The notes under the pieces are model-generated. The model did not search any database and was not told the origin of the DNA. It saw only the letters and a list, made by a program, of their open reading frames with translations. This document shows positions 1 through 64,000 of a DNA stretch of 64,000 nucleotides, one piece after another (positions within the stretch are counted from its first letter, which is position 1; each line of letters opens with the position of its first letter). Source of the stretch: an uncultured Planctomycetota bacterium (GTDB lineage Bacteria; Planctomycetota; Brocadiia; CAIUPP01); contig CAIUPP010000054.1 of NCBI GenBank assembly GCA_903901045.1, positions 1-64,000 of the forward strand. Reading direction: 5' to 3'. The translations under genes and the position numbers were made by a program.

Positions 1-237
1 AACGCATCTAAACTCCGCTGTCCGCCCGTTTGACGCTGCGCACGGCATGATGGCGCGGAACGAGGCCGCTTATGGACTGCGGCGGCAACGACGCCGCTTT
101 GTCTTGGTGGAGACTTGATCATGGGGTGGGCCTGTCGGTTCGGACCCTCACCCCTGGCGCAGCCAAAGCGCCGCCTATGGCGGCGCACTCCATAGACGCT
201 GTCGCGGCCAGGGCATGCCAATGACGCGTCATGTAAT
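1..237. repeat. Non-coding left edge with imperfect inverted repeat
   Basis: I see no gene here. An imperfect inverted repeat has arms at 71-101 and 163-194 (TATGGA-TGCG...CGCCGCTTTG type). The arms share the G/C-rich core and the CGCTTTG end, with about 60 bases between them. It resembles dispersed 'CGCCGCTTTG' elements of PVC-like genomes; that comparison is from memory. It lies directly downstream of the GH57 gene and next to a REP hairpin. Confidence 0.5.
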
Positions 238-322
238 AAGTCGGGACACAATACTTTATCTCGCGCTAAAGCATGGCCTGATAACATGTTAGCGTTTTGT
301 AAAGTATTGTGCCCCGACTTTT
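238..322. repeat. REP hairpin (GTCGGGACACAATACTTTA type)
   Basis: The left arm GTCGGGACACAATACTTTA (240-258) pairs with TAAAGTATTGTGCCCCGAC (300-318). Inside, CGCTAA and TTAGCG extend the stem. The right end touches the stop codon of the GH57 gene (complement of 321-323), so it forms the 3' end of that operon. It is one of about ten copies in the window and is related to the repeats flanking the RAYT gene near 29.5 kb. Confidence 0.85.
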
Positions 323-1907
323 ATGCGAACACCCGGTAATCCATCTCGGGGAAAATCGGGTTCAGCGCGTACATTGCTGCGACGTACTTCGCATCCACCT
401 CTCCCGCGCGGATCATCCGGCACAGCCGGCCGAACCGGTGGAGGTGATTGCGCGTGCGTTTCTCCGCGTAGGAGGCCGCCGTGCCCGCCGTCATCAGAAA
501 AGCCCAATCGCTGCTTTGCGCCAGGAGCAACTCGCGCGCCGCCTGATTCAGCGCGGCGGTCAGCGGCTGCGGCGCCGTGCCGGGGTAGAGTTGCGCCAGC
601 TCCGCCATCCGCTCCTCCGCCTCGTGCAAATGGCGGTAGATCCAGTCATTCCCCCCGTTCAGCCAGACATCGAAATACCCCTTATCCCCCCAGGAACTGC
701 TGCTGGGGGTCGACACCGTCGCCGGGGCATGCTGCTCCAGGTACTCCGAAAGCGTCGAGACCACGAAATCGTTCCGCACGAACTGCGCCGTGCGGAAAAG
801 CTGCTCTAGGAACTCCGGCCCCTCGTACCACCAATGACCGAACAACTCCGCATCGTACGGCGCCACGATGATCGGCGGCGGCTCCATGTGCCCCTTCAGG
901 AAGCGCACCTGGTGCTGCCGGCAGAAAACGAAATGCCCCCCATGCTCCGCCGCCTTCTGAAGCGCCGCCGAGCGGTCGTAGAGCTGCTTCTCGTGCAGCG
1001 CCACGCGCCCCGTCACGCGGTGATACTTCACCCCCAGGTTCCGCCGCACCCCATCCTCGTGCAGGTACGGGCGGATGTAATCGTAGGCGGCATCGTACCC
1101 CAGATCGCGGTAGAACTCGCGGTACGCCCCGTCCCCGGGGTAGCCCTCCTCCGAGCTCCACACCTGCTTCGAAGACTCCAGATCGCGTCCGAACACCGCC
1201 ACCCCCGAGGGGCACATCACCGGCGCGTGCACCCCGTGCGGCGGCGTCGGGAAGCCGTTCAGCATCCCGTGCGCGTCCACCAGGAAATAATGAATCCCCG
1301 CCTCCGCCAGCAACGCATCCACCCCCGGCCCGTACGCGCACTCCGGCAGCCAGAACCCCTTGGGCCGCCGCCCCATGTGGCGCGTCACCGTCTCGATTCC
1401 CACCTCCACCTGCGCGCGCACGGCATTGGGCGTCAGCATCAGCGGCAGCAGACCGTGCGTCGCCGCGCTCGCCAGCACCTCCAGGTGCCCCGCCTCCTGC
1501 ATCGCGCGGAACGCCGACAGAATATCGCTGCCATGACGCCGCACGTAAAAATCCCGCACACTTCGGAAACGTTCCAGGTAATGCAGCGCGATCGGCCGCT
1601 CCGCCGCATTGCGCCCCTTGTGCGCCGCCTCGCGCGTCATCAGTTGGATCCTCTGATCCAGGTAGGCGCGGTAGCGCTTCTGCAGGAGCGGATTGGCCAG
1701 CATCTCCAGCAGCGGGGGGGTGAGCGACATACTGATGCGGAACGGCACCTCATCCTCGTGCAGATGCTCCCAACTCATCAGCAGCGGGGCGTAAGTCTCC
1801 GTAATCGCCTCGAAGAGCCACTCCTCCTCCAGGAACGTCCGGTGCTCCGGATGGTGCACGAAGGGAAGATGCGCGTGGAGCAGAATGGAGAGATGGGCGG
1901 TGGACAT
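321..1907 (-). CDS. GH57 1,4-alpha-glucan branching enzyme
   Basis: 528 aa, normal for the GH57 branching-enzyme (former DUF1957) family. These cytoplasmic enzymes add alpha-1,6 branches to glycogen. The N-terminus carries the family strand with paired histidines (LLHAHLPFV). The probable nucleophile is E189 in FWLPECAY and the acid/base is D352 in VAPYDAELFGHWW; both follow the classic spacing of TK1436-like enzymes. It is last in a leftward operon, 6 bases after DUF4912 and in the same operon as glgC, so glycogen synthesis is the likely role. Amylase-type activity on maltodextrins is the alternative. Confidence 0.9.
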   Translation of the reverse strand: MSTAHLSILLHAHLPFVHHPEHRTFLEEEWLFEAITETYAPLLMSWEHLHEDEVPFRISMSLTPPLLEMLANPLLQKRYRAYLDQRIQLMTREAAHKGRNAAERPIALHYLERFRSVRDFYVRRHGSDILSAFRAMQEAGHLEVLASAATHGLLPLMLTPNAVRAQVEVGIETVTRHMGRRPKGFWLPECAYGPGVDALLAEAGIHYFLVDAHGMLNGFPTPPHGVHAPVMCPSGVAVFGRDLESSKQVWSSEEGYPGDGAYREFYRDLGYDAAYDYIRPYLHEDGVRRNLGVKYHRVTGRVALHEKQLYDRSAALQKAAEHGGHFVFCRQHQVRFLKGHMEPPPIIVAPYDAELFGHWWYEGPEFLEQLFRTAQFVRNDFVVSTLSEYLEQHAPATVSTPSSSSWGDKGYFDVWLNGGNDWIYRHLHEAEERMAELAQLYPGTAPQPLTAALNQAARELLLAQSSDWAFLMTAGTAASYAEKRTRNHLHRFGRLCRMIRAGEVDAKYVAAMYALNPIFPEMDYRVFA

Positions 1908-1913
1908 GACGCG

Positions 1914-2684
1914 CTACTTCCCCCTTCCGCTGGCGTACTCTTTCGAGAAGACGCGGGGGTAGGTCGGCGGGACCGGAACCGGCGCGGGGCTCGGGGGCGC
2001 GCTGCGCGGCGCCCGGTGCGGCTTCACGGGGGTTGCGCGCTTCATGTGCATGCGCACGGACAAGGCGTGCCTTGCCCACGCGCCGGCTTGAGCCTTCCCC
2101 ATCCGCAAAGGCGCGGCCTGCGGCGCCCCTGCGGCGGCGGGCGGTTGGGCGGCGGCGCGCGTCAGCGGGTGTATCTCGGCGTGAATCATCTCCGCTGGCA
2201 GTTCCCCGGCGCTCTGGCTCGACCAGCGCAGCGGCGTCGTCGCCTCGCGCGACGTCGCCAGCAGGCGCAGCCCGCCCGCGCGCCGCTCGAACAACTCGAA
2301 ACGATACGTGCGGTCCGGTGCGAGGCGCAAATACCAATTATCCGCCTCCGTGCCGGGATGCAGATCCCAGTGGCGCTCCTCGCTGAGGCAGTGGATGCGC
2401 ACCAGCAGGGGGCGGGCCGCGACCCGCACCTCCGTCTCCACGTCCCAATAGACCCAGATATGCTCCGGATCGCGCACCAGCGGGACAATGCGATTGCGCG
2501 CGTACGCGCGCGGCAGCGGCTCGCCGCGGTCAACGAACGGCGCGGGAACAGGTTCGCTGCGCGCCGTTTTCACGGGCAGGGGTGCAGCATGCCGCGCCCG
2601 GGTCCCGGCATGCGCTTTCCGCTGTGCGACGGACGCGCTCTTGTGCGAGGGCGCTTGTTTCGTATGGGTGGCTTTTTTTGCCAT
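1914..2684 (-). CDS. DUF4912 domain protein
   Basis: 256 aa. The N-terminal ~60 residues are Lys/Ala/His-rich and probably disordered. They are followed by a DUF4912 core (about 65-155) with RDPEHIWVYWDVE and an RFELFERR strand, similar to the carbohydrate-binding-like fold proposed for this family. The C-terminal third is Pro/Ala-rich. It sits 6 bases upstream of the GH57 gene; DUF4912-GH57 pairing is common, so a glycogen-related accessory or binding role is inferred. A palindrome-A repeat (2059-2077) lies inside the coding sequence and is translated as part of AWARHALSV. The exact function is unknown. Confidence 0.75.
   Translation of the reverse strand: MAKKATHTKQAPSHKSASVAQRKAHAGTRARHAAPLPVKTARSEPVPAPFVDRGEPLPRAYARNRIVPLVRDPEHIWVYWDVETEVRVAARPLLVRIHCLSEERHWDLHPGTEADNWYLRLAPDRTYRFELFERRAGGLRLLATSREATTPLRWSSQSAGELPAEMIHAEIHPLTRAAAQPPAAAGAPQAAPLRMGKAQAGAWARHALSVRMHMKRATPVKPHRAPRSAPPSPAPVPVPPTYPRVFSKEYASGRGK
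2059..2077. repeat. Palindrome-A repeat inside DUF4912 gene
   Basis: A near-perfect ACAAGGCGTGCCTTGCCC palindrome matches the intergenic family GGGCAAGGCATGCCTTGCCC with one central change. Here it is in frame and translated. All other copies in the window are intergenic. Confidence 0.6.
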
Positions 2685-2690
2685 AATCTC

Positions 2691-3014
2691 TCAAGAGTCG
2701 GGACACGATATGCGGAGCAACGCGATAAAATCCTGCCTAGCACTGGTTTCATAGAGGTAGCGCGGGTTATCAAACCCGCGACATTGCCGGCGCCGACCGT
2801 TCCGTCGGCGCCACATGGCCGGATATTGGTCTTGAACTTCGGCGGGAACGTGATTGGCCGCTTCGCCTATGATGCCGAGATTACGGATGACGGCGTCCAC
2901 GGTTCGCCGGTCCTGCGCGAACTGCTCATAAGTCATCCCGCTGACGTATTCTTCGATTGCGCCGATTGAATCGAGGATGTCACGCAGACGGAATGACCAT
3001 GCCCTAGGCGGCAT
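2691..3014 (-). pseudogene. hepT: HepT-like toxin, C-terminus replaced by repeat DNA
   Basis: The N-terminal ~65 residues match HepT/DUF86 toxins (LRDILDSIGAIEEYVSGM, DRRTVDAVIRNLGIIGEAANHVP). HepT is an RNase kept inactive by MntA. From about position 2816 leftward the reading frame runs through repeat DNA (hairpin 2789-2812, element 2758-2781, REP remnant near 2695-2709). The RX4-6H motif (normally RNxxxH followed by Tyr) is absent, and the stop codon comes from the REP remnant. The start at 3014 overlaps mntA by 11 bases, the usual toxin/antitoxin arrangement, and is preceded by GAGG. It is probably inactive. Confidence 0.75.
2695..2816. repeat. Composite repeat replacing the hepT 3' end
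   Basis: Three pieces lie side by side. A degenerate REP half, GTCGGGACACGATA, starts at 2696. The element GCGCGGGTTATCAAACCCGC occurs at 2760-2779 and is shared with 26243-26300. A hairpin GGCGCCGAC-cgttcc-GTCGGCGCC spans 2789-2812. HepT homology stops exactly where this block begins. Confidence 0.7.
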
Positions 3015-3294
3015 ACAGAGCCTCGCTAAGGATTGCATCGCGCATCTCGGGGCGGATTGCCCCGGGCGTCACCAGGTCGACCGAACGCCCAATCAGCCCC
3101 TCCAGGTACCGCTGGAGTCGCGCGAACGCGAAGAATCCCACCGGCTGCTCGAACTCAACAAGAATATCCGCGTCGCTGTCGGACCGGCCTTCGCCTCGCG
3201 CCAGAGAGCCGAACAGCGCGAGCCGCGATACGCCGAATGCCCGGATCTCGGTCATATGCGCCCGAAGCGTTTCAAGAATCTCGTCCCGCAACAT
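3004..3294 (-). CDS. mntA: MntA-type nucleotidyltransferase antitoxin
   Basis: 96 aa from the ATG at 3294, which has AGGGAG six bases upstream; a longer frame extends to 3357. It contains the minimal nucleotidyltransferase signature GSLARGEGRSDSDADILVEF (GSX10DXD), as in MNT/MntA proteins. These neutralise HepT by transferring AMP to a toxin tyrosine. It overlaps the HepT remnant and lies between glgC and DUF4912, interrupting an otherwise glycogen-related operon. The catalytic residues are intact although the partner toxin is damaged. Confidence 0.85.
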   Translation of the reverse strand: MLRDEILETLRAHMTEIRAFGVSRLALFGSLARGEGRSDSDADILVEFEQPVGFFAFARLQRYLEGLIGRSVDLVTPGAIRPEMRDAILSEALYAA

Positions 3295-3369
3295 CGCAAT
3301 CTCCCTTGTCATCCTCTGCGCACAACGCATTCTTTCACGCCCACAGAGCCCTGTCAAGGCGTTGCGGAA

Positions 3370-4617
3370 TCAGGAGTGCCAGAACTCCTCGCTCGGCGGC
3401 ACCCCCTTGGGGATCACCACAATCCCGCTCTCCGTCACCGTGAATTTCTTCCGGTCCGACTCCAGGTCGTAACCCACGCGGCTGTGCGGCGGGATAATCA
3501 CTTCCTTATCCACGATCGCCCGGCGGATGCGGCAGTCGTGGCTGATATGGACGTTGTCCATGATGATGGAGTCCTCCACCTCGGAGTATCCCTCCACCTG
3601 GACCCCCGGCGACAGGACGGAGCGCGACACGTGCCCCCCGGCCACGATGCAGCCGTTGGAGACGATCGAGTTGGTCGCGATGCCGATGCGCCCCCCGCGC
3701 TCGTCGAAAACGAACTTCGCCGGAGGCGACTGCCGCTGGTACGTGCGGATCGGCCAGCCCTGGTCGTACAGGTTGAACTCCGGGTCCACGCTGATCAGGT
3801 CCATATTCGCCTGGTAGTACGCATCCAGCGTCCCGATATCGCGCCAGTACTTCATCGCCTTGCGGTTCTCATCCTTGAACGGGTACGCGAAAACCGGCCG
3901 CTCATTCATCACGCTCGGAAGAATGCTCTTGCCGAAATCGTGCGCGCTGTCCCGTTTCGCATCCTCGGTCACCAGCCGCACCAGCGTGCGCGTCTCGAAA
4001 ATGTAGATTCCCATGCTCGCCAGGCACAGGTCGGAATGCCCCGGCATCGGCTTGGGATTCGCCGGCTTCTCATCGAACCCCCGGATGCGCAGATTGTCAT
4101 CCGCCGAAAGCACCCCGAAGCGGTTGCCATCCGCCAGCGGCACCTCCACGCACGCCACCGTAATCTCCGCCCCCTTGGCCACGTGGAACTGCAGCATCTC
4201 CAGGTAATTCATCTTGTACAGGTGGTCGCCCGCCAGGATCACCACGTACTTCGGCCGCTCCTGCTCCAGCGTGTAGATGTTCTGATAGATCGCGTCGGCC
4301 GTCCCCAGGTACCAGCGCTCGCCGATGCGCTGCTGCGGCGGAATCGGCACCACGAACTCCCCGACCTCCTCATTGAACCGGTCCCACGCCAGCCGCAGGT
4401 GCCGGTCCAGCGAAATCGACTTGTACTGCGTCAGCACGTACACGCGCCGAATCCCGCTGTTGATGCAATTGCTCAGCGTGAAGTCGATAATGCGGTAAGT
4501 GCCGCCGAAGGGGACCGCCGGCTTCGCGCGGTCGCGCGTCAGAGGATACAGCCGCTCCCCCTGCCCGCCGCCGAGGATGATAGCCAGGGCGTCCTTCGTC
4601 AGGTGCTGATCTCTCAT
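3370..4617 (-). CDS. glgC: Glucose-1-phosphate adenylyltransferase
   Basis: 415 aa, full length. It makes ADP-glucose from glucose-1-phosphate and ATP, the committed step of glycogen synthesis. The N-terminus has the pyrophosphorylase signature ILGGGQGERLYPLTRDRAKP and a PAVPFGGTYRIIDF substrate loop. Mid-protein VILAGDHLYKMNY supplies the metal-binding Asp, and FDEKP follows. The C-terminal ~130 residues form a left-handed beta-helix. It lies 59 bases downstream of a lone receiver gene in a leftward operon with branching enzyme and a GalT-like transferase. Confidence 0.96.
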   Translation of the reverse strand: MRDQHLTKDALAIILGGGQGERLYPLTRDRAKPAVPFGGTYRIIDFTLSNCINSGIRRVYVLTQYKSISLDRHLRLAWDRFNEEVGEFVVPIPPQQRIGERWYLGTADAIYQNIYTLEQERPKYVVILAGDHLYKMNYLEMLQFHVAKGAEITVACVEVPLADGNRFGVLSADDNLRIRGFDEKPANPKPMPGHSDLCLASMGIYIFETRTLVRLVTEDAKRDSAHDFGKSILPSVMNERPVFAYPFKDENRKAMKYWRDIGTLDAYYQANMDLISVDPEFNLYDQGWPIRTYQRQSPPAKFVFDERGGRIGIATNSIVSNGCIVAGGHVSRSVLSPGVQVEGYSEVEDSIIMDNVHISHDCRIRRAIVDKEVIIPPHSRVGYDLESDRKKFTVTESGIVVIPKGVPPSEEFWHS

Positions 4618-4676
4618 CGTGCCGGTCTCCTCGAATGACAGTGATCATGCAGCCGGGCAGGAGCGCATCCGCCGCC

Positions 4677-5033
4677 TCAGCGCGCCCCGAGGACGCGCTT
4701 GATCGTGCTCTTCAACTCCGTCAAATCCGACGACTTCACCACGTACGCGTCGGCCGACCAGGCGCGGAAACTCTCCTTGTACGTCGCGTAGGCCGTGTTC
4801 AGAATGATCGGCAGCTTGTGGTCCTGCGACAGCATCCGGCTCATCGACTCGATCCCGTCCATCCCCGGCATGCTGATATCCATCACCACCAGGTCGGGCC
4901 GCGCCTTATCCACCATCTCCAGCGCCTCGCGGCCGTCCCGCGCCGTCACCACCTCGTACCCGTCGTTCTTCAGCTCCTCTTCGTAGAGCAACCGCTGATT
5001 CGGGTCATCCTCGACCACCAGTATCTTTGCCAC
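4677..5033 (-). CDS. Single-domain response regulator (receiver only)
   Basis: 118 aa, a CheY-size receiver with no output domain. The acidic pocket is E8/D9/D10, the phospho-acceptor D52 lies in VVMDISMPGMDG, the switch Thr is at T80 and the invariant Lys is K100 in VVKSS. It starts one base after the galT-like stop codon and is 59 bases upstream of glgC, so the three are almost certainly co-transcribed. No histidine kinase is present in the window. A link to control of glycogen metabolism is inferred from position only. Confidence 0.9.
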   Translation of the reverse strand: MAKILVVEDDPNQRLLYEEELKNDGYEVVTARDGREALEMVDKARPDLVVMDISMPGMDGIESMSRMLSQDHKLPIILNTAYATYKESFRAWSADAYVVKSSDLTELKSTIKRVLGAR

Positions 5034-5034
5034 T

Positions 5035-6066
5035 TCAAACGCTCCTTTCGACTGCCGCCGGCCGGGACGGACTGGACATGCCCATCAGCGCCGCGGCGCT
5101 CTCGGGCGCAACGGGATTGATGTAAAAACCGGTGCCCCACTCGAATCCGGCCACCCGGGTCACACTCGGGATAATCTCCAAATGCCAGTGATAACTGGCG
5201 GAAGACTCCTCTCCGAAAGGAGAGGTGTGCAGCAGAATATTGTAGGCCGGCTGGTCCAGCGCCGCGTCGAGCCGCTTCAGCAGCGCGCAGAGCATCTCCG
5301 CCAAGTCCGCGTACGTGCTCGGGGGCTGCTCCTCGAAATGCGCGAAATGCCGCTTCGGCATAATCCACGTCTCGAACGGGAAACGCGAGGCGAACGGGGC
5401 CAGCGCCACGAAATGAGGCCCTTCGCTGATCACCCGCGTGCGCGCCTCCAACTCCTGCTCCACGAGGTTGCACAGCAGGCAAGCGCCGTTATTGAGGCGG
5501 GCGAACTCCGCGCAATGCGTCAGCTCGCCGCGCACCACCGGCGGCGTCACCGGCATCCCGATCAACTGCGTGTGCGAATGCTCGATCGTTGCCCCCGCCG
5601 CCGCGCCCACATTCTTGAACAGCATCGCGTAGGACACCCGCCCATCCTTCCGCAACGCGCTCAGCCGCTCGCGGTACACCCCCAGCAGATCGCGCACCCC
5701 CGCCGGCTCCAACTCCGAAAGCGACTGCGCGTGCTGCGGTGCATCGATAATCACCTCGTGGAAACCGAACCCGCTCATGCTCTTTGCAAAAGAATCGGAG
5801 CGCTCCTCCAGCGGAGTCTGAGGATTCAGCGCGGGGAAACGGTTTGGAACGACCCGGACGCGCCAGCCCGGGCTGTCCGCCGCCGAGCCATTCCCCCTCA
5901 GCGCGAACAACTCGTGGGGCGTCTTCTCCTCATGCCCCTCGCAGAAGGGGCAGAAGCCGCTCCCCTTGCGCCGGCGCTCCACCGGGAAATCCGTAGGGCG
6001 CGACGCGCGCTCCGGCGCGACGATCACCCACTGGCCCGAAAGAGCATCTTTGCGGAACTCGGACAT
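5035..6066 (-). CDS. galT: GalT-family nucleotidyl/phosphoryl transferase
   Basis: 343 aa of the GalP-UDP-transferase (HIT) fold. Zinc ligands are likely C39 and C42 in CPFCEG, with a second pair in CLLC near 200. The active-site motif is H163-S-H165-T-Q167; classic GalT has HPHxQ, and H165 would be the uridylylated or adenylylated nucleophile. SRFPFETWIMP and HWHLEIIP mark the C-terminal half. HSHxQ also occurs in ADP-glucose phosphorylases, and glgC is two genes downstream, so an ADP-glucose-linked role is a real alternative to UDP-galactose metabolism. It is the first gene of the operon. Confidence 0.82.
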   Translation of the reverse strand: MSEFRKDALSGQWVIVAPERASRPTDFPVERRRKGSGFCPFCEGHEEKTPHELFALRGNGSAADSPGWRVRVVPNRFPALNPQTPLEERSDSFAKSMSGFGFHEVIIDAPQHAQSLSELEPAGVRDLLGVYRERLSALRKDGRVSYAMLFKNVGAAAGATIEHSHTQLIGMPVTPPVVRGELTHCAEFARLNNGACLLCNLVEQELEARTRVISEGPHFVALAPFASRFPFETWIMPKRHFAHFEEQPPSTYADLAEMLCALLKRLDAALDQPAYNILLHTSPFGEESSASYHWHLEIIPSVTRVAGFEWGTGFYINPVAPESAAALMGMSSPSRPAAVERSV

Positions 6067-6504
6067 GGCTTACCCCGTCCCTAGTCGACACCGAACCGGC
6101 CGCGAGCCGCCCCGCGGCAAACGCCAACCACCCGGCTAGCACCATTTTACAGCTTATCGGGCGGGATGCAACGTGGAACGGCCCTTGTGAGCGTGTCAAC
6201 CCCTTGTTCCTGGTCCTGCCGCCGTTCTTCCATGAAAAGGGGGGTGGCCTTGCGCGTCAGCGATCAAATGTTGTCATTGCGAAGCCAACCGGCCCTGTGC
6301 ATCCCTGCGGAAGCGGCCATTCTCCGGCCGGCTGCGGCAATCTTCCGCCCTTGAAGCCCTCCCCTCTGGGATATCCAATGGGCGACCAAATAGGTTGTGT
6401 GGCCCCAGATAGCAGATAGCCAGATAGACCAGATAGAGATAGCCCAGATAGCCCAGATATCAGATATCCAAATATCCGCAGAATTACGCGCTAGCGAAGT
6501 GCGA
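6067..6504. other. Intergenic region, no gene
   Basis: Between galT and the zinc-ribbon gene I see no coding signal. It contains a TCATTGCGAAG...GGCAATCTTCC repeat fragment (about 6274-6345), the left arm of a 24-bp inverted repeat (6388-6411), and a run of CAGATAG-like units (6406-6480). The galT promoter should lie near 6070-6200 on the minus strand. Confidence 0.6.
6406..6480. repeat. CAGATAG-type short tandem repeat
   Basis: About nine imperfect 6-9 base units (CAGATAG, CCAGATAG, CCCAGATAT) run in tandem just inside the left inverted repeat. The run is AT-rich and directional, unlike the hairpin repeats elsewhere. It lies downstream of the zinc-ribbon gene. Confidence 0.7.
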
Positions 6505-7209
6505 TTACGGCCCAACCTGCGGAACGACCTGCTTCAACTGACACTTGGGGCATATGACCTGTTTTCCGACAGATTCTTTCTTGACTTTGAGCTTGTGTCC
6601 GCACCCACGACCTTCATGGCCCGCACATAACCACCGGATGTGAAGGTTATCATCACGCGCCTCTTGATGAGATGCAGCGCACGATGGGCATCGTGCCACG
6701 CCCTTTTCCACCGTGCAGCCGCACTGTTCGCACCGGGATTCTGGGCTAATCTTGAGTTCGGGCGGTTGGGTCGCTGGCGCACCGCAACGTGAACAAAATC
6801 CCGCGCCCTGCATCACTGCGTCACCGCACTGCGCGCATCGCAATGCTGCGTCGCGCAGGGGTTCCGTCGGAGAGTTCTTCTGCTGTAAGATCAAACCTCG
6901 GACCAAGTTCACGAGGCCGTAGACTCCAAGCCATACCAAAAATGCCAGAATCGCATAGTACGGGAACTCATTGAGCCGCCACTCGATGCCAGAGCTAGTG
7001 GTATTGCTTGGCGCATGGGGCGATAGCCACAGTAAGCCGATTATCGACAAAACGATCCTGACTGCGCCGCCAGTTACGCTGCCCTTTTTGTCACCGAAAA
7101 AGTCTTTCTCCGTGCTCCCAGCGTTACTCTTCCGCCCCAACATCTTTTTTATGACGAAGACGACACCAGCGATCAGCAGTACGATAACGATAATAATCTC
7201 AAGGCGCAT
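6505..7209 (-). CDS. Membrane protein with C-terminal zinc ribbons
   Basis: 234 aa. There are three hydrophobic segments: residues ~4-20 at the very N-terminus, a weaker one at ~51-64, and ~84-110. Then come three Cys clusters: CAQCG...CSRCG (~125-143), CEQCG...CPSC (~160-178), and a last group with CAGHEGRGCGHK and CPKC (~195-223). These look like zinc-ribbon/double-zinc-ribbon modules facing the cytoplasm. The start has GGAGG a few bases upstream. Base composition is lower in GC than the surroundings and the gene lies inside the inverted-repeat-bounded segment, suggesting transfer. No specific family recognised. Confidence 0.75.
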   Translation of the reverse strand: MRLEIIIVIVLLIAGVVFVIKKMLGRKSNAGSTEKDFFGDKKGSVTGGAVRIVLSIIGLLWLSPHAPSNTTSSGIEWRLNEFPYYAILAFLVWLGVYGLVNLVRGLILQQKNSPTEPLRDAALRCAQCGDAVMQGAGFCSRCGAPATQPPELKISPESRCEQCGCTVEKGVARCPSCAASHQEARDDNLHIRWLCAGHEGRGCGHKLKVKKESVGKQVICPKCQLKQVVPQVGP

Positions 7210-7443
7210 GGCTTACCTCCACACAGTCTCGTTCACGTTCAGCATGAACAAGGTTTTTTCAGATGGCCACCGTCAAGATAACGGTCAGGCATCAAATGTC
7301 GAAATCTAACCATCATATTCCCGCCTGTCAAGTGGATTCGCGTGCCGGACAGAGGCTCTGTTCGGGCCTCCCGGGTAAACCTCTCCGATAAATGATATCT
7401 GGGGCCACACGACTTATTTCCCTTCTCATTCGTGGGGATGAAT

Positions 7444-7460
7444 AAGGTGTCTGACACCTT
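7444..7460. repeat. Small palindrome AAGGTGTCTGACACCTT
   Basis: A 17-base palindrome of the AAGGTGTCTGACACCTT type, a sequence known to me as a dispersed REP-like element. It sits just downstream of the birA stop, within about 20 bases. A role as a 3'-end hairpin is possible. Confidence 0.5.
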
Positions 7461-7475
7461 TTCGGACTCCTTCCG

Positions 7476-8468
7476 TCACTCGGGCTTCGTCATTTCTTCC
7501 TGCGGTTGCCTCATCGTAACCGTGGAGGGATGGAATATCCTCGTCACCCCCTCATCCAGCCGCACAATCAGCCCCTCCTCCAGCGACAGGTCCAGCACGC
7601 GCCCTCGGAACTCCCGGCCGCTCTCGATCAGCGTCACGCGTTCCCCCATCGTCGAGCTCAGCCGCCGCCAGCAGCGCGCGATCCGCCCGTAATCCCCGAA
7701 AGACAGGTCCCGGTGCCAGCGGTCCAGCGACTGCAACAGCCAGCGCGCCACCTCCACCCGGCTGACCGTCCGACCCAGTTCAATGGAGAGCGACGTCGCG
7801 ATCTCGCGCAGATCGGGCGGAATCTCCCCCGCGCCCATATTCACATTCAGGCCGATCCCCAGCACGAACACCGCACCGGTCGCCAGCGTGCGGCCCTCCA
7901 CCAGAATGCCCGCGACCTTCCGCCCCTTGATGGTGATATCGTTCGGCCAGCGGATGCGCGCCTGCAGGTGGAGGTTCTCGCGCAGCGCCTGCGCCACCCC
8001 CACGGAACTGGCCACCGTCAGCAGGTTGCTCTGGTTCACCTCCAGCTTCGGGCGCAGGATCACCGACAGCAGCAGATTCACCCCGCGCGGCGAGTGCCAG
8101 CGCCGCCCCATCCGGCCGCGCCCCGCCGTCTGCTCCTCCGCGAAAATCGCCGTCCCCTCCGGCGCGCCCGCCAGCGCCTCGTTCCAGGCCGCGTCGTTGG
8201 TGGAGGGGGTGCGTTCGAGCACCCGCACGTCGGAGCCGATGACGCGCGTCCCCAGCCCGCGCCGTATCTCGTAGGGAATGAGTCGATCCTGCCAGCCCGC
8301 CAGACGCAGCCCCGCGTCCGGTTGGGCCTCAATCACGTACCCCTCGCGGCGCAGCGCCTCCAGCGCGTCGCGGACCTCCTTCTCGCGCAGCGAAACTTCC
8401 TCCGCCAGCGCGGACAGGCTCGCCGGTTCGTCGCGGCGCCTCAGCGCCTCCAGCACCGCGTATTTCAT
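7476..8468 (-). CDS. birA: Biotin--[acetyl-CoA-carboxylase] ligase / repressor
   Basis: 330 aa from the ATG at 8468, with GAGGG just upstream; a longer frame starts at 8510 but overlaps the upstream gene. The N-terminal ~60 residues form a winged HTH (LSALAEEVSLREKEVRDALEAL). The catalytic domain follows with TNDAAW, the biotinyl-AMP loop GRGRMGRRWHSP, RWPNDI and KVAGILVE. A C-terminal SH3-like domain ends the protein. This is a bifunctional BirA that ligates biotin to BCCP and may repress biotin genes. It lies 7 bases downstream of the PEGA gene. Confidence 0.95.
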   Translation of the reverse strand: MKYAVLEALRRRDEPASLSALAEEVSLREKEVRDALEALRREGYVIEAQPDAGLRLAGWQDRLIPYEIRRGLGTRVIGSDVRVLERTPSTNDAAWNEALAGAPEGTAIFAEEQTAGRGRMGRRWHSPRGVNLLLSVILRPKLEVNQSNLLTVASSVGVAQALRENLHLQARIRWPNDITIKGRKVAGILVEGRTLATGAVFVLGIGLNVNMGAGEIPPDLREIATSLSIELGRTVSRVEVARWLLQSLDRWHRDLSFGDYGRIARCWRRLSSTMGERVTLIESGREFRGRVLDLSLEEGLIVRLDEGVTRIFHPSTVTMRQPQEEMTKPE

Positions 8469-8475
8469 CCGTCCC

Positions 8476-9396
8476 TCACTTCGCCGGATGGGCCTTGTCG
8501 TACGCCTCAAGCTGCTTGATACACACCGTCAACTGCTGCTGATTGGTGATCTTCTTCTCCTGCGCCTCGGCCATGATCTCGCGGCAGGCCTTGCGCAGAA
8601 CGGCATCATCCCCCTTGGGACGGACGTAATAATCCGTGTAGAACCGGGTCATCTCCTCGAAGTACTTCTGCTGCTGATACGCCTCCGCCGCGGCCAGCTG
8701 GGGGAACGCGTCGCGCAGCGCCTGCGCCGCCTCCGCGAACTCCGCGCGCAGAATGTAGTGATGCGCCAATTCCGCCACGTGCACCAGAATGGCCGGCTCC
8801 TTGCGGATCTGCTCGCGGTAGAACGCCACCACCTTGTTCACCAGCGTGCGTTCCACCACCAGCGACTGCCCGGCGTTGATCGTGAGATTCTCCGTCAGCG
8901 GGAAGCACTCCGTCTCCGTCAGGCGCAGCGTATGCGCGCCCGGTGCCACCCGCACCGGCGCCAGCGGCGTCATCCCGAGTTGATGGCCGTCCAGGAACAC
9001 CTCCGTGCCCGCCGGGTGCGCCTTCACGATCAGTTCCGCATCCGTGGCGGATTCCATCTTCACCGTGCGGTCGTAGGGGGGCAGGGGGGGCTTCAGGCGC
9101 AGCCGCTGCGACGCGCTCGGCATCGCGTAGTCCGCCGCACTCACCACCACGTCGGCGTCCCTGCAGTCCTTGCGCACGAGGTGAAGCGACAGCTTCCCCC
9201 CGCGCGGGATCTTCAGCGTGAGCGGCGTCATCCCCAGCGTCTCCTGCCCCGAGAAGACCGCCGCCTGAGCAGGTTCGGATTTCAGAATAACCACGATGGA
9301 GGGAGTCGTCCGCAGCACGAGCCACGCCGTCGCCCCCGCCGCCGCGGACAGAGCCACGAGAATAGAGACAAGGATCAGCGCGAGGCGTCGCATCAA
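8476..9396 (-). CDS. PEGA-domain exported/membrane-anchored protein
   Basis: 306 aa. An N-terminal hydrophobic segment (residues ~5-27) is an anchor or signal. Two PEGA-like beta modules follow: ~42-75 (AAVFSGQETLGMTPLTLKIP) and ~125-160 (AGTEVFLDGHQLGMTPL). An alpha-helical region from ~185 to the end resembles TPR-like repeats. PEGA domains are extracytoplasmic and of uncertain function, often in cell-surface proteins. It is co-oriented with birA, which starts 7 bases after its end. Confidence 0.8.
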   Translation of the reverse strand: MMRRLALILVSILVALSAAAGATAWLVLRTTPSIVVILKSEPAQAAVFSGQETLGMTPLTLKIPRGGKLSLHLVRKDCRDADVVVSAADYAMPSASQRLRLKPPLPPYDRTVKMESATDAELIVKAHPAGTEVFLDGHQLGMTPLAPVRVAPGAHTLRLTETECFPLTENLTINAGQSLVVERTLVNKVVAFYREQIRKEPAILVHVAELAHHYILRAEFAEAAQALRDAFPQLAAAEAYQQQKYFEEMTRFYTDYYVRPKGDDAVLRKACREIMAEAQEKKITNQQQLTVCIKQLEAYDKAHPAK

Positions 9397-9486
9397 GGGA
9401 CCTCACTTCCGGAATGGGAGAGCCATCAGCCCCTACACTGTAGCAAATGCCGCCGGCAGGAAAAAGCGAGGGAACGACGGACCCTG

Positions 9487-9607
9487 GGTGAATGAAGAAT
9501 AGCGAATAGCGACTTGTGAATGGACGGCGACAACCTTCTCGCCCGCCAATATGTTTTGCCGCCTGCCTTTCCATTGGCAATTGGCAATTCGCTATTCTTC
9601 ATTCACC
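9487..9607. repeat. Inverted-repeat element with GAATAGCGAAT arms
   Basis: A perfect 21-bp inverted repeat has arms 9487-9507 (GTGAATGAAGAATAGCGAAT core) and 9587-9607. The interior includes CAATTGGCAATTCGC. It fills the gap between the PEGA gene and the sppA-like gene. The same vocabulary recurs near 47.4 kb. Confidence 0.8.
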
Positions 9608-9623
9608 AAGGATCCATCCTCCT

Positions 9624-10598
9624 TCACAGCCCCGGCGTCCACAGGTACATGAACCTGGGCCCGCTGTGCTGGAGCAGCAGCGACGCGGCCTTCTGCGCCA
9701 GGTCGGGCGAACCGCCCCATGCCGCGTAGATATTGGCCAGGCCGTTGTTCTTCGAGCGGTACAGAACCACATCCGCCGAACGGATGCCCGCCAGCGCCAT
9801 CGCGTCGTTCACCGCATCTTCGAGGTAGGCGACCTCGTCGATCATCTTCAGCTTGAGCGCCTGGTCGGCCGTCAGAATGCGCCCGTCGGAGATGAACTGA
9901 ATATCCTCCTTCGTCATCTCCTTGCGCGAGGCCGCCACCAGATCCACGAACCGCCGGAAGAGCGTTTCATTCACCGTCCCGAGCAGTTCCTTCTCCTCCG
10001 GCGTCATCGGGCGGAACGGGGAGCCGATATCCTTGCGCGGCCCGGAAAGCACCACCTGCGACTTCACCCCGATCTTGTCGAACAGCCCCTCCACGTTGAG
10101 GAACTGCATAATCACTCCCACCGACCCCGTGATCGCCGTGGGCGCGGCCACGATCCGGTTCGCGCCGATCGCCACGTAGTACCCGCCCGAGGCCCCCAGG
10201 TCCACGATCGCCGCCACCACCGGTCGGCCGGTCTTCTCGCGGAAGCGGATGATATCGCGCAACATCATATCGCTCGCGCTCACCTCGCCCCCCGGGCTGT
10301 TGATGCGCAGCACCACCGCCTTCACGCGCGGATCGGCGGCCGCGCGCTCCAACTGCTCGCGCACCTCCGCCACGCAGGTCCCCCCGAGCAGCGACATCGT
10401 GTCATCGCCCGAGCGCAGCACGCCGGAAATATCCACCACGGCCACCCGGTTCGTCTCGAACCAGTGGCCCGACTTCGACACCGTCACCTCGTTCACCTCG
10501 GTGGAAGGAAACGCGTTGACGGTGATGCATCCCGTCGCCGTCATCAGCGCCGCTGCGAGCATCATCGCAGCGCACACCCGGAAATAGGTAGCGGCCAT
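9624..10598 (-). CDS. sppA: SppA-type signal peptide peptidase, lipoprotein
   Basis: 324 aa from the ATG at 10598, with GGGAGGG upstream. An N-terminal signal with lipobox MTATGC predicts a lipid-anchored periplasmic enzyme. The S49 fold is clear: RINSPGGEV, the nucleophile Ser in DLGASGGYYVA, and the general-base Lys in SGPRKDIGSPFR, as in the short B. subtilis-type Ser/Lys-dyad SppA. It degrades leftover signal peptides in the membrane. It is divergent from the GT-C gene at 10707. Confidence 0.9.
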   Translation of the reverse strand: MAATYFRVCAAMMLAAALMTATGCITVNAFPSTEVNEVTVSKSGHWFETNRVAVVDISGVLRSGDDTMSLLGGTCVAEVREQLERAAADPRVKAVVLRINSPGGEVSASDMMLRDIIRFREKTGRPVVAAIVDLGASGGYYVAIGANRIVAAPTAITGSVGVIMQFLNVEGLFDKIGVKSQVVLSGPRKDIGSPFRPMTPEEKELLGTVNETLFRRFVDLVAASRKEMTKEDIQFISDGRILTADQALKLKMIDEVAYLEDAVNDAMALAGIRSADVVLYRSKNNGLANIYAAWGGSPDLAQKAASLLLQHSGPRFMYLWTPGL

Positions 10599-10706
10599 AG
10601 CGCCCTCCCAAAACTGGCTCGTCGTCCTTGTCTGCCTATGATGGATTTTACTTTCGTCGCGTTGCATTCTAAAGTACTCTCAACCTGTTAATCCAGTGGG
10701 GAGCGT

Positions 10707-12386
10707 GTGAAGAACGAGCCAGCCTCAGCCGATTGCGCCGCCTCCTCTCCTGCCTGCGCGGGAGGGGCGGCGATCATCGCCATCCTCGCCGCCGCGGCGG
10801 TGCTGCGCGGCATTATCCTCTTCACCGGTCAGTGCTGGCTGCGCAGCGACGAAGCGGTCGTCGGCCTCATGGCCAAGCACGTCTTCAGCAGGGGGGAGCG
10901 CTTCCTCTTCCTGTACGGCCAGCCCTACGGCGGGGGGCATGCCATCGAGGCGTACATCGCCGCCCCTTTCTTCAAACTCTTCGGCCCCTCGGCCCTGCTG
11001 CTCACCGCCATCCCCGCGCTCGTCTCCCTCGTGAGCATCCTTCTCCTCTGGCTCATCTGCCGGAGGCTCTTCGGAACGCGCGTCGCCGCCGGGGCCGCTG
11101 CCCTGTACGCTTTCGCCCCGCCCGTCCTCTACCAGGCCTTCCTGGTCAACGGCGGCGCCGAGTCCTTCTGCCTCTCGCTGCTCGCCCTGCTCCTCTTCGT
11201 GCGCGCCTGCGCCGGCGGCAGCCTCACCCTCCGCAGCGGCCTTCTGGTCGGCCTCTTCAGCGGCCTTGCGTACTACGCCATGGACTACGGCCTGCTCTAC
11301 CCCGTCGTCTTCACCGCACTGCTGCTCGCCCTCCCGCGCGAGGGGAGAGGGAACTACTTCCTCGCCATGGCCGCCGGCTTCCTCCTCGGCTGCATGCCGC
11401 TGGTGCTGTTCAACCTGCTCAACCACTTCGCGCACCTCAGGCAGATGATGGGGGGGGGAGGCCCTTCCATCGGCTTCTTCCCGCATATCGGCAGCGCGCT
11501 GGCGGGGATCTTCAGCGGCGACCTCGCCGTCTTCCTCGGCGGCGAAATCGACGACATCGTCCCGGTCCCCTGGCCCATGTGGCTTGCCGCATGGCTGCTC
11601 ATCGTCCTGGTGGCCCTCCTCATCATCGGCAACCGATCCTGGTTCGCCGCCGCGCTCAAAACGCCCCTGCGGCCCCCGGCCCCCGGACCGGAAATGCTGC
11701 CGCTCTTCTTCATCCTGATCTACCTCGCCATCTACCTCGTCGCTAAATTCTCCCTTCCCGGCGTGCGCACCCCGCGCTACTTCCTCCCCTTCGCTCCCTT
11801 CTTTGCCATGGCCGCCGCGGTCGTGCTGCTGGGCGCGTCGCGAAAAGGCTGGAGGCTGGCCGGCGCGGCGCTGGTCACCGCCCTCGTCTGCCTCGGCGCC
11901 GCGCGATCGCTCGAAATCGGCGCGCGTTCCTGGCACGAGGAGCACCACATCCGCTGTTCCGGGCCGGAGATGGACCGCCTCGTCGACTACGTGCGGAAGG
12001 AGAAGATACAGGCCGCCTTCGCCCCCTACGAAATCCAATGGCGGCTGATGTTCGGCTCGAACGAAGAGGTGATCGTCTCCAGCTACGGCATCAGCCCGCT
12101 CTCCCGCTACCCGGAGTACGACCGGGAGGTCATCGTCTCGGTCAAAGAGGGGAAGCCCTTCGCCTTCATCCTGCGCAGCGACTTTGCCTTCGAAGAATGG
12201 GCCGCGCGCGGCGGCATGGGGTTCCTCACGCGCGACCTCTTCCTGAAATGCTGCCGCGAGAGCGGCGTCGACGAGCGCGGCGCGCCCGTAGGGAAGGAGT
12301 ACGTCGTCTACTGGCCCCTGCGCCAGGAATTCCTGGCCAGGCTCTACGGCCTCATGGAGCAGCAAGCACGGCAGAGTGTGCGCTAG
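10707..12386 (+). CDS. Polytopic GT-C-fold glycosyltransferase-like protein
   Basis: 559 aa, GTG start with GGGGAG just upstream. About 11 membrane spans between residues 20 and 400 are followed by a soluble C-terminal domain (~410-559). The first extracytoplasmic loop has W-L-R-S-D48-E49, the acidic pair expected for polyprenyl-phosphate-sugar-dependent GT-C enzymes (ArnT/PMT type), and a GQPYGGGH motif. It probably transfers a sugar from a lipid donor to a lipid or protein outside the cytoplasm. Acceptor unknown. The 3' end abuts a palindrome array. Confidence 0.7.
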   Translation: MKNEPASADCAASSPACAGGAAIIAILAAAAVLRGIILFTGQCWLRSDEAVVGLMAKHVFSRGERFLFLYGQPYGGGHAIEAYIAAPFFKLFGPSALLLTAIPALVSLVSILLLWLICRRLFGTRVAAGAAALYAFAPPVLYQAFLVNGGAESFCLSLLALLLFVRACAGGSLTLRSGLLVGLFSGLAYYAMDYGLLYPVVFTALLLALPREGRGNYFLAMAAGFLLGCMPLVLFNLLNHFAHLRQMMGGGGPSIGFFPHIGSALAGIFSGDLAVFLGGEIDDIVPVPWPMWLAAWLLIVLVALLIIGNRSWFAAALKTPLRPPAPGPEMLPLFFILIYLAIYLVAKFSLPGVRTPRYFLPFAPFFAMAAAVVLLGASRKGWRLAGAALVTALVCLGAARSLEIGARSWHEEHHIRCSGPEMDRLVDYVRKEKIQAAFAPYEIQWRLMFGSNEEVIVSSYGISPLSRYPEYDREVIVSVKEGKPFAFILRSDFAFEEWAARGGMGFLTRDLFLKCCRESGVDERGAPVGKEYVVYWPLRQEFLARLYGLMEQQARQSVR

Positions 12387-12401
12387 TCCGTCGCCGTTGC
12401 A

Positions 12402-12517
12402 GGGGCGCAGCATGCCGTTGTCGTTGTAGGGGCAAGGCATGCCTTGCCCCTACCCGTGCGCCGCCGTCAGACAAGCGCCAGTCCGTCGCCGTTGTAGGGG
12501 CGCAGCATGCTGCGCCC
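12402..12517. repeat. Palindrome A/B array (12.4 kb)
   Basis: A partial B palindrome (12402-12415) is followed by palindrome A GGGCAAGGCATGCCTTGCCC (12429-12450) and palindrome B GGGCGCAGCATGCTGCGCCC (12497-12517). Each is led by CGTTGTAGG, and A and B are 68 bases apart. It sits between two convergent genes. Confidence 0.85.
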
Positions 12518-12610
12518 TCAGCCCGCGCATCCCGGCCAAACACGCGCGAAGCCGTTGCCGTCGTACGGTCGCGCGGAAACGCCCGACGGGCATGGCTCTC
12601 CGCAATCTCC

Positions 12611-12656
12611 CGAAAACGAAACAGGGCGCGAATCCTTGCGGACTCGCGCCCTGTTC
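12611..12656 (-). terminator. Rho-independent terminator of the OmpA-family gene
   Basis: On the minus strand, AACAGGGCGCGAGTCC, a GCAA loop and GGATTCGCGCCCTGTT form a 16-base stem, followed by TCGTTTTC. It lies 16 bases downstream of the stop codon at 12672. Confidence 0.85.
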
Positions 12657-12671
12657 AACTTCTGCGCAAAC

Positions 12672-13400
12672 TTACTTCGGGACGACCGTCTCAGCCGGCG
12701 GCGTCTTCGCCGCAGCGGCGGGCGCGGGCGCCATCTCATCCAGCAGAATGATCTCCGCGCGGCGCGACGCCTTCTTGTTCTCCTTGCCGCCCGCATCGGT
12801 GATCAGGTCGAACTGGCCGTAGCCGGCGAAGTGCATCCGGTTCTCGGCGACTCCCAGCTTCTTGAGATGCTCCAGCACCGCAAGCGCGCGCGCGCCGGAG
12901 AGATCGAAATTCGACTTCCAGGCCGACCGCTTGATCGGGTCGGAATCGCTGTAGCCGTTGATCGCCAGCATATTCGGCTGCTGCTGGAGGAACTCCGCCA
13001 CCTTCTTGAGCGTCTTCTCACCTTCCGCCCGCAGCGTCGCGGCGCCGGAGTTGAACAGCAGATCGCCATCCATCCGCACCCCCGGGCCCTGCTTGGTCAT
13101 AATCACCGCCGTGCCGGGTCCGAAATCGGGCGCGGCCACCGCGCCGCCGCCCTGGAGCTGCTCGAGCAGTCTCTTCTGCGCCTCGACCATCTCGGCCTTG
13201 TGGCCCAGGTCCAGCTTCAGCCGTGCATTCTCGTTCGTCAGCGACGTGATCAGCTGCGACTGGCTCGTATTGAGCCGTTCCAGGCGCATGAACTGGTCAT
13301 AATCATCCCGGGTCACCATCTTGAACGGCGCCTGGCAGCCCGCGAACAACATCGCGCCGCCCACGGCCGACAGAAGAAAGCTCCAGCGCAGGCCCTTCAT
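12672..13400 (-). CDS. OmpA/MotB-family peptidoglycan-associated lipoprotein
   Basis: 242 aa from the ATG at 13400, with AGGAG upstream. The lipobox LFAGC predicts an outer-membrane or inner-membrane lipoprotein. A short coiled coil (~35-85) leads to an OmpA-like domain (~115-220) with INGYSDSDP, an LSGARALAVLEHL helix and a RMHFAGYGQ strand, and the peptidoglycan-binding Asp/Arg positions RRAEI. It likely tethers the envelope to peptidoglycan. The tail is Ala/Pro-rich. It carries its own strong terminator. Confidence 0.88.
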   Translation of the reverse strand: MKGLRWSFLLSAVGGAMLFAGCQAPFKMVTRDDYDQFMRLERLNTSQSQLITSLTNENARLKLDLGHKAEMVEAQKRLLEQLQGGGAVAAPDFGPGTAVIMTKQGPGVRMDGDLLFNSGAATLRAEGEKTLKKVAEFLQQQPNMLAINGYSDSDPIKRSAWKSNFDLSGARALAVLEHLKKLGVAENRMHFAGYGQFDLITDAGGKENKKASRRAEIILLDEMAPAPAAAAKTPPAETVVPK

Positions 13401-13496
13401 CAGAGACTCCTTTTCCGAGTACTCGGAGTTCAACCCTGTATGCGGTGGGCAGGCGACCACTCGCCGGCCCGTTTCCGTTTCTTTGTTGCGAACGCT

Positions 13497-14804
13497 TTAC
13501 GGGAGCTTGACGCTCCGGAGCGAATCCACCACCTGCAGCGTGTAGCTGTTCTGGATGTCGAACGAATCGCAGATCAGGAACGCGCCCCCCACGATCATCA
13601 CGAGCGCCGCGGCGATCAGGAAGACGTTGAAGTAGCTCGGGTGCACCACTTCCCAGCCCGCCGGCACCACCACCCGCGCCTCTTCGGCTTCTTCCGCTTC
13701 TTCGAGCGACGGCGCTTCCTCGGCCTCTTCCGCGACCTCCCCTTCCGCCGCCTCACCGCCGCCCGCTTCCTTGAGCGCGTCGGCCACCGCGTCGCTCACC
13801 CCGGCCGTCTCCACTTCGTCGCCCACGTTGAACACCGTCTCTTCCCCCGCCCCCGCAATGCCCACCGTCTCGGGCTCTCCCGCGATGGACACCGTGTCCG
13901 TCGTGTCCGGCGCGATCGTCGCGATCTCCGCGGCCGCCGCCTCCGGGGGTTCAACCACTTCTTCGATGTCCAGCGACTCCAGTTCCTCTTCGCTCCCCTC
14001 CTCGACCTGGCCCAGGATATCCGACACCGTCATCGACCCGGTGTCCTTGATCGACGAGCCGCCCTTGGCGGGGGGCGCACCCCTCGCGGGCGCCGCGCCC
14101 TTGCCCGGCGGGAGAGAGCTCACCGGCGGCATCGGCTGGGGCGACTCCTCCACGTCGGCGAGCGCCACCACCTCGTCGCCCGTCCCGGACTCGTCGGACA
14201 GATCGAACGTGCTCGAACTGCTGTCCGAGGAACTCTCGTCGGCCACGTCCAGAATATCCACGGACGATTCCGTTTCCTCGGGCACAATCACCGCATCGCT
14301 CTTATCGTCATCGAGGGAAAGCTGCTTGGCGTCGAAATCGAACTCCGCCTTCGGCTCCTTGGCCTCTTCCTTCGCCTCTTCGGCGGGCATCATCAGGGAG
14401 GTCTGGTCCGCCTCCTCCGCAGTGGTTCCATCCTCCTCTTCGAGGCCCAGCTCCTTGTCGGAGAATTGGAAGACCGGCGTATCCTCCGCCTTCGCCGTCA
14501 AGTGGTCCTCGGATTCGTCGGTGGGCGCCAGCACGCTGGTCTGATCGGACTCCTCTAGCCCGGCGTCCGATTCGATCTCCGCGAGGTCCACCTTGCTCGT
14601 GGCGTCCTTCTTCCCCTCGCTGAGGCGCGTGGCGCTGCTGGCCAGCTTCTTCTTGTACGCCTCCACGTCGGGGGCGCGGAATTTGTAGGTCTTCTGATCC
14701 ATGAAGCCGCGGAGCATCCCCTTCTTCACCAACTCGACGATCTGGTCTTTGCCGAGTTGCAGCTCCTTGGCGACTTCGTCGATCCCCATGAGCGTATCAG
14801 CCAT
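13497..14804 (-). CDS. Excisionase-like HTH protein with acidic linker and TM anchor
   Basis: 435 aa. Residues 1-55 are a MerR/excisionase-type helix-turn-helix (GIDEVAKELQLGKDQIVELVKKG...FRAPDVEAYKK). Residues ~60-370 are very acidic, Glu/Ser/Asp-rich low complexity with short repeats (DQTSVLAP / DQTSLMMP). Residues ~385-410 form one membrane helix (NVFLIAAALVMIVGGAFLI), and a short segment follows. This is a membrane-tethered HTH protein; whether it binds DNA or a protein is unknown. An upstream 180-base leader carries no gene. Confidence 0.7.
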   Translation of the reverse strand: MADTLMGIDEVAKELQLGKDQIVELVKKGMLRGFMDQKTYKFRAPDVEAYKKKLASSATRLSEGKKDATSKVDLAEIESDAGLEESDQTSVLAPTDESEDHLTAKAEDTPVFQFSDKELGLEEEDGTTAEEADQTSLMMPAEEAKEEAKEPKAEFDFDAKQLSLDDDKSDAVIVPEETESSVDILDVADESSSDSSSSTFDLSDESGTGDEVVALADVEESPQPMPPVSSLPPGKGAAPARGAPPAKGGSSIKDTGSMTVSDILGQVEEGSEEELESLDIEEVVEPPEAAAAEIATIAPDTTDTVSIAGEPETVGIAGAGEETVFNVGDEVETAGVSDAVADALKEAGGGEAAEGEVAEEAEEAPSLEEAEEAEEARVVVPAGWEVVHPSYFNVFLIAAALVMIVGGAFLICDSFDIQNSYTLQVVDSLRSVKLP

Positions 14805-15382
14805 GGCACAACCTCCCTGCGGACCGTGGCGCGACGGCCCTCAAGCGCAACATCCCTGACGCGGACAAGAACCCATGCACGGCGCGGCAACCCGCGGCCC
14901 AGTGCCTCCTCCGCGCAATTTCCGTCCATGCGAAATCAGTATAGCACTGTGTAACATTGTCCGCAACAAATTTCAACTCGAATGGGCCAGTTGACGCGCG
15001 CCGGCCCCGCGCCAACGTCCGTCGCCGTCGCAGGGGCGCAGCATGCCTTTGTCGTTGTAGGGGCGCAGCATGCTGCGCCCTCAGCCCGCGCACCCCAATC
15101 AGTCACGCGCCAGCCCGTTGCCGTCGTAGGGGCAAGGCATGCCTTGCCCCCAGCCAGCGCATCCCGTTAGGACTAGCGCCAGGCCGTCGTCGTTGTAGGG
15201 GCGCAGCATGCTGCGCCATCAGCTCGCGCATCCCATTCAGACACACGCCAGCCCCGTTGCCGTCGTAGGGGCAAGGCATGCCTTGCCCCCAGCCCGCTCA
15301 TCCCCCGCCCTTGCTCTTCACCACCCCTCGCCGCTTGTGATACAGTGTATGGAATGGGGGTTCGCCATAATCGGAGAAGACA
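14805..15382. other. Intergenic region with palindrome array, no gene
   Basis: This is a divergent spacer between the HTH gene and the metallophosphoesterase gene. Most of 15033-15290 is an A/B palindrome array. The remainder should hold both promoters; I see no gene. Confidence 0.7.
15033..15290. repeat. Palindrome A/B array (15.0-15.3 kb)
   Basis: The order is partial B (15033), B (15060-15080), A (15129-15150), B (15198-15217, last bases changed) and A (15268-15290). Spacing after the first is 67-72 bases. Spacers share phrases such as CAGCCCGCGCATCCC and CGCCAGCCCGTTGCCGTCG, so the true unit is about 69 bases. Confidence 0.9.
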
Positions 15383-16516
15383 ATGCGCCTGTTTCTGCCG
15401 CTGTTCCTCACCATCTACGCAGTCATGAACGCCTACGTTCTGCGCAAACTCTATCTGCTCTGGCCGGGCCACAAGGGATATCTGTGGGGGTTGATCCTCC
15501 TCGTGCTGGTCCTGGGCGGCGCCCCGTTCCTCGTGCGCTCGATCGGGCAGGCGCAGTGGGGGAGCTTCGGGCGAATCCTCTCCGCCGCCGGGAGCATCTG
15601 GATGGCCCTGCTCTTCTGGCTGTTCTGCATGGGGGTCGCGCTGGATGTCTGGAACCTTGGCATCCAACTTCTCGCGGGTCCCGTTCCCGCCGCCGGGCGC
15701 TGGGCGCTGGCGGCGCGCACCGCCACACTGGCCAGCATGGTCGTCGTCGCCATCGTCGCGCTTTACAGCCTCCACGAGGCGAGCAGCGTGCGGCTCAAAG
15801 AGTTGCACCTGAAAACGCCGCGCCTGCCCGCCGGCTCCCCCTCCATCCGAATCGTGCAGATCGCCGACTTGCACCTCAGCCTCACCCTGGGAGAGCGGAT
15901 GCTGTCCAAAGTCGCCACCCTCATCGAGCAGGCGCATCCCGACCTCATCGCGCTCACCGGCGATGCCGTGGACATTCCCTTCGAGCGTTCCCGGCTGCTC
16001 GCTCCGCAACTTGCCCGCCTGAAAGCGCCGCTGGGGAAATTCGCCGTCACGGGCAACCATGAGTACTACGTCGGCCTGAAGAACGGCCTGGAATTCTTCG
16101 ACGCCGCCGGCTTCTTAACGCTCCGAGGCGAATCCAGTCCCGCGGGCGATCATCTCCTCGTGGCAGGCGTGGATGATCCTCGCGGCAGCGAGTTGGGGGG
16201 GGCCGCCGTCGTCACGGACGACCACGCGCTTCCGGCGCAGAAGGGGGAGCGCTTCGTCATCTTCCTCAAGCACCGTCCGCTCGTGGGCGAGGGAGCGCTG
16301 GGGCGGTTCGACCTGCAGCTCTCCGGCCACACGCATGGCGGCCAGATATTCCCATTCTCCATCGTCGTCTGGCTCATGAATCGCTACGGGCCGGGCATGC
16401 ACGAACTCGCGGACGGATCGCACCTCTACGTCAGCCGCGGCGCAGGCACCTGGGGCCCTCCCATGCGCTTCCTCGCCCCGCCGGAAGTGACGCTCATCGT
16501 CCTGGAGCCGGGCTAG
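15383..16516 (+). CDS. Membrane-anchored metallophosphoesterase (YkuE-like)
   Basis: 377 aa. Four membrane helices (~1-20, 33-52, 72-92, 111-130) precede a calcineurin-like phosphoesterase domain. Metal-binding motifs appear in order: DLHLS, GDAVD, GNHEYY, KHRP and SGHTHGGQ. Family members hydrolyse UDP-2,3-diacylglucosamine or other phosphodiesters at the membrane; the substrate here is unknown. It is convergent with the PPC-domain gene; their stops overlap by three to four bases. Confidence 0.88.
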   Translation: MRLFLPLFLTIYAVMNAYVLRKLYLLWPGHKGYLWGLILLVLVLGGAPFLVRSIGQAQWGSFGRILSAAGSIWMALLFWLFCMGVALDVWNLGIQLLAGPVPAAGRWALAARTATLASMVVVAIVALYSLHEASSVRLKELHLKTPRLPAGSPSIRIVQIADLHLSLTLGERMLSKVATLIEQAHPDLIALTGDAVDIPFERSRLLAPQLARLKAPLGKFAVTGNHEYYVGLKNGLEFFDAAGFLTLRGESSPAGDHLLVAGVDDPRGSELGGAAVVTDDHALPAQKGERFVIFLKHRPLVGEGALGRFDLQLSGHTHGGQIFPFSIVVWLMNRYGPGMHELADGSHLYVSRGAGTWGPPMRFLAPPEVTLIVLEPG

Positions 16517-16956
16517 CCCGGCCGCAGAAGGCTGAACCCCGTCGCCGCGTCCTTCACCCGCACTGCCTTCGCCCCCACGATCTCCACCAGCGCCACCTCG
16601 CTGACGATCCAGGTCTTCACCCCGCGCCGCAGGCAGCCGGTCACCGTCTGCCCCGAGCGTCCCAGCGCGGCGTGCATATGCAGCACCGGCCGACCGGACT
16701 CATCCGGTGCCAGCACACCCACCCCGCTCACCTCGTGCGCCCCCTCCAGCGGAAGGTACATCGGCTCCGGCGGCATCCCCCGCGAATCGCGCGGTCCCAC
16801 CACCACCTCTCCCCCCTCCAGCCCGCCCACGATCACCGCATATCCGTGCGATATCTTCTTCTCCGCCGCGAACCGCTCAATGCAATCCGGAACAACGTCC
16901 CCCTCTTCCAGCCGGATAATGAACGTCCGTCCCACGCGTCCCTCGGATGCCTTCAT
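16513..16956 (-). CDS. PPC/DUF296 domain protein
   Basis: 147 aa from the ATG at 16956, with GGAGG eight bases upstream. A single PPC (plants and prokaryotes conserved, DUF296) domain fills the protein: FIIRLEEGDVVPDCIERFA at the N-terminus, HMHAALGRSG with two likely metal-binding histidines, and GCLRRGVKTWIVSEVALVE. Bacterial members are trimeric and of unresolved function, often called DNA-binding by similarity to AT-hook proteins. There is no AT-hook here. Confidence 0.85.
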   Translation of the reverse strand: MKASEGRVGRTFIIRLEEGDVVPDCIERFAAEKKISHGYAVIVGGLEGGEVVVGPRDSRGMPPEPMYLPLEGAHEVSGVGVLAPDESGRPVLHMHAALGRSGQTVTGCLRRGVKTWIVSEVALVEIVGAKAVRVKDAATGFSLLRPG

Positions 16957-17032
16957 GCGTTGTTCCTCCAAAGCGAAAGACAATGGACAGACACGGACGG
17001 ACATCGACGGATATGGACGAATACGGAGGTTG

Positions 17033-19072
17033 TCAAGCGTCCGTTTCCGGCTCCGGCAGCGCCTGTTGTTCCGGCGCTTCCCCCACCATCGCCGGCGGCA
17101 GCCCTTCCTCCAGGTCCATCCGCTCCGTCAACTCCCCCTGGAGCTCCATCAGGAAGCGGCTTGGCTTCATCATAATCATCGCATTGCCCCGGCTGCGCAG
17201 GAACTGCGGCACTGACAGGTACAGCTCATCCTTCGCCCGTGTCACCGCCACATGGAACAGCCGGCGCTCCTCCTCCTCATCCTCCCGCGTATTGATGCAG
17301 AAATCGGTCGGAAACCGTCCGTCCGCCAGCCAGGGGATGAACACCACCGGCCACTCCAGCCCCTTCGCCTGGTGCACCGTCGAAAGCACCACGAACTCCT
17401 GCTCCTCCGGACCCGTCACCACATTCTCTCCCGCGAACTCCGACGCCAGCGCCACCTCCGCCAGGAAAGGATCCACCTCGTTGTACTGCGCGGAGAACGT
17501 CGTCAGCCCCTTGATGTCCTCCTTGCGCAGCGAAGAATGGTCGTAGTGGCTCTCCAGATAATTGCCGTAGCTCTTCGTCATCACCGCATCGATCATATCC
17601 GCCGGGGAATGCAGCGACGCGATCTCCGCCAGCGTCGCGGCGAACGCCTGGTAGAACGGCTGCGCCGGGCGCGGCAGAAGCGCCGCCGTCTCCGGACGCG
17701 CCGCCTCCTGAAGCGGCTCGCTCGACCCCGACAAATGATCCCACACCCGCTGCGCCAGCCCGCCGCCCACCTTCGGGATCAATTGCAGCACGCGCAGCCA
17801 TGCCAACTCATCGCGCGGATTGCGCGCCAGCCGCAGGTACGCCAGGACATCCTTGATATGCGCCTGCTCGAAGAACCGCAGCCCGCCGCGGATGTGGAAC
17901 GGGATATTCCGCCGCTTGAACTCCAGCTGAATCTCCATGCTGTTCCAGTGGCTGCGGTAGAGCACCGCGATATCCCCCAGCTTGCGGCCCTGATCCAGCA
18001 GGTGCAGCGCGTACTCCGCGATGAATCGCGCCTGAGCCGCGCCGTCGTAGCAGGCCGTCACCGCCGGCCGCAGCCCGGAGGGGCGCACCGCGCGCAACTC
18101 CTTCGGCAGGCGGCGCGTATTCACCGCGATGCTCGCATTGGCCAGCTCGAGAATCTCCGGCGTACTGCGGTAGTTGGTCTCCAGCCGGTACTCGCGCGCA
18201 TCCGGGTACCGCTTGCGGAAGCCGATGATGTTCTCAAACGTCGCCCCGCGAAAACTGTAAATCGACTGCGAATCATCCCCCACCACGCAGAGATTCCGGT
18301 GCGTCCCCGCCAGGATATCCACAATCGCACCCTGGAGGGCGTTGGTGTCCTGGTACTCATCCACCAGCACATGCAGGAAATGCGCCGCCAATTGCTCGCG
18401 CACGGCATCGCCCTGCGTCAGCAGCACGTGCCAGGCGGCCAGCATATCGTCGTAATCCAGCAACTGCCGCTCGCGCTTGCGCCGCGCGTAGCAGGTCAGC
18501 ACCTGCCGGAGCTCCTCGCAATTCTGGAGGAACATCGGGAAGCGCTTCGCCAGCACCTTATCCAGCGGCTCCAGCGTGTTCTGAACGAAACTGCTGATCT
18601 CCGTCAGCACCTTCTTCTGCGGGAAGCGCCGCTTCTCGATCACGATCCCCGCCTCCGTCACGCAGCTCTTCAGAAGGTCCGCCGCATCCTCGCGGTCGAG
18701 AATCGTGAAATCCGGCGAAATGCCGATAGCGCGCCCGTGCTGGCGCAGCAGGCGGTTGGCGATGTGGTGGAACGTGCCCCCCCAGACGTGGCGCGTCTTA
18801 TCCGGCGCAATCAACTCCGCGCGCTGCAGCATCTCGCGCGCCGCGCGGTTGGTGAACGTCACCAGCATCACCCGGCTGGGGTCCACCCCCGCGCGCAGCA
18901 GGTACGACAGCCGGTAGATCAGCGCGCGCGTCTTGCCGCTGCCCGCCCCGGCCACCACCAGCATCGGCCCGCCCGGCGCCGTCGCCACCGCCAACTGCTC
19001 GGGATTGAGTTCCTTGGCAAAATCCGACGCGTCCACCACCTGCCGCGCCTGGAGTGCGAATTTTCTGACCAT
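17033..19072 (-). CDS. UvrD/PcrA/Rep-family superfamily-1 DNA helicase
   Basis: 679 aa from the ATG at 19072; the longer frame to 19198 starts inside a palindrome repeat and is not credible. Motifs in order: Walker A AGAGSGKTRAL, TFTNRAAREM (Ia), VDEYQDTN (II), VGDDSQSIYSFRGA (III), LETNYRST (IV), VLSTVHQAKGLEW (V) and VAVTRAKDELYLS (VI). It is a 3'-5' helicase acting in repair or replication restart. It lacks the long PcrA C-terminal tail. A palindrome array occupies its promoter side. Confidence 0.93.
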   Translation of the reverse strand: MVRKFALQARQVVDASDFAKELNPEQLAVATAPGGPMLVVAGAGSGKTRALIYRLSYLLRAGVDPSRVMLVTFTNRAAREMLQRAELIAPDKTRHVWGGTFHHIANRLLRQHGRAIGISPDFTILDREDAADLLKSCVTEAGIVIEKRRFPQKKVLTEISSFVQNTLEPLDKVLAKRFPMFLQNCEELRQVLTCYARRKRERQLLDYDDMLAAWHVLLTQGDAVREQLAAHFLHVLVDEYQDTNALQGAIVDILAGTHRNLCVVGDDSQSIYSFRGATFENIIGFRKRYPDAREYRLETNYRSTPEILELANASIAVNTRRLPKELRAVRPSGLRPAVTACYDGAAQARFIAEYALHLLDQGRKLGDIAVLYRSHWNSMEIQLEFKRRNIPFHIRGGLRFFEQAHIKDVLAYLRLARNPRDELAWLRVLQLIPKVGGGLAQRVWDHLSGSSEPLQEAARPETAALLPRPAQPFYQAFAATLAEIASLHSPADMIDAVMTKSYGNYLESHYDHSSLRKEDIKGLTTFSAQYNEVDPFLAEVALASEFAGENVVTGPEEQEFVVLSTVHQAKGLEWPVVFIPWLADGRFPTDFCINTREDEEEERRLFHVAVTRAKDELYLSVPQFLRSRGNAMIMMKPSRFLMELQGELTERMDLEEGLPPAMVGEAPEQQALPEPETDA

Positions 19073-19562
19073 GATTGCGCTCGAAAGAGAAGGACCGGCG
19101 TCACGTCGGACGCGCTTTCCACATTGTAGCAAATGGGCCTGACAGCGGGGAATCACGCCGCGAGCAGGGGGGCCGTAGCCGTTGTAGGGGCAAGGCATGC
19201 CTTGCCCTCAGCCCGTGCCTCCCGGTCAGTCCAGCGCCAGTCCGTTGCCGTTGTAGGGGCGCAGCATGCTGCGCCCACAGCCCGCGCCTCCCGTCCAGCC
19301 ACGCGCCAGTCCGTTGTCGTTGTAGGGACAAGGCATGCCTTGCCCACAGCCCGCGCCTCCCGATCAGCCAAACGCCAGCCCGTTGCCGTCGTAGGGGCGC
19401 AGCATGCTGCGCCCTCAGCATGAGGCCGAGGCGTCTTGGCCGTGCCCCTGCAAGCACCCCGAACGCACCCGCCGGCAAGCGGCTTGATTGGGTCGCCTTG
19501 CCGAGTACAATCCAATGAAGGGATCGGGTGGGGTTTGGCGCGTCCAGCGGGAGGAAAACGCT
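19073..19562. other. Intergenic region dominated by a palindrome array
   Basis: I see no gene. 19187-19414 is a regular A/B array. The remaining ~100 bases on each side probably hold the divergent promoters of the helicase and lipoprotein genes. Confidence 0.7.
19187..19414. repeat. Regular 69-bp A-B-A-B palindrome array
   Basis: Palindrome A lies at 19187-19207, B at 19256-19276, A at 19325-19344 and B at 19394-19414. Centres are 69 bases apart each time. Spacers are closely related (CAGCCCGCGCCTCCCG... and GCGCCAGTCCGTTGCCGTTG). This is the cleanest copy of the array in the window. Confidence 0.92.
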
Positions 19563-19961
19563 ATGAGACGGTTCATTTACGCGATCGTCGTTCTGACATT
19601 GTTCTTCACCACCGGCTGCATCAGCCTGCGGATTGGAACATCGCCCGGCAGACCTGGGGCCCAAGTCAGCGGACTGGTCAACGGATACGCCACGCTCGAC
19701 GGGCTGCACAGGTACAACGGCACCATCTTCCAATTCGGGCTCTTCGACATGTCCGAGCGGCCGGGGGAGATCCTCAGCGCCGACCTCTGGCCCATCGCCG
19801 GGTTCGGCGTGGGCCTCGTCGGCGCGCGCATCCGCATCCTCATGCTCGACATGGGGCTGGGCGTCCTCTGGTACGACCCCACGCCGCCCCCGCCTCCGCC
19901 CCCCTCCGTCAGGGTCGATACCGTCGCCGCCATCACCGCGCCCGACGCGGCTTCCCAATAA
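19563..19961 (+). CDS. Small lipoprotein of unknown function
   Basis: 132 aa from the ATG at 19563, preceded by GGGAGG. The signal MRRFIYAIVVLTLFFTTGC ends in a lipobox. The mature part is Gly-rich with alternating hydrophobic stretches (FGLFDMSE, PIAGFGVGLVGARIRILML), then a YDPTPPPPPPP proline run and an Ala-rich tail. No family recognised. It is followed by a degenerate palindrome A at 19976-19997. Confidence 0.75.
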   Translation: MRRFIYAIVVLTLFFTTGCISLRIGTSPGRPGAQVSGLVNGYATLDGLHRYNGTIFQFGLFDMSERPGEILSADLWPIAGFGVGLVGARIRILMLDMGLGVLWYDPTPPPPPPPSVRVDTVAAITAPDAASQ

Positions 19962-19975
19962 GCGGCGCATCGGCA

Positions 19976-19997
19976 GGGGCAAGGCATCCCTTGCCCC
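19976..19997. repeat. Degenerate palindrome A
   Basis: GGGGCAAGGCATCCCTTGCC with one centre change (GCATCCC instead of GCATGCC) lies 15 bases after the lipoprotein stop codon. Confidence 0.7.
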
Positions 19998-20021
19998 TGC
20001 GCGCGCTGTGGCCGCAATCGA

Positions 20022-21737
20022 TCACGGCTCGATGCTGACGTGAAGGACCCCTGTCATCGGCGGCTTTCCTTTTCCGTACGACGCCGTAATCGTGCAATCC
20101 TGAGCCGAAGAAACCCCCTTCGTGCCCAGCAGCCCCGTCTTCCCCATCTTCGCATAAGTGGCCGGTGCGCAGGACCACTTCACTTCATCCGTGACGGCGC
20201 GTTCCCCTCCGGTGTTGAAGTGAGCGGTGCAAGTGTACTGCTCCGGCGGAGCGCCGCCGGTAACGGGAGAGGCTCCCGCCACCGTCAGCGACTCCACGCT
20301 GCCGATCGAGAAATCGTTGTCGCTCTCATCCCAATCCGAGTTGTCCACCATGCTCACGCGGATCCTGTAACCGGCCCCGTCGTCGTACGCAGACGCCCCG
20401 GGAACCCCCGCGCCCACCGTCCACTTGAACGGGCTCTTCGTTGCGCGCGCGGAGAGCGTCCACGGCCCCTCGCCGGCTCCCTTGAACAATTCGATCCGGA
20501 CCGCCGCCCCCTTGGGGAGGCTGAAAGAATCCCAGGAGATCATGCAGGTTTTCCCGCGCTCCAGCGTGATCCCTCCGGCCGACGGATAAGTCACCTGCAC
20601 GCCGTAGGGCGCAATCGCCAGGGCGTGCTGTGTACCCGCGCAAATGGCCGTGACGGCGGACAATCCGCGGACCTGAGCGAAAACGGACGGATTCTTCGTC
20701 TTCCCCAGCCCGCACCCGGCCGCGTATCCGGCGGCCCAGACCGTTCCGTCGCTCTTGAGCGCTATGGAGGTCTCTCCGCCCGCCGAAATGGCAACCACGT
20801 TGTCAAGGCCGGGGACCTGCGTGAAAACGTTGCGGGAGGTCATGTCGCCCAATCCAAGTTGACCGGCGTCATTGCTGCCGGTCGCCCAGACGTGGCCATC
20901 CTCGTCGAGCGCCAGAGAGTGGCTGCCGTTGCAGTTCCCGGCGACGGCAACGATGCCGCTCATGCCGGTCACGTGCGTCAGGGTTTGCCGGGTGGCGAAG
21001 TCCCCCAGCCCGAGTTGGCCCGAGCCATTGAGCCCCATGCTCCAGAGGCTCCCGTCGCTCTTGACCACCAGCGAGTGATAGGAACCCGCGCCGATGGAGA
21101 CGATATCGGAGCTCGTCGTAATCTGGACGAACCCATAATGGTAGGTCGTGTCGCCGGTGCCAAGCTGTCCGGCGTCGTTATTGCCCGTCGCCCACAAATC
21201 GGAGTCCTTGATCGCCAGCGAAAAATGCATCCCCCCGGCGATGGCGGAGACGCCGGAACTTGTCGGGCACTTGGCGAACTGGACGATGTAGCCATCTTCG
21301 GCGAAGCCCGCCGCGCCATCCACATTCCTGCCCACCCCCCATACAGCCGAATCCGTATCGCTCGCCAGCGAATGGTACCCGCCCCCGGCGACCGACGCCG
21401 CGTTCGACACCGCGGAAATGAGCGTGAAGACGTCCGCTTCATCCGCGGTCCCCAGGCCGATTGCGCCAAAGTTGTTGCTGCCGGCCACGTAAAGTGCGCG
21501 GTCGCCCGCGACCACCAGCGAATGCGCTCCCCCCGCGCCGATGGCGCTCACGTGGGGCAGCCCAGGGACCATCGTGAACGCGGTGCGCGCATCCGTGTCG
21601 CCCAACCCCAACTGGCCGTAAGCGTTGACGCCCGTCACGAAAAGGCGCGCATCCTTGGCCCACCCCGACTGCGCGACGACCGCCAGAACGGCAAAGCAGG
21701 AGATCACGACTACCGCCCGTATCGCTTGCACGCGCAT
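20022..21737 (-). CDS. Secreted RCC1-repeat beta-propeller protein
   Basis: 571 aa from the ATG at 21737, with AGGAG upstream. A signal peptide (MRVQAIRAVVVISCFAVLAV...WA) is followed by about seven RCC1-type repeats up to ~370 (VTGVNAYGQLGLGD, WATGNNDAGQLGTGD, WATGSNDAGQLGLGD, HSLALDEDG). A beta-sandwich-like region follows (~375-480, VTYPSAGGITLERG, PFKWTVGAGVPGASAYD), then a C-terminal domain. It is an exported beta-propeller; ligand unknown. It is bounded by repeats on its promoter side. Confidence 0.85.
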   Translation of the reverse strand: MRVQAIRAVVVISCFAVLAVVAQSGWAKDARLFVTGVNAYGQLGLGDTDARTAFTMVPGLPHVSAIGAGGAHSLVVAGDRALYVAGSNNFGAIGLGTADEADVFTLISAVSNAASVAGGGYHSLASDTDSAVWGVGRNVDGAAGFAEDGYIVQFAKCPTSSGVSAIAGGMHFSLAIKDSDLWATGNNDAGQLGTGDTTYHYGFVQITTSSDIVSIGAGSYHSLVVKSDGSLWSMGLNGSGQLGLGDFATRQTLTHVTGMSGIVAVAGNCNGSHSLALDEDGHVWATGSNDAGQLGLGDMTSRNVFTQVPGLDNVVAISAGGETSIALKSDGTVWAAGYAAGCGLGKTKNPSVFAQVRGLSAVTAICAGTQHALAIAPYGVQVTYPSAGGITLERGKTCMISWDSFSLPKGAAVRIELFKGAGEGPWTLSARATKSPFKWTVGAGVPGASAYDDGAGYRIRVSMVDNSDWDESDNDFSIGSVESLTVAGASPVTGGAPPEQYTCTAHFNTGGERAVTDEVKWSCAPATYAKMGKTGLLGTKGVSSAQDCTITASYGKGKPPMTGVLHVSIEP

Positions 21738-21994
21738 CACATGGCTCCTAAAACAAAACCCACCCATCGCCGCACGCCGCCCCGCGTGGCCGCAGTATCC
21801 GCTTGCGCAATGTGGATGTCAAGGCGCGAGGTGGTCGTGGCAGTGAAACAGACCGGGGGAGAGAAACAAAGCAGCGCGGACCATCAAACCGCGTCCCGCG
21901 CCGTTGCGGAGGCCGCCGGGGGGAAGTGGAGAGGATCGCAAGGAGAACCCTGGGGCCGCTGGGTTCTCCTTCCTAATCGTCGTTTCACCGGCGG

Positions 21995-22225
21995 ACCGTC
22001 CCGGAGGGACGATGTGATAATAGGCAGGCGGCTTCAGCCCCTGCTGCGTGGGGCGCCCCTTTCTTTCACGCGTCCCATGGGGACGCGGTGAAGGCGGCGG
22101 GCGAAGGCCGGCAATCGCACTTGGAGCAGTCTCACCGCGTCCCGACGGGACGCGCACAAAGAGGGCGCGCGCAATACCGGCACTGAAGTGCCGGCCTATT
22201 ATCACCGCGCCCCGACGGGGCGCCC
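21995..22225. repeat. GTCCCGACGGGACG-type dispersed repeat cluster
   Basis: Several short palindromes follow one another: GTCCCGGAGGGAC (near 21999), GCGTCCCATGGGGACGC, GCGTCCCGACGGGACGC (near 22140), GGCACTGAAGTGCC and GCGCCCCGACGGGGCGC (near 22208). They are joined by TGTGATAATAGGC and TATTATCACCGC phrases in opposite orientation. This is typical of dispersed elements in PVC-like genomes (from memory). Confidence 0.7.
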
Positions 22226-22288
22226 GAACGTACGCCAATCAATATGCGTCGCCGAGCGGAAAGAGTTGCACCCCGCCCATCCTCATAA

Positions 22289-22311
22289 TGGGCAAGGCAT
22301 GCCTTGCCCCT
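22289..22311. repeat. Single palindrome A
   Basis: GGGCAAGGCATGCCTTGCCC, isolated, in the same context (CCTAC follows) as the array copies. Confidence 0.85.
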
Positions 22312-22364
22312 ACACCCCTCGCCGTCACAGTGCCCCTCTGCGTCTTCCCCTTGCCGTTCCGCCG

Positions 22365-22695
22365 TTACCGCATCCGTGCGTATCTGTGTCGATCTGTGGA
22401 CACCCCCGTCGTTGCCGTATCCGCGCCCAACCGTCCTCTTTCGCGCCTTTCGTGTGTTTCGTAGTTCCCCTCGCCAGCCGTTGCCGCATCCGTGCGTATC
22501 CGTGTCCATCTGTGGTTTCCCCTTGCCGTCCCGTCGTTGTCGTATCCGCAGCCCAACCGTCCCCTTTCGCGCCTTTCGTGTGTTTCGTAGTTCCCCCCGC
22601 CCGCCGTTGCCGTATCCGTGCGTATCTGTGTCGATCTGTGGACACCCCTTCGTCGCCGTATCCGTGCTTGTCCATGCCCATCTGTGGACACCCGG
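22365..22695. repeat. ~120-bp tandem repeat, about 2.7 units
   Basis: The phrase CCGTGCGTATCTGTGTCGAT recurs at ~22371, ~22491 (variant) and ~22615. CGCGCCTTTCGTGTGTTTCG recurs at ~22441 and ~22567. The period is about 120-125 bases. It lies between yraN and the palindromes. Confidence 0.75.
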
Positions 22696-22703
22696 CCGTT
22701 CAT

Positions 22704-23096
22704 TCACCCCCGCAGCGACCGGTGGAGGGGGAAGGCGTTGGGGTAGTGCGTGATCTCCGGCTCCCCCTCGGCGCGCAGCACCACGGCGATCACGTCGAAC
22801 CGGAGCGGATGCTCGCGCAGCTTGTTCTGCTCGGCGAAGCCCAGCGCCGTCAGGCTGAGTTTGCGCTGTTTGGAAGGGGAGACCGCCTCCGCCGGGTCGC
22901 CCCAGGTCGTCCCGGTGCGCGTCTTGACCTCAATGAAAACGACCTCATCACCCTCGCGGGCAATGAGGTCGATTTCTCCCAGTTGCGAACGGCAATTGCG
23001 ACGCAGAATCTTGAACCCGCGCTTGCGGAGGAACTCGGCGGCCAGGCGTTCGCCCAGCGGGCCCGGCTCCTCCGGCTTGCGTTTGCCGAAAATCAC
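22704..23096 (-). CDS. yraN: YraN/UPF0102 endonuclease-like protein
   Basis: 130 aa, full length. It has the UPF0102 nuclease-like core: GERLAAEFLRKRGFKILRRN, GEIDLIAREGDEVVFIEVKTR (GEID...EVK restriction-enzyme-like motif) and KQRKL. Members are Holliday-junction-resolvase-like and possibly involved in DNA handling. Its start overlaps the rplS stop by four bases, the last gene of the translation operon. Confidence 0.93.
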   Translation of the reverse strand: MIFGKRKPEEPGPLGERLAAEFLRKRGFKILRRNCRSQLGEIDLIAREGDEVVFIEVKTRTGTTWGDPAEAVSPSKQRKLSLTALGFAEQNKLREHPLRFDVIAVVLRAEGEPEITHYPNAFPLHRSLRG

Positions 23097-23551
23097 TTCT
23101 TCTCGGCGACCGGCTTCTCAGCCGTCTTTGCAACCACCGGCTTCGCAGCCGCCGGCGCTTCCGCGGCGGGGGCCTCGGTCCCGGGAATCTCGACCGAGCC
23201 GTGCACCGTGCGCCCCTTGATGCGGGTCGCCTTGCCGGTGCGATCGCGCAGGTAATACAGCTTGGCGCGGCGGACTTCACCCTTGTGCGTCACGCGGATA
23301 TCCACCAGCGTGGGGCTGTGCAGCGGGAAGGTGCGCTCGACTCCTTCGCCCTGCACGAGGCGGCGGACCACGACGGACTCGCGGTTGCGCGTTCCCTTGC
23401 GCCCCACCACCGTGCCGGCGAAAATCTGCACGCGCTCCTTGTCGCCTTCCTTGATCTTGCTGCGAACCTCGACCGTGTCGCCAACGCCGAAGTCCCAGGT
23501 ACGGTCCTTCATCTGGGCCTTCTCAAGCTGCTGAATGATGGGGTGACTCAT
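23093..23551 (-). CDS. rplS: 50S ribosomal protein L19
   Basis: 152 aa. Residues 1-~118 are standard L19 (FGVGDTVEVRSKIKEGDKERVQIFAGTV... and RAKLYYLRDRTGKATRIKGR), located at the 30S-50S interface. A C-terminal Ala/Pro/Lys-rich tail of about 30 residues is extra. It is 53 bases downstream of trmD. Confidence 0.97.
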   Translation of the reverse strand: MSHPIIQQLEKAQMKDRTWDFGVGDTVEVRSKIKEGDKERVQIFAGTVVGRKGTRNRESVVVRRLVQGEGVERTFPLHSPTLVDIRVTHKGEVRRAKLYYLRDRTGKATRIKGRTVHGSVEIPGTEAPAAEAPAAAKPVVAKTAEKPVAEKK

Positions 23552-23604
23552 GCTCTCCTCCAGTTAAGCACACGGACGGACACGGACAAAGACCCAACCG
23601 ACCT

Positions 23605-24312
23605 CTAGCGCGCGTCCCGCGGCGGGACCACGCCTTGCTTCATCAACAAATCCGGGCGGCGCAGCGCCGTCCGCAGCCGCGCCTGCTCCTCGCGCCAGGC
23701 GGCCACCTTGCCGTGGTCCCCCGAGCGCAGCAACTCCGGCGCTTCCATCCCGCGAAACAGCGGCGGGCGCGTGTACTGCGGCCAGCCCAACAACCCCTGG
23801 CTGAAGCAGTCCCGCCGGGAAGACTCCTCGTCCCCCAGCACTCCCGGGATCAGCCGGGTCGCCGCATCCACAATGCACATCGCCGCCAGTTCCCCTCCGG
23901 TCAGGACAAAGTCCCCCACGGAGATCTCGTCGGCGTTCAGGCCGGCGGGGATGCGCTCGTCATATCCTTCGTAATGGCCGCACAGAATCAGCAATCGATC
24001 CAGCCCGGCCAGCTCCTCCGCCACCTTCTGCGTCAGCAAGCGGCCCTGCGGAGAGGTCAAAATCCGGCGCGTGGGGCCCGACTCGCGCTCGATGCTCTCC
24101 ACCGCATCGAACACCGGCCCGCACATCAGCACCATCCCGGGCCCGCCGCCGTAAGGGCGGTCATCCACATTGCGCCGCGTCCCTTCGCCGAAGGTCCGCA
24201 GGTCGTGCAGGTGGAATTCCACCAACCCCTTCTCCTGCGCAATGCGCAGCATGCTCTCGCGCAGCACCGGCTCGAACATGCCCGGAAACAGCGTGAGGAT
24301 GTCAATGCGCAT
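23605..24312 (-). CDS. trmD: tRNA (guanine-N1)-methyltransferase
   Basis: 235 aa, full length. It methylates G37 of tRNAs using SAM. SPOUT trefoil-knot motifs are clear: VDDRPYGGGPGMVL at the N-terminus, ILCGHYEGYDERI and ISVGDFVLTGGELAA at the knot. It lies between rpsP and rplS as usual, but with only 35 bases to rpsP: there is no room for rimM or the KH-domain gene. Confidence 0.97.
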   Translation of the reverse strand: MRIDILTLFPGMFEPVLRESMLRIAQEKGLVEFHLHDLRTFGEGTRRNVDDRPYGGGPGMVLMCGPVFDAVESIERESGPTRRILTSPQGRLLTQKVAEELAGLDRLLILCGHYEGYDERIPAGLNADEISVGDFVLTGGELAAMCIVDAATRLIPGVLGDEESSRRDCFSQGLLGWPQYTRPPLFRGMEAPELLRSGDHGKVAAWREEQARLRTALRRPDLLMKQGVVPPRDAR

Positions 24313-24347
24313 GGCCTTCGCCTTGGGAAAAGGGGCCGAGCCGGCGG

Positions 24348-24608
24348 CTACTTCGCAGCCGCGACCTTCTTGATCCCGGCCTTCTTGATCATGTTAGCCA
24401 CCGTATCCGACGGCTGCGCGCCGACGCTCAGCCAATACTGAATGCGTTCGCGCTCCATGACCACCTGCTTCTCAGCCGGGGCCAGCGGATCATAGTAGCC
24501 GAGGATCTCGACGGACTTCCCGTCGCGCTTTCCCTTTGCGTCGGCCGCGACCACCCGGTAGAACGGACGGCCCTTGCGGCCCATCTTCATCAGCCGAATT
24601 CTGACCAC
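24348..24608 (-). CDS. rpsP: 30S ribosomal protein S16
   Basis: 86 aa, standard length. MVRIRLMKMGRKGRPFYRVV is the classic S16 start; SVEILGYYDPLA and QYWLSVGAQPSDTV follow. It is transcribed leftward after ffh and before trmD. Confidence 0.97.
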   Translation of the reverse strand: MVRIRLMKMGRKGRPFYRVVAADAKGKRDGKSVEILGYYDPLAPAEKQVVMERERIQYWLSVGAQPSDTVANMIKKAGIKKVAAAK

Positions 24609-24671
24609 GTGTTCTCCTGCCTTTGCTGTTGAACCATCGCCGTCCGTTTGCGGACGGCGCGATGCCCCGCA

Positions 24672-26066
24672 CTACCTGGGGCGCTTCCCGGGGCGCATGC
24701 CGGACATCTTGGCGGCCCCGCCCGGCATCCGCGTCATCAGACCGCCGAGCGCCTTGCTCTTGCCGCCGCTTTCGCTGAACATCTTCATCATCTTCTTCAT
24801 CTGGCGGAACTGCTTCAGGAGCTGGTTGACCTCCTGCGCCGTCGTCCCGCTCCCCGCCGCGATGCGTTGCCGCCGCGACGTGTCGATCACATCCGGGTCC
24901 ATGCGTTCGCGCGGCGTCATCGACCGCACAATCGCCTCGACGCGCGGAATCTCATTCTGCGCGCTCGAAAAATCCATCCCGCCCATTCCCGGCAGCAGGC
25001 CCAGCACGTCCTTCAGCGACCCCAGCTTCTTGACCTGCTGAAGCTGATCCAGAAAATCCTCCAGCGTCAGCGTGCGCTTGCGGATCTTCTCTTCAAGCTC
25101 GCGCGCCTTCTCCACGTCGGCCTGGGCCTGGACCTTCTCGACGAAGCTCACCACGTCGCCCATGCCCAGAATGCGCGAAGCCATCCGGTCCGGATGGAAC
25201 TCCTCCAGCGCTTCCAGCTTCTCCCCGACGCCGATAAACTTCACCGGCTTGCCGGTCACCGCCTTGATGCTCAGCGCCGCGCCGCCGCGCGCGTCGCCAT
25301 CCAGCTTCGTCAGGATCACCCCGTCAATTTCGAGTTGCTGATTGAACTCGTTTGCGCTATTGACGGCATCCTGCCCGGTCATCGCGTCGCAGACAAGGAA
25401 AATATGCTGCGGCTTCGCCTTTTCCTTGACCTCGCGCAACTCTTCCATCAGCGCCTGGTCGATATGCAGGCGCCCCGCGGTGTCCAGAATCACCATATCG
25501 CAATTGCGGTCGCGCGCCACCTGAACGGCGCGCTCGCAGATGCGCGGGGGCCGGCCCCCCTCTTCCGCGTACACCGGCACATTCAACTGCTGGCCCAGCA
25601 CCTTCAACTGCTCGATCGCCGCCGGGCGCTGCACGTCCGCCGCCACCAGCAGCGGGGCGTGTCCCTTGTGCGTCAGGTACAGCGCCAGCTTCGCCGCCGT
25701 CGTCGTCTTGCCGGAGCCCTGCAGCCCCGCCAGCATAATCACCACCGGGCCATGCTCGGAGTGGCGGATCGTATGGTCCACCGGCCCCATCAGATTCACC
25801 AGCTCGTCATGGACGATCTTGACGACCTGCTGGCCCGGGGCCACGCTGCGCAGCACCTCCTGGCCCTTCGCGCGCTCAATGCAGGCGTTGGTGAAATCCT
25901 TCACCACCTTGTAGCTCACGTCGGCTTCCAGCAGGGCCATGCGGATTTCCCGCATCGTCTCCCGCGTGTTGTCCTCAGTGATAACGCCCGTCCCCCGCAG
26001 CTTGCGGAGGATGCCATCGAGATTTTTCGTCAGCGAATCGAACATTTTCTCCCCCTGCCGCTGCAA
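24672..26066 (-). CDS. ffh: Signal recognition particle protein Ffh
   Basis: 464 aa. The N-domain leads into the GTPase domain with LAGLQGSGKTTTAAKLA (G1), DTAGRLHID (G3), TKLDGDARGGAAL (G4) and GVGEKLEALEEFHPDRMASR. The Met-rich M-domain (~300-440, QFRQMKKMMKMF) binds 4.5S RNA and signal peptides. It heads the ffh-rpsP-trmD-rplS-yraN operon. I did not find the SRP RNA gene. Confidence 0.97.
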   Translation of the reverse strand: MQRQGEKMFDSLTKNLDGILRKLRGTGVITEDNTRETMREIRMALLEADVSYKVVKDFTNACIERAKGQEVLRSVAPGQQVVKIVHDELVNLMGPVDHTIRHSEHGPVVIMLAGLQGSGKTTTAAKLALYLTHKGHAPLLVAADVQRPAAIEQLKVLGQQLNVPVYAEEGGRPPRICERAVQVARDRNCDMVILDTAGRLHIDQALMEELREVKEKAKPQHIFLVCDAMTGQDAVNSANEFNQQLEIDGVILTKLDGDARGGAALSIKAVTGKPVKFIGVGEKLEALEEFHPDRMASRILGMGDVVSFVEKVQAQADVEKARELEEKIRKRTLTLEDFLDQLQQVKKLGSLKDVLGLLPGMGGMDFSSAQNEIPRVEAIVRSMTPRERMDPDVIDTSRRQRIAAGSGTTAQEVNQLLKQFRQMKKMMKMFSESGGKSKALGGLMTRMPGGAAKMSGMRPGKRPR

Positions 26067-26165
26067 AGGCAGCGAGGCCGAAGCACCTTATTATAATGTC
26101 CGGCGTGAGATTATCAAGTCATGTCGTGACTTGCGACAGTCTAACACATGCCCGGCGCGGAGAAA

Positions 26166-26191
26166 AAGTCGAGACACAATATTTTCTCGCG
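26166..26191. repeat. Degenerate single-arm REP
   Basis: AAAAAGTCGAGACACAATAT matches the REP left arm with two changes; the right arm is missing. Confidence 0.7.
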
Positions 26192-26242
26192 CAGTAACTC
26201 TGGGCACATTGGGGTGTTACAATTAGAACTGGGTTCACAACT

Positions 26243-26300
26243 GTAGCGCGGGTTATCAAACCCGCGAACTCATTGGCGCGGACTTGATAGTCCGCGCTAC
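26243..26300. repeat. GTAGCGCGGGTT...CCGCGCTAC inverted-repeat element
   Basis: The outer arms GTAGCGCGG and CCGCGCTAC pair. Inner hairpins are CGCGGGTTATCAAACCCGCG and GCGGACTTGATAGTCCGC. Flanking GGTTCACAACT and AGTTGTGAAACC extend the symmetry. Half of this element occurs in the hepT remnant (2758-2781). Confidence 0.8.
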
Positions 26301-26369
26301 ATGTCAAGTTGTGAAACCATCTCTAGAGAAAGGTGCCGTGTTCCGACCTCCATTGTGAGAGGGGACTGC

Positions 26370-27386
26370 TTGGCCAGGAAACCGCTGTCCGGAGGGAGAA
26401 GGCTCATCCTCGTCATTCTAACCACGCTTGGCGTCTGCCTGCTGGCGGGGATTGTCACCGTCTGGTACATCATCGGCATGCCCGGCCGCAGTTGGCGCGG
26501 CCCGCTGCCTGAGATGACGCCGCAGCAAAGGGCGCTCGAAGCGGCCCTCCGAAAGGACGTTCAGGCGCTGGCGGGGGAGATCGGCGACCGCAACCTCTAT
26601 CGCCTCGCCGAACTGGGCAAGGCGGCCGACTTCATCGACGCGCAGTTGCGCGCGGCGGGCTACTCCGTCACGCGCGAGACCTTCAGCGCGGACAAGAAAC
26701 AATTCCAGAACCTCATCGCCGAGAAACGCGGCGTCGCGCGTCCCGAGGAGATCGTCATCGTCGGCGCGCACTACGACACCTGCAGCAACCCCGGCGCCAA
26801 CGACAACGGCAGCGGCGTCGCCGCCATGGTCGCGATAGCCCGCGACATGGCCGGGCGTTCGCCGCAACGCACCGTGCGCTTCGTCGCCTTCGCCAACGAG
26901 GAACCGCCATACTTCCAGACCGAGGAAATGGGCAGCCGCGTCCATGCCCGTAACTGCCGCAAGCGCGGCGACCGCATCGTCGCCATGCTCACGCCCGAGA
27001 CCATCGGCTGCTACAAGGACGCCCCCGGCAGCCAGAAACTGCCCTATCCCTTCGGCGCGCTCTATCCTTCCACCGGCAACTACATCGCATTCGTCGGGAA
27101 CACAGCGTCGCGCTCCCTGATACGGCGCTGCGTCGGCACGTTCCGCCGCGCCGAGCCATTTCCCTCCGAAGGGGGCGCGCTGCCGGAATTTATCCCCGCC
27201 TCCGGCCTGTCCGACCAATGGTCCTTCTGGCAGGAAGGGTATCCCGGCCTCATGGTCACCGACACCGCCTTCTTCCGTTACGAGTACTATCATGCCGCAC
27301 AGGACACCCCCGACAAACTCCAGTACGACCGCATGGCGCGCGTCGTCGAAGGCCTCAGCGCCGTCGTCAGGGACCTGGCAGAATAA
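26370..27386 (+). CDS. M28-family zinc aminopeptidase, membrane-anchored
   Basis: 338 aa from the TTG at 26370, with GAGAGGGG upstream; the ATG at 26301 lies within a repeat element and is unlikely. One N-terminal membrane helix (RLILVILTTLGVCLLAGIVTVWYII) is followed by a M28 domain outside the membrane. Zinc ligands fit the family: H in VGAHYDTC, D in GANDNGSGVAA, the E-E pair in ANEEPP, a later acidic ligand, and H in YYHAAQDTPD. It releases N-terminal amino acids. The stop codon is directly followed by a REP element. Confidence 0.87.
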   Translation: MARKPLSGGRRLILVILTTLGVCLLAGIVTVWYIIGMPGRSWRGPLPEMTPQQRALEAALRKDVQALAGEIGDRNLYRLAELGKAADFIDAQLRAAGYSVTRETFSADKKQFQNLIAEKRGVARPEEIVIVGAHYDTCSNPGANDNGSGVAAMVAIARDMAGRSPQRTVRFVAFANEEPPYFQTEEMGSRVHARNCRKRGDRIVAMLTPETIGCYKDAPGSQKLPYPFGALYPSTGNYIAFVGNTASRSLIRRCVGTFRRAEPFPSEGGALPEFIPASGLSDQWSFWQEGYPGLMVTDTAFFRYEYYHAAQDTPDKLQYDRMARVVEGLSAVVRDLAE

Positions 27387-27508
27387 AGTCGGGACATAAT
27401 ACTTTATCTTGCCGCTAAGTTAAGTCGTGACATAATACTTTATCCCAACGCCAACCTATGTAACCATAATGTGTTAGCGCTTTATAAAGTATTGTGTCCC
27501 GACTTTAT
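27385..27508. repeat. REP element: single arm plus full hairpin
   Basis: A lone arm (27385-27406) overlaps the M28 gene stop codon. A full hairpin follows (27422-27508), with a GTCGTGACATAATACTTTA arm and TAAAGTATTGTGTCCCGAC. The inner GCGCT/AACGC-like bases are less symmetrical than in the copy at 240. Confidence 0.88.
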
Positions 27509-27592
27509 CCCGCGGCGAGCCCCGCCGTCACGGCGTTGAAAATACTCCATCCCTGACGTAGAATCCCCCGCGTCAATCCTTTCGGAGAAACC

Positions 27593-29314
27593 ATGAGCCT
27601 TCTGACGGTCGCCCTAACCTGCGCGGCGTTGTTCGCAGCCGCGTATTACTTTTATGGCCGGCTGCTCTCGCGGTGGTTCGGACTGAACCGCGACGCGCAA
27701 ACCCCCGCTGTCTCGTTACGCGACGACGTGGACTACGTCCCCATCGAGCCGAAATTTCTCCTCGGCCAGCACTTCTCCGCCATCGCCGCCGCCGGGCCCA
27801 TTGTCGGCCCGATCCTGGCCAGGATGATGTTCGGCTGGCTTCCGGCGCTGCTCTGGATCGTCATCGGCTCCATCTTCATCGGCGGCGTGCACGACTTCGC
27901 CGCGCTCGTGGCCTCCATCCGGCACAAGGCCGGCTCCATCGCGCAGATCATCCGCGAGCACATGACGCGCACATCCTACCTCCTCTGCATGATCTTCGTC
28001 TGGATTGCGCTGGTGTACGTGGTGGTCGCCTTCACCGACATTGTCGCAACCTCCTTCGTCGGGACCCAGACGCTGGAGAACGGCGTGATCGTCACCGGCG
28101 GCGGCATCGCCGCCAGCTCCATGATCTACCTTGTGCTGCCGGTCATCATGGGCCTGATGTTGCGGTTCACGAAGCTTTCACTGGGCGCTGCCACCCTGAT
28201 CTTCCTTCCGCTGGTCGGCGCCGCGATCTGGGCGGGGCAGTACATCCCGCTGGACCTCGCCTCCATGGTGGGGCTGAGCGCTGAGAACTCCGTGCGGTTG
28301 TGGGACGTTCTGCTCCTGGCATACTGTTTCGTCGCCTCGCTCGTGCCGATGTGGATACTCCTCCAGCCGCGCGGGCACCTCGGCGGCTACTTCCTTTACT
28401 GCGCGCTCGGCGCGGGGCTGTTGGGATTGCTCTTCGGCGGGCACGGCGTCGAGTACCCCGCCTTCATCGGCTGGAGCACAGCGCGCGGGGAGGCGCTCTT
28501 CCCCATGCTCTTCATCACCATCGCCTGCGGCGCCTGCTCCGGCTTCCACGCCCTCATCGCCAGCGGGACCACCTCCAAGCAGTTGAAGCGCGAGACCGAC
28601 GCGCGCCCCGTTGGGTACGGCACCATGCTGCTGGAGGGAATGGTGGCCGTCGTCTCCCTCTGCTGCCTGATGATGCTCCCGGCCAACAGCGGCATCACCA
28701 ACCCCAACTACATTTATGCCTCGGGCATCGGCAATTTCCTGCGGATCATCCACATCCCCGTCCTCCTCGGCATCTCCTTCGGGCTGCTGGCCTTCACCAC
28801 CTTCGTCTACGACACGCTCGACGTCTGCACGCGGCTGGGGCGCTACATCATGCAGGAACTTACCGGTTGGCAGGGGCAGGCGGGGCGGTGGGTCGCCACC
28901 GCCGTCACCGTCATCGTGCCGCTCTACTTCGTCATCCAGAAAGTCACCGACGCCGCCGGCCGGCCGATCCCCGCCTGGAAACTCTTCTGGCCCCTCTTCG
29001 GCGCGAGCAACCAGCTCTTGGCGGCGCTGACGCTGCTGGGGATCACGGTCTGGCTTTATCGCACGCGCCGGGCCTGGTGGGTCTGGCCGGTCGTTGGCGT
29101 GCCGGGGGCGTTCATGTACGTCATGAGCATGTGGGCGCTATTCGGCTTCATCAAGCAGGGGTTCTTCAAGCCGGTGGCCGAAGTGCGGCAGGTTCCGGGG
29201 GGCCTCGTCAGTTGGGTCGCCCTGTTGCTCGCGGGCCTGTCGCTCATGCTGCTGGTAGAAGCCGTGCGCGTCCTCATCAAAGTGCGCCGCGAGCCGGCGA
29301 ACGAAAAGTCGTGA
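27593..29314 (+). CDS. cstA: CstA-family carbon starvation / pyruvate-peptide transporter
   Basis: 573 aa with about 16 hydrophobic segments. CstA signatures include GQHFSAIAAAGPIVGPILARMMFGWLP near residue 55-80 and HALIASGTTSKQL at ~322-334. Family members take up peptides or pyruvate during carbon limitation. The last two residues (KS) and the TGA stop are encoded by the arm of an adjacent REP hairpin, so the original C-terminus was probably slightly different. Confidence 0.9.
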   Translation: MSLLTVALTCAALFAAAYYFYGRLLSRWFGLNRDAQTPAVSLRDDVDYVPIEPKFLLGQHFSAIAAAGPIVGPILARMMFGWLPALLWIVIGSIFIGGVHDFAALVASIRHKAGSIAQIIREHMTRTSYLLCMIFVWIALVYVVVAFTDIVATSFVGTQTLENGVIVTGGGIAASSMIYLVLPVIMGLMLRFTKLSLGAATLIFLPLVGAAIWAGQYIPLDLASMVGLSAENSVRLWDVLLLAYCFVASLVPMWILLQPRGHLGGYFLYCALGAGLLGLLFGGHGVEYPAFIGWSTARGEALFPMLFITIACGACSGFHALIASGTTSKQLKRETDARPVGYGTMLLEGMVAVVSLCCLMMLPANSGITNPNYIYASGIGNFLRIIHIPVLLGISFGLLAFTTFVYDTLDVCTRLGRYIMQELTGWQGQAGRWVATAVTVIVPLYFVIQKVTDAAGRPIPAWKLFWPLFGASNQLLAALTLLGITVWLYRTRRAWWVWPVVGVPGAFMYVMSMWALFGFIKQGFFKPVAEVRQVPGGLVSWVALLLAGLSLMLLVEAVRVLIKVRREPANEKS

Positions 29315-29484
29315 CACAATACTTTATCCCGACGCTAACCCGTGTGGTCGCAGCAGGTTACCGCCTTGTAAAGTATTATGTCCCGACTTTATGGCCATAA
29401 GTCGGGACACAATACTTTCGCCCATTGCTGGCGCACGACGTTGCAGTACGCTGAACCATGAAGTAATATTATGTCCCGACTTTT
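29306..29484. repeat. Two consecutive REP hairpins upstream of the RAYT gene
   Basis: Hairpin 1 is 29306-29390 (GTCGTGACACAATACTTTA / TAAAGTATTATGTCCCGAC) and includes the cstA stop codon. Hairpin 2 is 29399-29484 (GTCGGGACACAATACTTTC / AATATTATGTCCCGAC). Loops differ in sequence, so the arms are conserved, not the interior. Confidence 0.9.
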
Positions 29485-29508
29485 CAATGGGGAGGGGGCG
29501 TCTGGCAC

Positions 29509-30192
29509 ATGGGAAGATTATCGCGTGTCGTCATTCCGGATTGTGCGCATCATGTGACCCAGCGTGGGGTGCGATCTCAGCCGGTCTTCTCCGACGATGC
29601 AGACCGCCAACTGTATCTGCGTCTGCTGATCGAGGAGGGGGACAAGCACGGGCTGAAATTTCTATCCTGGTGCCTGATGGCCAACCATGTGCACTTCATA
29701 GTCGTGCCTCGGAGTTGCGAGAGCCTTGCCGGCGCGTTTGGGGAAGCGCATCGAAAATTCACATGGCGCATCAACCGGCGCGAAGGGGTGCGCGGATATC
29801 TCTTCCAGGGTCGGTTCTTCTCCTGCCCTTTGGACGAGGCGCATGGAATGGCTGCCGTTCGATACGTCGAGCGAAATCCGGTTCGCGCCGGGTTGGTGGA
29901 GCAGGCTTGGGAGTATCCTTGGTCAAGCGCGGGGTTCCATGCCGGCGAGCGGGCGCGGGATCCCCTCGTGGCTGACCGTGACTTGGTGGGGACCGCGCAG
30001 GAATGGCGCGAATGGCTTCTCTCCGATCCGGAAGATATGCCCGCATTGCGAAAAGCAACCAGCACCGGCCGGCCGTGCGGAGACGCGCAATTCGTCCGGA
30101 GAGTCGAGCGTGTGACGGGTCTCGACTTACAGGACAAGCGGATGGGGCGGCCCCCAATAAAGTCGGGACATAATACTTTATCACAACGTTAA
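29509..30192 (+). CDS. REP-associated tyrosine transposase (RAYT, Y1_Tnp)
   Basis: 227 aa. It has the TnpA_REP/IS200-like core: VTQRG near the start, the HUH-type pair H60-V-H62 in MANHVHFIVVP, a YLFQGRFFS motif, and the probable catalytic tyrosine Y119 in RYVERNPVRAGLV. RAYTs nick single-stranded REP palindromes and are thought to mobilise them. The gene is enclosed by three REP hairpins and its last ten codons (KSGHNTLSQR) are read from the downstream REP. This is the likely source of the dispersed copies. Confidence 0.93.
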   Translation: MGRLSRVVIPDCAHHVTQRGVRSQPVFSDDADRQLYLRLLIEEGDKHGLKFLSWCLMANHVHFIVVPRSCESLAGAFGEAHRKFTWRINRREGVRGYLFQGRFFSCPLDEAHGMAAVRYVERNPVRAGLVEQAWEYPWSSAGFHAGERARDPLVADRDLVGTAQEWREWLLSDPEDMPALRKATSTGRPCGDAQFVRRVERVTGLDLQDKRMGRPPIKSGHNTLSQR

Positions 30193-30245
30193 AAGGTGTT
30201 GTAGCAAGGTGTTACGGTAGTGTAAAATATTGTGTCCCGACTTTA
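30159..30245. repeat. REP hairpin downstream of the RAYT gene
   Basis: Arms GTCGGGACATAATACTTTA (30162-30180) and TAAAATATTGTGTCCCGAC (30223-30241). It overlaps the RAYT 3' end and reaches to six bases before the GGAGGA ribosome-binding site of the next gene. Confidence 0.9.
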
Positions 30246-30258
30246 CGGAGGAATGCGG

Positions 30259-32415
30259 TTGAGGAAAGGCGCAACTGGAATCCTGGCTTCGCCCGCGGCG
30301 CGGTTTCTGCGCACACAAGGGCCCATCCTTGCGCTGCTCCTCCTGCTGGCGATTCTCGCCTTCAACAGCTTCGACAACTACGTCGCCAGCGACGATCTGA
30401 AATGGGTCACCCGATCCATCGGCGATTCCGCCCGTCCCTGGCGCGTCTTCAGCGTGAGCGACCCGCTGTTCGGCCACTACTACCGCCCCATGCCGCAATT
30501 GGCCTGGCTGGTCAACTACTACTTCTGGGGCTTCAACTTCAACGGCCACCAGGCCATGTACCTGGTCCTCTGGCTCGCCGTGGTTTGGCTCGTGTATCAG
30601 GTCGGAGTGCGAATCGCCGGGCGAGGCGCCGGCTTCATCGCCGCCGCGCTCTTCGGCTTCAACGATATCTACCTGATGATGGCCAGTTGGAAATCCTGGT
30701 ACACCAGCATGGTTGAACTGGCTGCCGTACTCGCCTGGGCGGTTTTCTATCTGGACTGGCTGGAGACGCGCACTCGCGGCAAGCTGATCGGCTGGATGGC
30801 CTGCGCGCTCGTGGCCGTCCTGTCCCGCGAACTGGCTCCGCTCGTGATCTCGGCGGCGATTCTCTTCAGCCTCGTCCTGCCGGCTCTGCTCGACCGGAAG
30901 GAGAAGGCCTGGAAGGGGAAGCTCGCGCTGGCAGCCGCATGGCTCCTGCTCACCGGCGGCGTGCTCGCCGCGCTCCCGTCGTACCGGGAGAGCTTCGCGG
31001 CTTTGCTCCACGGCGGGAGCGGCGCGGCCCAGAGCCTCGCCTGGGGGAACATCGGCCAGCGCTTCTGGACCCATTCCGGAAGCATATTCTTCAACGGCAT
31101 CAGCCGTTACCTACTCTATCTGGCCGCGCTATTGCCCGCGCTGAACTGCCTGCGCCGCTGGGCGGGGCGCTCCGGCTCGGGACGCGACCGCTTCGCTCTG
31201 ATCGGCGCGCTGCTCATCGGCTCCGTCCTCCTGGCGCTCCCCGCCAACGCCAACGTCCTCGGCCCGCGGGCGTGGGAATTTGTCCGCGCCTTCATCCTGC
31301 CGCTGACCCATGGCCTCCTCCTGGCCTTCCTCCTCTTCGCCGCCTTCACAGGCGACCGATGGGACCGTATGCTCGGCGCTTCGTTCCTGGTCTCGTTCGT
31401 GCCCATCCTCTTCCTCCAGCACAGTTCCAACGCCTATCACATGATGGCCTTCGCCGCGCTCGCGCTGTTCACCGGCAAGCAGATCGCGCCTCTTGTGCAG
31501 GAATGCTGGGGCCGTCTCAGGTCGCGTCTGCCGCAGGAAGGGGGGAAAGAAAGCTGGATCGCCCTCAGTGCCATACTGCTGCTCATCCTGGCCGGGCAGG
31601 CGGTCATGCTCGTTCGCGACGTGCGGGCCGGCTTGGAAAAAATGCGCACCGACGTGACCATGGGGCGCGCCATGCGCGCGCAAGTGGATGAGACCGTCGC
31701 CATCACCGCCTTCAACGTCCGGAGCAGAAAAGTCTCCGTCGCCAACGATCCCTATTCGCTGCTGGCCGGGCAGATTCTCAACGCCGATTACGGCTTCGAA
31801 GTCGCCCCGCTGGAAAAGCCGGGAAGCCAGATGGTGGGATTGCGGCTCTTCGACGTCCCGCTGCGCGTGTACAGTCATGCCGTCGCGTATAGCGACGCGC
31901 TCTTCCAGCGCTACAACCATCCCCTGCTGAAGCCGGACCCCGGCTTCGAGACGCTTCCGCTGGGGGGGACCGTGGTCGAAGGGGGCCGGACCGGCCGGCA
32001 TGCGATGGCCGCCTTCGGTCGCGGCGCGCAGCCGGTGAACGTCCAACTTCCCTCCAGTGAATTCACCCTGCCCCCCGGCGCCTACGTCTTCGGCGGCTTC
32101 GTCAAAGTCGAAGCGGAGGCGGTCAAATCAGTCACCCTCACCCTGGCCGAGCAGGGGGGCGACCCCAGGGACGCCCTCGTGCGCAGCACCCCGCCGGCCG
32201 CGCAATCTGCGCCTCAGTGGGAATTGCTTTGGGAGGACGCCGCCACTCCGCGAGAGAGCCGGTTCATCTTCCGCATTCTGGATGTGGAAGGGCTCAAGAG
32301 CGGGCGCGTGCTGGTCGACGACATCTTCCTCTGTCCCGTGGGCGCGCTCATCGCCGACTTGGAGCGGGAGAAAGCCGCCGCCGAAACGCCGCCGGCTGAC
32401 GACAAGCAACCCTGA
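30259..32415 (+). CDS. Large polytopic membrane protein, GT-C-like, with C-terminal sandwich domain
   Basis: 718 aa from the TTG at 30259, six bases after GGAGGA; ATG 30253 and GTG 30232 are alternatives, the last inside a REP. About 11 membrane spans to ~480 include ASDDLKW and a YYRPMPQL motif reminiscent of TMTC/PMT-type glycosyltransferases. Residues ~490-700 are soluble, ending with a predicted beta-sandwich (FTLPPGAYVFGGFVKVE...VLVDDIFLCP) like carbohydrate-binding modules. Substrate unknown. Confidence 0.65.
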   Translation: MRKGATGILASPAARFLRTQGPILALLLLLAILAFNSFDNYVASDDLKWVTRSIGDSARPWRVFSVSDPLFGHYYRPMPQLAWLVNYYFWGFNFNGHQAMYLVLWLAVVWLVYQVGVRIAGRGAGFIAAALFGFNDIYLMMASWKSWYTSMVELAAVLAWAVFYLDWLETRTRGKLIGWMACALVAVLSRELAPLVISAAILFSLVLPALLDRKEKAWKGKLALAAAWLLLTGGVLAALPSYRESFAALLHGGSGAAQSLAWGNIGQRFWTHSGSIFFNGISRYLLYLAALLPALNCLRRWAGRSGSGRDRFALIGALLIGSVLLALPANANVLGPRAWEFVRAFILPLTHGLLLAFLLFAAFTGDRWDRMLGASFLVSFVPILFLQHSSNAYHMMAFAALALFTGKQIAPLVQECWGRLRSRLPQEGGKESWIALSAILLLILAGQAVMLVRDVRAGLEKMRTDVTMGRAMRAQVDETVAITAFNVRSRKVSVANDPYSLLAGQILNADYGFEVAPLEKPGSQMVGLRLFDVPLRVYSHAVAYSDALFQRYNHPLLKPDPGFETLPLGGTVVEGGRTGRHAMAAFGRGAQPVNVQLPSSEFTLPPGAYVFGGFVKVEAEAVKSVTLTLAEQGGDPRDALVRSTPPAAQSAPQWELLWEDAATPRESRFIFRILDVEGLKSGRVLVDDIFLCPVGALIADLEREKAAAETPPADDKQP

Positions 32416-32466
32416 TGGAAATGCAGTCGTGTATCACTTACGCGCGGGGCGGCTTGCCCCTTTGTC

Positions 32467-32546
32467 ACCTTGAGCGTAGCGAAAGGTCTTTTGGAGCGCT
32501 AACCGTTCGCCTGTCGAAAGATTCTTCGCTACGCTCAGAATGACTT
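32467..32546. repeat. TTGAGCGTAGCGAA inverted repeat
   Basis: Arms TTGAGCGTAGCGAA (32470-32483) and TTCGCTACGCTCAGAA (32525-32540) with CGAAAG phrases inside. It is a well-known dispersed bacterial element type (from memory). It lies between the GT-C-like gene and the secreted repeat protein gene. Confidence 0.8.
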
Positions 32547-32599
32547 CGCGCGAAAGTGATGCACGACCGGAAATGCGGCGAGTGGGGGAACGACTCGGA

Positions 32600-33025
32600 T
32601 CAGTTCTGATCCGTCGGCGTTGGGAACTGGACGGAAATGGCGGTTTTCACCGGCGTCAGCCTGCTGGTGATCGGTTCCTTGTAATTCGGGCGCGGCACCG
32701 TAACGGGCGTGTACACGTACGGGAGTTCCGTGCTGATGTCCAGGTGCGTAAAGGGCAGACTACCGGTGATGGGCTCCTTGTAGTTCGTCAGGCGCGCAGT
32801 GGACGGCTCGAAATACTTCGCCCGGCGGCCGGTGATATCGACCGGGATGTAGGGGAGGGTATCCGAAATCGCCGTGCGGGTTGCCGGGAGCCGCGCCGTG
32901 ATCGGCTGGTTGGAACTCGGCATCCGGTCCGTGAGCTTCGTATCGGGCAGCAACTGCGCTTCCGCGCGCGAAGCGAACCCCGCCAGCAGCGCCAGTCCGG
33001 CCAGCATCAACAGAACTTTTCTCAT
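32600..33025 (-). CDS. Short secreted protein with internal ~40-residue repeats
   Basis: 141 aa from the ATG at 33025 (33046 is an alternative). A signal peptide (MRKVLLMLAGLALLAGFASRAEA) is followed by motifs that recur about three times: PITARLPATRTAIS, EPITGSLPFTHLDIS, EPITSRLTPVKTAIS, with LPYIPVDITG / LPYVYTPVTV between. Beta-rich, Pro/Thr-rich. No family recognised; an envelope-surface role is a guess. It is divergent from the E1-alpha gene. Confidence 0.75.
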   Translation of the reverse strand: MRKVLLMLAGLALLAGFASRAEAQLLPDTKLTDRMPSSNQPITARLPATRTAISDTLPYIPVDITGRRAKYFEPSTARLTNYKEPITGSLPFTHLDISTELPYVYTPVTVPRPNYKEPITSRLTPVKTAISVQFPTPTDQN

Positions 33026-33211
33026 ACGCTCCTCATACCTCGCCACCCAGCCAGATTGTATAACCCCCGCCCGCCTTCGTCAACAAGCACTCTCAGGAAT
33101 CCGGAGGCGGCGGGCCCTCGTTCCCTCACGGTTCCTTGCTTGTAAGACCGCATCCATCCGGCTAGAATCACTCTGTTGGCGTTCGCCTGGGCCCTTGTCG
33201 GAAGAGACCGC

Positions 33212-34165
33212 TTGCCCGAAGAACGACTGCTCTCGGCATACCGCAAAATGCTGCTCATCCGCCTCATGGAAGAGCGGATCGGCGCCCTCTTCACCGAGGG
33301 GGCCATCGCCGGCACCTGCCATCTCTGCATCGGGCAGGAAGCCGTGGCCGTTGGCGTCGCCGAAGCGCTGGAACTGGGGGACGAAGTCGTCAGTTGCCAC
33401 CGGGGGCACGGCCATCTCCTGGCCATGGGGGGAGAGCCCGCCCGGCTTCTGGGCGAACTGATGGGGCGTCAGATCGGCTACTGCCGCGGGCGCGGCGGCT
33501 CGCAGCATCTCAGCGCCCCGGGGATCGGCCTGCTGGGCACCAACGGCATCACCGGCGGCGGAATCCCCATCGCCACCGGGGCCGCCCTCTCCGCCCATCT
33601 CCTGCGCACCGGCGCGGCCATCGTCTGCTTCTTCGGCGATGGCGCAACCAACCAGGGCGTCTTCCACGAATCGCTCAACATGGCCGCCCTCTGGAGCCTC
33701 CCCGTCCTCTACGTCTGCGAGAACAATCGTTACGCCATGTCCGAGCCGGTCTGCCGCACGGTCGCCGGCGGGGACATCCTCGCCCGCCCGCGCGCCTACG
33801 GCATCTCCGCCGAGTGCGTCGACGGCATGGACGTCGAAGCCGTCGAAGCGGCCGCCCGGCGCGCCCTCGCCCCCCTCCGCGCCGGCAAGGGCCCGGCCTT
33901 CATCGAGGCCGCCACCTACCGCTTCTGCGGCCACTCCAAGAGCGACAAGCTTCTCTACCGCACCCGCGAAGAGGAGGCGAAGTGGCGCGAGCGCGACCCG
34001 CTCACCCTCACTCGCCTCAAACTCGAAAAGGCGGGCTGGAAGGAGACCCTCCCCTGGATCGAGGAGGAAGTCCGCCGGCAGATCGCCGAGGCCGAGGAGG
34101 CCTGCCGCCGCTCCCCGCTCACCCCGCCCGAGACCGCGCTGCAGGGGGTCTACGCCGATGCCTGA
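33212..34165 (+). CDS. 2-oxoacid dehydrogenase E1 alpha (pyruvate/acetoin type)
   Basis: 317 aa from the TTG at 33212 with GGAAGAG upstream; a TTG at 33176 is also possible. The thiamine-diphosphate motif is FFGDGATNQGVFHESLNMAA...CENN (GDG-NQG-H-ENN). CHRGHGHLLAMG and RGGSQHL match the E1-alpha/AcoA family. It decarboxylates pyruvate (or acetoin) with the beta subunit that follows. No E2/E3 is present in the window. A REP hairpin separates the two subunit genes. Confidence 0.92.
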   Translation: MPEERLLSAYRKMLLIRLMEERIGALFTEGAIAGTCHLCIGQEAVAVGVAEALELGDEVVSCHRGHGHLLAMGGEPARLLGELMGRQIGYCRGRGGSQHLSAPGIGLLGTNGITGGGIPIATGAALSAHLLRTGAAIVCFFGDGATNQGVFHESLNMAALWSLPVLYVCENNRYAMSEPVCRTVAGGDILARPRAYGISAECVDGMDVEAVEAAARRALAPLRAGKGPAFIEAATYRFCGHSKSDKLLYRTREEEAKWRERDPLTLTRLKLEKAGWKETLPWIEEEVRRQIAEAEEACRRSPLTPPETALQGVYADA

Positions 34166-34250
34166 AAAAGTCGGGACACAATACTTTACACCCCGCAGGC
34201 CCCGGCGCATTCCGCCGTCCTTCCCCGAAAGTATTGTGTCCCGACTTTTT
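34166..34250. repeat. REP hairpin between E1 alpha and beta genes
   Basis: Arms AAGTCGGGACACAATACTTTA-type (34168-34188) and GAAAGTATTGTGTCCCGACT (34227-34246). It begins directly after the TGA of the alpha gene and ends 20 bases before the beta start, inside what should be one transcript. Confidence 0.92.
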
Positions 34251-34269
34251 CGGAAGGGGGGGCGTCGCG

Positions 34270-35244
34270 ATGCCTGAAATGTACTTCAGCGACGCGATTC
34301 GCGCCGCACTCGACGAAGCCCTCACGCGCGACGCCTCCGTCGTGCTCATGGGCGAGGACATCGGCCCTTACGGCGGCGCCTTCGGCATCACCCGCGGCCT
34401 CCATGAGAAGTACGGGCCGGAGCGGATCATCGAGACGCCGATCTCCGAGAACGGCTTCGTCGGCGTGGCCGTCGGCGCGGCCATGACCGGCCTCCGCCCC
34501 GTCGTCGAAATCATGTTCATGGACTTCATCCTCCTGGCCGCCGACCAGATCATCAACCACGCCGCGAAACTGCATTACATCTACGACGGGCAGGTGAAAG
34601 TGCCGCTGGTGATCCGCGCGCCCGCCGGGGCCGGCCGCGGCTACGGCGCGAGCCACTCGCAGAACCTGGAGAACGTCTTCCTCAGCGTCGCCGGACTTAA
34701 AATCGTCTGCCCCGCCACACCCGCCGACGCCAAGGGCCTTCTCGCCGCCGCGATCCGCGACCCGAACCCCGTCCTCTTCATCGAGCCCAAAGCGCTCTAC
34801 GGCGCGCGCGGCGAAGTGCCGGAAGGGGATTACACGGTTCCGCTGGGCGTTGCGCGGCTCGCGCGCGAAGGGAAAGACCTTTCCATCATCACCTACGGCG
34901 CCTGCGTGCCGCTTGCCCTGGCCGCCGCCGGCGAGTTGAGCGAAGGGGGCCTGGAGGCGGACGTTCTCGACCTGCGCACCCTCAAACCGATGGACCTGAC
35001 CGCCCTCGAAGCCACGGTCGCTAAGACCGGCCGCTGCATCGTTCTGGAAGAAGGGCCGCTCACTGGCGGCATCGGCGCGGAAGTTTCCGCCCGCATCGGC
35101 GAACGCTGCTTCCGCGCCCTCAAAGCGGGCGTCCAGCGCGTCGCCGCGCAGGACACCCCCATCCCATCCGCCACACCCCTCGAGCACGCCGTGCTCCCCT
35201 CTGTCGCCGCCCTGCTCGCCGCCGCAGACAGACTCTTCGAATGA
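34270..35244 (+). CDS. 2-oxoacid dehydrogenase E1 beta
   Basis: 324 aa from the ATG at 34270, with GGAAGGGGGG upstream. It is the full-length transketolase-like pyrimidine-binding and C-terminal subunit: VVLMGEDIGPYGGAFG, ETPISENGFVGVAVGAA, RAPAGAGRGYGASHSQ, and VLDLRTLKPMD, all typical of PdhB/AcoB. It forms an alpha2beta2 E1 with the preceding gene. Confidence 0.94.
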   Translation: MPEMYFSDAIRAALDEALTRDASVVLMGEDIGPYGGAFGITRGLHEKYGPERIIETPISENGFVGVAVGAAMTGLRPVVEIMFMDFILLAADQIINHAAKLHYIYDGQVKVPLVIRAPAGAGRGYGASHSQNLENVFLSVAGLKIVCPATPADAKGLLAAAIRDPNPVLFIEPKALYGARGEVPEGDYTVPLGVARLAREGKDLSIITYGACVPLALAAAGELSEGGLEADVLDLRTLKPMDLTALEATVAKTGRCIVLEEGPLTGGIGAEVSARIGERCFRALKAGVQRVAAQDTPIPSATPLEHAVLPSVAALLAAADRLFE

Positions 35245-35259
35245 TCCGGAGACTCCCCC

Positions 35260-36222
35260 ATGCGTGACGGACCGTCGGAAAATGTGGCTACGCTTCTTGG
35301 CGTCATGGCGATTTGTTTCTGGAGCACCTCTTTTGCCACCTCGGGGAGCCTCGCAACCGAAATCGGATCGCTCACCGCAGCCGCGCTGGCGTTCATCATC
35401 GGCGGCACACTGGGTCTGATGCCCCTGGCGGTCTCCCCCTTCCGGCGGCGGCATCTGTTCGCGATGCGCCCGGACTACCTGATCATCTGCGGCGGGCTGG
35501 TCGCCATTTACGCGGTAAGCATCTATCTTGCCGTCGGCCTGGCCAAAGACAGCCAGCAGGTGCTTGAAGTGAGCGTGCTGAATTACCTTTTCCCGACATG
35601 CACGCTGCTCTTCTCCATCCCTATTCTCAAGGCGCGCGCGCGCCCGACGCTGGCGCTGGGGGTCGGCGCGGCATTCGCCGGAGCGCTCCTGGCCCTGACC
35701 AACGGGCGGAGTTTCGACTGGTCGTCGCTGTGGGTCCGGCTGGAATCGGACTGGCTTCCCTATCTGCTTGGATTCTGCGCGGCGGTATCGTGGGCGCTCT
35801 ACAGTGTGCTCTCCCGGCGATTGGCCGCGGGCTCCAAGGGAAACGCCGTGCCGCTCTTCATTCTTTTTGCCGGGCTGGTCCTGCTTGGGTGCAGCGCCGT
35901 CCGAGGGGAGGCGCACCACTGGTCGGCGCGCGCCATAGGAGAACTCTTCTTCATGGCGCTGATTCCCATCCTGCTGGCCTACGTGTTCTGGGACATGGCC
36001 ATGCGGCGCGGGCGGATCGTTCTGGTTACGGCGCTCTCCTACTTCACCCCCGTGCTCTCGCTGCTCACCACCTCCCTTTACCTCAAGGCGCCCGCCGGCC
36101 CGAGGCTCTGGATAGGCGGGCTGCTGGTCACGGTGGGGGCGATCATCTGCGCGAAGTCTCTCCATCCTCCGGAAGAAACATCCCCCGCCCCGGCGACAGC
36201 GGCCAGGACAGAGGATGCATGA
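35260..36222 (+). CDS. DMT/EamA-family exporter
   Basis: 320 aa, ten predicted membrane helices in two EamA halves, a drug/metabolite-transporter protein. The segment YLAVGLAKDSQQVLEVSVLNYLFP resembles the YddG aromatic amino-acid exporter group. It lies 15 bases after the E1-beta stop and is co-oriented, so possibly co-transcribed. Substrate not determinable. Confidence 0.85.
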   Translation: MRDGPSENVATLLGVMAICFWSTSFATSGSLATEIGSLTAAALAFIIGGTLGLMPLAVSPFRRRHLFAMRPDYLIICGGLVAIYAVSIYLAVGLAKDSQQVLEVSVLNYLFPTCTLLFSIPILKARARPTLALGVGAAFAGALLALTNGRSFDWSSLWVRLESDWLPYLLGFCAAVSWALYSVLSRRLAAGSKGNAVPLFILFAGLVLLGCSAVRGEAHHWSARAIGELFFMALIPILLAYVFWDMAMRRGRIVLVTALSYFTPVLSLLTTSLYLKAPAGPRLWIGGLLVTVGAIICAKSLHPPEETSPAPATAARTEDA

Positions 36223-36231
36223 GAGACGCGG

Positions 36232-36274
36232 GTGGGGACACAAAACTTTCCTTTGAAAAGTATTGTGTCCCCAC
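36232..36274. repeat. REP subtype 2 hairpin (GTGGGGACACAA)
   Basis: A short hairpin has arms GTGGGGACACAAAACTTT (36232-36249) and AAAGTATTGTGTCCCCAC (36257-36274), with only about seven bases of loop. The terminal GTGGGG/CCCCAC replaces the GTCGGG/CCCGAC of the main family. It lies ten bases after the DMT stop. Confidence 0.88.
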
Positions 36275-36299
36275 AGGCCCCAACAGAGCAAAACCAGTT

Positions 36300-37268
36300 C
36301 TACAAGTCGAGCATCTGCCCCATATTCTTCTTCTCTGCGGCGCGGAGCACGCGGATTCCCACCGCCATATCCTCCAGCGCGATGCCGAGGTTGACCGAAA
36401 TCGTCAACTCATCATCCCTCTCGCGCCCGGGCTTGCGGCCGGTGACCAGTTCGCCGAGGTCTCCCATCGGCGTGGGAGTATCCGCGAAATAGCCGATCTT
36501 CTTGTAGTACGCCTGCTGCGAAAGATCGTCCGTGTACAGCTTGCCCGCCTTCGCGAACACCGGCGGCTGGACGTACGAGTCGAAGTCCACGGGCGAAATG
36601 AACGCGCCGCGCGTCACCCAGTCGAGCGACAGGGCGGGGGCGGGGTGCTTCAGAATGGGGCCGGACGTGACGATCACATCCGCCCCGCGCGCCGCATCCT
36701 CGACGCTCTTCGCCCCCCGCACGGTCACGCCGAGTTGCTTCGACATCTCCTCGACAAAACGTTTCTGGACCGCGGGCACCACGTCGTACGCGCGCACGTC
36801 GGTCAATCCGGGCAGCACCACCTTGAGCGCCGTCAGGTTGCTGCGTCCCTGCACGCCGCAGGCGAGGATCGCCACGGAGCGGGAATTCTTCCGCGCGAGG
36901 TACTTGGCCGCGACCGCCGTGGCGGCGCCGGTACGCATGGCCGTGACCCAGGTGCAATCCATCACCGCCAGCGGGATGCCGGTCTGCGGGTCGTTCAGGA
37001 TCATCAGCCCCGTGATGTAGGGCAGCCCCTTCTTCTGATTGGAAGGATAGCCGCCGACCCACTTCATTCCCGCCGCGCCCATCTCCGAAAGATACGCGGG
37101 CATGGCGTGAATGAAAGCGTCCGGTTGCGTATGGATGCCCGGCTTCGGCGGCATTTCCACCTTGCCCTCCCCCTTCTGGCGGAACGCCTCCTCCACGACC
37201 GACACGATTTCCGACATCGGCATGGCAACGCGCTCGACATCCGCGCGGGACAAGTATCTGAACTGCAT
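36300..37268 (-). CDS. Ornithine cyclodeaminase / mu-crystallin family protein
   Basis: 322 aa from the ATG at 37268, with GGAGGGAG upstream. It has the OCD/alanine-dehydrogenase Rossmann core: MPAYLSEMGAAGMKWVGGYP, TGAATAVAAKYLARKNS, AILACGVQGRSNL and DVIVTSGPI. Members deaminate ornithine to proline or reduce pyruvate to alanine or oxidise other amino acids; which one is unclear. It is convergent with the DMT gene. Confidence 0.88.
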   Translation of the reverse strand: MQFRYLSRADVERVAMPMSEIVSVVEEAFRQKGEGKVEMPPKPGIHTQPDAFIHAMPAYLSEMGAAGMKWVGGYPSNQKKGLPYITGLMILNDPQTGIPLAVMDCTWVTAMRTGAATAVAAKYLARKNSRSVAILACGVQGRSNLTALKVVLPGLTDVRAYDVVPAVQKRFVEEMSKQLGVTVRGAKSVEDAARGADVIVTSGPILKHPAPALSLDWVTRGAFISPVDFDSYVQPPVFAKAGKLYTDDLSQQAYYKKIGYFADTPTPMGDLGELVTGRKPGRERDDELTISVNLGIALEDMAVGIRVLRAAEKKNMGQMLDL

Positions 37269-37376
37269 GATCTCTCCCTCCGCTTCCCAAAGGTGCCTGA
37301 TGGACAAGTCAGGAAAGCATGATACGTGTGGCAGGGGGGAGGGGGCAAGCCTGCATGGAGGGCCGCAGCGCCTGGG

Positions 37377-37424
37377 GATGAAACAAAGGCGCGCCGAGCC
37401 TTCCGCGGCCCGGCGCGCCAAGGA
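37377..37424 (-). terminator. GC-rich hairpin with T-rich tail (minus strand)
   Basis: On the minus strand GGCGCGCCG...CGGCGCGCC forms a stem followed by TTTGTTTC. It lies ~120 bases downstream of the lipoprotein gene (ends 37544) and upstream of the cyclodeaminase gene. A terminator is plausible. Confidence 0.6.
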
Positions 37425-37543
37425 CGACCTCCGGCCGAAGGTCGCTTACGAACGGCACATTGCGTCAACGAACGCTTGCGAACGTCAGTCGCTCACACGA
37501 TGCAACGCCTCTCGTTGAGACCGAACGGCTCGGCACAGCAGGA

Positions 37544-37912
37544 CTACTTCGTGAACTCAATCACATCGGCCGTGATCGTATTGCGTCGAATTGCGAAAAG
37601 GATCAGGTACAGGTACGAGTGATCTTCCGTCTGATTGGCCAGCGCGATCGCGCGGCCGGTCAGATTCTCCTTGATTGAATCGTAGAGATCATCCTTGGCG
37701 GCCGCATAGCCCGGGCTTGTGATCGGCAGCAATCCCAGCAGCAGGAAACCGTGGCTGTCTCCGCGCGCTCCGGCCTTGACCACCTTGTAATTGGCCTGCG
37801 AGAGCGACACGACGGTGTTGGTCGTCTGTCCCCTGAATCCGCCGTTGGACAGGCAACCCGTCAGGACGCAAATCACCATTGCGGCAACCGCCAGCATGCA
37901 GAACCTCTTCAT
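37544..37912 (-). CDS. Small lipoprotein, DUF6567-like
   Basis: 122 aa from the ATG at 37912, with strong GGAGGAG; longer frames run into the palindrome array. The signal MKRFCMLAVAAMVICVLTGC carries a lipobox. The mature part (TTNTVVSLSQANYKVVKAGARGDSHGFLLLG...YDSIKENLTGRAIALAN) resembles DUF6567-type lipoproteins, which have no known function. Confidence 0.75.
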   Translation of the reverse strand: MKRFCMLAVAAMVICVLTGCLSNGGFRGQTTNTVVSLSQANYKVVKAGARGDSHGFLLLGLLPITSPGYAAAKDDLYDSIKENLTGRAIALANQTEDHSYLYLILFAIRRNTITADVIEFTK

Positions 37913-38168
37913 CCAACTCCTCCTTCTCACGGACCAGGAAACGTAACAGAGTTGGAATTCTTTGTAAGCAATCCCTGTGCCATATCGCCGGGAGCAGGCA
38001 TATTCTCCACCGTCGCCTTGGCGCATTGCTGTGGAGTAATTGGATGGTGAAGCGGACGGGTGCCCCAACTGTCCCATCTGTTGCATTTGTGACCAGCGCC
38101 CCGTCCCAGAACGCGGCGGCCAGCCATAATCAAGCCGCACTGCGCCCATCTGCGCCGCATCCGTCGTA

Positions 38169-38364
38169 GGGGCAAGGCATGCCTTGCCCAGAACAGAGCG
38201 CAACGTGGCGTGTCGCATCCGTCGCAGGGGCGCAGCATGCTGCGCCCTGGAGCGTCGCCGCGCGCAACCGCCGGTTGTGGTTGTAGGGGCAAGGCATGCC
38301 TTGCCCAGAACAGAGCGCAACGTGGCGTGCTGCATCCGTCGTAGGGGCGCAGCATGCTGCGCCC
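38169..38364. repeat. Palindrome A/B array with 58-bp spacing
   Basis: A (38169-38189), B (38227-38247), A (38286-38306), B (38344-38364). The alternation is as elsewhere, but the period is 58-59 and the spacers differ (CAGAACAGAGCGCAACGTGG; TGGAGCGTCGCCGCG). It is thus a two-unit repeat of about 117 bases. It lies between kbl and the lipoprotein gene. Confidence 0.92.
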
Positions 38365-38426
38365 TGGAACGTCGCCGCGGGCACCCGCCGGGCCCACGCG
38401 CCGTCAACGCAACAACGCCGCGCTCG

Positions 38427-39617
38427 CTAGATAACCCCCAATTCCCGTCCCACGGTCTCCAGCCGCTCCAGCGCGAAATCCAGATCCGACCGGCTAAACC
38501 CCGCCGACATCTGGATTCGTATCCGCGCCGCCCCTTTCGGCACCACGGGATAGGAGAAGCCCACCACGTACACCTCTTTGGTCAGCAGCCGCGCCGCCAT
38601 CTCCGACGCCAGCGACGCCTCCCCCAGCATCACCGGCACAATCGGATGCGCCCCTGCGGGAATCTTGTATCCGATCCGTCGCATCGAAGTGCGGAAATGC
38701 TCCGTATTCTCCCTCAGCTGTTCCAGCAACTCCGTCGAAGCGCTCACCATCTCCAGCGCCTTGATCGACGCCGCCGCCACCGCGGGGGGGAGCGTGTTCG
38801 AAAAGAGGTACGGGCGCGAGCGCTGCCGCAGCAGTTCCACGATCTCCCTGCGCCCGCTCGTGTAGCCGCCCGAAGCGCCCCCCAGCGCCTTGCCGAACGT
38901 GCCGGTGAGGATATCCACACGCCCCATCACGCCGTTATGCTCATGGCTCCCGCGTCCCGTCTTCCCGAGCACTCCCACCGCGTGCGAATCATCCACCATC
39001 ACCAGCGCGTCATACTTTTCCGCCAGATCGCAGATCGACTTCAGATTGGCGACGGTCCCATCCATCGAAAAGACCCCATCGGTCGCGATCAGCCGCAACC
39101 GCGCCGAAGCCGCTTCCTTGAGCCGCGCCTCGAGCTCCGTCATATCGTTCGTTGCATAGCGCAGGCGCTGCGCCTTGCAGAGGCGGACCCCGTCGATAAT
39201 GCTCGCGTGGTTGAGTTGATCCGAAATCACCGCATCCTGTTCCCCCAGGATCGTCTCGAACAGCCCGCCGTTTGCGTCGAAGCAGGAGGAATAGAGGATC
39301 GTGTCCTCCGTCCCCAGGTACTCCGTCACGCGCTGCTCCAGCGTCTTGTGGAGCGCTTGCGTCCCGCAGATGAAGCGGACCGATGAGAGGCCGTACCCCC
39401 ACATCTCCATTCCCTCGGTCGCCGCCTCGATCATCTCCGGGCGGCCCGACAGCCCGAGGTAATTATTGGCGCACAGGTTCAGCACCTTGCGCCCGTCGTG
39501 CAGCGTAATCCACGCCCCCTGCGGACTCGCCAGCACCCGCTCGGACTTGTACAGCCCGGCCTGGCGGATCTCCTGCAACGTGCCCTGCAACGCCTCTTTT
39601 GCTTTGTTGCCGTACAT
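38427..39617 (-). CDS. kbl: Glycine C-acetyltransferase (2-amino-3-ketobutyrate CoA ligase)
   Basis: 396 aa, full-length alpha-oxoamine synthase. It cleaves 2-amino-3-ketobutyrate with CoA to glycine and acetyl-CoA. [38 protein letters not shown] and the PLP lysine in [14 protein letters not shown] are all present. It starts 28 bases after tdh, forming the two-step threonine degradation operon. Confidence 0.96.
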
Positions 39618-39645
39618 TGTTCATCCGTCCAATCTGTCTGATCCG

Positions 39646-40680
39646 TCAGATCCAATCCAGAATCACCTTCCCCGAATTGTGCGAGCGCATCACCGAGAAC
39701 GCCTCCTCGTACCGGGCGATGGGGAAGCGGTGCGTAATCAGTGGCTTGATATCCAGCCCGCTCTGGAGCATGGAGGTCATCTTGTACCACGTCTCGAACA
39801 TCTCCCGCCCGTAGATCCCCTTGATGTGCAGCGAACTGAAAATCACCGTATCCCAGTCAATCGCCGTCCCATTGGGCAGAATCCCCAGCAGGGCGATCCG
39901 CCCCCCGTGGCACATCGCCGCCAGCATACTGCGGAACGCCTCCGGGCTGCCGGACATCTCCAGCCCCACGTCGAACCCCTCCTTCATCCCCAGCTCCGCC
40001 TGCACCTGCGCCAGCGTCTTCTGGCGCGGGTCCACCGCGAGAGTCACCCCCATCTTGCGCGCCAGCTCCAGCCGGTACGGGTTCACATCCGTCACCACCA
40101 CGTACCGCGCCCCGACGTGCCTCGCGATGGCGGCGGCCATCAGGCCGATCGGCCCCGCCCCCGTCACCAGCACATCCTCCCCAACCAGGTCGAAAGAAAG
40201 CGCGGTATGCGTGGCGTTCCCCAGCGGATCGAAGCAGCTTAGAACCTCCAGCGGGATATCCTTCTGCGCGTACCAGACGTTGCTCACCGGAATGCACAGG
40301 TACTCCGCGAACGCCCCCTGCCGGTTCACCCCCACCCCGCTCGTGCGCGGGCAGAGATGCCGCCGTCCCGCCAGGCAGTTGCGGCACAAGCCGCACACCA
40401 GGTGCCCCTCGCCGCTGACCACATCCCCCTTCTTGAAGTCATGGACATTGCTCCCCACGGCTTCCACCGTCCCCGCGAACTCATGCCCGATCACCAGCGG
40501 CGGCTGGATATGCTTCTGCGCCCAGGCGTCCCAATTGTAGATATGCACATCCGTGCCGCAGATCGCCGTCTTATGTATCTTGATCAGAACATCATTGATC
40601 CCCGGCTCCGGAATGGGAATCTCTTCCATCCAAATGCCCAGTTCCGGGCGGGACTTCACCAAAGCGCGCATCGTCGACAT
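39646..40680 (-). CDS. tdh: L-threonine 3-dehydrogenase
   Basis: 344 aa from the ATG at 40680 with GGAG upstream. It is a zinc medium-chain dehydrogenase: [11 protein letters not shown] (catalytic Zn Cys), GHEFAGTV, structural Zn cluster [15 protein letters not shown], and [20 protein letters not shown] for NAD+. It oxidises threonine to 2-amino-3-ketobutyrate, the substrate of the downstream kbl product. Confidence 0.96.
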
Positions 40681-40852
40681 GCCATCTGACTCCATGTAAT
40701 GACCATCGTAGAGGGTTCACGTCAAGCTGCAAAACGCGGCGACGCCGACAGCGGCACGGGATCACAAGATGCGCGAAATATCGAGAGCGTTCGTCTCCTT
40801 CATCTTGTCTTATCTCGTTATCTTGTCCAAATTCCTGTCGTTTTCCGCGTGA

Positions 40853-41476
40853 TCATTTCAGTATTCGAACTTTCCGCCCTTCAATCTTCAACCGCCCTTC
40901 GGCAAAGAGCTGTATTGCCGCCGGGTACGCCTCGCACTCCGCCGCGAACACCCGCGCCGCCAGCGTATCGGCCGTATCGTCGTCCAGCACCGGCACCGCA
41001 TGTTGGCTGATAATCGGCCCGTGGTCGTACTCGTTATCGGCGAAATGCACCGTGCAGCCGCTGATCTTGCAGCCGTGGGCGAGCACCTGCTCGTGCACGA
41101 AATGCCCGTAGTAGCCCTTGCCGCAGAACGCCGGGATCAGCGCCGGGTGGATATTCATCACCTTGCCCACTGCTCGCTCCGGGATCCGGAAGAAACACAT
41201 GAACCCCGCCAGCGCGATCAAATCCACGGGGTACTCCGCCAGGGCGGTCTCGATGGCATGGCTCATCTTGATGAAATTACCGTAGCGGCGGGGATTGATC
41301 ACCACCGTGGGAATGCCGGCCGCCTGCGCGCGCGTCAGGCCGTAGGCATCCTCCCGGCTCGACACCACCACGCTCACCTTCGCATCCAGCCGCCCGGCGG
41401 CGATCCGGTCCAGCATGTTCTGGAGACTACGTCCGCTGCCGGAGAGCAGCACCGCCATCTCGATCGGTCTTCGCAT
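40853..41476 (-). CDS. purN: Phosphoribosylglycinamide formyltransferase
   Basis: 207 aa from the ATG at 41476, with AGGGAG upstream; the longer frame is antisense to purE. It transfers formyl from 10-formyl-THF to GAR in purine synthesis. AVLLSGSGRSLQNML, ALAGFMCFF, the catalytic N-H pair in MNIHPALIPAF, and GCTVHFADNEYDHGPII (catalytic Asp) are present. It is divergent from purE, with a 153-base shared promoter region. Confidence 0.95.
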   Translation of the reverse strand: MRRPIEMAVLLSGSGRSLQNMLDRIAAGRLDAKVSVVVSSREDAYGLTRAQAAGIPTVVINPRRYGNFIKMSHAIETALAEYPVDLIALAGFMCFFRIPERAVGKVMNIHPALIPAFCGKGYYGHFVHEQVLAHGCKISGCTVHFADNEYDHGPIISQHAVPVLDDDTADTLAARVFAAECEAYPAAIQLFAEGRLKIEGRKVRILK

Positions 41477-41629
41477 TCCTGGGGCTCCCTTCTTGGACAA
41501 GCGGAGTCTAGCAAAGCCCCCCGCAAACCTCAACCGGCGCCGAAAATCCCCCGCCCTGTTGACGTTGCCCGTCCGCGCCGATACGATAGCCTTTGGATTG
41601 CGGCACATACAAACCCAGGAGGAACGCCC

Positions 41630-42166
41630 ATGGCGCGCGCGAAATCCGGCGGTGCCCGGTGCGCACCGGTTGTTGCGGTTGTGATGGGAAGCGACTCGGA
41701 CTGGCCGGTGATGAAGGAAACGGCGCTGATCTTGAAAAAGTTGCAAGTCCCGTTCACCACGCGGGTTCTCTCCGCGCATCGCACCCCGGAGGAAGCCGGC
41801 GACTTTGCGCGCAAAGCGGAGAAGGGGGGGCTGAAGGTCCTCATCGCCGCTGCGGGCGGCGCGGCACACCTGGCCGGCGTGATGGCCTCCTCGAGCGCGC
41901 TCCCCGTCATCGGCGTCCCCATGGAGGGCTGGGCGCTCAGCGGACTCGACGCGCTCCTCTCCACCGTCCAGATGCCCGGAGGCGTCCCCGTCGCGACCGT
42001 CGCCATCGGCAAGCCCGGCGCGCGCAACGCCGCGATCCTGGCCGCCGAGATTCTCGCTCTCAGCGACAAGGCCCTTGCCGGACGCCTCGCCGCCCTCCGT
42101 GCGGAAGCGCGCCTTGTCGTGGCCGTCGCCGACAAGAAGGTCTCCGAGGAAGGGCGCAGCCTGTGA
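41630..42166 (+). CDS. purE: N5-carboxyaminoimidazole ribonucleotide mutase (class I PurE)
   Basis: 178 aa from the ATG at 41630, with AGGAGG upstream. VVMGSDSDWPVM is the PurE nucleotide-binding signature; VLSAHRTPEEA carries the catalytic His, and AAAGGAAHLAGVMAS follows. It converts N5-CAIR to CAIR. No purK is adjacent. The stop overlaps the GTG start of pyrC. Confidence 0.96.
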   Translation: MARAKSGGARCAPVVAVVMGSDSDWPVMKETALILKKLQVPFTTRVLSAHRTPEEAGDFARKAEKGGLKVLIAAAGGAAHLAGVMASSSALPVIGVPMEGWALSGLDALLSTVQMPGGVPVATVAIGKPGARNAAILAAEILALSDKALAGRLAALRAEARLVVAVADKKVSEEGRSL

Positions 42167-43446
42167 CCACGCTGCTGATCCGACAGGGGCGCGTGCTGGA
42201 CCCCTCGACCGGCGAAGATCGCGTGCGCGACCTCTGGGTGCTGGATCGCCGCATCGCCCCCGCCGGTTATTCCGCCCCCGCCGCCGATGAGACCATCGAG
42301 GCTGCCGGCCTGCTCGTCATGCCCGGCCTCGTGGACGTCCACGTGCACCTGCGCGAGCCGGGGAATGAGCAGGCCGAAACGATCGAGAGCGGCTGCGCCG
42401 CCGCGCTCGCCGGCGGCTTCACCACCATCGCCTGCATGCCCAACACCACCCCCGCGCTCGACAGCGCCGAAATGATCCGCGCCGTAACGGCGAAAGCCGC
42501 CGCCCTGCGCGGGCCGCGCGTCTGCGCAATGGGCGCCGTCACCCTCGGCCGCCAGGGAAAGCAACTCGCCCCGCTCGAAGAGATGGCCGCCGCCGGGGCC
42601 GTCGGCTTCACCGACGACGGCAGCGGCATCCAGGACGAGGCGGTGATCCGCGAAGCGCTCCGGCGCTGCGGCGCGCTCGGGCTGCGCCTGGCCGAGCATT
42701 GCGAAGTCGCCGCACTCTGCGAAGGCGGCGTCATGCACCGCGGCGCCGCCTCGGAGCGCGCCGGGTTGCCCGGAATCCCCTCGCAGGCCGAATCGGCAAT
42801 GGTCGAGCGCGACCTGATCCTGGCCGAGCGACTGCGCTGCCCCGTCCACTTCCAGCACATCAGCGCCGCAGAATCCGTCGACCTCATCCGCCGCGCCAGG
42901 GCCCGTGGCGTGGACGTGACCGCGGAGGTCACCCCGCACCATCTGGCCCTCACCGACGAGGAGGCCGCCCTCGGCGGACCGAATTTCAAAATGAACCCGC
43001 CGCTGCGCTCCGAGCGCGACCGCCAGGCGCTGATCCAGGGCCTCGTCGAAGGCGTCCTCAGCATCATCGCCACCGACCACGCCCCGCACACCGCCGACGC
43101 CAAAGCCAAAGGCTTCCTCAAGGCCCCCTTCGGCGTGATTGGGCTTGAGACGGCCCTGTCGGTGGTCTGGTCGACGCTGGTATCGCCGGGGCGGCTGACT
43201 CCGCTCCAACTGGTCGACCGGATGAGCACCGCCCCGGCGCGCGCCTTCAAACTCAGCGCAGGCACGCTGCAACCCGGCGTCCCCGCCGACGTCACCTTGT
43301 TCGACCCGAACCACGCCTGGGTGGCGGAACCGGAGCGCTTCCTCTCGCGCAGCCGGAACACCCCCTTCGCGGGGCGGCGGCTTTCCGGGCGCACCGTGGC
43401 CATCCTGGTCGGGGGGGAGGTGCGACGCCATGCCGCTCTTCGTTGA
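42163..43446 (+). CDS. pyrC: Dihydroorotase
   Basis: 427 aa from the GTG at 42163, which overlaps the purE stop (GTGA). DVHVHLREPG supplies the metal-binding HxH, GFTTIACMPNTTPALDS and HFQHISAAESVD give further ligands, and ATDHAPHT the catalytic Asp. It is the class I (PyrC/allantoinase type) enzyme of pyrimidine synthesis. It overlaps the following NYN gene by 17 bases. Confidence 0.95.
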   Translation: MTTLLIRQGRVLDPSTGEDRVRDLWVLDRRIAPAGYSAPAADETIEAAGLLVMPGLVDVHVHLREPGNEQAETIESGCAAALAGGFTTIACMPNTTPALDSAEMIRAVTAKAAALRGPRVCAMGAVTLGRQGKQLAPLEEMAAAGAVGFTDDGSGIQDEAVIREALRRCGALGLRLAEHCEVAALCEGGVMHRGAASERAGLPGIPSQAESAMVERDLILAERLRCPVHFQHISAAESVDLIRRARARGVDVTAEVTPHHLALTDEEAALGGPNFKMNPPLRSERDRQALIQGLVEGVLSIIATDHAPHTADAKAKGFLKAPFGVIGLETALSVVWSTLVSPGRLTPLQLVDRMSTAPARAFKLSAGTLQPGVPADVTLFDPNHAWVAEPERFLSRSRNTPFAGRRLSGRTVAILVGGEVRRHAALR

Positions 43447-43951
43447 TGGCTACAACCTCATCTTCGCCGCCTCGCGCAAACTCCCCGGCTTCAACATCGT
43501 CCACACCGAAACCGCCCGCGACAACCTGCTCAGCCTCCTGGCCAAATACAAATCGCTCCATGCCGAGCGCATCATGGTCTTCTTCGACGGCGGCCCCGAG
43601 GCCGCTCATCTGCCCCGCCGCACGATGATCCGCGGGCTCGACGTCCTTTTCAGCAACCCCGGCGTCGACGCCGACGACGACATCAAGTACACCGTCTCCC
43701 ACGACGACAACCCGCGCGGCATTCGCGTCATCACCTCCGACAACGCCATCCGCGTTTTCGTCGAGCGCTGCGGCGCGACCGTCACCGATTCCGGCGAGTT
43801 CCTCAACTCGCTCCAGGAGACGCTGAAAGAGCATTCCCTCCCGCAGGACGAGCCGATGGAGAAGTACGAGGGCGGCGCCGCCGGCGAGATGGACTACTGG
43901 CTCAAAGTCTTCGGCACGGACGAGCCGAAGGAAAAGCCGCCTAAGAAATGA
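43430..43951 (+). CDS. YacP-like NYN-domain endoribonuclease
   Basis: 173 aa. The PIN-like NYN fold is clear: LFVDGYNLI (first Asp), RDNLLSLLAKYKS, MVFFDGGPEAAHL and RVITSDNAIRVFVE (SDN acidic pair). B. subtilis YacP/Rae1-type enzymes cleave mRNA at the ribosome. The start lies within the pyrC 3' end. The Lys-rich C-terminus (EPKEKPPKK) may bind RNA. Confidence 0.88.
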   Translation: MPLFVDGYNLIFAASRKLPGFNIVHTETARDNLLSLLAKYKSLHAERIMVFFDGGPEAAHLPRRTMIRGLDVLFSNPGVDADDDIKYTVSHDDNPRGIRVITSDNAIRVFVERCGATVTDSGEFLNSLQETLKEHSLPQDEPMEKYEGGAAGEMDYWLKVFGTDEPKEKPPKK

Positions 43952-43976
43952 GCGTTAGCCCTGGATGGTCATCGTA

Positions 43977-44053
43977 GGGGCAAGGCATGCCTTGACCGGG
44001 CTAGAGAGATACCGGAAGCCTCGTTTGTTGTAGGGGTGCAGCATGCTGCGCCC
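43977..44053. repeat. Palindrome A (broken) and B pair
   Basis: A with a damaged right arm (43977-43995, CTTGACC) and B with one change (44033-44053, GGTGCAGCATGCTGCGCCC), 57 bases apart. It lies between the NYN gene and the membrane protein gene. Confidence 0.85.
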
Positions 44054-44145
44054 TTGCCGCAGGGTTCATGTAACGCGGGCTTGGCCGTGCCTTGAACGTC
44101 GAATCCGTTGAGGCCGCCGGGGAAGATTAGAACGGAGCGCACCTC

Positions 44146-44970
44146 GTGTTAGGCCGCATCGCGACCGGCGCCATTATCCTCTTCTGGCTCGCCATGATGG
44201 GGCTGCTGGCGCAGCGTGAAATCCTGCCCGGCCTCGCTCAGGCCCGTGAGTTGGCCCACACCCCGAACTACCGGCAACTGGAGACGCATGCCGACCTCCC
44301 CCGAATCGACCAGATGGGCATCTACATGGGTGAGCAGCGCATCGGCCAGTCCGTCACCACCGTGATCAAAGAGGAGCAGGACAACGAGCTGCAAATCCGC
44401 AACCGCACCGACGTGCGCCTCGGTCTGGCCGGCGGCATCCCGCTGCTCTCGAAGTTCATGGCCGTCGAGTTGCACCTCAAATTCACCGCGCACGTCGTCG
44501 ACGCCCGGCTCCTGAACTTCAACATGGTCGTCACCGTCGGCGGGGAGGAACCGTACGCCGTCGTGGACGGCTTCGTCGTCGGCAAGGAACTCACCCTGCG
44601 CATTCGGCAGGGGGGGCAGACGCGCGTCCAGACCATTCCCTTCGACCCGCAGCAGATGATCTCCGCCAACCTCATGCCCGCCCTCGCCCCCGCCAAGCTT
44701 CGCGTCGGGGAGACGTGGACGATGCGGAGCATGGACATACAATCCATGGCGCTGCGCGACGCGGTCGCCACCGTGCGCAGCCGCGAGCAGGTCAAAATCG
44801 GCGGGCAGATGCGCGACGCCTTCGTCATCGACGTCCCCAGCGCTCCCGGCAGCAGCGAGAGCTTCACCGTGTGGGTGTCGCCCGAGGGGGAAGTGCTCAT
44901 GCAGAAATTCCTGGGCTTCCGCCTCGAACGCGAAGAGCCCGTTCCGGAAAAGGACAGCGCCAAACCATGA
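44146..44970 (+). CDS. Exported/anchored protein of unknown function linked to ABC exporter
   Basis: 274 aa, GTG start. One N-terminal membrane helix (IATGAIILFWLAMMGLLA) is followed by a beta-rich extracytoplasmic domain (GIYMGEQRIGQSVTTV, DARLLNFNMVVTVGGEEPYAVVDG, VWVSPEGEVLMQKFLGFRLER). It resembles DUF3108/transglutaminase-associated beta proteins only loosely. Its stop overlaps the ABC ATPase start (ATGA), so it is probably a partner of that transporter. Confidence 0.7.
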   Translation: MLGRIATGAIILFWLAMMGLLAQREILPGLAQARELAHTPNYRQLETHADLPRIDQMGIYMGEQRIGQSVTTVIKEEQDNELQIRNRTDVRLGLAGGIPLLSKFMAVELHLKFTAHVVDARLLNFNMVVTVGGEEPYAVVDGFVVGKELTLRIRQGGQTRVQTIPFDPQQMISANLMPALAPAKLRVGETWTMRSMDIQSMALRDAVATVRSREQVKIGGQMRDAFVIDVPSAPGSSESFTVWVSPEGEVLMQKFLGFRLEREEPVPEKDSAKP

Positions 44971-45698
44971 TCGAGTTCCTCGGCGTCACCAAGCGCTTCG
45001 GCCCGAAGGTCGCGGTGGAGCATCTGGACCTGACCATCCCCAAGGGGGAGTTCTTCGCCTTCCTCGGCCCGAACGGCGCGGGCAAAACCACCAGCATCAA
45101 GGTGCTCGTCGGGCTGCTGCATCCCGATGAAGGCAGCGCGCGCGTCTGCGGCTACGACGTCGCCACGCAGCCCGTGGAAGCCAAGTCGAGAGTGAGCTAT
45201 GTGCCTGACCAGCCATATCTTTATGACAAGCTGTCCGGCCGGGAGTTCCTGGACTTCGTCGCGCGTCTCTATCGCCTGGACCAGCGTGCCGCCGAGCGGC
45301 GCATCGCCGAACTGGCCGAGCAACTGGACTTCGGCGACTTCATGGACGAACTGACCGAGGGCTACTCCCACGGCATGAAACAGCGCGTCGTGATCGCCGC
45401 CGCGCTGCTCCACGAGCCGGAAGTCATGGTCGTGGACGAGCCAATGGTCGGCCTGGATCCGCGCAGCATGCGCGTGGTGAAGGACATCCTGCGCGCGCGC
45501 TCGCGCGCCGGCGCCACCATCTTCATGAGCACCCACACCCTGGCCGTGGCCGAGGAACTGGCCGACCGCATCGGCATCATCAACCATGGCCGCCTGATCG
45601 CCCTGGGCAGCCAGGCCGACCTGCACCGCGCCGCCGGCAGGGAGGAAGGCTTGGAGGAACTCTTCCTGCGCCTCACCGCCGAAGAAGAGGAGGCGTAG
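44967..45698 (+). CDS. ABC transporter ATP-binding protein (ABC-2 type)
   Basis: 243 aa from the ATG at 44967. Walker A GPNGAGKT, a variant signature YSHGMKQR in place of LSGGQ, Walker B VMVVDEPMVGLDP, H-loop STHT. The signature variant is common in ABC-2 exporters. It lies between the unknown anchored protein and its permease (2-base gap). Confidence 0.93.
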   Translation: MIEFLGVTKRFGPKVAVEHLDLTIPKGEFFAFLGPNGAGKTTSIKVLVGLLHPDEGSARVCGYDVATQPVEAKSRVSYVPDQPYLYDKLSGREFLDFVARLYRLDQRAAERRIAELAEQLDFGDFMDELTEGYSHGMKQRVVIAAALLHEPEVMVVDEPMVGLDPRSMRVVKDILRARSRAGATIFMSTHTLAVAEELADRIGIINHGRLIALGSQADLHRAAGREEGLEELFLRLTAEEEEA

Positions 45699-45700
45699 GG

Positions 45701-47386
45701 ATGGGGCTGGCGCTGCTATTCCAGATGCGTTGGCGAATCTTCCGCAACGCCGTGCGCTCCCTCCGCGGCCAGTCCGGCTTTAAGATCGTCGTCATCCTCC
45801 TCTCCGCCGCGCTCCTCTGGGGCGGGCTCTTCATGCTCTTCCTGAGCGGCTTCCGCTTCCTCAGTTCCGACACCCTCATGGACTTCCGCGCGCTCGTCAT
45901 CGGCGTCATGTTCGCCGTCTTCTTCCTTTCGCTCTTCGTCATGCTCGTCTTCAGCAACGGCATCATCGCCTACGGCTCGCTCTTCCGGTCGGAGGAGACC
46001 GCCTTTCTCCTGGCGCGCCCCTTCAAACCGGCGCACATCTTCCTTTTCAAACTCTCCGATGCGCTCCTGTTCAGCTCCTGGGCCTTCATCTTCCTGGCCA
46101 TGCCCATCATCGTCGCCCTCGGCGTCGCCGAAAAATCCCCCTGGTACTATTACCCCGTGGCCGGCCTCTTCTTCGGCGTATTCGCGCTGCTCCCCGCGGC
46201 GGTCGGCGGGCTGGTCACCCTTCTCGTGGCGCGCTTCATCACGCACTCCCCGCGCCGCGTGCTCATCCTGCTGGCCGTCCTCGTCGCCATTCCCCTCGCC
46301 ACGTGGGGGCTGGACCTGGCCCGGCAGTTGAATGTCGGCATGCGGGTGGGGGAGGGCTGGATGCAGAACGTGCTGGGCCGCCTCCAGGCCAGCGAGAGCC
46401 CGCTGCTGCCGAGCTTCTGGATCAGCGACGGCATCCGCAGCCTGAGCCAGGGGCATTTCTCCGATGCCCTCTACCGTTTCGCCCTGCTCCTGAGCACCGC
46501 GCTGTTCCTCGGCATGCTGGCGGTGCATGCCGCCCGCTGGTGGTACATCACCGCCTACCATCGCAACCAGGCGCTGCCGCGCAAGCGCAAGGGGCGCGTC
46601 AGCCGCCAGATCTACCGCCTCCTCGAATCCTCCCTCGTCGGCATCCGCCACGAAATGCGCATCCTCATCGTCAAAGACGTCAAGAACTTCCTCCGCGACC
46701 CCGTCCAGTGGTCGCAGATACTCATCTTCTTCGGCCTTCTCGGGGTGTACTTCATCAACATCCGCAGGCTGCACTACGACCTCGGTGCGGCGTTCTGGCA
46801 GAACCTCATCAGCCTGCTCAACCTCGTGGCCACCAGCCTGACGCTCAGCACCTTTACCAGCCGCTTCATCTTCCCGCAACTCAGCCTGGAGGGGCGCAAG
46901 TTCTGGATTCTGGGGTTGCTCCCCATCAAGCGCCGCGACATCCTCATGGGCAAATTCTGGTTCGCCTTCGCCGGCTCGCTCCTCCTGAGCGAATCCCTCA
47001 TCCTCCTCAGCGACACCATGATCGGCGTCTCGCGGCCCGTGCTCCTCCTGCATGTCGTCACCGTGCTTCTGATCTCCGCAGGACTCTCGGCGCTGGCCGT
47101 GGGCGTGGGGGCGCTCTACCCCAACTTGCGCGAGGAGAACCCGTCGAAAATCGTCAGCGGCTTCGGCGGCACCCTGAACCTCGTATTGAGCATCCTGCTG
47201 GTGACGCTGATGGTGGGGCTGCTCGCCGCGCCGTATCACCTGCTGCAGATGTTTCCGGGGCAGGACGTGGAACTGCTGGAGAAGATCTTCGAGCCCGCCC
47301 GCTGGCTCGCGTTCGTCCTGGCCGGCCTGGCCATTGCTCTGCCGTTGATACTCGGGCTCAGAGCGTTTGAAAAGCTCGAAACGTAA
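45701..47386 (+). CDS. ABC-2-type permease
   Basis: 561 aa with about 11-12 membrane helices, long for an ABC-2 permease, and containing a soluble middle (~285-340 and ~400). It starts two bases after the ATPase stop. Substrate is unknown; the preceding anchored protein may supply a periplasmic part. No classical DrrB/CcmB signature recognised. The C-terminal end is followed by an inverted repeat (47397-47491). Confidence 0.82.
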   Translation: MGLALLFQMRWRIFRNAVRSLRGQSGFKIVVILLSAALLWGGLFMLFLSGFRFLSSDTLMDFRALVIGVMFAVFFLSLFVMLVFSNGIIAYGSLFRSEETAFLLARPFKPAHIFLFKLSDALLFSSWAFIFLAMPIIVALGVAEKSPWYYYPVAGLFFGVFALLPAAVGGLVTLLVARFITHSPRRVLILLAVLVAIPLATWGLDLARQLNVGMRVGEGWMQNVLGRLQASESPLLPSFWISDGIRSLSQGHFSDALYRFALLLSTALFLGMLAVHAARWWYITAYHRNQALPRKRKGRVSRQIYRLLESSLVGIRHEMRILIVKDVKNFLRDPVQWSQILIFFGLLGVYFINIRRLHYDLGAAFWQNLISLLNLVATSLTLSTFTSRFIFPQLSLEGRKFWILGLLPIKRRDILMGKFWFAFAGSLLLSESLILLSDTMIGVSRPVLLLHVVTVLLISAGLSALAVGVGALYPNLREENPSKIVSGFGGTLNLVLSILLVTLMVGLLAAPYHLLQMFPGQDVELLEKIFEPARWLAFVLAGLAIALPLILGLRAFEKLET

Positions 47387-47396
47387 ACGGATGATT

Positions 47397-47491
47397 GGCG
47401 ATTTGCGATTACTGAATTGCGAATTACGATTGACGGATCGTGGCGGGATGGGCTCTCAGGCGCGGGGCAGGCTTTGAAATCGCAAATCGCC
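47397..47491. repeat. GGCGATTTGCGATT inverted-repeat element
   Basis: A 14-bp perfect inverted repeat at 47397-47410 and 47478-47491. The interior has TGCGAATTACGATTG. The vocabulary overlaps with the element at 9487-9607. It sits at the convergent junction of the ABC permease and lptG genes. Confidence 0.78.
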
Positions 47492-47492
47492 G

Positions 47493-48581
47493 TTACGAAT
47501 GGATCGCGTCCAGCATATACAACCCGATCCCCCCGAAAATAATCAGCGGCAGGAACGCCGCCACGGAGGGGGGCAGCATCGACATCTGGCCCAGCTTCGC
47601 GCAGAAGAACTGCACCGCGTAGAAGACCATGGCGATGATCACGCACACGCCCGTCCCCAGCATGCGGCTGCGCTGGATGCGCTCATGCCCGACCACGAAC
47701 GGGATTCCCAGCGCCATCAGCACGATCCCCGAGAAGGGATACGCCAGCCGCTGGTAGTACTCCACCAGCAGCGGGTGAAGCCGGGATGCCTTATCCCCGC
47801 TGTCCGACTCGGTATCCTGCTGAATCGTTGCCATCATCCGGCGCAGCACCTTGATGGGGCGCACATCCGCCGGGAGCAATTCCGTCTCCAGGTCGCGCGG
47901 GCGCATCGAGCTCTTCCACAGCATCTCCGGGACGGAAGTCTCCCCCTTCAGCACCGCCTTCTTCAGCAGCCATCCGCCGGGGGCCGCTTCCGCCTCCGCC
48001 GCCGTCGCGCGTTCCGAGGAGCCGTCCGGCAGCTTCTTCACGATCAGCACATTCCGCGCCTTGTGGCGCGTCGTGTTGTACCGCAGGCTGAACAGCGTAT
48101 CCTCCGACTCCCAGAGCATCACCACCTGCTCGTAGACCTCGCCGTGCCCCGTCCACTCCTGCATCGCCGGCCGCGCAATGCGCTCGACCGGCGGCACCAG
48201 CATCTCGCGGTTCGCCAGCCCCAGCAGGGCGATCACCACCCCCAGCGCGTAAATGGGGGTCAGAATGCGCCAGAAGCTCAGCCCGCTCGCCTTCATCGCT
48301 GTGATTTCATTGTTCCCCGTCAACTGGCTGACGCCGTACGACGCCCCCACCAGCATCGCGATCGGCAGCACCGGCGCCAGGAAGGTCGGTATGCGCAGCA
48401 AGTAAATCTTCCCGATGCGCCCCATCGCCTCCGTGAAGCTCCCCGCCTCCCTGAGAAACTCCGGCAGGGAACTGAACGCGTCGGCCACCAGGTACAGCCC
48501 CACGATCGCCATCGTGGCCAGCAGGAAGGGGGCCATGAACCCCCGTCCGATATACCGGTCCAGTTTCCCCAGGATGTTCAC
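47493..48581 (-). CDS. lptG: LptG-type YjgP/YjgQ permease
   Basis: 362 aa from the GTG at 48581, whose GTGA overlaps the lptF stop. The YjgP/YjgQ fold: membrane spans at the N-terminus (~15-110), a beta-jellyroll periplasmic domain (~115-245, LMLWESEDTLFSLRYN...), three more spans at the C-terminus (~280-360). With LptF and an ATPase LptB it extracts LPS from the inner membrane. LptB and LptC are not in the window. Confidence 0.87.
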   Translation of the reverse strand: MNILGKLDRYIGRGFMAPFLLATMAIVGLYLVADAFSSLPEFLREAGSFTEAMGRIGKIYLLRIPTFLAPVLPIAMLVGASYGVSQLTGNNEITAMKASGLSFWRILTPIYALGVVIALLGLANREMLVPPVERIARPAMQEWTGHGEVYEQVVMLWESEDTLFSLRYNTTRHKARNVLIVKKLPDGSSERATAAEAEAAPGGWLLKKAVLKGETSVPEMLWKSSMRPRDLETELLPADVRPIKVLRRMMATIQQDTESDSGDKASRLHPLLVEYYQRLAYPFSGIVLMALGIPFVVGHERIQRSRMLGTGVCVIIAMVFYAVQFFCAKLGQMSMLPPSVAAFLPLIIFGGIGLYMLDAIHS

Positions 48582-50398
48582 CGGCGCACTCCCCAGATCA
48601 TCAGGCCCAGTCCCATCGCTCCCACCGCGATATTCGGCGCCCACTCGGCGATCCGCGCCGGAAGGAAGGCGTCCGAATCCAGCATCTGCCCGATCATCGC
48701 CAGCGGATAGTACACCGCCAGCACCGCGCCGAACGAAAGCAGGAAAGCCATGATCACGTTCCCGCGGCGCGAGAGGATCCCCAGCGGGATTCCCATCAGG
48801 ACGAAGACGAACGTCGCCATCGACCCCGCGTTGCGCGACTCGAAGTCGCTGTCCGCCTCCAGGTACATCTCCCAGGTCCGCAAGTTGTCGCACTGCTGGC
48901 GCAACAGCGTGTACTGCGCCAGCGCCTGCTTCACCTTGTCATCCAGTTCCTCGGCGAACTTGCGCGCTGTCTCCTGCGCCGCCACCTTCTCGTCGCGCTT
49001 GGTCGTCGCCGCGGTCCACTCCCCCTGCGCCTTGTCCAGCGAGGCCGTGACCGCCTTGAAGCGGTCCTGCACGTCCGAGGCCTGCTTCGTCAGCGTCGCG
49101 CTCTCCTGGTCGATCCCCGCCAACTGAGCCTCGGCTCCCTCCCCCTGCTCCGCCTCCTTGCGCTGGGTCGCCAGGTCGTCGATCTGCCTCTGCAAATCCT
49201 CCAGCCGCGTCTTCGCCTCCTGCACCTGCCGCGCCTGCTGGTCGCGCGCCGTCTGCGTCGAAGCCACCAGCGTCTGCGCCTGTGCCACCGCCGTCCGCGC
49301 CGCCTCCAGCCGCGTCTGGCGCAGCGTCTGCTCGCGCTTCAGCGTCGTGTAACTGCGGTTCGCCGTGTCCGTCGCCTTCTCAATCTGCTTGCGGCGGCTC
49401 TTGGGGCGTTTCACGCCGTTGTAAGCGCCCGCCCGGCGCTTTTCCGCCATGGTCTTCGCCAGTCGCGCGCGCAACTCGATCAGATTGGTCGGCGTGGCCT
49501 GCCTGGCCTGCTTCGCAGCGGCCGCGGCGGATGGCGCTGCCGCCGCCGTTGGACCGGCCGCAGTCGCCGCTGCGGGCGCGCGCGCCGCCGGCGTCGCGGC
49601 GACGGGTGCGGGGGCGGCCTTCTTGTCCGACATCCAGTCCGTCAGCGGAAGATACTTCGGGCGCACGTCGGAAGAGTCCTTGTCGTCGTCACCGTACAGC
49701 GGAATCGTCAGCTTCAACTGGCCGAAGTGCGACGGCTTCTCCTTCTCCGTATCGTTCAGGACGGGGTGATAGATATCCACATCCTTGAGCAACAGGGCCA
49801 CCTGGGTGTTGTCCTCGCTCATCGCGAAGCTCCCCTCGTTCGCCCGGATGACGCGGACCGGGAAGCTGCTCACAAACTCGATCACCGCGACGTTGTGCCA
49901 GACCCGCGTGCGTTCGTCGATGGAGCCGATGTACACCGAATAGCGCCCGATCTTCTGCACCTTCCCGCCGGCCAGCGTGCCCAGGTACTCGCCCACCAGT
50001 TCCTTCCCCGCCGTGCGGACGTGGTTGAGCGACCAGGGGAGCAGGTAATGGTTCAGGTAGAAAGTGCCCCCGCACACCATCAGCGCCAGGATCAGCGGGG
50101 GGAAGATCACCGAGTTCAGGTTCACGCCGCTGCAGCGGATGGCATTGATTTCATTGCTTCCGCTGAGCCTTCCGAAGACGAACACCGATCCCAGCAGGAA
50201 GGCGCACGGCAGCGCATAGGGCAGGCTCATCGTCGCCGCGTAGGGGAGCACGCTGTATAATTGCAGCACGTTCAGCCCGCGGCGCATCAGCGAAAGCGAC
50301 ATCCCCACAAAGATCACCGCCGTCAACGCCACCGCGGAGATGAGGGCGACGCGAAGCATCTCGCGCAGCACGTACCATTGCAGCCTGGCGGGTATCAA
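48578..50398 (-). CDS. lptF: LptF-type YjgP/YjgQ permease with large coiled-coil insert
   Basis: 606 aa, about 250 longer than usual LptF (~360). N-terminal spans (~15-40, 50-75, 95-120) and a jellyroll (~135-250) look normal (GRLSGSNEINAIRCSGVN). Residues ~261-305 are Ala/Pro-rich, and ~306-505 are a long charged coiled coil (LRQTRLEAARTAVAQAQTLV, RLEDLQRQIDDLATQRKEAE). Three terminal spans (~527-605) then complete the fold. The insert sits in the loop after the jellyroll on the membrane-proximal side. First gene of the lptF-lptG pair. Confidence 0.88.
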   Translation of the reverse strand: MIPARLQWYVLREMLRVALISAVALTAVIFVGMSLSLMRRGLNVLQLYSVLPYAATMSLPYALPCAFLLGSVFVFGRLSGSNEINAIRCSGVNLNSVIFPPLILALMVCGGTFYLNHYLLPWSLNHVRTAGKELVGEYLGTLAGGKVQKIGRYSVYIGSIDERTRVWHNVAVIEFVSSFPVRVIRANEGSFAMSEDNTQVALLLKDVDIYHPVLNDTEKEKPSHFGQLKLTIPLYGDDDKDSSDVRPKYLPLTDWMSDKKAAPAPVAATPAARAPAAATAAGPTAAAAPSAAAAAKQARQATPTNLIELRARLAKTMAEKRRAGAYNGVKRPKSRRKQIEKATDTANRSYTTLKREQTLRQTRLEAARTAVAQAQTLVASTQTARDQQARQVQEAKTRLEDLQRQIDDLATQRKEAEQGEGAEAQLAGIDQESATLTKQASDVQDRFKAVTASLDKAQGEWTAATTKRDEKVAAQETARKFAEELDDKVKQALAQYTLLRQQCDNLRTWEMYLEADSDFESRNAGSMATFVFVLMGIPLGILSRRGNVIMAFLLSFGAVLAVYYPLAMIGQMLDSDAFLPARIAEWAPNIAVGAMGLGLMIWGVRR

Positions 50399-50533
50399 CG
50401 CGCGCTCCGGTGCCCGTGGGTTGCAGGGCCCTTTGTTGGGAAGTATGATTCACACGACGCTGTGGCATCATAGCACCGGCTTCAATTTATTGTCAACGAT
50501 GGCGGGACTGAGGCGTCGGCTCGCCCGCGCGCT

Positions 50534-50583
50534 GTCATTGCGAACACCCCGCCAGCGGCGGGGGACGAAGCAATCTCTTCGCG
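50534..50583. repeat. TCATTGCGAA...GAAGCAATCTC element
   Basis: TGTCATTGCGAACACCCCGC, then CAGCGGCGGGGGACGAAGCA and ATCTCTTCGCG. The same block is at 55906-55957 with few changes. It is a dispersed repeat in the promoter region of the SDR gene. Confidence 0.75.
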
Positions 50584-50608
50584 TCGCGCGGGAAGCGCCA
50601 TTCGGCGT

Positions 50609-50629
50609 AGGGGCGCAGCATGCTGCGCC
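50609..50629. repeat. Single palindrome B
   Basis: GGGCGCAGCATGCTGCGCCC, isolated, upstream of the SDR start. Confidence 0.85.
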
Positions 50630-50674
50630 CTTGTTCGGGCGAACCACGCGTTCCAGACAGGAGGAAATACGGGA

Positions 50675-51391
50675 ATGTCCACACTGGCAGGGAAAGTTGC
50701 CATCGTCACCGGCGCCGGGCGCGGCATCGGCAGGAGCATCGCACTGCGCTTTGCCGCCGCCGGCATCCGCGTCGCCGCCCTGGCCCGCACCGCCGGGGAA
50801 CTGGAGGAAACCGCGCGTCTCGCCGCCAAGGGGAGCATTCTGCCGCTCCCGGCGGATGTCTCCAGCGCCGACTCCCTCCGCCGGGCTGTCGCCGCCGCGC
50901 GCGAACGGCTGGGGCCCATCGACCTCCTCGTCAACAACGCCGGAGTCTACCTCCAGAAACCGTTCATGGAAACCCGCGCCGAAGAATGGACGAACCTCTA
51001 TCAAATCAACGTTCTCGGCGCGGTGCTGTGCGCGCAGGAGATTCTCCCGGAAATGCTCCGGCGCAAGAGCGGGCGCATTATCTTCGTCTGTTCCTCCGCG
51101 AGCCATCGCGGATACCCGAACCAGTCCGCCTACGTCGCCTCCAAGCACGCGCTGCTGGGGATCACCAAAGTGCTGGCCGAGGAAACGCGCGGCAGCGGCG
51201 TCCGCGTGCACGCCCTCTCCCCCGGCGGGGTGAACACTGGCCTCATCGCCGGGCGCAAAGACATCAACCCGGCCGAATACATGGACCCGGAGGACGTCGC
51301 CTCGCTCGCCTTGTTCCTCGCCGGCATGGATGGGACGGGGGTCATCGACGAAGTGGTGATTCGCCGCGCCGGGGCCGACCCGTTCCGCTGA
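50675..51391 (+). CDS. Short-chain dehydrogenase/reductase (FabG-like)
   Basis: 238 aa, with GGAGGAAATA upstream. Classical SDR: cofactor loop TGAGRGIGRSIA, NNAG, the catalytic S in FVCSSASHRG, and Y-x3-K in YVASKHALL. An oxidoreductase of 3-oxoacyl-type or sugar-alcohol substrates; unspecified. It is not obviously part of an operon. Confidence 0.88.
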   Translation: MSTLAGKVAIVTGAGRGIGRSIALRFAAAGIRVAALARTAGELEETARLAAKGSILPLPADVSSADSLRRAVAAARERLGPIDLLVNNAGVYLQKPFMETRAEEWTNLYQINVLGAVLCAQEILPEMLRRKSGRIIFVCSSASHRGYPNQSAYVASKHALLGITKVLAEETRGSGVRVHALSPGGVNTGLIAGRKDINPAEYMDPEDVASLALFLAGMDGTGVIDEVVIRRAGADPFR

Positions 51392-51479
51392 GCGCCGCGA
51401 GGGACGGCGACGGCGTGAACCGCCAAGCCCGGTGCGCAAGCGCACTTGTCGCCAAGAACGGAGGATTGGGGTAACGAGG

Positions 51480-51598
51480 GCAACGGATTCAACGTCCAAC
51501 GTTTCGCCGTTCAGTGTGCTTCCGTGTGAATCTGTGGGAAGCCCTGCCGTTCTTTCTCTGCGCTCTTCGCGTCTCTGCGGTGAAGAAGGCGTCTGCCT
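51480..51598. repeat. Repeated CTTCGCGTCTCTGCGG-type phrases, non-coding
   Basis: CGTTCTTTCTCTGCGCTCTT and CGCGTCTCTGCGGTGAAG resemble phrases at 61330-61520. It is a spacer between the convergent SDR and FHA genes; I see no gene. Confidence 0.55.
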
Positions 51599-52948
51599 TC
51601 ACCCCTCGTGCTTCAGCGCCTCTTCCAGGTCGAAGATCAACTCGCGCGCCTGCTGGTAGCGAGTGCGCGGGTCCTTCGACAGGCCGCGATCGACGATCTT
51701 CTGCGTCGCCTCCGACACGTGCGGCAGTTGCTCCGCGAGCGGCTTGGGCGGGGCGTTGACGATGCGGTGCTCAATCTTCTCGCGCGTGCTCCCGCGGAAG
51801 GGGGCATGGCCGGTGAGCAGATGGTAGAAGATCGCCGCCGCGGCGTAGACATCGCTTCGCGCGTCGGGCTGGGCCTCGGCCCGCAGCCGTTCCGGCGCAG
51901 TGTAAGCCAGCGCATGCCAGAGGTAGCTGGCGGTCGACCGGCCCGGCGGCGGGGGCTGCGGCAGCCCGAACCCGGCCACCTTCACCATATCCTTCGGCCC
52001 CAGCAGCACCTTGCGCGGCGAGAGATTCCCATGGAAAATGTGCCGCTCCGCGGCGTGGTCCAGCGCATGCGCCACCTGCGTCACGATGTTCACCGCCTCC
52101 GGCAGCGGCATCGGGTCGTGGTTGGCCAGGCGCTCCTGCGCCGACTGCCCCTCCACAAACTCGCGCACCACGTAGTAGACTCCGTTCTCCTCGCCGGTGT
52201 CGAAGATCAGCACCACGTTCGAGTGAACCAGTTGCCCGCTGTTGTACACCGCCTGAAGGTACTTCTGCGCCCAGTCGCGCTCTCCCACGTTGAGCATCTT
52301 GAGCGCCACCAGCCGGCCCATGCTCAACTGCTCCCCCTTGTACAGCGGCCCGAGCCGTCCCTGCCCGATCAGCGAGATGATGCGCACCCCGGCGATTTCC
52401 TTGCCCGGCTGCCCGCGCTCCATAATCGTCGTGCTCAACGGCTCCGACGTCGGCGCCTGGGCGCTGGCCGTCTCCATGACGTTGGCCGAGCACTCCAGGC
52501 AGTACACCCGCGCTCCCGCCTTGCGCACGCGCCCGGAGGTAATGTCGTCGGTCGGCACGGGCTTCCCGCACTCTTCGCAGCGTTCCGCTCCCTCGGTGAC
52601 GGCGATCAGCGGCTGCGACGGCGTGCGCGTGTCAAGACCCGGCGCGGGCGGCGCGGACTGGATCAGGCGCAGCCGCGACGTGCCGATCTCGATCGTGTCC
52701 CCGGGGTTGATCCACTGCTCTGTCTCGATCCGGCGTCCGTTGACCACCGTGCCGTTCGTGCTGTTCAGGTCCGTGATCTGGCACCGGCCCCCGAGGATCT
52801 GGAACTGGCAATGGATGCGCGACAGCTTCCGGTCCAACAGCCGGAAATCGTTCGTCGGATCGCGTCCGATGGTGACGGCGTGGGTCTCCGGCAGGGGGAA
52901 GGTATCCCCTTCGCGTTCCCCGGAGACAACCTGAAGCGCGCAGGACAT
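51599..52948 (-). CDS. FHA-domain pseudokinase
   Basis: 449 aa. FHA domain (~1-98) with GRDPTN (28-33), SRIH (43-46), NSTNGT (62-67), a phosphothreonine-binding fold. A zinc ribbon of C124, C127, C150 and C153 follows. Then comes a Hanks-type kinase fold (~186-445) with P-loop GQGRLG and K217 kept. The catalytic HRD is HGN (306-308), the DFG is GFG (326-328) and the alpha-C Glu is Ala, so it is most likely inactive. It is a probable scaffold for phosphorylated partners in the adjacent kinase cluster. Confidence 0.88.
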   Translation of the reverse strand: MSCALQVVSGEREGDTFPLPETHAVTIGRDPTNDFRLLDRKLSRIHCQFQILGGRCQITDLNSTNGTVVNGRRIETEQWINPGDTIEIGTSRLRLIQSAPPAPGLDTRTPSQPLIAVTEGAERCEECGKPVPTDDITSGRVRKAGARVYCLECSANVMETASAQAPTSEPLSTTIMERGQPGKEIAGVRIISLIGQGRLGPLYKGEQLSMGRLVALKMLNVGERDWAQKYLQAVYNSGQLVHSNVVLIFDTGEENGVYYVVREFVEGQSAQERLANHDPMPLPEAVNIVTQVAHALDHAAERHIFHGNLSPRKVLLGPKDMVKVAGFGLPQPPPPGRSTASYLWHALAYTAPERLRAEAQPDARSDVYAAAAIFYHLLTGHAPFRGSTREKIEHRIVNAPPKPLAEQLPHVSEATQKIVDRGLSKDPRTRYQQARELIFDLEEALKHEG

Positions 52949-53047
52949 TGTTCCACAGACTCCAATGAAAGGCCATGAGCGCCCGATATGCGCATTGTAC
53001 AGGCTTTTACGGCAAGTTCAAGAGGGTACTCCGCTTCCTCATTTCGA

Positions 53048-54898
53048 CTACAGCGACATCGTGCATCGGAAACCGCATTTCCGGCTGCGGCGCAGCCGCT
53101 TGCGGAACTCCCCGCGCCAGCAGCCCGTTTGCGCCCCGGACTCATCCCAGGATATCCCGCACACCGCCCGGCCATGCGGGTCATCCGGCGCCGCGGCTCC
53201 TTCATCCTCGCACCACTGCACCACGTTGCCAAACATATCCAGGCAACCGTAGGGCGAGGCGCCGCGCGGATAGCGTCCGGCGACCGTCAGGTCGTTGATT
53301 CCCGACTCCGCCGTGTTGCACCGCAGCGGATCGAAGTCGTTCCCCCACGGGTAGCGCCGGCCGTCGGAGCCGCGCGCCGCCTTCTCCCACTCCGCCATCT
53401 TCGGCAGCCGCTTCCCCGCCCACTCGACGTATGCCCGGGCCTCATCCCAGGTGATGTTCACCACCGGGTAATCCTCCTGCCCCTGCGGGACCTCCCGGTT
53501 GATCCAGTGGCCCGGCGCGGTGGCGCTCGGAACGGCCCGCAGGAAATCGTGATACTTGCGCGACGTCACCAGATTCATGTCGATGTAGAAAGCCTCCAGC
53601 GTCACCTTCTTCGGGTCTTCCGGCGGACCGGAGAGGAACTCCCCGGCCGGCACGTACATCATCCCGCTGGGCGCGCCCAGCGCGTCCAGCTTCGCCATGA
53701 ACTTGGAAACATCCATGCCCAGCGCGGCCGCCTGGTGGAACTCCCGGCGCGCCAGGTGGAACCGCCGTTCCGCCAGCAGCATCACGCCGTACTTCAGGAA
53801 CGTCTCCGGCTTCTGCTCGTCCAGATTCCCGCGCAGCAGCCTCACCACCGCGTGCGGCGGAATCCCCTGCTCCGTAACCACCTGGTCGACCATGTGCCGC
53901 ACCTGCGCCAATTGCCGGACCGCCTGCTTCTTCTTGCGCAGGCGCGCCTCGGTCAGCGCGTCCGCCTTGCGCTCCTCGGGGCTCAGGCGCGCCGGGGGCA
54001 TCTCCAGCTTCACCACGGCGGACTTCGGCGCTTCGCCCGCCATGACGCGCTTCAGATCCTCGATCAACTCGTCCGGCGTCTGGTAGCGCTCCTCCGGCTT
54101 CTTTGCCATCATCTTGGCGATGAGGTAGCTGATATTCTCGCTCAGCGCGGGGTTGTGGTCGCGCGGCCAGGGCAGGGGGGTGCGGACGTGCTTCTCAAGA
54201 ATCTCCGCCGGGGTCGGAGCGTCGAAGGCCGGCTTCCCCACCAGCGCGCGGTAGAGCGTCGCCCCGAGGGAATAGATATCCGAGCGGCAGTCCACGTCCA
54301 GCCGGCCCAGCGCCTGCTCCGGGGAAATGTAATAGGGGGTGCCCACCGCCGCGCCGCGACCGCCCGCGGCGACCTCCTCATCCTCGACGCGCGCCAGACC
54401 CAGGTCGCACAGCTTCGTGACCCCGTCCCGGCTGATCATGATGTTGCCCGGCTTGATATCGCGGTGGACGATCCCCTGCTGGTGCGCGTGGCTCAGCGCC
54501 TGCGCAACATCCAGGGCAATCTCCAGCCCCTGCTTCTCGCTGATGACCCCCTCGCGCAGCATCAGCCGGTGGAGCGTCTCCCCGTCCACGAACTCCATCG
54601 CGAAATAGTAGTAATTGCCATCCTCCCCCGCATCGATGGCCTGCACCACGTGGGGATTATTCAGCTTGGCCGCCGCCTTGGCCTCTTCCTTGAAGCGCGC
54701 GATGAACGACTCGTTCTTGGCCAGGCTCGGACGCAGCACCTTCACCGCCACCACGCGGTCCACGCTCAGTTGCTTGGCCTTGTAGACGGTCCCCATGCCG
54801 CCGCGGCCCACGCGCTTGAGCAGTTGGAAACCGGCGATGACCGAGGACGCCTTCTCGATGTCGGCATCGTGTCCGGGTGGTTCGCGCATCTCAGTCAT
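53048..54898 (-). CDS. Ser/Thr protein kinase fused to a SUMF1 (FGE-like) domain
   Basis: 616 aa. Kinase domain ~23-290 with GRGGMGTVY, K53, HRDIKPGN (D147), DLG (D165) and PEQALG. It should be active. A helical link (~300-410) leads to a SUMF1/FGE-sulfatase-like domain (~413-600: MMYVPAGEFLSG, NITWDEARAYVEWAGKRLP, YPWGN, DMFGNVVQWCED). Whether the C-terminal cysteines give any oxidase activity is doubtful. It is 99 bases from the FHA pseudokinase and 27 bases from the next kinase, all leftward. Confidence 0.9.
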   Translation of the reverse strand: MTEMREPPGHDADIEKASSVIAGFQLLKRVGRGGMGTVYKAKQLSVDRVVAVKVLRPSLAKNESFIARFKEEAKAAAKLNNPHVVQAIDAGEDGNYYYFAMEFVDGETLHRLMLREGVISEKQGLEIALDVAQALSHAHQQGIVHRDIKPGNIMISRDGVTKLCDLGLARVEDEEVAAGGRGAAVGTPYYISPEQALGRLDVDCRSDIYSLGATLYRALVGKPAFDAPTPAEILEKHVRTPLPWPRDHNPALSENISYLIAKMMAKKPEERYQTPDELIEDLKRVMAGEAPKSAVVKLEMPPARLSPEERKADALTEARLRKKKQAVRQLAQVRHMVDQVVTEQGIPPHAVVRLLRGNLDEQKPETFLKYGVMLLAERRFHLARREFHQAAALGMDVSKFMAKLDALGAPSGMMYVPAGEFLSGPPEDPKKVTLEAFYIDMNLVTSRKYHDFLRAVPSATAPGHWINREVPQGQEDYPVVNITWDEARAYVEWAGKRLPKMAEWEKAARGSDGRRYPWGNDFDPLRCNTAESGINDLTVAGRYPRGASPYGCLDMFGNVVQWCEDEGAAAPDDPHGRAVCGISWDESGAQTGCWRGEFRKRLRRSRKCGFRCTMSL

Positions 54899-54925
54899 GG
54901 CTTCCCTCGGCGGTTCAACCGCGTG

Positions 54926-55771
54926 TCAGCCAAAGTACTTGTGTCCCACGGCCGTCAGCACCTCGGTCACTTCCTCGACGCAGGAGGGGCGCTCGAACGT
55001 TCGTTTGCGCAGACAGCGCAGCACGATCTCATCCAGCTCCGGGGGAATGCCCGGCGTCACCTCGTGCAGCGGAGGCGCCTGCCATTCCCGTATGCCGATG
55101 AAGTGCGCGTTGTCTCCCGGCTGCGGCATCAGTGCCGGCGCGTGCCGCCCGCCGAAAAGGAAATACATCGTCGCGCCGAAATTGTACAGGTCCGTCTTCT
55201 CCGTCAGCGGCTCTTTGTCCACCTGCTCCGGCGCCATGTAATCGCGCGTCCCGCGGATGCTCATCGGCTGTGACCCGGAGGGGCAACTGAACCCGAAGTC
55301 CACCAGCGTCACGTGCCCCGCGGGGCTGACGATCATGTTCTCCGGCTTCAGGTCGCCGTGGATGATCCCCCGCGAATGCAGCACGCCCAGCGTGTGGCTC
55401 ACCTGCCGCATCAACTCGATCAACTGCCCCATAGGGTACCTGCGTTCATGCCGCAAGTCCATTCCGTCCACATATTTCATCACCAGCGAATATTGCTTGC
55501 GCCGCCGCAGCAGCCCCTTGCGGATCAGCCGATACGCCTCCACCACCCCCTCCGGCAGCCCCGCCGGGTGCCGCGCCAGCAGCCGCAGCATCTTGTATTC
55601 GTTCACGACGTGGCGAAGGTACTTCCGATTCTCGCGCGTATCGATGGAGACGTGCTTGATGGCGACCATGTCCCCCGTCGAGAGATCCTTGGCGCGAAAG
55701 ATGAGGCTCTCAGCTCCCGCCCCGATTCGGTCGAGGATCTGATAGCCGTTGATCTCAGCCAGTGGCGCCAT
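54926..55771 (-). CDS. Ser/Thr protein kinase with HGD motif
   Basis: 281 aa from the ATG at 55771 with GGGAG upstream; a longer frame to 55867 exists. Kinase fold: G-loop GAGAESLIF (atypical), VAIK Lys, HGDLKPEN (RD changed to GD, as in non-RD kinases), DFGFS, APEQ. Probably active, maybe not needing activation-loop phosphorylation. No other domain and no membrane segment. It is the first gene of the leftward kinase trio. Confidence 0.88.
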   Translation of the reverse strand: MAPLAEINGYQILDRIGAGAESLIFRAKDLSTGDMVAIKHVSIDTRENRKYLRHVVNEYKMLRLLARHPAGLPEGVVEAYRLIRKGLLRRRKQYSLVMKYVDGMDLRHERRYPMGQLIELMRQVSHTLGVLHSRGIIHGDLKPENMIVSPAGHVTLVDFGFSCPSGSQPMSIRGTRDYMAPEQVDKEPLTEKTDLYNFGATMYFLFGGRHAPALMPQPGDNAHFIGIREWQAPPLHEVTPGIPPELDEIVLRCLRKRTFERPSCVEEVTEVLTAVGHKYFG

Positions 55772-56130
55772 CCCATCTCCCTGAAGCCAGTGAAGTTCGA
55801 GTCGGTCGCGTTGCAGCTTCTGCCGGCAAAGCTCCTTCATTATAGTCGCGCGCGAAAAATGTGGCAAGCGACCGCCCCGCCCGCAGCCGATCGCTCAGGC
55901 GCGTCGTCATTGCGAGGACCCCGCCAGGGGCGGGGGACGAAGCAATCTCTTCGCGCGGGAAACGCAAGCTGAACCCGCAAGGCCGCCTCCAGGAAAATCG
56001 CCCCGCCCGCAATGACCTCGCGCCTGAGCGAACCTCCACGCCCGCCTCCTCCATATTTGTCTGTCCCGGCGACTGCGTGTAAAATACCGCTCGCAGATTG
56101 TCCGTGCTCACGCCCCTTCGGCTGGAGAAC
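55772..56130. other. Divergent spacer between kinase genes
   Basis: I see no gene. It contains the TCATTGCGAGG...GAAGCAATCTC element (55906-55957, also at 50534) and presumably promoters of both kinase transcription units. Confidence 0.6.
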
Positions 56131-57000
56131 ATGGTCGGCAACCAGGATCAGTTCATCCGCGTCAACGACTACGAAGTCACCTCCCGCATCGGACGCGGAG
56201 GGATGGGGGTGGTGTACCTCGCGCGCCAGCGCAGCCTCGACCGCCCCGTCGCGCTCAAAGTGCTCGCCTCGCATCTGGCCGACGACCCGCGCTACGTCGC
56301 TCGCCTCCTGCGCGAAGCCCGCCTCGCCGCGCGCCTCAACCACCCTAACGTCGTCCGCGTCTTCGATATGGGGCAATGGCGGGAAACGCACTACATCGTC
56401 ATGGAGTACGTCCCGGGGCGCAGCCTCGACCGGCTCATCCGCTCCGGCGAACTCCTCTCCGAGGCGGACGCCATCGCACTCCTCCTCCAAATGGCCGACC
56501 TGCTCGAAGCCGCGCGCAAACTCGGCGTCGTCCATCGCGACATCAAACCGGGAAACCTCCTCCTGGACACCGCCGGCGCCGTCAAACTCGCCGACTTCGG
56601 CGTCGCCTGCGTCGCGGGCGAGCCCGCCGAGCCCGACGTCGGCACTCCCTACTACCTCTCCCCCGAGCAGGCGCGCAACGACCCGCTCCTGGACATCCGC
56701 GCCGACATCTACTCGCTCGGCTGCACGATGTTCCACGCCATGACCGGCCGCCCACCCTACTCCGGCCCCACCGTCCTGGTCACCGTCGGCATGCACCTTG
56801 ACGCGCCCATCCCCGATATCAGAGAATTGCGCCCGGAGGTATCGGCCCAGTTCGCCGCACTCCTCCGGCGCATGATGGCCAAACTGCCGCAGGAGCGGCC
56901 GCTGCCGGTCGAACTCACGGCGGAACTGCACAAAATGCGCGAGCGCGCCGCCTCGCCCAAAGCGCGCTCTCTGTTCGCGCGGCTGTTCCGGAGAAAATGA
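56131..57000 (+). CDS. Ser/Thr protein kinase (PknB-type core)
   Basis: 289 aa from the ATG at 56131 with GGAG upstream; a TTG at 56098 would add 11 residues. All motifs are canonical: GRGGMGVVY, VALK, HRDIKPGN, DFGVA, SPEQ and DIYSLGCT. It has no extra domain, and the C-terminus ends in a short basic segment (LFARLFRRK). It is divergent from the kinase trio and 80 bases upstream of the GT4 gene. Confidence 0.92.
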   Translation: MVGNQDQFIRVNDYEVTSRIGRGGMGVVYLARQRSLDRPVALKVLASHLADDPRYVARLLREARLAARLNHPNVVRVFDMGQWRETHYIVMEYVPGRSLDRLIRSGELLSEADAIALLLQMADLLEAARKLGVVHRDIKPGNLLLDTAGAVKLADFGVACVAGEPAEPDVGTPYYLSPEQARNDPLLDIRADIYSLGCTMFHAMTGRPPYSGPTVLVTVGMHLDAPIPDIRELRPEVSAQFAALLRRMMAKLPQERPLPVELTAELHKMRERAASPKARSLFARLFRRK

Positions 57001-57080
57001 ACGACCGTTGATGTTGTCCTTGTCGTCTTTGCAGTCCTTCTTGTCCTTGCTCGCGGTTTCCTGTGCCAAAGGAGCCGTAA

Positions 57081-58310
57081 TTGGCCGAACAACGCATCCG
57101 CTGCATCCACGTCATCACCCGCCTCATCCTCGGCGGCGCGCAGGAGAACACCCTCTTCACCGTCGAGGGGCTCGACCGCCTGCCGCGATACCGCACCAGC
57201 CTTGTCACCGGGCCTGCGCTCGGGCCGGAAGGGGAACTGGTCGAGCGCGCGCGCGCCCATAACGTGGACCTCGTCATCCTCCCCTCGCTCGTGCGCAACG
57301 TCTCACCCTGGAACGATCTGGCCGCCTATCGGGACCTCCTGCGCCTCTTCCGCGCCGAGCGCCCCGACATCGTCCACACCCACTCCTCCAAAGCCGGCAT
57401 CCTCGCCCGCCTCGCCGCGCGCCGCGCCCGAGTGCCCGTCATCATCCACACCGTCCACGGCCCCGCCTTCTATGCCGGGCAGGGGTGGTTCGCGAACACC
57501 CTCTACCGCCGGCTGGAGCGCAACGCCGCCCACTGCACCTCCCGGATCATCAGCGTCGCCGACGCCATGACCGACCAGTACGTCGCCGCCGGCGTCGCCC
57601 CGCGCGAAAAATTCATCACGATCTACAGCGGAATGGAAGTCGAACCCTTCCTGCGCGACGACGGCGCGCGCGAACGCGTCCGCCGCGAACTGGACCTCCC
57701 CTCCGACGCCCTCGTAATCGGCAAAGTCGCGCGCCTCTTCCATCTCAAAGGGCACGAAGACCTCCTGCGCGCCTTTGCCCAACTCTCCGGGCGATTCCCC
57801 AAAGCCTGGCTCCTCTTCATCGGCGACGGCATCCTCCGCGACCCGTTGAAGGAACTGGCGCAACAGCTTGGAGTTGGGGAGCGGTTGCGCTTCGCCGGGC
57901 TGGTGCGTCCGGAGCGGGTTCCTGATATGATCAAAGCCATGGACCTGCTCGTGCACGCCTCGCTGCGCGAAGGGCTTGCGCGCGTGCTTCCGCAGGCGCT
58001 CTTGAGCGGCTGCCCCGTCGTCAGTTACGACGTGGACGGCGCGCGCGAAGTGATCCGCAACGGCGAGACCGGCTTCCTCGTCCCCGCGCGCTCGGTCGAG
58101 GGGCTGCATCAGGCGATGGAGCAGGCGCTGAGCGACCTGCCCCGCGCCCGAAGCATGGCGCTGCGCGGGCGGGCGCTTTTCACCGAGCAGTTCCGCGCCG
58201 AGACCATGGTTCGCCGCATCGCGGAGGTCTATGAAGAAGAATTGAGGCGTTGCTCACCACGGAGTCACGGAGACACGGAGAAAGGCATTTCACCGCTACG
58301 GCAACTATAG
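57081..58310 (+). CDS. GT4-family glycosyltransferase
   Basis: 409 aa, TTG start with GGAG six bases upstream. GT-B fold: N-terminal RLILGGAQENTLF, HTHSSKAGILARLAARRARVP, FITIYSGMEVEPF, a GKVARLFHLKGHEDLL start to the C-terminal half, and a donor-site E-x7-E in HASLREGLARVLPQALLSG. It resembles enzymes of polysaccharide assembly. The last ~18 codons are read from a repeat (58258-58344), so the native C-terminus probably ended near residue 391. Confidence 0.9.
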   Translation: MAEQRIRCIHVITRLILGGAQENTLFTVEGLDRLPRYRTSLVTGPALGPEGELVERARAHNVDLVILPSLVRNVSPWNDLAAYRDLLRLFRAERPDIVHTHSSKAGILARLAARRARVPVIIHTVHGPAFYAGQGWFANTLYRRLERNAAHCTSRIISVADAMTDQYVAAGVAPREKFITIYSGMEVEPFLRDDGARERVRRELDLPSDALVIGKVARLFHLKGHEDLLRAFAQLSGRFPKAWLLFIGDGILRDPLKELAQQLGVGERLRFAGLVRPERVPDMIKAMDLLVHASLREGLARVLPQALLSGCPVVSYDVDGAREVIRNGETGFLVPARSVEGLHQAMEQALSDLPRARSMALRGRALFTEQFRAETMVRRIAEVYEEELRRCSPRSHGDTEKGISPLRQL

Positions 58311-58344
58311 GAATCGCCGTTCTCCGTGTCTCCGTGACTCCGTG
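58258..58344. repeat. 24-bp perfect inverted repeat, CACGGAGTCACGGAGACACG type
   Basis: Arms 58258-58281 (CACGGAGTCACGGAGACACG + GAGA) and 58321-58344 are exact reverse complements. The element encodes the tail of the GT4 protein and ends 35 bases before the next start codon. Confidence 0.9.
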
Positions 58345-58378
58345 ATGAAGAATCCGTGGCGTGACTGAAAGGATGACG

Positions 58379-59530
58379 ATGGCCCGAAAGGACTTCCTCG
58401 TTTTTGGCGCGCCGAAAATCTCCGAGGATGAAATCGCCGAAGTCGTCGCCGTCCTGCGCAGCGGCTGGATCGGCGCCGGACCGCGCTGCGTCCAGTTCGA
58501 GAAACTCTTCGCCGACTACATCGGCGTCCCGCACGCCGTCGCCGTCAACTCCTGCACCGCCGCCCTGCACCTCGCGCTCAAAGCGCTCGGCGTCGGCCCC
58601 GGCGACGAAGTCATCACCACCCCGCTCACCTGGTGCGCGACCGCCAACGTCATCGTCCACGTCGGCGCGCGTCCCGTCTTCGTCGACGTGGACCGGCGCA
58701 CCGGCAACATCGACCCCGCCGCCATCGAGGCCGCCGTCACCCCGCGCACCAGGGCGCTCATCCCCGTCCACTTCGCCGGGCGCGCCTGCGACATGGACGC
58801 CATCGGCCGCATCGCCGCCCGCCACAACCTGCGCATCGTCGAGGACGCCGCGCACGCCATCGAATCCACCTGGAAAGGGCGCAAAGTGGGGAGGATCGGC
58901 GACGTCGCCGCCTTCAGCTTCTATGCCAACAAGAACATCACCAGCGCCGAAGGGGGAATGGCCACCACCCGCGATCCCGCGCTCGCCGAGCGCATCCGCA
59001 TGCTCAGCATGCAGGGCACCTCCACCGATTCCTGGAAGCGCTTCCGCGCCGACGGTCCCGCCCACGTCGAGGTCGTCGAAGCCGGCTTCAAATACAACCT
59101 CTCCGACCTCCACGCCGCGCTGGGGCTGCGCCAGCTCATGAAGATCGAAGAGCATCACCAGCGCCGTCAGACGCTTTGGAAATTCTACGACTCTGCGCTG
59201 GCCGGTCTGCCGCTCATCCTCCCCGCCCCGCTCGACCCGGACAGCCGCCACGCCCTGCACCTCTACACCGTGCTCGCGGACACCCCCCGCGCGCGCCTCG
59301 ACCGCGACGCCCTGCGCGCCGAATTGAAGAAACTCAACATCGGCACCGGCCTGCACTACATCGCGCTGCATTTGCAGCCGTACTATCAGCAGGCCTTCGG
59401 CTATCACCGGGGGCAATTCCCCAACGCCGAATACCTCTCCGACCGCACCCTCAGCCTCCCGCTCTCCGCAGCCGTCAGCGACGCCGATGCCAGGGACGTC
59501 GTTGAGGCGCTGAAGGCGTTGCTGGGGTAG
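58379..59530 (+). CDS. DegT/DnrJ/EryC1/StrS-type aminotransferase
   Basis: 383 aa from the ATG at 58379 with AAAGG upstream. PLP sugar aminotransferase: VNSCTAALHLALKALGVGPG, TTPLTWCATANVI, VEDAAHAIEST, and the PLP lysine in FSFYANKNITSAEGG. NDP-4-amino-sugar formation (ArnB/PseC type) is likely. It follows the GT4 gene and precedes a MATE gene, so a role in a sugar-modified polymer is plausible. Confidence 0.9.
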   Translation: MARKDFLVFGAPKISEDEIAEVVAVLRSGWIGAGPRCVQFEKLFADYIGVPHAVAVNSCTAALHLALKALGVGPGDEVITTPLTWCATANVIVHVGARPVFVDVDRRTGNIDPAAIEAAVTPRTRALIPVHFAGRACDMDAIGRIAARHNLRIVEDAAHAIESTWKGRKVGRIGDVAAFSFYANKNITSAEGGMATTRDPALAERIRMLSMQGTSTDSWKRFRADGPAHVEVVEAGFKYNLSDLHAALGLRQLMKIEEHHQRRQTLWKFYDSALAGLPLILPAPLDPDSRHALHLYTVLADTPRARLDRDALRAELKKLNIGTGLHYIALHLQPYYQQAFGYHRGQFPNAEYLSDRTLSLPLSAAVSDADARDVVEALKALLG

Positions 59531-59555
59531 CGGGGGGCCGGTGGGGACACGGGCC

Positions 59556-59600
59556 GGTGGGGACACAATACTTTCCAAAGGAAAGTTTTGTGTCCCCACC
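59556..59600. repeat. REP subtype 2 hairpin (GTGGGGACACAATACTTT)
   Basis: Arms GGTGGGGACACAATACTTT (59556-59574) and AAAGTTTTGTGTCCCCACC (59582-59600). Preceded by a partial arm at 59540-59550. Same subtype as 36232-36274. Confidence 0.9.
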
Positions 59601-59711
59601 TGGGCCACGTGAACCTCAACACGCTGTCACGATGGTTTCAACGGGGCAAAACAGCTTCTATTGCTCCGTCCCGCTCTTGTATGCTCCGCGCGCTGCGCGC
59701 ACAATAGAGTT

Positions 59712-61082
59712 ATGCTTCCCATTACCGGCTCGAACAACCGCAAGCAGCTTCTCGCCGAACTCGGCCAGGTGCTCTGGCTCTCGTTTCCCATCATCATCAC
59801 CATGGGCTCGCACACGCTCATGCAGTTCGTGGACACCCTCTTCCTGGCGCATTATGGAGTCGCGGAGCTGGCCGCTTCCTCGCCCGCGGGGCTCACCTTC
59901 TTCACCGCCGGCTCCTTCATGCTCGGGCTGATTAGCTGCAACAACACTTTCGTCTCGCAATCCCTGGGGCGGGGGCAGTCGCACGAGTGCGTCCGCTACA
60001 CCGTCCATGCCCTCGCGCTGGGCATCGCGGCGCAGGTATTGATGATCCCCATCATCATTTACGCCCCCGCGCTGTTCCATCTCTACGGCCACTCCGCGCA
60101 AATACAGCCCCTCGAAGTCAGCTACTTCCGCGCCCTCTCCTGGCGCATCGGGGGAATGAGCATCGTCGCCGCCTTCAGCACCTTCTTCCAGGCGACCGAC
60201 CGCCCCGGCCTCCCCATGATCACCGGCATCATCGGCAACGTCCTCAACGTCATCGGCGACTACGCCCTCATCTTCGGGCATTGGGGTTTCCCGCGCTGGG
60301 GGATCTTCGGCGCGGGGTACGTCACCACCTGGGCCACCTGGTTCGAAGCCGTATTCCTCTTCATCGTGTTCATCCATCCCCGCATGCAGGCGCAGTTCAG
60401 GCCGCGCGACTGGGCGCCCTTCGAGATGAAGAAAATCGTCCAATTCCTGCGCATCGGCGTCGCCGCGGGGCTCACCTACGCCCTCGACCTGGGAAGCTGG
60501 GCCATCTTCATCGCCGCCGTCGTCGGGCGGCTGGGGGAGAACGTTCTGGCCGGCAACAACGCCGCCACGCAGATCATGAGCCTCTCCTTCATGCCCGCCA
60601 TCGGGCTGAACATCGGCGTCACCGCGCTGGTGGGGCGGCACATCGGCATGGGGGATATTCACGGCGCCAAGCGCCGCGCCTACGTCTCTATGGCGGCGGC
60701 CGCCTGCTACATGACCTTCATGGCGCTGCTCTTCCTCATTTTCCGGAGGCCGCTCATCGAACTGTTCAGCAAAGACCCGGAAGTCGTGCACGCCGGGATG
60801 ATCATCCTGGGTTACGTCGCCCTCTTCCAGATGGCCGACGCCATCGGCATCCTCAGCAGCGGCGCGTTGAAGGGGGCGGGGGACACCAACTTCCCCGTCA
60901 TCGCGCAGGGCGTCCTGGCCTGGGGGTTCTTCCTCCCCGTCGTCTTCTACCTCGGCCGCGCCAGCGTCTGGGGCATCCACGGCGCCTGGCTCGCCGCCAC
61001 CGTCTACATCTGGCTCTACGACATCGTCCTCTTCGTCCGGTTCAGGGGGGAGAAATGGAGGAAGATTGATATATTCAGATGA
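59712..61082 (+). CDS. MATE-family efflux transporter
   Basis: 456 aa from the ATG at 59712. Twelve predicted membrane spans in two MatE halves, and FVDTLFLAHYGVAELAA in the first. Na+- or H+-driven export of cationic or lipid-like compounds. A flippase role cannot be excluded given the neighbouring glycosyltransferase and aminotransferase genes. Confidence 0.9.
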   Translation: MLPITGSNNRKQLLAELGQVLWLSFPIIITMGSHTLMQFVDTLFLAHYGVAELAASSPAGLTFFTAGSFMLGLISCNNTFVSQSLGRGQSHECVRYTVHALALGIAAQVLMIPIIIYAPALFHLYGHSAQIQPLEVSYFRALSWRIGGMSIVAAFSTFFQATDRPGLPMITGIIGNVLNVIGDYALIFGHWGFPRWGIFGAGYVTTWATWFEAVFLFIVFIHPRMQAQFRPRDWAPFEMKKIVQFLRIGVAAGLTYALDLGSWAIFIAAVVGRLGENVLAGNNAATQIMSLSFMPAIGLNIGVTALVGRHIGMGDIHGAKRRAYVSMAAAACYMTFMALLFLIFRRPLIELFSKDPEVVHAGMIILGYVALFQMADAIGILSSGALKGAGDTNFPVIAQGVLAWGFFLPVVFYLGRASVWGIHGAWLAATVYIWLYDIVLFVRFRGEKWRKIDIFR

Positions 61083-61216
61083 ACCGTGAGCGCGGGGGGA
61101 CAAGCCTCGCTCTTCCATAGTGCAGGTTCGCCGCGTCCCTTGAGGCCGCGAAAGGCCTACCGGATACAAGGAAGATTGCCGCGCTGCGCTCGCAATGACC
61201 ACTTATCTTCCCGGCA

Positions 61217-61237
61217 AGGGCGCAGCATGCTGCGCCC
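61217..61237. repeat. Single palindrome B
   Basis: GGGCGCAGCATGCTGCGCCC flanked by AAGGGCGC and CCTACAATC; preceded by an AAGATTGCCGCGCTGCGCTC-like fragment of the ATTGCGAA family. Confidence 0.85.
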
Positions 61238-61319
61238 CTACAATCTCCGGAGGCCACGTCTGCCGTGGTTGTTCAAAGCTCCCCTCCCAATCCGCGTTCA
61301 TCGGCGTTCACCGGCGGTT

Positions 61320-61520
61320 GAAACTTCCTTGCCGTTCTTTGCGCCTTAGCGTCTTTGCGTGAACCCTCCGTTGTTCGTTACCCTCTCCCACCGTTCTCTG
61401 CGTCCTTTGCGGTAAAATCCGTCGCCGTTTCCGCCTCCTCCCAATCTGCGTTCATCGGCGGTTGAAACTCCGTTGCCGTTCTCTGCGTCCTTCGCGTCTC
61501 CGCGGTGCAATCCGTGGCCG
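61320..61520. repeat. Repeated CGTTCTCTGCGTCCTTTGCG-type phrases
   Basis: The phrases GCCGTTCTTTGCGCC, CGTCTTTGCGTGAAC, CGTTCTCTGCGTCC (twice), and TCATCGGCGGTTGAAAC (twice, once split) alternate in a direct array of about 100-base period. Related sequences occur at 51480-51598. Confidence 0.7.
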
Positions 61521-61633
61521 TTCTCAGAGGTGAATTCCCTCCCAGCCGTCCCGACTTCACTTGACCTGTCCGCGCAACTGGATATACTGGTCTAACCTGC
61601 ATGTTTTCTTCTCGGCTTCATGGAGCAACCGCA

Positions 61634-62557
61634 ATGGCTGGCGAACAGGTCGCGTTCTTCAAGGGCGGGTTCCGTCCCCTCAGCGACGCCACAGTGAGCG
61701 TCCGATCCAAAGCGCTCAACTACGGCCTCGGCTGCTTCGAGGGCATCCGCGCCTACTGGAGCAAACCGGAGAACCAGCTCTACATCTTCCGCGCCGAAGA
61801 CCATTACGAGCGACTGCTCCTCTCCACCAAAATCGTCCACCTCAAGCTGAACATGACCGTGGAGCAGCTGGTCGCGGCCACCGTCGAGCTTTGCCGCCGC
61901 AACGCGCCGCGCGAGGACACGTACATCCGCCCGCTGGTCTTCAACAACTCGGAGCTCATGTCGCCGCAATTGACCGACGAGCCCGCGGAACTGGCCATCT
62001 ACACCCTGCCGTTGCGCGACTACCTTGACGTCACCAAGGGCGTCACCGCCTGCATCAGCTCCTGGCGGCGCGTCTCGGACAACATGATCCCCGCGCGCGC
62101 CAAGCCCACCGCCGCCTACATGAACAGCGCCCTGGCGCGGCTCGAAGCGAAGGAAAACGGCTACGACGAGGCGATCTTTCTCACCAACGACGGCTACGTC
62201 TCGGAGGGGAGCGCGGAGCACATCTTCATCGTGCGCGAAGGGAAGCTGATCACTCCCAGCTCGCAGGAAGACAACCTGGACGGCATCACGCGGCGGACGC
62301 TCTGCCAGATCGCCCCGGAACTGGGCTTTGAGGTGGTCGTCCGGCGCATCAGCCGCACGGAATTGTACGTCGCCGACGAGGCGTTCCTCTGCGGCACGGG
62401 GGCGGAAGTCTGCCCGCTGGTCAGCGTGGACCGCCGCCCGGTCGGCGACGGCAAGCCGGGGCCCATCACCATGGCGTTGCAGAAGCTCTTCTGGCGCGTC
62501 GTGCGCGCCGAAGTGCCCAAATTCGCCGACTGGTGCAAGCCGGTGTACCCCAAGTAG
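61634..62557 (+). CDS. ilvE: Branched-chain amino acid aminotransferase
   Basis: 307 aa from the ATG at 61634 with GGAG upstream. Class IV PLP aminotransferase: NYGLGCFEGIRAYW, YIRPL, AKPTAAYMNSALARLEA, the usual SQEDNLDGITRRTL loop, and ADEAFLCGTGAEV. It makes or degrades leucine, isoleucine and valine. The PLP lysine lies in the RAKPTAAYMNS region. Standalone gene. Confidence 0.92.
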   Translation: MAGEQVAFFKGGFRPLSDATVSVRSKALNYGLGCFEGIRAYWSKPENQLYIFRAEDHYERLLLSTKIVHLKLNMTVEQLVAATVELCRRNAPREDTYIRPLVFNNSELMSPQLTDEPAELAIYTLPLRDYLDVTKGVTACISSWRRVSDNMIPARAKPTAAYMNSALARLEAKENGYDEAIFLTNDGYVSEGSAEHIFIVREGKLITPSSQEDNLDGITRRTLCQIAPELGFEVVVRRISRTELYVADEAFLCGTGAEVCPLVSVDRRPVGDGKPGPITMALQKLFWRVVRAEVPKFADWCKPVYPK

Positions 62558-62784
62558 AGGCGGCGTTGCGTTTTGGTGCGGCTTAAAATGACGAATGACG
62601 AAGCACGAATGACGAAGGAATGACGCAAACGCCAATTCCGAAAGCCGCATACTCTTCCGCAACGCAAGAGAAGACCTTTCGGCTGTTTCGTCATGGCCGT
62701 TTCATTCGTCATTTGCGCCCAGTGCCGGGCGCGTAAGTTCCGTTGTCAGGCACAGCACTTGATTACAAGAAATGAGGGTCTGAC
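62558..62784. other. Intergenic region with TGACGAATGACGAA repeats
   Basis: AATGACGAATGACGAAGC and ACGAATGACGAAGG on the left; TTTCGTCATGGCC and TTCATTCGTCATTTGC on the right (opposite orientation). The uxaE promoter presumably lies near 62720-62775. Confidence 0.65.
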
Positions 62785-64000
62785 ATGAGCAGCTTATTGC
62801 CCCTGCTGAACTCGCACAGTCTGGTGCCTGCCCTGTCCGGCGCGGAAGCGGAATCCGTCGCGGGGGAGTTGGCCAGCGACTGCGCGCTGACGGTCTATCC
62901 GCGCTCCATCGCCGCCAACGACGGGCGCATCTACTTCCTGGCCGTTCAGGACGGGCGCAAAGTCCTCGGCATCCTCTCGCTCGACGGCAAAACGGAGTTC
63001 GAGGGGGTCGACCGCCCCGTCCGCCACGGCATCCTGCGCCTCTGCCCGCTCAACCACAAGAACGCCGTCGCCCTGCGCGAAACGCTCCTGTACACCGCGC
63101 CGGAAGTCGCCGGCCCGCGCAAGAGCATCGGCATGGGGGATCGGCTCGGCCTCGCCACGCCCGGCCACATCCGCGCCGTCCGCGGAACCGGCCTCTTCCC
63201 CATCCTCGCGCAGCAATCCATCCGCGAAATGAGCCGCACCCAGCGCTCGCCCCAGCAGGTGCTGGACGACGCCGCGTGGGGCGTTTTCGAGGAAGGCTAC
63301 CGCGACGGCTACGGCTCCGACGCCGACCATCTCAAGAACGTCGAAGACGCACTGGGCACCTTCTTCGCCGGATTCCGCATGTTCACCATCGACCCCGGCG
63401 ACCACGTCGACAACGCCGGCGGCAAGGACAGCATCGCCGCGCTCAAAGCCAAACTCCCCTCCATCCCCTGGGCGCAACTGGAAACCACCGAGCAGGAATG
63501 CATCAAGTCCTTCACCGCGGCCCCGTTCAAAGTTCACTACGATCTCGAACTGACCTTCGACGAGGAGAAGATACTCCGCGCCATCGTGAAATACGGCAAG
63601 GCCGTTGCGCACACCGTTGCGCTCTATCGCGAATTGGTCGCCAAGGCCGGCGGCAAAGCGTTCGAACTGGAAATGTCCGTCGACGAAACCGATTCCCCCA
63701 CCACGCCGCACGAGCATTTCTACGTCGCCTTTGAGCTGCGGCGGCTTGGCGTGAAGGTCTCCAGCCTCGCGCCGCGCTTCATCGGCTCCTTCGAGAAGGG
63801 GGTGGACTACCAGGGCGATCTGAAAGTATTCGAAGAGCAGTTCATCCAGCACGCCAAAATCGCGCGCAACCTCGGGCCGTACAAAATCAGCATCCACAGC
63901 GGCTCCGACAAATTCGCCATCTACCCCATCGCCGCGAAGCACGCCAAGGAGATGCTGCACGTCAAGACCGCGGGCACCAGTTGGCTGGAAGCGCTGCGCG
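62785..64000 (+). CDS. uxaE: Tagaturonate epimerase family protein UxaE (partial, runs off the window)
   Basis: The ATG at 62785 has GAGGG six bases upstream; no stop is reached by 64000, so 405 codons are visible. The reading continues through FTIDPGDHVDNAGGKDS, DETDSPTTPHEHFY, RFIGSFEKGVDYQGD and SIHSGSDKFAIYPI...VKTAGTSWLEALR, matching my memory of UxaE, a C-epimerase converting D-tagaturonate to D-fructuronate (pectin sugar use). Almost the whole enzyme is present. No uronate genes are nearby. Confidence 0.8.
   Translation, partial: MSSLLPLLNSHSLVPALSGAEAESVAGELASDCALTVYPRSIAANDGRIYFLAVQDGRKVLGILSLDGKTEFEGVDRPVRHGILRLCPLNHKNAVALRETLLYTAPEVAGPRKSIGMGDRLGLATPGHIRAVRGTGLFPILAQQSIREMSRTQRSPQQVLDDAAWGVFEEGYRDGYGSDADHLKNVEDALGTFFAGFRMFTIDPGDHVDNAGGKDSIAALKAKLPSIPWAQLETTEQECIKSFTAAPFKVHYDLELTFDEEKILRAIVKYGKAVAHTVALYRELVAKAGGKAFELEMSVDETDSPTTPHEHFYVAFELRRLGVKVSSLAPRFIGSFEKGVDYQGDLKVFEEQFIQHAKIARNLGPYKISIHSGSDKFAIYPIAAKHAKEMLHVKTAGTSWLEALR

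Follow-up and report, generated by a model that had tools for sequence, protein, structure and literature searches.

It has long been asked how REP- and TIR-associated transposases mobilize their repeats, and a locus of an uncultured Planctomycetota bacterium poses the question once more. Within a stretch of 64,000 nt (the window), a gene for a Y1/HUH transposase lies among palindromes that recur across the genome, and a sequence-only reading had taken gene and palindromes for a REPtron, that is, a RAYT with its own REPs. Here, we consider to which class the transposase belongs, how its repeats are distributed, and what the tandemly repeated pieces at the ends of such elements suggest about the action of the enzyme.

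The transposase and its class

The 227-aa HUH/Tyr protein noted in that reading was borne out: the gene (Table 1) encodes the catalytic H60-V-H62 and Y119, and its product is matched by PF01797 (Pfam Y1_Tnp) with 28.6 bits against a cut-off of 23. Alignments of 16 and 30 sequences, across which H60, H62 and Y119 are invariant, mark the motifs N59-H60-V-H62, F99-Q100, the Y119-VERN-P124 region and S139-S140. In the structure model (pLDDT 89.4), the closest fold is that of the E. coli REP transposase 4er8, followed by IS200/IS605 enzymes, and the C-terminal extension is helical; no Pfam HTH match was obtained in 16 family members. The C-terminal residues are encoded by the gene's own 3' palindrome (30162-30192), and tail residues 221-227 are disordered in the model (pLDDT below 50). 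The genome holds one full copy of the transposase; two C-terminal look-alikes on contig C11 and a weak match on C7 were considered and rejected as second copies. A second, distant Y1-type protein is also present in this genome (L034; weak match, E 6e-4), with no arms of the transposase family described here within its locus.

TnpA-Y1 subclass 2.1, which according to its authors is probably the TIRYT group of Di Nocera (Quentin 2018, PMC6006769), is characterized by NHVH, Y---NP, WQ/FQ, a conserved SS and a length of ~238 aa (PMC6006769), by terminal inverted repeats with GGGGWSAS (PMC6006769, PMC3733652), and by a C-terminal helix-turn-helix-like domain. The protein motifs and length of this subclass are present in the 227-aa transposase, and the end motif occurs as GGGGACAC in the short form of the element and, one base off, as CGGGACAC in the long form. 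The GT[AG]G foot of REPs is absent, the arms ending in GTCG, GTGG, ATGG or CTGG within the palindrome, and the NCBIfam REP-transposase model NF047646 scores 62.8 bits, below its cut-off of 80. Since motifs, length and end motif fit subclass 2.1 while the REP hallmarks fall short, the transposase and its ends very probably constitute a TIRtron (TIRYT type, TnpA-Y1 subclass 2.1). A canonical REPtron would likewise comprise a Y1/HUH protein in a single full copy with palindromes near the gene and across the genome; the Y1/HUH transposase with its own palindromes stands as first read, whereas canonical REP/RAYT membership does not, being highly improbable in view of the missing foot, the over-long palindromes (~76-84 or 43 bp), the NF047646 score, the TIRYT end motif and the subclass 2.1 protein motifs.

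Palindromes in the window and across the genome

At up to 3 mismatches, the 19-base arm has 17 matches in the window, compared with 0 in 100 shuffles. Arms lie at 240-258/300-318, 26168 (half), 27388, 27424/27485, 29308/29369, 29401 (with a degenerate partner at ~29463), 30162/30223 and 34170/34227, so the arm coordinates first given were correct to a few bases. The two hairpins described upstream of the gene and the one overlapping its 3' end are confirmed as three long palindromes, and the "subtype 2" placed at 36232 and 59556 is the 43-bp form (Table 1). A degenerate half reported at 2695 has a match at ~2697, but a weak one of just 13 bases. Likewise, the copies listed at 27385 and 27422 exist as same-strand arms (27388 and 27424), but not as two separate REPs; they are better read as one complete element with a truncated end unit in front of it, an example of the end iteration discussed below. 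Seven palindromes were folded as single-stranded DNA, and each is more stable than its shuffles (z -3.4 to -11.3). With gene positions taken from open reading frames and not from curated annotation, the long palindromes of the window are intergenic, and several lie directly 3' of a stop codon. The TGA stop (29312-29314) of a CstA-like gene (27593-29314) is itself supplied by the upstream palindrome.

Table 1. The transposase gene, palindromes and end units of the window (window coordinates; strand given where assigned).
Feature	Position	Strand	Evidence
Dispersed long palindrome	238..320		Arm matches, fold z -7.6
Half element, single arm	26166..26185	+	Arm match
Truncated end unit directly preceding a complete element (long-form stutter)	27386..27421	+	Arm match
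Dispersed long palindrome	27422..27505		Arm matches
Long palindrome 1, upstream of transposase; overlaps stop codon of preceding gene	29306..29389		Fold z -3.4
Long palindrome 2, upstream; the left end of the transposase element probably lies in its first arm	29399..29482		Fold z -4.4
Y1/HUH transposase gene, TIRYT type, 227 aa	29509..30192	+	ORF, PF01797, invariant catalytic residues, fold
Long palindrome 3; codes for the last protein residues; the right end probably lies in its second arm	30160..30243		Fold z -5.6
Dispersed long palindrome directly 3' of a stop codon	34168..34247		Fold z -11.3
Short form, 43-bp hairpin	36232..36274		Arm match, fold z -5.7
Stutter unit GGGCCGGTGGGGACAC, 9 nt of flank and a truncated tip, ahead of short element	59535..59550	+	
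Short form, 43-bp hairpin	59557..59599		Arm match, fold z -8.6

Dispersal of the copies, already claimed from the window, extends to the whole genome (4.77 Mb, 154 contigs), where 231 arms were found at up to 1 mismatch (control pattern, 1) and 115 are exact, with clustering near the gene. In a sample of 86 elements, among about 100 places listed from the genome-wide arm search, the dominant form is a 43-bp hairpin, GTGGGGACACAATACTTTC-CAAAG-GAAAGTTTTGTGTCCCCAC; the long form measures ~76-84 bp and has AAGTCGGG feet in the window copies. These gene-less elements consist of two inverted ends around a spacer, a REPIN-like structure. The long form is concentrated around the gene: 9 of the 20 exact long-type arms in the genome fall in the window, which represents 1.3% of it (P 2e-12, or 2e-6 after the arms at the gene are left out). 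Nearly all 43-bp hairpins, for example the one at 59557-59599, keep one mismatch between their arms (AATAC versus AAAAC), by which the two strands can be distinguished. At one place (L027, G000:C23:196483-196679), three short hairpins form a tandem array that repeats every 91 bp.

The arm is specific to the source genome. In keeping with the association between transposase and repeat that had been claimed, it does not reach comparable numbers in the 391 other genomes of the phylum, each of which holds 0-2 exact arms as opposed to 115 here, and 111 of which carry a relative of the transposase at E<=1e-15. The single other genome of the same family encodes a 57%-identical protein, and a different tip occurs in it in several copies, some of them close to the ends of contigs. 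One exact arm each was also seen in two virus contigs (L301, L302), and a search of Rfam at its gathering thresholds found nothing.

A second repeat family, with the TIR TTGCTCTGTTGAAACCAT, has 142 ends in the same genome at up to 2 mismatches. Its inner modules are mosaic, and several contigs break inside it (e.g., L237-L266; window 59620-59660). Of 75 short hairpins, 32 border on sequence of this family on at least one side, so part of the genome-wide copy number is likely passive. It may even be that amplification of the 43-bp hairpin inside the other family, and not transposase activity, sets the genome-wide number, a reading that we regard as possible but somewhat doubtful: 13 of the 75 hairpins have only the 6-7 nt core and 30 have neither, and the long form, to which it does not apply, sits outside that family and clusters near the gene. 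The recent activity first proposed is borne out only in part: most of the genome-wide number comes from near-identical 43-bp copies, many of which lie in or beside the TTGCTCTGTTGAAACCAT family. Flanks were also compared by eye for target-site duplications, and none was consistent. Inverted flanks at both element ends reach a score of at least 6 in 4 of 32 cases versus 0.19 expected, but are not general, and their excess in the source genome partly reflects a common AAA/TTT context.

Iterated truncated ends

In the sister genome, element ends first looked as if they were preceded by flank, truncated tip, the same flank, a longer tip, and so onward, and the same iteration was seen in a single-contig genome. 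This stutter, the tandem repetition at element ends of a host flank (~10 nt) together with a truncated piece of the tip, was counted in 80 relatives with named hosts as a direct repeat of at least 10 nt with its second copy directly against the tip. GGGACA served as the anchor for the ends and was picked after the pattern had been seen; one later set was gathered regardless of GGGACA. Against a null in which upstream sequence is drawn from elsewhere in the same locus, 30 of the relatives' 140 ends stutter (0.35 expected). In the source genome, 11 of 156 ends do so (0.95 expected), one of them at window 59535-59550, and at the ends of a different repeat family, not matched for hairpin strength, none of 21 was found. 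At the threshold used, most ends do not stutter: the share that does is between a fifth and a quarter among the relatives and 7% in the source genome.

As most of the relatives come from draft assemblies of metagenomes, in which contigs break at repeats, the pattern could in principle be an assembly artefact. This is extremely improbable: in single-contig genomes, a set chosen for presence of the protein and not for its ends, plus five loci read before, 15 of 56 ends stutter, compared with 2.06 under a null that neighbouring tips inflate; the isolate Pacificimonas pallii carries 13 units on a 734-kb contig; and the same anatomy recurs across unrelated assemblies. A literature search, with most subscription papers outside its reach, found no earlier description of the stutter, which is new as far as that search extended.

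The anatomy of the units is asymmetric. Among 32 adjacent units, the flank part measures 10.2 nt (sd 1.75), whereas the tip part, at 6.5 nt, varies more (sd 5.3); that is, the start is nearly fixed, at 10.2 +/- 1.8 nt outside GGGACA, and the end is variable. For randomly placed junctions, the sd of the flank part averaged 4.65, with a minimum of 2.38 in 20,000 draws. In the longer units, the commonest tip part is 6-8 nt. The clearest array, that of Pacificimonas pallii, has truncated units that start with AGTTC[CT] (12 of the 13 unambiguous) and carry tip prefixes from none to 15 nt, followed by a complete end. The outer flank, F, differs between families: some conserve it, whereas in others it looks like host sequence, so part of F may belong to the element. 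Independently, a similar, sharp boundary is seen in the dispersed copies: the 43-bp elements with no TTGCTCTGTTGAAACCAT family beyond them have in common GGGCCG to the left and CTCGACC to the right, with little further out, so their common sequence ends 9 nt (left) and 10 nt (right) outside GGGACA, and the breakpoints of dispersal coincide with the distance at which stutter units start.

At each end, GGGACA stands between F and an inner segment ~11-17 nt inside, and the two may pair. Complementarity between flank and inner tip reaches a score of at least 6 at 20 of 141 ends versus 7.0 with swapped flanks, a comparison that loses weight because the ends share ancestry and fall into two registers, and it is concentrated on one diagonal. 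In the source genome, 14 distinct ends have a stem of 5-7 bp (AAAGT/ACTTT), in some cases extended by matching neighbours. Pairing was rejected as a uniform rule, since only some families obey it and its register shifts by one base from group to group. By analogy, the arrangement resembles the guide of IS200/IS605 elements. Separately, the left end of many relatives often has a TTGACA resembling a -35 box ~20 nt inward, so the end may carry the promoter of the transposase.

A possible origin of the iterated ends

Mobilization in trans, guide pairing, and a cycle of nicking, extension and rejoining are what we infer from these sequences. Gene-less derivatives, two ends placed back to back, would be mobilized in trans by the transposase; the inner segment would serve as a guide that pairs with F, as at IS200/IS605 ends; and the transposase would nick one strand 9-10 nt outside GGGACA. 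Either the element would then move, or a short extension of the free 3' end would run through F and into the tip, after which it would be rejoined with the 5' end that the tyrosine holds, leaving one extra F plus truncated tip, and repeated cycles would yield the observed arrays. Such a cycle would explain why units start at a fixed distance but end variably, and why they contain host-derived bases, and we place its likelihood slightly below even. A somewhat more tentative proposal is the general one that subclass 2.1 Y1 transposases may iterate their own ends in place by nicking 9-10 nt outside GGGACA, copying and rejoining. Taken as a whole, the reading of this locus as a TIRtron with trans-mobilized gene-less derivatives and with nicking, extension and rejoining at its ends has, in our estimate, a probability of about 0.6.

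Two other origins of the arrays have to be weighed. Replication slippage would produce tandem copies without a transposase if palindromic ends stalled the polymerase and the nascent strand slipped back. Palindromes are known to provoke slippage, G-rich tips provide microhomology, and a few stutter units have extra bases at their joints; however, slippage predicts neither the near-fixed start nor the variable end, and many units (tip part 2-8 nt) stop before the inner pairing segment, so that the nascent strand would be unable to fold there. With the absence of stutter in the unmatched control family also weighing against it, slippage appears unlikely. Alternatively, truncated elements may have inserted again and again into one favoured target next to an existing copy, and each copy would make a new adjoining target because the flanks resemble the pairing target. 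This we consider quite improbable, since every unit would have to be cut within 0-32 nt of its end, without the far end, and none of the listed units shows a far end.

Should end iteration by nicking, extension and rejoining prove correct, its fixed-start footprint predicts the nick to a few bases. Subclass 2.1 is widespread in bacteria, and in the accessible text on it no cleavage site is named and no rule for target choice is given (PMC6006769, PMC3733652); the footprint, if true, could be read in genomes of many phyla and would give the cleavage site of these enzymes, and short tandem repeats adjoining such elements could be read as a record of activity.

Among known systems, the IS200/IS605 elements (IS608, ISDra2) have the catalytic fold in common with the transposase described here. 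Recognition of a flanking site by an internal guide is established for IS608, and the complementarity at the present ends may point to a similar guide. The two differ in that all members here have Y---NP in place of Y---Q, a C-terminal extension and long inverted repeats, and we know of no stutter at IS200/IS605 ends. The RAYT/REPtron and REPIN systems (PMC2817692, PMC3116915) also combine an HUH/Y1 protein with gene-flanking palindromes and gene-less back-to-back derivatives, and tandem REPIN clusters with flanks have been reported in Pseudomonas (PMC2817692, PMC3116915); here, by contrast, there is no GTAG tag, and the repeated unit is a flank plus a truncated single end and not a whole REPIN. 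The closest match is the TIRtron/TIRYT group (Di Nocera 2013, PMC3733652; Quentin 2018, PMC6006769), which, as far as the accessible text of these papers extends, shows the same protein motifs, length, GGGGWSAS and self-complementary ends, together with moderately abundant genomic repeats of the end. Compared with that group as there described, the present locus adds iterated end units, which the same text does not mention (PMC3733652, PMC6006769), and a repeat population that is larger, genome-specific and composed of two forms.
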